Positions 1-64,000 of a stretch of 64,000 bases of DNA are shown here, in pieces (the stretch's first letter is position 1; each line of letters opens with the position of its first letter). Both the position numbers and the translations under genes were made by a program. The stretch spans positions 1,364,001-1,428,000 of the forward strand of contig NC_044012.1 of NCBI RefSeq assembly GCF_900496995.4, given 5' to 3'. The stretch comes from Aquila chrysaetos chrysaetos. Its lineage: Eukaryota > Chordata > Aves > Accipitriformes > Accipitridae. The notes below the pieces were generated by a model that saw only the letters and a program-made list of their open reading frames with translations, made no database searches and had not been told where the DNA came from.

Positions 1-380
1 CAGCCCCGCACTGCGGGAGCGATGACCGGCACCGGCATCGCCCGGCACTGGTGCTGCACCGGCACCGGCATCGGCATCGCCCGGCACTGGCGCTGCACCA
101 GCATCACCCAGCACCGGAATCACCCGGCACTGGTGCGGCACCGGCATCACCCAGCACCGGAATCACCTGGCACTGGTGCTGCACTGGCACCGGCAACAGC
201 ATCACCTGGCACCAGAATCACCCGGCACTGGTGCTGCACTGGCACTGGCAACAGCATCACCTGGCACCAGAATCACCCGGCACTGGTGCTGCACCGGCTC
301 CAGAATCACCCGGCACTGGTGCTGCACCAGCACCAGCAGCACCCAGCACCGGCATCGCATGGCACGGTGGCAGCCGTCAC
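1..380. repeat. GC-rich minisatellite
   Basis: The first ~380 bases are degenerate tandem copies of a CACCGG/CACTGG-rich motif. The core CTGGTGCTGCAC recurs at about 48, 168, 228, 283 and 317, and a longer unit beginning AACAGCATCACC repeats at ~195 and ~250, a 55-bp period. All reading frames across it are open only because the repeat lacks stops; no coding function is suggested. Confidence 0.75.
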
Positions 381-30118
<29,738 letters not shown>

Positions 30119-30124
<6 letters not shown>

Positions 30125-30410
30125 GTTGGGGCCGCCGTGAAGGGGAGGAGCGCGGCTCTCCGCCGCCATCTTGGGGAGGTCGGGCGAGGGGGAGGAGCGA
30201 GGCTCTCCGCCGCCATCTTGGGGAGGTCGGGGGAAGGGGCGGAGCGAGGCTCTCTGCCGCCATCTTGAGGAGGTCGGGCGAGGGGGGAGGAGCGCGGCTC
30301 TCCGCCGCCATTTTGGGGAGGTCGGGGAAAGGGGCGGAGCGACACCGCCCGCCGCCATCTCGGGGGAGCCGCCCGCCCGCCGCCATCTTGGGTGGGGCGG
30401 CGCCATCTTG
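30119..30410 (-). promoter_or_regulatory. TANGO6 promoter: 47-bp tandem array of YY1-like boxes
   Basis: GCCGCCATCTTG on the plus strand (CAAGATGGCGGC on the gene strand), the classic YY1 site, or a one-base variant, occurs at 30162, 30209, 30256, 30304 and 30351. The spacing is 47, 47, 48 and 47 bases, with two more copies at about 30379 and 30399. The units also share a GGAGGTCGGG...GGAGCG segment, so this is a minisatellite whose repeat unit carries the box. A related GCCCGCCATGTTG spans the TANGO6 start codon itself. YY1 boxes around the start site are a known promoter type; function here is inferred. Confidence 0.7.
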
Positions 30411-31495
30411 GGGCCCGGGCACCGCTGCCCGCTCCGGTGGCTGCTGCCGCTCGCTTACGGCAGCTCGGGTCTCGTCTTCTTCCCAGCAGGGAGAGCAGGG
30501 GATACAGCTGTCCCCTGCCCGGCCAGGCTTGGCCTGACGCCGGAGTGGGAGGCGGGCAATGTAGGCCGTTGTCCCTGCTCCCCACAGATGTCGTCAACAG
30601 CATCCACACCTCTGGCAGGTCAGGTATTTCAGGGGAGCTCCCACCCCAAGGCTTGCCCCTGCCCCGAGCACAAGCTCTGGCTGCATCCAGCAAAAATTAG
30701 CGTCTTGCATTGAGAAAACAGTTCTGTCTACAAAGGGAGAGCCCAAACACATTTCCATATCGTAATGGGGGTGTAGAGGCAGAAGTGTGCAACATGGGCA
30801 TTACCACCTGCTCTTGGGGTCAGTGGCCAGACTTGCTTTTGGAATAAACAGCTTATGTGTATGTTGCAAAGTACATAAATCAGCAGCTTGCCTGCCGAGG
30901 ACTAACAAGGCAGGATGACTGCAAATCCTTTGCCAGCCTCCTAGGCTGCTGCATCTTTGAAAGCCTTAAAGCACCGTGAGGTACGTTATTCTTTTGCATT
31001 TCCTTACTGGGTAGGGCCTCTGAAGGGCGGTCAGAGCAATTACAGGGTTGGGCAAACATCAGTGATCTCTCACACTTGCTAACAGCCTCGCCTCTGCTGC
31101 GTGGCCCACGCAGGTCAGGGTGTTAGGCCCGGCACTGCGCACGCAAGGCGCAGCCACCATGATAAGGCACAAGCTGGATTTTTCATGCCATGTCCTGCTG
31201 CTTCTTTCCCTAGGGCCTGTCCAGGCAGACTCGGCACGAGGCAAAGCCATGACCTGCTGCTAGCTGCCAGCCCTGCCTCCTCACGGCCCCTGGTGCTGAG
31301 AAAACACGTGCTGTGGTACGGATCCATCCCTGTTACACAGAGCCGGGCATTTGCCATCTGCCCTTCGGAGGCAGCAGCAGCCATAGCTGCACGGAGGAAC
31401 GGCTCTCTGCAGGGCAGGCCAGCCTCTGAGTACAGACACAGGCAGTGAAACCAGCAGAGCTACACACAGAGAAAAGGACTTTCGGTTTTCTTAAA
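30411..31495. other. TANGO6-CDH1 intergenic spacer, nothing recognised
   Basis: About 1.1 kb between the TANGO6 promoter and the end of the CDH1 transcript. No exon, RNA gene or repeat that I can support was seen. Confidence 0.5.
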
Positions 31496-31499
31496 AGAA

Positions 31500-31505
31500 T
31501 TTATT
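31500..31505 (-). terminator. Candidate poly(A) signal of CDH1
   Basis: AATAAA on the minus strand inside an AT-rich stretch, about 840 bases past the CDH1 stop codon at 32346. The stretch 31490-32345 is therefore read as CDH1 3' UTR. Confidence 0.6.
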
Positions 31506-32345
31506 ATTTAAATTTTATATAAAAACCATAGAATCAATTAACACTAGACCATTGCTGGCTTCCCAGAGGGCATCAGAACCTTTTCCCATGATAAAAAATA
31601 CAAACCACGACAACAGCTAAACACATTGTTCAGAATTTCAGTAAAGCCATTTGATTTCCAAAAGCGCCTTTCATTGACTGCACAATAATTACACCTGGCA
31701 CGACAGAAGGAAATCATATCATAATTTGGGATACAGAAAAATAGAGATCTGCCTGTATGTACTCTATCAAATATAATTCCCTCACGTATAGCACGTGACG
31801 GCACATCTTTGGTCTGCGTTTATCGATCACCTCACCCCTCTCCAGCAGAGGCACATTGCTGGGGCCGCCCTGCTTCTCCGGTGCCAGGTTTGCGAGCCGA
31901 GCGCGGCGGCAGGTTGGCACTTGTGTCGGAGCTGGGAGCACGAGGTATTTCAGAGAGCGCCGGAGAAACGCTTTTTTCCCCCCACGGCAAAGGGAGGGAG
32001 GCAACAGGGCCTGTCCCTGCCGGGGAAGAGGAGCTGATCCTGGCCCGCGCAGCCAGAGCACCTTGGCTCCAGGACGGGGAACAGACCAAATGGCTCCATG
32101 TCCCACCTGGAGCCGAGGGGGGGCCAGGAAACACACAGGGTCCCCAAACCGCCCCCCTCCCAGCCCCAGTGACCCCAAGCTTCCCCTGCACTGAACATGG
32201 GGGATGTGGATACCAGGTTGAGGGGGTGTTGGAGGGGGGTTCGGCCACCCCCCGGGGCAAAGACCGACGTGAGTCCAGTTGGGTGAAATGAGGTGAGCTG
32301 CCTGCGCTGGGCGGCTGCCGGCCGGACCGGAGCCACGGGAGGATC

Positions 32346-41036
<8,691 letters not shown>

Positions 41037-41200
41037 GGCTAGCTGCCGGTACGGTGCCGGTGCCGGTGCGGTGCCGGAGGGATCGGGACGCTGCCGCCGC
41101 GGAGCCGCAGGTGAGTCCCGGTCCCGGTCCCGGTCCCGCCCCGCAGGTGCCCACGGGGGAACCGCCCCGCCCCGCCCCGCCCCACCCCGATGGGAGGCGG
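41037..41200 (-). promoter_or_regulatory. CDH1 promoter with two E-boxes and GC boxes
   Basis: Immediately upstream of the CDH1 start are CAGGTG E-boxes at 41108-41113 and 41144-41149, 36 bp apart, and a run of CCCCGCCC GC boxes at about 41160-41190. No TATA box was seen. Paired CAGGTG/CACCTG boxes in the proximal promoter are the known Snail/ZEB repressor sites of mammalian E-cadherin; equivalence is inferred. Confidence 0.5.
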
Positions 41201-42262
41201 GGCCGCCCCGCCCGCCAGCGGCCCCGGTTCCCCGGTACCCCGGAGCTCCGTGGGTGCCCGTCCAGGGCGGTGGGAGCTTTGGGGGGGGGGGGGGTTGTAG
41301 GAGCCGGGGGACTCCCGGGACGCACCCACCCCCACGGCCCCCGCGGGTCCCGGCTATGCGGGGACAAACATCGCGCCCCGGGGGCTCCACGCCAGAAGGG
41401 GGGGGGGTCCACGCCCCCCCCCCCGGGCTGCTGCTGCACCCCCCGTCCCCTCCAGCACCCCTCCCCTCCGTCCCCCCCGGCACGGCCCGGAGAAACCCCC
41501 GGGGACCCCCCCCCCGGGGCCACCGGCCGCCCCACGGCTCCGGGGGCTTTGGCGTGGGGCAGAGTCCGGCCGGGGCCGGGCACGGAGCCGGTGGGAAGCA
41601 CCCGGTGCTGGGGGTGGCCGCGGGGGGGAGCGGGCAGCCCCCCCCAGCCCCCTGCCCGCATACAGCAGCAAAGCCCTCGGCCCCACTGATTTATTGCCCG
41701 GAGCCGTGGGGCCGGGGGCTGCCCCACCACTCGTGGGGCGATGGTCACCCCGGGGGGACAGGGTGGCACTCTGGGGGGGGGGGCTGCAGGTGTGCAGGGT
41801 CTCCGGCTGCCCCGGCACAGAGGGGGGGAATTGTGAGGCCGCGAGGGATTTGGCACCGTGAACGCCCAGTGCCACTCGTGCTGCTCCTGCAGGGTGGGGG
41901 GGTTCAGTGCCCTGCCCGTGCCCACCCACACTGCACCCCATGGGGACAAGGACACCCCGGGGGGAGCCCCCACTGCCGGGGGGGGGGGGGGTGTGGGCGG
42001 TGCTGCAGCCGTGCCTGCAGGTAGTGCGCTGGGGTGGGGAGTAGCCGGGCACTGCTGCGGGCAAGAGGGATGGGGGGGTCTGAGGGGGCCACAGCGGGGG
42101 GGGGGGTCAACACCAACCCCCGGGGTGGGCAGCAGCTCCCCCGGGACCTCTCCCAGGGCACAAAGCCACGCAGAGGCTGGAGCATCTAAAAAAAAAGAAA
42201 CCACATCCTTTATTAAAACTTACACCAGCACCCGCTCACCTCGTCCGTAGCGTTACACTACC

Positions 42263-42268
42263 TTTATT
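42263..42268 (-). terminator. Candidate poly(A) signal of CDH3
   Basis: AATAAA on the minus strand ~165 bases past the CDH3 stop; a second lies at about 42209-42214. An A-rich tract (plus strand 42280-42310, U-rich in the transcript) sits just before it. The transcript would end ~1.2 kb from the CDH1 start, in line with the very close spacing reported for chicken K-CAM and L-CAM. Confidence 0.6.
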
Positions 42269-42432
42269 TCATACATTACAAAACAAAACAAAAAAAAAAA
42301 AAAAAAAACAAGAAAAATACAAGAGGGGAAGGTGAGGGGGCTGCCGCCGAGGCAGGGGGGGCATAGCGGGAGGGGGCAGCCCCAAGGCACGGGCAGCGGT
42401 AGGTAAGGCATGGGGTGGGGAGGGGGGGGGTC

Positions 42433-45400
42433 CTAGTCATCCTCCTCCCCGCCGCCGTAGAGGTCTGCCAGCTTCTTGAAGCGGCTGCCCCAGTCGTTGA
42501 GGTAGTCGTAGTCCTGGTCGCGGTCGGAAGCAGAGGAGTTGAGGGAGCTGAGCGAGGTGGCCTCCGAGCCGCTGCCCTCGTAGTCGAACACCAGCAGGGA
42601 GTCGTAGGGGGGGGGCCGTGGGGTCCGTGTCGGCCGCTTTCAGGTTCTGGGGGGGTGGGGGGGGGCAGAGGGGTCAGCGCCCGTTCCCCCTGGTCTGGGG
42701 GGTGTCCCAAGGGTGCCGGCACGGGTAGGGGGGAATGGGGCTCACCTCCTCGATGAAGGTGCCAATGTCATCGGGGTTGGCAGGACGGGGCCGGTACTGG
42801 GGGGCCGGCAGGAGGGTGGGGGCCACGTCGTTGCGGAGCAGCACCTCGGGGCGGGCATCCAGGCCCCGGTGCAGCTGCCGCAGGTCGTAGTCCTGGGGAG
42901 CAGGGGGGACATGATGGAGAGGGGCAAGGTCAGGGTGCCTGCGCTGGCACCGGTGTCCCCCCCCCGGACCCTTGACAGACCCACCTGGTCCTCCTCCCCG
43001 CCGCCCTCCTCCCCGTAGTAAAAGACGTTGTCCCGTGTGTCATCCTCAGGCAGCAGCAGCGGCTCCTTCGTCACCTTCCTCCTCCTCACAAAGAGCAGCA
43101 GCAGCAGCAGGATGACTGGGGGGGGGGGCATTGGCATCAGCGGGGACATCCCCCCGGCCTCTGCCCCACGGGGATGGGGTGCAGCCCCACAGCACTGGGA
43201 CCCCCGGGACCCCCCACTCACGCAGCAAGGCCAGGAGAGCGCCCAGGGCGGCAAGGACGAAGGGCAGGCCGGTGGCGGGCTGGGATCTCTGGGGACAGCT
43301 CTGCGCCGGCCCCTCACAGTCGCAGACCCGCGCGGTGATGACGGTGAGCTGGGCTTTGCCGGGCCGGTCGAGGAGCCGCAGGTAGACGCTGTAGAGGTCC
43401 GGCTCCAGCGGTGCCACCAGCCGCAGGGTGACGGTGTCATCTGCACAAGACCGGTACCGTGGGTCACCCGTGGTGGCGCGCACCGGTAACGCCGCTGCGG
43501 CAGAGCCCGCCTCGCGCCGAGCATCGCCCCAAGCCTTACCTTCGCCGCCGACCTCCGCGGCCCAGCTGTCCCCCGAGCCGTGGCTGAGCTCGGCGCGGAA
43601 GGGGCCGGTGTTGGGGGGCAGGTCCCTGTCGGTGATGGTGAGGACCTGGGGCTGGGGGCTGCGGTTGCAGACGGTGATGTCCCGGGGCTCGGCTTCAGGG
43701 CCGTGGTCGTTCACGTCGAGCAGGGTGAGGAGCAGGCTGCCGGTGCCCGTGGCGGGCGGCGAGCCTGCGGGGAGGAGCCGTGCTGGAGGGGGGATCCCCA
43801 AAACCGGGACCCTCACGGGCACAGGGATGCCCCGAGCCGGGGCGGGGACGGGCAGCCCCCGGCACCGCTCCATGCCAGAGCCGGGATGTGGTTCCTGGTG
43901 ACGGCAGCACGTGTCCCTCACGTGGGACGGCGGGAACAAGGGCCCCTTTCATGGCCCTCACCATCGTCCACGGCCAGCAGCACGGCGGCGTAGGTGCTGT
44001 TCTTGACGAAGGGGGACTCGCGGTCCAGGTGGTCCCGTGCCGTCACGAGGCCGTTCTCGGGGTGCACGGCCAGCCAGCCTGCCGGGTCATGCCCCACCAG
44101 GTACCTGGGGGGCAGAGGGGACCTAGTGCCACGGCAGGGACCCCCCCCCGCAGACCCTGACCCCAACCCCAGCCCCGCTCACTTGATCCTCTGTCCCTGG
44201 GCCTTGTCGGGGTCCTGGGCCGTGCAGGAGGCGAGGGTCTGCCCCGGCGGCACGTCCTCTGGCACCCGGGCGAGCTGCACCGGTGGGTCGAAGACGGGCG
44301 CCTCGTTGACATCCTCCACGTTGACCGTCACCGTGGCGGTGGCCGTCGGCAGCTTCACGGCGAAGGGGGCCTCGTTGGCCACGGCCACGTGGAGCACGAA
44401 CTGCTTCTTGGCCTCGTAGTCCAGACCCTAGGAGAGGGGAGGGGACGGGCAGCACCCCACCGCGGTCAGCGAGGGGGGGGGGGGGCACGCGGAGGGGGAC
44501 GCGCACCTTGGCGGTGCGGAGGACGCCCTCGTTGCTGGCAGGGTCGGTGGCGATGGTGAAGGCACCTCCCTCGTTGCCGCGCAGGATGGAGTAGACGGCT
44601 CGCCACGCCGGCGTGCTCGGCTCATCCAGGTCGGTGACGGCCAGCCGGGCCACCTCCCGACCGGCCTCGTTCTCCGGCACGGCCGCCTCGTACTGCGGGT
44701 GCGGGGCCACCGTCAGTGCCGCAGCCCGGCGGGCACTGGCCTGCGGGGAGAGTGTCCTGCCGGGGGGGGGGGACGGACCCCACGTTACCGTTTTGGGGTC
44801 GAACTCGGGGGCGTTGTCATTGACATCCGCGATCTCAATCACCGCCAGCGCCGTCGTGGTCAGACCCTCGCCGTCCAGGTCGGCCGCCTGCACGGTCAGC
44901 GTGTACTCCCGCACGCGCTGCAGCGGACAGACAGACAGATGCGCACCCCGTCAGCCCCCCCCCCACCCCGGCCCGGGACCAGGGCTGCCCGCCCCGCGGT
45001 GCCGCAGAGCCCACCTCCCGGTCGAGGCCGCTGGCGATGACGCTGAGGGTGCCGGTGGCCCTGTTGACGGTGAACATGTGGGGATGGGGCTCCCGCGGCT
45101 CCTGGCTGAGGATGGAGTAGGCGATGACGCCGTTGTAGGTCTCCACCGCGTCGTCTGCGTCCGTGGCGGTCACCTGCATCACGGAGGTGCCTGGGGACGG
45201 GGACGTCCCGGTGAGTGGGGTGGGTGGAGGGGACGGGGTACCCACACGTCCTACGGGGATGGTCCCAGGGCTCTCCCCAAGGGAGGCAGAGCTTCCCCAC
45301 GGCACGGGGTCCTACCCGGCAAAGCGCCCTCCGGCACGGAGCCCCTGAACACCTCCTGCGTGAACTGGGGCTTGTTGTCGTTCTGGTCCGTCACCGTGAC

Positions 45401-48400
45401 TATGATCTCCATCGGCTCCTCCACCGGTTTGCCGTTCTCGGACACGGCGTGGGAGAAGAGCTGTGAGGTGGAGGGGGTGAGCCGGAGGGGGGGCTGGTAC
45501 GGCATGCCGGCACACCACGGCAACCCCCCCCGGCAGGGACCTACGTGATACTTGTCGATGCGCTCCCGGTCCAGCGGCTGCGTCACCTTCATCCAGCCCG
45601 ACTCCTTCTCGATGGTGAAGATGCCCTCGGGGGGGGCGTCCGCCCCCTGCCCCGTGATGCTGTAGAAGATCTTGGTGTCTCTGTCCCGGTTGGATTTGAT
45701 CTGGGAGGAGACATGGGGAGGGGGGGTCAGTACCCGCGCCCCCCCCCAGCGGCATCACACCCTGCCCCGATGCTGGGGGGATGGCCACTGCCAGCATCGC
45801 TCCCACCCTCAACGTGCCCAGCCATGTCCAGCCCCAGCCCCTCGCCCAGACGCGAGGGGGATGGACCCCTCCCCGGCACCCACACCTGCGCCCAACCCGA
45901 CTGACCCCCCCACCCCATACCTGAACCAGCTTTTTGGGGAAGGGACCCCTCTCATTTTCGGGAACCTTGATGGGGGGGATCACCCAGTCCCTCTTCCGTC
46001 TCCTGGGAGCAGCGTGAGCCCCGGGGAGCTCCTGCGGGATGGGGGGGCATGGTGAGGGTGCAGCTGGCGGGGGGGGGGGGTGAGGGACAGGGTTGGGGGG
46101 GCAGCTGGGCAGCGTTACCTGGGGGGAGCGCCTGCTCCGCACAGGAACCGGGGCAGGGTCTGACCGGCCGGCAGCATCCCGGGGGGGGACAGCGAGCACC
46201 CTGCCCACCCCCGGCAGCCATACGGGACCCCCATCCTCCTGCACCCCAACATCAGGCTCCTCGGTCCCGTCCGGCCCCGCGCAGCCTCCGGAGCTCGCTG
46301 CGAGAGGGTGGGGGGTGAGGGTGGCTGGGGGGGGGACCCGTCCCCCGGCCCCCCTGTCCCAGCAGCCCCCAGCCCCAGGACCCCGCACCCCCCCCCAGCC
46401 TCCTGAGGCAGATCAGGCAGGGGATGGCAGATTAGGCAGGGGATGCCGGGAGCGGCATGGGAGCGGCACAGGAGCGCGGCGGAGGTTTCGGCTTTGTTTC
46501 ATAGATGACGGGAAATTCCTGGGCAGGCAGAGCCCTGCCCCAGCCCCCCACCTGGTGTGTCACCCCCCTCAGGGCTCCCAGCCCCCCACGGCCAGGATAA
46601 GGGGCACAGCACGGCCCCCACCCCCCCACCCAGGACCACGCTGCATCCCCTGCGCTGGATACGGCCCAGGCCCCTGCACCCCCGGCCGGGAGGCAGGATT
46701 AGGGGATTAGCGGAGCTAAGCCAGCTCCGGAGGCTGAGCGGCCGTGAGAGCCAGGAGGGGACGGGGAGCGGGGCTGGGGGGGTTGCGGGAGCAGGGGGAC
46801 ACGTGGAACGGGGCAAGGAGAGCTGTGCCCCACGGCTGCCCCACACCAGGGTGGGAAGCGAGCCCTGGGGCAAGAGCCCCCGTGCCTGGAGGGGCAGTGC
46901 CGAGGGCCCCTCCCAGCCACGATGGCTGCGATAAGGGACATCTAAGGGACATCGGAGGGGCCTGAAGGGCCCCAGCCACCCTGGCAAGCAGGGCCAGGGT
47001 GCGAGGAGCACGGGGGAGCCCCCAGCACCCACCACGCGAGTCCCCAGCCCCGCTCCCCAGCTGTGGCATGCGTCGCTGCTCCCCACGGAAGGGCCGGGTG
47101 GCACACGGGGGTCCGGGTCCGCAGCCTCACTCCAGCCCCGGCTCGGAGAACCGAACCCCACCATGCCCTGGGGTCCCTCGGTGCAGAGCCCAGGCGGCAC
47201 CGTGCCCGCTCGGTGCAGCGGTGGAGCCGCACGGCCGGTGCCTGGGCCACGTGCTGCCCACGGAGGGGTTTCTCAGCGGCGTGGCCGGACCCCAGCCCCT
47301 GCCCGCGGCGGGAGCTCGGCAGAGCCCAGCTCCGCTCTTGGCAGCCCGGCAGGAGCCGGCCGGCCGGCTTGGCCGAAGGAAGCGGGATGCGGCGTCCGAG
47401 GCAGGCGGAGGTCGGGGCCTCTCCTGGCACGGCGAGAGCACTTACCGCCAAGGAGTGCTTTTAGTGCTCCACAGCCATTAGGCGAGCGCTGGCTCAGGCC
47501 ACGGTTCCCGAGCAGCCCCGCTCCCTGGGGATGCCGCCGAGCGAACAGGGCGGACGGGCCCAGGCAACACGCGCTGCCCCTGGGCACCGCCGGCACCGGG
47601 CCAAGAGCCAGCGGCGGCGAACCCCTGCCCGGCCTCGGGCCGGGCCGGCCGGACTCTGCAGCCCACGGCACCACGTTCCTGCCCACGGCCAGAGAAGGGT
47701 GGCCCTTGGGGCACCCAGCCCCATCGCCACCCTGGCGCCGGACACCCACCCTGCGGGGACCCAGCCCTGTCCCGGCGGCTCCCCGCGGGTGCCCCATGGC
47801 TGGACCAGAGGTGCCAGCGCCGGCATCAGCCGCCACCGGCCCCGGTGGGGCCAGACGGGGAGACCGGGCACCGCCAGCCCCACGGCCCGGGAGGGGGGGG
47901 CACTGCCCTATACCGCAGGAGCCCGGCCAGCCCCACAGCTCAGCCCCACACCCAGGAAAGGGCTCGCCCCATGGCCCAGCCCCACATCCCAGGGACCCCG
48001 GCCAGCCCCACACCCTAGGCAGGGCCAGCTCCCCCCGAAAAGCACCGACTCCCAGGGCGGCGGGGGGGGGGGGGGGGGCACAGCCGGCCCCACATCCCGC
48101 CCCAGGACCCAGCCCCACGGCTCGGGGAGCCCGGCCGGCCACAGAGCCAGCCCCACAAGCCGGGGGGGGGTCAGAGCGGGGCCGAGCACGGCAGCGCTGC
48201 CGCCCCCGGGGGCCCGGCCCGCCCGCCCCACCGGCGCCCCGGTCCCGGTCCCGATCCCCGGTCCCGGTCCCGATCCCGATCCCGTACGGCCGGTTCCCCC
48301 CGCCGCACATCCCGGGGGAGCTGTGGAGGGGGGGGGGTCCCGGGCGGAGCCGCGCCCCGACGGCGCCGGTTACCTGGTGCCGGGAGCGGCCCCCGACGCA

Positions 48401-48525
48401 GCCCCGGGGGGACGCACGGCCGGGCCGGGGGGGGCGGCGATCGCGGCGGCCGCCGGCAGGAACGGGAGGAGGAGGAGGAGGAGGCAGAAGAGGAGCGGGC
48501 AGAGCCCGGAGCGCGGCCCCCGCAT
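42433..48525 (-). CDS. CDH3: Classical cadherin CDH3-like (avian K-CAM/B-cadherin)
   Basis: Second type I cadherin, lying 5' of CDH1 in the same orientation as human CDH3. Exons (minus): 48374-48525, 46119-46297, 45921-46031, 45545-45700, 45316-45460, 45015-45190, 44789-44917, 44507-44692, 44183-44427, 43962-44104, 43540-43764, 43222-43440, 42985-43115, 42746-42892, 42433-42646. The mature protein starts after a RRRKR furin site with [20 protein letters not shown], has FSHAV in EC1, LDRE and DxND motifs, a membrane span, VRRRKV and a catenin-binding tail. Many stretches, such as [20 protein letters not shown], equal recalled chicken B-cadherin. The prodomain is short and carried on only two exons plus the start of the third; exon 1 (152 bp) does not phase with exon 2 unless one base of the C run near 48425-48434 is removed. 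The last exon has the same 9-base run (42607-42615) as CDH1. Gene symbol chosen by synteny. Confidence 0.9.
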
Positions 48526-49734
48526 GGCCCGTTCGCCGCCGCCGCCGCCGCCGCCGCCGTCGCTCCGGTCACCGCCCGCCCCGCCCCGCCCCGCCCCGCC
48601 CGCTGCAACGCGCCGGTCCAGGTGAGGCGGCGGCCGCGCAGGTACCGCCCCGCCCCGCCCCGGAGAGCGGCCCCCCCGTGTTCCCCCCCCCCCCCCCCCG
48701 CCCGGCACCCCTCGGTTCCTCCGTGCGGCCCCCCCGGTGCCTCCGTCCCCCCGCCGCCGTTCTCCCGGTGCCTCTGCGCGGTCCCGTAGGCACCTCCCGG
48801 GCATCCCGGTATTACCGGGCGCGATCCCGGTACCGCCGTGTGTCCCTCCATGTGTCTCCGGGCGCCCCCGGTACCTCCACGACACCTGCGAGAGCTGCGA
48901 CCCGCCGCCCCCGCGGCTCCCCCCGGCCCCGGTGCCGGCCCCATACCGGGGCTGAGCCCCTCCCGGTGCGACTTGTCCCCCTGCCCGGGGCTGGGCTGCG
49001 GCTCTTGGGGACCCCCGGAGACCCCCTCCTCTCTGCTGCCCGGGGACCCGGCACCCTGCGGCGGGGGCTCTCCCAGCACCCCCGGGCCCACCCTGCCGGG
49101 GGCGGGGGGTCGGGGTGCTCACCCCCGCCGGGGGGGTCTCATCTGGCACCAGCCACAGCGTTGCCCCCTCCCCAGCACCCTGCCGGTGCCGGGCATCGCC
49201 TGGGGGTTGCACCGTGCCGGGTTGTGGGGGCTCCGAGGGTCCAATGGAGGGGGCTCAGCTCCCCGGGGGTGGTCCTCGGCACCCCGCAACGCATCAGGCA
49301 TCCCCGGTGCTGTGCTCCCCCCTGCCCCCCATCAGGTGCTGCTGGTCGGGCATGCTGGGGGGCCTGGACCCCCCACCCCCACCTTTGGGTGCATGGGACC
49401 CCCAGAGAAAAGCAGGACCCCGAGGTGGGGCCATGTGTGTGCCCCTGGCCCCCGCTGGGGTGGGGTGTCCAGTGCCCTGGGGGGGTCCTGGGTTCCGCTG
49501 TGTCTCCCCCTGCCCCCCAGCCTGGAGCAGCATCTTGAGCCCTGGGGCCCCCGCTTGTGTCCCTCCCGGGCACCCCTCCAGGGCTGGCGGTGGCAGCTGG
49601 GCCCTCGCCTGCGCATGCTGGCACCCGTGGGCTGGCGCTTGGCTTTTTCCCGGCAGGACTCGGCCAAGGTCACAGCTGGCAGCAGGGAAGGTCCCGAGCT
49701 GGCGCCCAGAGGAGCAGCCGATGCAGCCGGAGCC
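48526..49734. promoter_or_regulatory. Head-to-head spacer between CDH3 and the inverted cadherin
   Basis: A 1.2-kb GC-rich stretch separates two oppositely directed cadherin starts. Near CDH3 it has repeated CCCCGCCC GC boxes (48580-48600 and 48645-48660) and a CAGGTG E-box at 48619-48624. The rest shows no exon. A shared promoter is possible but unproven. Confidence 0.4.
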
Positions 49735-50968
49735 ATGTCACCCTGCACCTTCGCCCTCCTCCTCCTCCTCCTGCCGGTAGGACCGTCCTGATGGGGCCAG
49801 GGGCCGCTGCACGTCTGTGGCGTGGGGGTGAGCGGGACAGTCCCCCCACAGCCCCTGGGCAGAGCTCTGCCCCCCCCCCCTGTTGAACCTCAGTCCCGCT
49901 CTCTGTCCCCGCAGGACGCAGCACCCGATGTGCTGACCTTCCCCGAGCCCGGCCATGGCCTCCGGCGGCAGAAGAGGGACTGGGTCATCCCCCCCATCAA
50001 CTGCCCCGAGAACGAGCGGGGGCCCTTCCCCAAGAAGCTGGTGCAGGTATGCGGCCCCGTGGGGACAGGGCACACGGCAGGGGGGGTCCCTGGAGCACCG
50101 GGACCCCTCTAACCCCCCCCTCCGCCTCGCCACCAGATCAAATCCAACAAGGACAAGGAGACCAAGGTTTTCTACGGCATCACGGGGCAGGGGGCGGACA
50201 CCCCCCCCCGTGGGTGTCTTCATCATTGAGCGGGAGACGGGGTGGCTGGAGGTGACGAAGCCGCTGGACCGGGAGAAGATCGACAAATACGTTGTGAGTG
50301 GGGGGGCGGGATGGGGAGGGGATGGTCCCTGGGGCCCACGCGTGGGCTGACTGTGCCCCTCTACAGCTCTTCTCCCACGCGGTGGCGGCCAACGGGCAGC
50401 CCGTGGAGGACCCCATGGAGATCATCATCACCGTGACGGACCAGAACGACAACCGGCCCGTCTTCACCAAGGCAGTTTTCCACGGCACCGTAGCAGAGGG
50501 GGCTGAGCCAGGTGAGACTGATGCCACCGATTAGGAGGCAGTGCTGGGGTGGCAGTGGGGGGGGGGACGGTGGAGATGTCACCGATAACTGCCCGCTCCC
50601 AGGCACCCCCGTGCTGCAAGTGCTGGCCACGGACGCGGACGACACGGTGAGCTCCAGCAACGGAGTCGTGGTCTACTCCATCCTGCACCAGACGCCGGAC
50701 CAGCCCCAGCCCCACATGTTTGCCATCAGTGGCAGCACCGGGGTGATCTCCGTGGCCGCGGCGGGGCTGGTGGCACAGGTGAGCCCCGAGCACGGCCCGT
50801 CAGCCCCACCGTCACCCCCCGCACCCCTCAGCCTGGCTCTCACCCCCCGTTCAGGGGTGACACAGCCTCTCGCCGCAGGCGGTCCCCGAATACACCCTGA
50901 AGATCCAGGCGGCCGACATGGAAGGCTACGGGCTGCAGGCCACCGCCACCGTCCTCATCAAAGTGCAG
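49735..50968 (+). pseudogene. Inverted 3'-truncated cadherin (third classical cadherin copy)
   Basis: Plus-strand exons: 49735-49776 (MSPCTFALLLLLLP), 49915-50046 (prodomain end, RRQKR then DWVIPP), 50137-50293 and 50367-50511 (EC1 with SHAV and DQNDN), 50603-50778 and 50879-50968 (EC2 up to TATVLIKVQ). Exon sizes 132, 145 and 176 equal normal cadherin exons. The copy then ends: no EC3-EC5, membrane span or tail follows. Exon 3 has one C too many in the run at 50201-50209 compared with CDH1; the same kind of surplus occurs in clearly functional genes here, so it may not be a real break. The normal LDRE at the EC1-EC2 border region is GLVAQ. Outside the CDH1-identical tract, the words GVVVYSI, STGVISV and VPEYTL resemble mammalian P-cadherin as recalled. 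It may be a transcribed short secreted product, a leader for URAH, or a pseudogene. Confidence 0.7.
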
Positions 50969-52291
50969 GTGAGGCGCCGAGCCCACCCCCGTGCCCCCAC
51001 GGCGGGCGGACGGGCAGGCTTAGGCCACGGCGAAGCCGCTGCCTGCTCCTGGCAGCCCCCACGTGCCGACACGCTCCGGGTGCTTTCCAGGGAGGGAGGC
51101 GAGGCCGGGGTGGCAGCTCCGCCGTGGCTCCTCCTGGCCCGGCGCCCCGACGTCCCGCCGGGCTCTGGTCCACCAACCCCAGGGCCACGGTGGTGCCGGA
51201 GCGTGGGTGCCGGCGGGGCTCCCGGGCGCACCTCCCAGTGGGAAGCCACCTGCGCCAGCTCGGCCCAGCCGGGGAGGAGCGCCCGGTCCTGCTGCGGCCC
51301 CGTGCCGGGATAGCGGCGTCCAGCCTCGCCAGCTCCGTGGGGAGAGGCTGCGGTGCCGGGAAGGGCAGCCGGGGCAGGGGATGGCATTTTGCACGGTGTC
51401 ACCGGCCGCGGGCCCCAGGCCGAGCGGGACAGAGGAGAGCCAGGTAAGCAGCCGGCCGCCCGTGCTCGCCCTTGCGCCTCTCCGGCGTCCCCGCTTCAGC
51501 CGGCAGCCGAGGCCCGGAACCGGTGCCGGGATGGCAGCGAGAGCCGGTCCCGCTCCAGGGAGACAGCCTGGCCCTGCCCAGCTGACAGCAGCCCCGGAGC
51601 AGCGGGATGCAACCCCCGGGTCTTGCTCCCACCCTGCCAAGCACAACCTGGGGGCTCCCGGAGGGGAAGGGGCCCTTGACCCCGCGCTTGCTGCCCGTCC
51701 CAGGCAGTTATAGAGCGCTTGCAGGGTTAACGTCCGCCCGCACGTGACATTGAAGGCGACAGGGACAGGGCTGCCGGGACTGAGCTGCTTCCTCCCTGGA
51801 CCCTGGCCAACCATTGCCGCCGTGCCACGGCCCACCGGGACGGGAGGGTGAGCGGGGAGCCCGGTGCTGCTGCAGGCACGCAGCCCTCCATCCAGGCAGG
51901 AACCTGGCAGGCGCCCACGCCGCCGGTGGCAGCGATGCCCGAGAGGCAGCGCTCCGCTGCGGGCAGGGCTCCGGCACCGCGGCCCCGGCGAAGCTGAGCC
52001 CCCACGGCATGGGAAGGACGTGGGTGCCCGTGTCCCAGCCCTGGGGCGCAGCAGGGTGCTGGGGAGAGGGGGGCTGTTGCTGGGACAGCCCCGGCTGCGT
52101 GGCTGCCAGCCCGGGGCGAGGGGGGGCTGCAGGGTGGTGGCACACAGGCAGCCTGGCCAAGGGCCCCTCCGGAGAGGGGCCGGGGGCACCCGGGGGCTCA
52201 GCTGCGGCACTGCCTGCCGCAGCACGGCAGAGGGGGGAGGCGGACGGTGCTGCCGGGACGCATCCCAGCCCCGCTTACTCCTCTGCCCCAG
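50969..52291 (+). other. Spacer or intron between cadherin copy and URAH
   Basis: GC-rich, 1.3 kb. It starts at a good donor (CAG/GTGAGG) and ends at a good acceptor (TACTCCTCTGCCCCAG). No further cadherin exon was found in it. It either is an intron of a chimeric gene or contains the unrecognised promoter and 5' UTR of URAH. Confidence 0.4.
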
Positions 52292-52300
52292 GCCGAAGGC

Positions 52301-53001
52301 ATGTCCGAGACGGTGAACGGCTCCCTGACCACCCACGTCCTGAACACGGTCACGGGGCTGCCGGCAGCCGGCCTCGTCATCCGCCTGGCCCAGCTGCAGG
52401 AACCGGGGCTGCAGTGGACGGAGCTGGTGCAGAGGTAGGAGAGCTGGTGGCAGCGAAACGGGCAGAGGATGCTGGTGCCTGTTCCCCAGGAGCCGGCCGG
52501 CTGAAGGCTCCCAGCACAGCCACCGGCTGCCGGCGGCAAGGCCGGTCCTCGTGGCTAGGGCCGGCCGGCGCGGCAAGGCTTGCTCCTTCCGATTTCAGGT
52601 GGACAGACGAGGATGGGCGCTGCCTGCCCCTCCTGGCTCGGGGGCAAGCGAAAGCCGGCACCTACAAGCTGCACTTTGAGACGGCGGCGTACTGGCAGGG
52701 CCAGGGGCACGCCAGCTTCTACCCCTTCGTGGAGGTACAGAACGCAAGGAGCAGGGGACTGGGGGGCACAGGAGCCGGCCACAGCCAAAGCTGCAGAGGG
52801 ACGAGCCCGCAGGGGTCCGGGTTGCCCCCCTGCGGCACTGCCAGCTCTGCTCTGAGCATCCCTCAGGGTCCGTCTCCAGCCAGCTGAGCCCCCCCCCTTG
52901 ATCTCCCCCAGGTTGTCTTCACCATCACTGACCCGGCCCAGAAGCTGCACATCCCGCTGCTGATCAGCCCCTACTCCTACACCACGTACCGGGGCAGTTA
53001 G
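52301..53001 (+). CDS. URAH: URAH, 5-hydroxyisourate hydrolase
   Basis: Hydrolyses 5-hydroxyisourate to OHCU, the step after urate oxidase in purine breakdown; transthyretin fold, homotetramer. Exons 52301-52434 (the exon itself opens at 52292), 52599-52734 and 52912-53001 join in frame. Family marks are all present: LTTHVLNT with its catalytic histidine near the N terminus, [39 protein letters not shown] and the C-terminal tetrapeptide YRGS. At about 119 residues the length equals the mouse enzyme. The ATG lies only 10 bases inside an acceptor-bounded exon, so a 5' exon upstream is expected. In human the locus (URAHP) is a pseudogene beside GAS8; here the coding sequence looks whole. It converges on GAS8. 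Confidence 0.92.
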
Positions 53002-53049
53002 GGGAAAGGCATGTCCTCCCCCCACGGACGCAACTACGCCACCGACACC

Positions 53050-53055
53050 ATTAAA
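53050..53055 (+). terminator. Candidate poly(A) signal of URAH
   Basis: ATTAAA 49 bases past the URAH stop codon. The GAS8 transcript from the other strand would end about 340 bases further on, so the two genes finish tail to tail. Confidence 0.55.
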
Positions 53056-53427
53056 GGCTTCAAACAGCACCGTTCGCCTCAAAAAAAATCACCTTCCTGG
53101 GGCAGTGCACACACGGCTTCTGGAGGGGGAAAGGAGGGGGGCCCCAGGGGCAGTGCAGGCAGGGGGGCCAGCCCAGGAGGCAGAGGGGCAAGGGAAGACC
53201 CCACACAGGCCCCCGCTCGAGCCCGGTGCGGCGGGTGGGATGCCGGGAGCCCTCCGGCTGTGCCGTGGTCCTGGGCTGCGCTGGCACTGCTCAGAGCCGA
53301 TCCGGTTGGCAGCTGCCCGTGGCTGGTGTAGCCCGTGGCAGGAGTGGGGGGCTGCTCCGGAGGAAAGGTCCCCCCGGGGAGGAGAGAAAGGGTCCTCCAG
53401 GTCCTGCAGAAGGCTCACTGGGGTCTG

Positions 53428-53433
53428 TTTAAT
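53428..53433 (-). terminator. Candidate poly(A) signal of GAS8
   Basis: ATTAAA on the minus strand, 52 bases past the GAS8 stop at 53485. Confidence 0.5.
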
Positions 53434-53484
53434 GGTGCGGAGCACCAACGCGTGCACCGGCGGGTCCCTCGGTGCTGGCTGGCG

Positions 53485-56400
53485 TCAGGTGGGTACGGCA
53501 ACGAGTCCCGCGGGGCCCTGCCCCAGCGCCTGCCCCAGCACCGGGCTCGCCAGGGGCTTGAAGCCCAGGTTGTCCAGGGGGATGCCGAAGGCCGTCAGCT
53601 TTGCCTCGAACGTCTGCAGCATATCATTGTGTGCCTGCAAGAGAAGTGCCCCATGGTCAGCCCGAAGCCCAGACCCTCCGCACGTGGGCACAGGCTCCCA
53701 GCACCCCCTTCCCCGAGGCGGGGGGACCCCAACATGCCTTCCTTCGCAGGGCAAACAGGGGAAACTGCAGCCTGGGCTGGGTCCTGCCTGGCCCCGGGCA
53801 CAAAGCAGCTCAGCTGCCCTGCTGCGAGTTCCCTTCCCTCCACTCTGTGCAAGGCCTGGAGCGGAAGGTCCCGTTCCCACTCCCCGCACAGCCACAGCCA
53901 CCACCCAACAGCCCCCAGCCCTGACCCGGGGGGTACGACAGGGCAGCCCCAGCCCCTTCCCTCACCTTGCAGACTCGGGCCAGCTGGAGCTGCAGGTCTT
54001 TGATGGTGGTGTTCTTGGAATTGAGCACATCCTGCAAAGAGAGACGGCGTGTCAGGCAACGGCTGCCCGGCCCCGGGGGCACGGCGGCCGTGACGCAGGC
54101 GAGAGCGGCGTGGCAGAGCGCACGGAAGAGCTGCTGCACGGCGGCCGAGCTGGCACCAGGGCCAGGCTCAAGCAGAGCGGCTCGCAGCACGGCCTGGCAG
54201 GCGGCCACCCCCCTGCTCTCTTCCAGCCAGCACTCCCAGGGACAGCCAGCCCCAGGCAGAGGCAAGGGACAGGGACCTCCCGGACTGATAACACGAACGC
54301 CAGCACAGTCCTGCCATCGTCGTCTGACCCGCTGCAAGGGTGGGGGGGGCCGACGGCAGCACCTGCTCCGGCAGCACCGCCCTGCCGTCGCGTCGCGGCA
54401 CCAGGGGAATTACAGGGAGAGAGGCTCCCTGAGAAGATGCTGGAGGCAGCTGAGCAGAGGAATTCCAGGACCCCAGCAGCTGTGGGAGAGCTTGACGCCG
54501 TGACGCCTTCCCAGGAATGTGTTTTCCTTCCTGCTGCTGTGGCACCTACTAGTAGGTGACACATCCGCTGCCCCGTCCTACGGCCCCAGAGCCTCGGCTG
54601 CTGCTGTGTGCATCCCCAGGGCACCCCAGCAAGAGGGTGTCCATGAGCTTCACCCCCACCCAGCGCAGAAGGGACCTGGAAGAGGACGGGCTGTGGTGTG
54701 GGATAAGCGGGAGGGCACCAGGGTGGTGGCCGAGCTGAGCGTGGAACCCAAGTCCCCTGCATCTCAACCCAACCTAAAGCAAGTGCTGCTTCTCCAGTTA
54801 CGGCTGCGGCAGGCTCCAGGAATGCGGCTCTCTGTGCCGAGGCTTTCTGCGTACTTATTTTTAGCGTGGCAGACCTTGCAGAGCCCCTGGGAACCTGTCT
54901 ACGCTGTCTCTGCAGACAGGGAGGCCAGACGAGGTTCACCGGCTGTGACTCCCCATGCACAGAGCACGCCGGGTTGCTGACGGACCCCGCACGCAGCCGG
55001 CTGCTCAGCAGCACAGAGCGCTGGTGAGAGCTGCTCAGCCTGGGGCCGTTCTCCTTGAAAGAGGCCCCACCTGAGGGAGACATCAGTGCCAAACTCTGAC
55101 ACCCACACGCTCCGCTCTCGAGGGAGAGCTGGAGTGCCCTGTGGCACCGAGTGTGGCCCTGGGAGTGCCAGGAATGAGTGACGTGGCAGCTACAGCCATG
55201 TAGGACAGGGAGTTGCACGCTCCAAGGTCTGCGTTCACCCCCGAGCAGCCTCTGCCCCCCAAGGCCAGCCTTCGCAGGGCCCCAAGTCAGCACACGGTAC
55301 CTCCAGCTTGTGCGAGACCAAGGAGAGGGCACCCGGGTCGAGGCTGGAGGCTGCGAAGACCTCGCTGAGCTCCACCTCCTTTTTCTCCAGAACGCTGAGG
55401 AGTCCTTTCAGCTTGCGCTCCAGGAGCAGGTTCTTGAACCCCGTCTTCTGCTGCACCTCGTTAATGGCTTTGGTGAACTTCTGATAGAGCTCATCCCGTT
55501 CCGCCTGCACCTGTTCCCAAAGACAGCATGCCTTCACACCACCCTCAGGACCCCCCGGGCTGGCAGCAAACAGGTCAGGCAGCTCGGCCCTGCCTGCTCC
55601 GGCGAGAGCCCGGCCGTTCCCCATGGCACCTGCAGCCCGCGGGGAAGGCAGGTGCTGGAGCGCAGCTTCTTGCCCTCCCTCCCTCCATGGCTGGCACCTC
55701 CTCAGCACCTGCACTTCTGCTTCCTCCTCCCCTCCGGGCCTGGGATGCCCCTGACAGCCGAACGGGTTGACGGGCTCGCTGCGGCACCATTTTAGACCTC
55801 GGAGAGGGCCCCACGGCACAGGGGGGGTCTTTCCTCTCCTCCTCACAGCTGGCAGGAGTCCCTGGCTCACAGCTAGTTAATAAGTGTCCTAATTAGGACA
55901 CAGTCTCTCCTCCGCAGCCTATTTCTGAATGCACTGAATATGTTGCTGCCGTAATGATGGATTGTTAACGAGGCCTCAGATCAATGTTCATATTCCTGGG
56001 GATTTCTACGAATTGCAAATGAGCTCTTTTCTTGCCTCAATAGATTTATCTGGGTTAGCTGGGGGGGGAGAAGCCGAGTCTGAGAGATCTCAGTCAACAG
56101 GACTCATCCCGAGCCACCCCGGCACGGCAAGTGGGGTGAGCGACCCCCAAATGCCGGCTACGGGTGGTGCCCCACAGCCATCTCTCCCCACGGCTCTGCC
56201 CCCAAGCCGCTGCTGCGGCCAGTCCCTCGCAGGCCGGGAGGGGACTGCTGGAGCGTGCATGATTGCTTAGCAAAGTACAAGGCCAGGCCTGTCTGCTGAC
56301 CGTGGGAGAGGCCAAAGCTGTGAGCAGCTTTGTTGGAAGCAGCAGATATCGCATGGCTGTGGATTAGAGCTTTGGAAAGCTCCTGGCTAAGCCCAGCCCA

Positions 56401-59400
56401 GGCAGCCTCTGCTGAGTCCCTGCACCCAGCCATCTGCAGAACGGACAGCGTTGGGAGAGGGAAACGGGATGCCCAGACTCCCCTGCAGCTCTCACCTTAC
56501 TGAACCTCTGCTCCAGCACTTCGTGTTCCCACTGAAGATCCTTCAGTTCCTTCTGGGTGACTTTCAGACGGGCTTTCGTGTTCTGCGAGCAGGAAGGGAC
56601 AGTTAAAGAGCACGGGTTTCTCTGGGAGGTGTGGGGGATACGTTTTGGCAAGGGAGGAGAGTGACCAGCAAAGAGATATGGATGAGAAAAAAAAACAGGC
56701 AACACCCACACCAACTCCCTTCCCTCTCTGCAGCGGGGGCTACTCTGGTTTCTTGCTGCCAGAGTCCCTGGAGTCCCACCTGAGATGTTATAAACACCCA
56801 GCTAAGCTGAAAGGGACTCAAAGGACTTTGCTCAGCAATCTGGCCGAACGGAGCGGCAGAGGTCACTGCTGAGCGACTCCCTCCCGGAAAGAGCCAGGGC
56901 AACTCAGGAAAGGAGAGGGCTGGCCACTCACCGTCAGGGCCTCCTTGTCCTTATCGTAGTGGGCCAACTTCTTCTGCAGCTCAGATACCTGCTCCTGGGC
57001 CTGCTGCAGGGGCTCCTTCAGCTGCTTGTTCTGGAGCAGCACATCCGCCTTCTCCTTTTCCAAGTGATTCTCTCTCTTCTTCATCTCTTCCATCTGCTCC
57101 TGTTCTTGGGGACACAAGTGCCAACTCCTGGGGGCTGCCCAGCTCCTCAGACCTTCCCACACCCTCCAGACACCCTCCCGCCGCTGGCCCAGCAAGACAC
57201 ATCTCCCTGTGCTCAAGGGCTTCGCTCGTGTAATGATGTACAACCCTCAGGAGACCAGCAGCACCCACACCGCCACCTGGGAACTGGCCAGATCTGGGTG
57301 AAATCCTCACGGGACTGGTCCCTTGGTGGAACCACCAGGTGGACAGCCCGCAGGCCAGGCAGGCTGCGGCAGGGGGGCAGGCAGTACCTTCAGCAAGCTG
57401 ATGAGTGCCAGGTTTTTGAGGGTGATGTCGTTGTAGTAGTTCTTGATGTCACTGAAGGCCTTCTCGTGGTTCCTCATCAGCTCGCTGATCTGGCTGTTCT
57501 TCCTCTCCTCCACCTCGTGGATCTCGGTCTTCCTCCGCAAGTCAAGCTCGTCCCGCAGCACTTGCATCTTCTTGGTGTACTTGGCCTCGATCTCTGGGGG
57601 AGCGCACAGGGGCTGAGTGAGGACCTCCTGGAGACCCTGTGTAATGCACCCCAGCTCCGTTAGCCAGCGCCAGCCTGGCGCGTGCCACCGCGGCATTACT
57701 GGAGGACAAGATGCTTGCTAGCAGCGTCACTGCAGCTGCCACCAGCATGCGGAGCGGTTACGCTGGGACCACGGAGAGCAGAGCCCAGAAATAGCATCCT
57801 TGGAAAGAGGGCATGGAAACGCTCCAAGTCAGCCCGTGAGAACCTGAAACGTCCCCTGAGGAGGACACTGGAGCGAGGACTCTGCAAGGGCTCCTTCAGC
57901 CAGCCCACCCCGCAGCCCGGAGAAGCACTGCCAGGCACTGTGCTCAGCAGTAGGGCCTGGCAGCAGCGACAGGCGCCCTGCCTGCCCCCCTCAGCCTGCA
58001 CTACAGGCGCTTGGCCTCGTTCCGTTCATAGGATGCTGGGGGTCTGGCAGCCCCAGAGCACGAAGGAGCAAGAACTGGGGGAAAACCAGCCAGAACTGGG
58101 GGAAAACCATCCCCCTTTCTGCTCAAGGCTCTGCCAGGGAGCCTGGCAGCGCAGCAGAGCTCAGAGGCACCTTCCCCGGCACACTGACAAAGGGAGCTCA
58201 CGCAGGGCCCATGTGCACGTCCTGACCTTTCACTTGTCTCTCGAAGTCGTTGCACAGCTGGGTGATCTCCTCCTCTTGTTTCTGTTAGGGAGAAGCTACG
58301 TGTTAGAGGCAGACAACCAAATCCTGAGTCAGCCACATCCCGAGGGTTTCCCTTCTGCTCCCTGGGAAGGGCTCCTGCCATGGCACCAATCCCATGTTAT
58401 CCGTGCAAATGGCAGCTCATAGGTTCTCCAGCTGCTCTCCCAGCTCCCTGCTGCGCGAGGGGGGGTCACTGCCCCAGGAATCCCTTCTCCCCATTCCTGC
58501 GCTGACTTTCCAGTGCCTCTAAGTGCATCGGTTATCGGTACCTGCGGGAAACCCCATCCCACCCCACGGAGAGAGCCGGGGAGGCAGGCTCCCGCTCACA
58601 CACCAGGGCTGGGAGGGCTCAGCCAGCAGCCCCACCACCTGCCTCTGCAGCAGAGGCACCACACACACGGCTCCGGCCCCACCAGGGACGTACCAGGCGC
58701 ATGTTTTTCACCACCACCTCGTTGGCCAGCTCCTGCTCCTTCAGCTCCACTTTCAAGGAGCGCATGTCTTTACGCAGCTCCATCTCCTGGGCCCAGTGAT
58801 CCTTCTGGGCCCTCTTCATGCACAGGGTGCCCTCCGCCTTCAGCTCAGTGAGATTTTCCTGGTGTTCGTACAACAAGTGCTTCACCTTCTGTTTGTAAAC
58901 CTAAAGACAAGCCACAGACTGGGTGAGGTGCTTCAGCAGGAGACACATGGAGCTGGGATATTGGCTGAGGTGTTCCTGGCTTGCATCGTGCCCAGCTTCT
59001 CCTCCTCTTCCCCCTTCCCTCTCCTCCTCAGAGCTGCCCGAGGCTCACCCGGAGCTTGGGGCTCTCACACCACCTCCCAGCCTTCTCCCCTCCCACCTTG
59101 ATCTCCACTTGATGCCGCTCCTCCGCCTCCTCCATCTCCCGGTCCTTGTTCCGCAGCTCTGCTCTCTTCTCCTCCAGCTGCCGGCGGGTGATCTCCCAGA
59201 AGGTGTGAATTTTGTCACGTTCTAGCTGGAAATAATTGCGCTCTTCCCGTTCCCGGTCCAGCTCCTCCCGGAGACGCACAACATGCTTCTCCAGCTGCAA
59301 AGCCGAGAGGAAGAGCCAGGTAGGGGGAAAAGGAGAACTCGGACAGATGCTTTTGCAAGACACCCATGGCAAGTCGTGTTGCAAACCTGGCAGGACACAG

Positions 59401-61408
59401 TGGCTGTTATTGGGACGGAGAAGTGCATGAGAGAAGGGGAGGAGCCCTGACAGAACCTATCAGCCTCTGGAAAAGGAGTAACAAAACCTTAGCCTACTGT
59501 AAGCAGCCTGGGCTCAGATATTCTGCCTCTCAGTGTCTGGTAACACCATTCTGAGGTGCCTAAATACTACTGAATCATAGAATCGTTGAGGTTGGAAAAG
59601 ACCCTTGAGATCATCGAGTCCAACCGCAAACCTAACGCTGCCAAGTCCACCACTAAACCATGTCCCTAAGCACCACATTTACAAGTCTTGTAAATACCTC
59701 CAGGGATGGTAACTCAACTGCTTCCTGGGAAGCCTGTTCCAGTGCTTAATAACCCTTTTGGTGATGAAATTTTTCCTAATACCCAATCTAAACCTCCCCT
59801 GGCGTAATTTGAGGCTGTTTCCTCTTGTCCTATCACTTGGGAGAAGAGACCGACCCCACCTCACTACAACCTCCTTTCAGGTAGTCGTCAAGAGCGATAA
59901 GGTCTCCCCTCAGCCTCCTTTTTCTCCAGACTAAACAACCCCAGTTCCCTCAGCTGCTCCTCACAAGTTCTCTAGATCCTTCTCCTTGTACTCCAGGCCG
60001 TTCACCAGCTTTGTTGCTCTTCTTTGGACACGCTCCAGCACCTCCATGTCTTTCTTGTAGTGAAGGGCCCAAAACTGAACACAGTATTTGAGGTGCGGCC
60101 TCACCAGTGCTGAGTACAGGGGGACAATCGCTCCCCTAGTCCTGCTGGCCGCGCTATTTCTGATATAAGCCAGGATGCTGTTGGCCTTCTTGGCCACCCG
60201 GGCACATTGCTTGCACTGAGGTGTGCAAGACCTTATCCCAGGAGCAAGGTCCCCAGGCAAGGGACATCTCCTCCTCTGTTTGTAAGACACCCAGCAAAAC
60301 AAGCAGGACTTGGAGCAACCGAGGGGCAGCGGCTGCACCTTCCACCTCTGCCTGCCCTCCCCGTGCCTACGGGAGCCTCCCGCCCCAGCAGCGACACGAC
60401 TGAGAGCGCAGCAGGCTGCAGTCACAGAGCTCCAGGCTGAGCCATCACCTGGCTGAGCAGGCTGCCAGGGTTACAGTCGGGGAGAAGACAGCGAGGGCAC
60501 AGGGCTGGAGGGCACAGACCAGCAGAAGGGAGGATGGAATGAGGGGGCTGCTCCTTCCAGGAACAGTGAGAACCCCCACACACAGCCCAGACAGGCGTCA
60601 GGCAGCAAAATGAACCCCTGGCTGCTTGTCTCCGTCACCTTCTGCCACCTGTTGTCACCGGAGCTGGAGCCAGGCGCCGAGCAGGGGTCCCAAATGCTGT
60701 TCTTGCAAGTGGCGACGTCCTCCTGCCTGGGGGTGGGCTGGGAGACGGGGGATCTCTCACCTGCTCCTTGCTCATCTCCTGCGGGGACAAGGCATCCACC
60801 ACTGCCGGAGCTTTGCTCCCTTTCCCTTTTTTCCCGACTTTCTTTTTGGGTGCCTAAGGAAAGCAAGCAAAAGGCACGAGGTGCGCGTGAGGCTCGGGTG
60901 CCGGGAGGAAGCTGCGCCGCTCAGAGCTCCCAGGCCACGAAGCATACCCGCTCTCGTGGCGGGGACAGGATGAGAAGGGCGAGAGGGGAGGGAACACCGG
61001 CTGATGGAGCCAGGGTCCCCCCGGGAGGAGCCTGGAAGCCTCTGAGACCCCCCCAAGACACCCATACCTCATGCCCAGCTGCTGCCGGCTCAGCTCCGCA
61101 GCGAAGCCCCCCAGGCACAAGATGCACGTCCCCACGCTAATGCCTCACGAGTGTCACGGCAGTGCTGTGCACGGCGCCAAGGGGCTCCCTCCCTCCCTCC
61201 CTCCTTTCCCCTCCCCAAAAGCGGGCCGGGCCGGGCCGGCCCCCCCGCCGCCCTCGGGCCTCCCTCCCCAACAGCCGACCGGGCCGGGCCCCGCCGCCCT
61301 CCCTGCCCGCAGCCCCCGGCTCCAGGGGACCCTTCAGCAGCAGGCCCAGAGCCCCCCCCCACCCCCGGGGCCCGGTCCCGGTCCCGGTCCCGGTCCCGGT
61401 CTCACCAT
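53485..61408 (-). CDS. GAS8: GAS8/DRC4, dynein regulatory complex subunit 4
   Basis: Coiled-coil core subunit of the nexin-dynein regulatory complex of motile cilia and flagella, binding microtubules in the axoneme. Exons (minus): 61406-61408 (ATG only), 60761-60853, 59097-59294, 58694-58900, 58227-58281, 57388-57593, 56932-57099, 56496-56582, 55301-55510, 53966-54031, 53485-53634. All junction phases agree and give 480 residues, against 478 recalled for human. A lysine-rich start [11 protein letters not shown] is followed by almost continuous heptad-like coiled coil (for example [20 protein letters not shown]), then [19 protein letters not shown], the [11 protein letters not shown] segment and the conserved end [12 protein letters not shown]...GQGPAGLV. 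The start codon is the last codon of exon 1, directly followed by GTGAGA. A CR1 element lies in intron 2. The gene sits head to head with DBNDD1, as in human. Confidence 0.96.
59573..60220 (-). mobile_element. CR1 LINE, 5'-truncated 3' portion
   Basis: The plus strand opens with GAATCATAGAATC and GGTTGGAAAAGACC, the reverse complement of the CR1 3' end. On the minus strand, pieces of the reverse-transcriptase ORF C terminus read [42 protein letters not shown] and KHWNRLPR. About 650 bp remain, in GAS8 intron 2, minus-oriented like the gene. The reading frame is interrupted between these blocks, so it is a dead copy. Confidence 0.9.
61360..61402. repeat. GGTCCC hexanucleotide repeat in GAS8 5' region
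   Basis: Four to five copies of CGGTCC C just downstream (in gene sense) of the GAS8 start codon, inside the first intron. Similar CGGTCC runs occur at 41113-41140 and 48240-48280 beside the cadherin starts. Confidence 0.6.
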
Positions 61409-62055
61409 GGCGGCTGCCTCTGGCGCCTCGGTCTCCAGGCAACGGGCGGGCGGATCTCGCGAGATTTGCGCGGCGGACGGACACGCCCCCTAGCAACGCG
61501 GGGCCCCGCCCTAGTAACGGCGGCGGGGCCTACTCCCGGCCTGGCGGGGGGAGCCGGACCGGGCCGGGGGGGGGGGGGGGGTCCTCACTATTCCGGGGCC
61601 CGCAACCCCTCTGCACCCCCCGGGATCACCGCTGCGCCCCGTGCCACGGGTCGCCCCGGCATCCCCGGCCCCCGCAGCTGGGGTCCCCCCGCCGCCCCGA
61701 CTCCCCTCCGCGACCCCGCCGCACGCCCGGGGTCCCCGCTGCACCCCCGGTTCCCCCTGGGTTCCCCCCCCCCGGATCTCCTCTACATCCCGGATCTTCC
61801 CCCCCACACCCCGGTCCCTTCCGCACCCCCGCGCCGTGCCTCCCGCCCCACCGGGTCTTTCTCCGCACCCACCGCCCCCCCCCCCGCGCTGTCCCCGGTC
61901 CCCCGGGGTAGGCGGGGCCTGTTCCCCAGCCCCGCCCCCAGCCCCGCCCCCGCCGCGGCGGGCAGGAGGGTGCGGGCTGCGGGCTGGCACCGGGCCCGCC
62001 CCGCCCAGCACCGGCACCGGCACCGGCACCGGGCACCGGGCACCGGCACCGGCCC
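61409..62055. promoter_or_regulatory. GAS8/DBNDD1 bidirectional CpG-rich promoter
   Basis: A 647-bp GC-rich gap between oppositely directed start codons. It contains GTCTCCAGGCAAC at 61431-61443, an RFX X-box differing from GTNRCC-N-RGYAAC at one position, with further RGYAAC half-sites at 61492-61497 and 61513-61518. It also contains the palindrome TCTCGCGAGA at 61455-61464, known as a BANP/ZBTB33-type core promoter element. X-boxes fit the ciliary role of GAS8. Confidence 0.6.
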
Positions 62056-62086
62056 ATGGAGGCTCCGGGAGCGACCGGCACCGTAG
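62056..62086 (+). CDS. DBNDD1: DBNDD1 first coding exon (partial gene)
   Basis: An ATG in a CpG-rich context opens MEAPGATGTV and is followed by a clean donor, TAG/GTGAGG, at 62086. Human DBNDD1 (dysbindin domain containing 1) begins MEPPEGAGTG as recalled and lies head to head with GAS8, which supports the call. No later exon with the dysbindin-like segment was found up to 64000, so the remaining exons should lie outside the window. The short match makes this mainly a synteny-based assignment. Confidence 0.55.
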
Positions 62087-62227
62087 GTGAGGGCGGGGGG
62101 AGTTGGCGGGGGGGGGGGGCGGGTGGGGAGCGGGGAACGGACCGGTACGCCCATCACCGCGGCCCCGGGGCGGGCGGAACCGGGGCGGGCCCCGCGGGGC
62201 GGGAGTACGGGGCAGGGGGGGGGGCCG

Positions 62228-62345
62228 GGGGTGCACAAGGAGATGTAGGGGGGGTGTGTGCAAGGGGTGTGTGTGCAAGGGGTGTGTGTGCAAGGGGGTG
62301 TGTGCAAGGGGGTGTGTACGGGGATGCGGGGGGGGTATGCAAGGG
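62228..62345. repeat. 18-bp minisatellite, DBNDD1 intron 1
   Basis: Repeated GGGGTGTGTGTGCAA-type units of about 18 bases, with G-run length variation. Likely simple repeat expansion in the intron. Confidence 0.7.
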
Positions 62346-62689
62346 GGGGGGTGTGTGTGAGCGGGGGGGGGTTGAATTGGGGGTGCAGGGGGCTCTGGCT
62401 GGGGGTGCGGGGGGGGTGTGTGCAAGGGGGGGTGCGGGAGGGTATGCATGAGGGTGCGGGGGTGCAAGGGGGGGCGCAGATGCGCATGGGGGGAGCGTGT
62501 GTGTGCCCCGGTGTGGGGTACGTGTGGGGCTGTGCTGGGGGGGGCCCGGCTGCAGGGGTGGGGGTCGGTGGGATGGGGGGCTGGGGGCGGGGGGGGACAC
62601 GCACACAGCACAGGCAGGGGGTGTCTGTGCGGGCAAGTGTGTGCAGGGGGAGTCTGGGATGGGGGTCTGGGTGTGCAGTGGGGTGCCCA

Positions 62690-62870
62690 CGGGATGTGGG
62701 GGTACGGTGGGGTGCCCGGGGGGGGGGGGGTGCACGGTGGGGCGCCCAGGTGACGTGGGGGTGCAGTGGGGTGCCGAGGGGATGTGGGGGTGCAGTGGGG
62801 TGCCAGGCCAGGGTACAGGGTGCCTGGGGCACGCTGAGGTGCGGGGGGGGTGCCCGGCAGGGAGGTGGGT
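62690..62870. repeat. ~36-bp G-rich minisatellite, DBNDD1 intron 1
   Basis: Units around GTGGGGGTGCAGTGGGGTGCC recur with a period near 36 bases. The minus-strand proline-rich open frame spanning this area is a by-product of the repeat. Confidence 0.6.
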
Positions 62871-64000
62871 ACCGGGGCACAGACACCCCCGTGCAGGTGT
62901 GCCGGTGCTGGTGGAGGAGCGTGGAGGGCTGGGGTGCTCAGGGACGGGGTGGTGGCCGTGCCGGTGGAGCCGGGGGGGCCCCCGGTATTAGAGGGGGGCT
63001 GCGGTGGGGTCCTGCACGGTGACACGGGTGGCAGTGGGGCTCCTGTACATGCCCGTCCCTCCCGTACGTGCCCCGCGCACGGCTGTGCCGCAGCCCCTGT
63101 CGCGGTGGCAGCCCCGGCCGTGCCCTCCCGTGGCACCGAGGGCACCGGGCCCTTCAGAGCCACGCGGGAGGACGGTGCCACCGGCCCGGGCACCGGCCAG
63201 GAGCGGGGCCGATGCCGGTGGGGTGGCAAGAGCCGGCTGCCGCCTGGCTCTGCGGTTTGACGTGAGTCAGCAGAGCGGTGTGCGGGGAGGGAGCCCTGAT
63301 GCCGGCCCCGTTCCCCGCCAGGCAGCCGGTGAGCCCAGGCCGGAGCGGGGCGGCGTGGCCGGCGGCGTGGCCGGCGGCGTGGCGTGACCATGCAGGCGGA
63401 GGCCAGAGGGGATTTCTGCGGCAGAGACCAGCACCCCGGTGGGTGGGGGCTCGGGGAGGGGGCGAGAGCGGGGTCGGGAGGCTGCCGGTGGCAGGGGACA
63501 ACACGCTCCAGGCGGTGACACCGCCGTGTCACCCACCGGCGCGTGGGGTGGGATGGCAGGAGTGGGCACCCCCCGGGGAGCTCTTCCCGGCATTGGAGCG
63601 GGATGAGGACCCCGCTTCCCGGGCGGAGGGACGTGCCGGCAGTGCGGGGTGCCTGGTCCCACCTTGCGGGGTGAGGACGCGGCAGAGCCGGTGTCGGGGC
63701 AGGGGCGCGGGTGTCCCGTGGCTCCGTGTACTAGGAACAGGAACCGATCGCCCCCGTAACGTCCCTTTCCCCATCCCGGCTCCTTTGGGTTGGGGGGATT
63801 TCTGTCCCCTGCCCCGCCATCACCATCCTGGGGGGAAGGAGGAGATGCCCGTCCCCGTGCCATCTCGTCCGGCGGCGCGGTGATGGCAGGGCCCGGTGGC
63901 ATGTGGTGCCGGCTTCGTCCTGCCCCAGCACCGGCCCTGGGTGGGCTGGGGGCCCAGGCGCGGTGGTGCCCGGTGCTGCCCTGGGCACACAGGGTCTCCT
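62871..64000. other. Right edge of window, presumed DBNDD1 intron
   Basis: GC-rich sequence with no exon I can support. It contains a TGAGTCAGCA word (AP-1/Maf type) at 63263-63272 and short GGCGTGGCC triplets near 63350. Confidence 0.4.

Follow-up and report, generated by a model that had tools for sequence, protein, structure and literature searches.

The window analysed here (64,000 nucleotides of golden eagle, Aquila chrysaetos chrysaetos, contig NC_044012.1) carries CDH1 (start 41036) and CDH3 (start 48525) on the minus strand. The cadherin part of a putative fusion gene lies on the plus strand, inverted relative to both, and is followed by URAH. The 3' end of its probable non-coding first exon was placed at 48600..48621, antisense to the CDH3 5' region, from the N-termini of gene models P0121, P0122 and P0257; this exon would end in CAG before a GTGAGG donor, which belongs to a set of five MAGGTRAG matches between 48500 and 54500 on the plus strand. 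The next exon (49657..49776) contains the end of the 5' UTR and the leader, with an ATG at 49735, the signal-like MSPCTFALLLLLLP and a GTAGGA donor; the leader of Morphnus model P0121 is MSLCTFALLLLLLP. The exon at 49915..50046 encodes a short propeptide, the furin-like site RRQKR and the start of EC1 (DWVIPP, with Trp2), and EC1 continues in the exon at 50137..50293, where the assembly has a run of nine C (C9) at 50201 that shifts the frame by one base. The end of EC1 (HAV, DQNDN) and the start of EC2 share the exon at 50367..50511. EC2 continues in the exon at 50603..50778, in which LVAQ stands in place of the LDRE of CDH1 and CDH3. The last cadherin exon (50879..50968) ends in phase 0.

The HIU hydrolase of URAH is encoded from 52292 (122 aa) by plus-strand exons at 52292..52434 (catalytic His), 52599..52734 (DGRC, catalytic Arg) and 52912..53001 (last exon and stop). 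An ATTAAA at 53050..53055 is the sole AATAAA, ATTAAA or AGTAAA on the plus strand between 46001 and 54500, and none of these signals was found before it, between the cadherin half and URAH. The catalytic His, Arg and His and the YRGS end are the residues by which HIU hydrolase is known to function, and all of them are present in the alignment of the window's domain, a homologue of the zebrafish enzyme of known structure 2h1x. With the PF00576 profile, two window exons scored above the curated cut-off, and the Morphnus fusion reached 121.4 bits against a cut-off of 25.3. A genome search with the same profile returned this locus only; the search was made exon by exon and left a transthyretin gene unreported too, and a single copy is thus unproved.

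The sequence-only reading had proposed that the cadherin part could splice in frame to URAH. As it stated, the exon at 50879..50968 closes with GTG CAG before a GTGAGG donor, and URAH coding sequence begins at 52292, behind the acceptor CTTACTCCTCTGCCCCAG, with GCC GAA GGC ATG, so that both sides of the join are in phase 0. The window also contains a signal-like leader, the furin-like RRQKR, EC1, most of EC2, a phase-matched join and a complete HIU hydrolase, but as assembled the frame is broken in EC1 by the C9 run, which the sequence-only reading had missed. Phase agreement by itself has a chance of 1/3. MAGGTRAG donors occur only twice between 50869 and 52291, at 50968 and 51443 (0.08 expected, from 500 first-order Markov simulations), and these are the two implied by the gene models of other birds. 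The in-frame join recurs in gene models of other animals; Morphnus P0121, for example, matches the predicted chimera along the entire query (100%) at 96% identity and carries the predicted junction peptide. The claim of an in-frame join is strong because such database relatives share it. The cadherin part, taken earlier for a fragment, is, to judge by other animals, the 5' half of a gene fused in many vertebrates.

An alternative first exon of an enzyme-only isoform, whose coding part is 51381..51443 on the plus strand (MAFCTVSPAAGPRPSGTEESQ, phase 0), ends in CAG before a GTAAGC donor. It had been suggested as an alternative that URAH borrows an upstream untranslated exon; an upstream first exon does exist, but it is coding. 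Stretches related to it occur in P0001, P0041, P0047, P0065, P0088, P0160 and P0151, and enzyme-only isoforms with related first exons are found in five other birds. A start at this internal exon would give a 143-residue HIU hydrolase without a signal peptide, and this short form is very probably real. It begins without the N-terminal PTS2 of a peroxisomal-type HIU hydrolase, and neither of two PTS2-like matches on the plus strand between 46000 and 52600 has an in-frame upstream ATG. A non-coding URAH exon judged by eye to lie near 51738-51849 was dropped in favour of the coding exon, which has bird relatives. The locus is thus probably a single conserved fusion gene that can start at either of two places.

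Both domains were present in 87 of the 307 database proteins returned, most of them automatic gene models. The 87 come from birds, turtles, squamates, echidna, three carnivores, amphibians, coelacanths and sturgeon; the enzyme domain of the sturgeon fusion is decayed. Of the 38 bird rows, 27 have the exact junction after VQ and 11 do not; it is shared by 5 of 9 turtle rows and is missing from all squamate (22/22), mammal (4/4), amphibian (11/11) and fish (3/3) rows. Judged by eye, the joins of snakes, echidna, frogs and newt lie near this point. Models of ducks, goose, hoatzin, carnivores, two snakes and sea turtles have extra EC domains, possibly through merged annotation. A frog-like fusion of 464 aa (P0255) is encoded uninterrupted within a 1,567-base contig, presumably a cDNA. 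This contig bears the source label 'lgn', and a processed retrocopy would likewise give an uninterrupted contig. A basic cleavage motif precedes EC1 in 77 of the 87 proteins, in 71 together with Trp2. In 82 there is no membrane-like segment beyond residue 80, and the remaining five have weak stretches that resemble EC strands by eye, those of four CDH controls being far stronger. That a real cadherin-HIU hydrolase fusion gene exists in vertebrates is very probable.

It is very unlikely that gene predictors merely strung a dead cadherin duplicate to URAH, the cell making HIU hydrolase alone from its own first exon. In favour of this reading, enzyme-only isoforms are common among the models, the frame of the golden-eagle EC1 exon is broken in the assembly, and some models, such as P0257, P0160 and P0211, are plainly odd. 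Against it, the exact junction recurs in birds and turtles, EC2 is 96% identical between golden eagle and Morphnus, the EC2 frame is open with its splice sites intact, the frog-like fusion lies within a single contig of 1,567 bases, and a polyA signal was not found between the cadherin half and URAH.

Hardly more probable is a cadherin-only product, alone or beside the fusion, in which transcription continuing beyond 50968, as far as the stop at 51311-51313 or further, would give a secreted EC1-EC2 with an unrelated tail. At 50968, where the fusion gene has its donor, CDH1 and CDH3 continue coding through DxNDN, and the unspliced frame here stays open to that stop. The UniRef golden-eagle model P0211 reads in this way, continuing to the stop instead of joining URAH and omitting the frame-broken exon at 50137-50293, and P0151, isoform 1 of Morphnus, stops at a point corresponding to 51710 and has no enzyme part. 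Against this, Morphnus also has a fused isoform, P0121, a strong donor directly follows 50968, and the first polyA signal found is that at 53050. Because P0211 is unfused, the fusion join is only inferred for this golden eagle, and transcription of the fusion in this bird is likewise presumed.

We also consider it improbable, if slightly less so, that the fusion is real in other species and was lost here through the extra C at 50201. The C9 stands against C8 in the otherwise near-identical tract of CDH1, and P0211 skips the exon concerned. However, the tail exons of CDH1 and CDH3 also have C9 where the conserved frame requires C8, in runs at 42615 and 32528 (their last exons are 216/216 identical and hence not independent cases), CDH1 has a second one-C excess near 32775, and the Aquila CDH1 model omits residues at both of the CDH1 places; the remaining exons of the fusion gene are open. 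Since CDH1 and CDH3 here carry the same one-C excess, the extra C is likely an assembly error.

The two cadherin domains differ in their relation to CDH1. EC1 is 100% identical to that of the eagle's own CDH1 and EC2 51%, and an inverted tract at 49903..50480 (plus strand) is 97.6% identical to CDH1 36485-35913 (minus strand), introns included, which probably reflects recent gene conversion. Cadherin homology ends inside the EC2 exon. In a test with three paralogues from the window, changes unique to EC2 of the fragment number 19/69, 12/73 and 20/54 at codon positions 1, 2 and 3, a weak suggestion that EC2 is under constraint and is not a neutral relic. In the EC2 tree, all 12 neoavian fusions form a clade (100/100) apart from CDH1, and the coelacanth and sturgeon fusions group together (99/93). 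Galliform and duck fusions group with bird CDH1, those of carnivores with mammal CDH1, the gecko fusion with gecko CDH1 and the axolotl fusion with CDH3. Cadherin halves thus group partly with the CDH1 of their own lineage, a pattern that repeated fusions would also yield.

CDH1 and CDH3 adjoin URAH, and several lineages could independently have placed a duplicated cadherin 5' half before it. The accessible portions of PMC7667380 and PMC6339939 tabulate the chicken gene order. Such recurrence is favoured by the scatter of fusions among CDH1 and CDH3 of their own lineages, with the fusion label requiring seven changes, at least six of them forced by well-supported branches, and by the restriction of the exact junction to birds and turtles. 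The neoavian clade, the coelacanth-sturgeon pair, the further lineages that join near the same place and the near-identical CDH1 tract in this window speak instead for one ancient fusion with gene conversion, and we regard recurrent fusion as rather unlikely. A full history of the single-fusion kind is itself tentative and open to considerable doubt: the fusion would predate the split of ray-finned and lobe-finned fishes and would since have served as a secreted multivalent E-cadherin ligand, repeated gene conversion keeping EC1 near the local E-cadherin and so preserving recognition, with the enzyme recruited as an oligomerising scaffold and the protein persisting after most turtles examined and the sturgeon lost catalytic residues.

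The exon anatomy, phases, catalytic residues, EC1-EC2 calcium motifs and lack of a strong membrane segment were read directly from the sequence. Trp2, the furin site, HAV and the EC1-EC2 calcium motifs have established roles in EC1 of classical (type I) cadherins, and all are present here. The transcript would start near the head-to-head promoter of CDH3, and the long form, of 369 residues and without a membrane anchor, would result from splicing of the leader, furin-like site, EC1 and EC2 to the three HIU hydrolase exons. This form is predicted to be secreted and cut by furin, freeing Trp2; its transthyretin-fold tail would tetramerise, so that several EC1-EC2 arms are displayed that could bind E-cadherin. 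The best inference is hence a secreted protein, probably oligomeric, that binds E-cadherin and is built on a transthyretin-fold scaffold, and to the secreted E-cadherin-binding role as such we give somewhat less than an even chance. The tail may act as a multimerising scaffold only, the long form having no enzymatic role; this reading falls a little short of even as well. A catalytic residue is altered in 6 of the 8 turtle rows that have all three catalytic columns, in one snake and in sturgeon, and the domain is retained. His, Arg and His are intact in 73 of the 87 two-domain relatives, but the same exons serve the short form, and their conservation does not discriminate.

No published description of a cadherin-HIU hydrolase chimera was found in a literature search, and the gene joins two well-studied vertebrate protein families. 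It shares with URAH (PF00576) the whole domain, catalytic His, Arg, His and C-terminal YRGS, but in the long form it is preceded by two cadherin domains, with a signal-like leader before them. Among solved structures, the Morphnus fusion matches Cadherin-1 chains best; with EC1-EC2 of E-cadherin (CDH1) it shares the furin-like site, Trp2, HAV and the PENE/LDRE/DQNDN/DADD motifs. Unlike a classical cadherin, with five EC domains, a membrane segment and a catenin-binding tail, it lacks EC3-EC5 and the latter two, its EC2 is diverged and without LDRE and DxNDN, and the full prodomain is missing in birds. Shed soluble E-cadherin is made by proteolysis of CDH1 and has neither its own gene nor an oligomerising tail; the fusion would resemble it as a soluble E-cadherin-like ectodomain and differ in having both. 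If the predictions are true, E-cadherin would have in the fusion a naturally occurring ligand that is soluble and oligomeric. According to the accessible portion of PMC2834698, the plant transthyretin-like protein is an OHCU decarboxylase-HIU hydrolase fusion, likewise with HIU hydrolase as the C-terminal part; its partner is an enzyme of the same pathway, whereas here it is an adhesion domain. According to PMC10517255, uricase transcripts are missing from bird liver; birds keep URAH all the same, a retention that may be partly explained if the same exons serve a second protein. The locus is also an instance in which sequence exchange acts on EC1 but, in neoavian birds, not on the adjoining EC2. 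Annotations give the fusion gene only names like 'cadherin-1-like' or '5-hydroxyisourate hydrolase'.

On the plus strand, part of a leader exon (49735-49776) is followed by the exons of the cadherin half (49915-50046, 50137-50293, 50367-50511, 50603-50778, and 50879-50968) and of the HIU hydrolase (52292-52434, 52599-52734, and 52912-53001), and joining them from leader to HIU hydrolase gave a 369-residue reading. The sequence-only reading had proposed that the cadherin exon ending at 50968 is spliced in frame to the URAH exon opening at 52292, and the splice sites and phases of this join were borne out in the window sequence. The fusion gene has CAG|GTGAGG where the homologous CDH1/CDH3 exon continues through the calcium-binding DxNDN linker, and two MAGGTRAG donors were present between 50869 and 52291 (50968 and 51443) as compared to 0.08 expected. 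The frame did not hold within EC1, since a run of nine C stands at 50201 in the EC1 exon against eight in CDH1, a break that had been overlooked.

The last coding exons of CDH3 (42433-42648, minus) and CDH1 (32346-32561, minus) also contain nine C each where the conserved frame requires eight, and CDH1 has another frame-breaking single-C excess near 32775 (minus; judged against the database relative P0305). The Aquila CDH1 model omits residues at both CDH1 C-run spots. Thus, an assembly error in C-runs is the likely cause of the EC1 frame break, and the further excess near 32775 indicates that this assembly seems to overcall C-runs. The CDH1 and CDH3 last exons do not differ at any of 216 bases, which suggests either that the catenin-binding tail underwent gene conversion or that the assembly is at fault here. 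When the Aquila CDH1 protein P0297 was compared with the window, 11 of 12 pieces on the CDH1 gene matched at 96-100%, the comparison being limited to printed pieces of >85% identity. The UniRef golden-eagle model P0211, which matches window 50867-51310 at 148/148 residues, is unfused: it skips the frame-broken exon and reads beyond 50968 to a stop. Morphnus also has an unfused isoform (P0151).

The URAH-only search gave 568 matches, and among the 120 listed, two (Manacus and Empidonax) also had a Pfam cadherin domain. The joined reading, for which scoring was limited to the 7,996 candidates with the most words in common, gave 257 matches (120 listed), the best being a 'cadherin-1-like' protein of Morphnus guianensis (409 aa, 96% identity, 100% of the query), and this fusion model includes the cadherin-HIU hydrolase junction peptide. 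With the coelacanth relative as query, 2,180 matches were obtained, and the 120 listed brought in axolotl, Rana, sturgeon, ducks, hoatzin, and wolverine. Both the window cadherin part and HIU hydrolase were matched by 87 of the 307 returned proteins, mostly automatic gene models and including several isoforms of one species. Counted as rows, these were 38 from birds, 9 from turtles, 22 from lizards/snakes, 4 from mammals (echidna, fox, meerkat, and wolverine), 11 from amphibians, and 3 from fishes (two coelacanths and one sturgeon). The exact VQ| junction was found, by the pattern used, in 27/38 bird rows, 5/9 turtle rows, and 0/40 other rows; judged by eye, snakes, echidna, frogs, and newt join near this position. 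More EC domains precede the HIU hydrolase in hoatzin, duck/goose, carnivore, and two snake models (P0247, P0250, P0252, P0259, P0165, P0179, P0251, P0245, and P0246), reflecting either secondary rearrangement or merged models.

A 464-aa fusion including the prodomain, P0255, resembles the Rana rows and is uninterrupted in a 1,567-base contig, while in birds the coding sequence is split over nine exons; we therefore read this record, whose source label is 'lgn', as amphibian transcript evidence, and a retrocopy would look alike.

No description of a cadherin-HIU hydrolase fusion was found in the open-access PMC literature, a coverage that leaves out subscription papers. Two papers come near: PMC6660938 reports, for one fish, a duplicated Urah and a partly duplicated Cdh1 as separate items, and PMC7667380 lists a chicken chr11 region close to URAH and CDH1. 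The fusion sequences are public under labels like 'cadherin-1-like' and '5-hydroxyisourate hydrolase'; thus, the protein is already in databases and appears to be so far undescribed.

The alternative in the sequence-only reading, that URAH borrows an upstream untranslated exon, was supported as to the exon, which is a coding one: window 51381-51443 codes for MAFCTVSPAAGPRPSGTEESQ, followed by a CAG|GTAAGC donor in phase 0. A related 21-residue stretch opens the enzyme-only isoforms of Accipiter (MAFCMVSPAAGPRLSRTEETQ), Pezoporus, Strix, Mergus, and Melopsittacus, and enzyme models of other birds (e.g. Gallus, Parus, and Rissa) have different starts. Thus, the fusion and the enzyme-only start coexist. 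Between 46000 and 52600, no PTS2-like start was preceded by an ATG in its own frame. In sauropsids without liver uricase transcripts, Urah is highly expressed in liver, according to PMC10517255.

Among the 87 rows, a signal-like leader, scored as an initial M with a hydrophobic stretch, was found in 64, a basic cleavage motif ahead of EC1 in 77, Trp2 in 71, and HAV in 66, and the long form has EC1-EC2 calcium motifs; cleavage site, Trp2, HAV, and calcium motifs are features of classical cadherins. In the window, LVAQ replaces LDRE where EC2 ends (the GL[VAS][AP][QEK] form is present in 30/87 rows) and the DxNDN linker is absent; LDRE and DxNDN would be required only with a third EC domain after EC2. 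A hydropathy scan of the 87 fusions found no strong membrane segment, and we read the weak stretches in five rows (1.68-2.11, as compared to 3.3 reached by four CDH controls) as EC strands. The tail holds a whole HIU hydrolase, with enzymes of solved structure among its relatives, and HIU hydrolase is a tetramer. Judging from sequence, the long form would be secreted and oligomeric through this tail, and its EC arms might dock on E-cadherin. The His/Arg/His catalytic residues are intact in 73/87 rows, six rows not spanning all three columns. At least one is lost in 6/8 turtle rows with all three columns (Dermochelys, Carettochelys, Chrysemys, two Lepidochelys, and Chelonia), in one snake (Thamnophis), and in the sturgeon. 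In the sturgeon fusion (Acipenser ruthenus, P0261), all three are altered in a domain of HIU hydrolase fold.

The segment 49903-50480 and the inverted CDH1 tract 36485-35913 share 97.6% identity across exons and introns alike. At the protein level, identity between eagle fusion and CDH1 is 100% in EC1 and 51% in EC2, as compared to 77.1% and 55.0% for the control pair CDH3 and CDH1; EC1 follows CDH1 and EC2 does not. For 17 chosen bird fusions (galliforms, ducks, and hoatzin left out), identity to whichever of five bird CDH1 proteins was closest was 83.5-96.3% in EC1 and 47-63% in EC2, and EC1 of some, e.g. two manakins, was nearer another fusion than any of these CDH1. Trees were built from 48 chosen proteins (33/87 fusions and 15 cadherins) and two window sequences. 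In the EC1 tree, which is poorly resolved with unsettled bootstrap and long branches meeting, fusions and CDH1 were intermixed. In the EC2 tree, all 12 neoavian fusions formed one clade (100/100), galliform and duck fusions grouped with bird CDH1, carnivore fusions with mammal CDH1, and axolotl with CDH3. FTK occurs in eagle CDH1, Accipiter CDH1, and the eagle fusion, and also in cuckoo fusions, and the fusions of Morphnus, Pluvialis, and Balearica have FTE instead; this pattern hints that exchange may have run from CDH1 to the fusion. Part of the CDH1-like tract could be an artefact of polishing the assembly with reads from paralogues.

On the minus strand, CDH3 runs from its start codon at 48525 to the end of its last coding exon near 42433, and CDH1 from its start at 41036 to near 32346. 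The fusion-gene cadherin exons followed by URAH lie head to head with CDH3 on the plus strand. A gene that we take to be GAS8/DRC4-like from its C-terminus adjoins URAH with its 3' end (53500-54030, minus). Within 48525-48621, what is probably exon 1 of the fusion gene is antisense to the CDH3 start region, which suggests a bidirectional promoter common to both genes. A profile search of the 1.23 Gb genome reported PF00576 at this locus only and did not pick up transthyretin either, and no close second copy of the fusion EC2 was found, the next best being CDH3 (57%) and others ≤49%. On chicken chromosome 11, the gene order tabulated in PMC6339939 is DBNDD1, URAH, CDH3, and CDH1. In the quail URAH isoform P0066 (Coturnix japonica), the opening residues look like those that close the CDH1 ectodomain, which again points to exchange or merging of the neighbouring genes.
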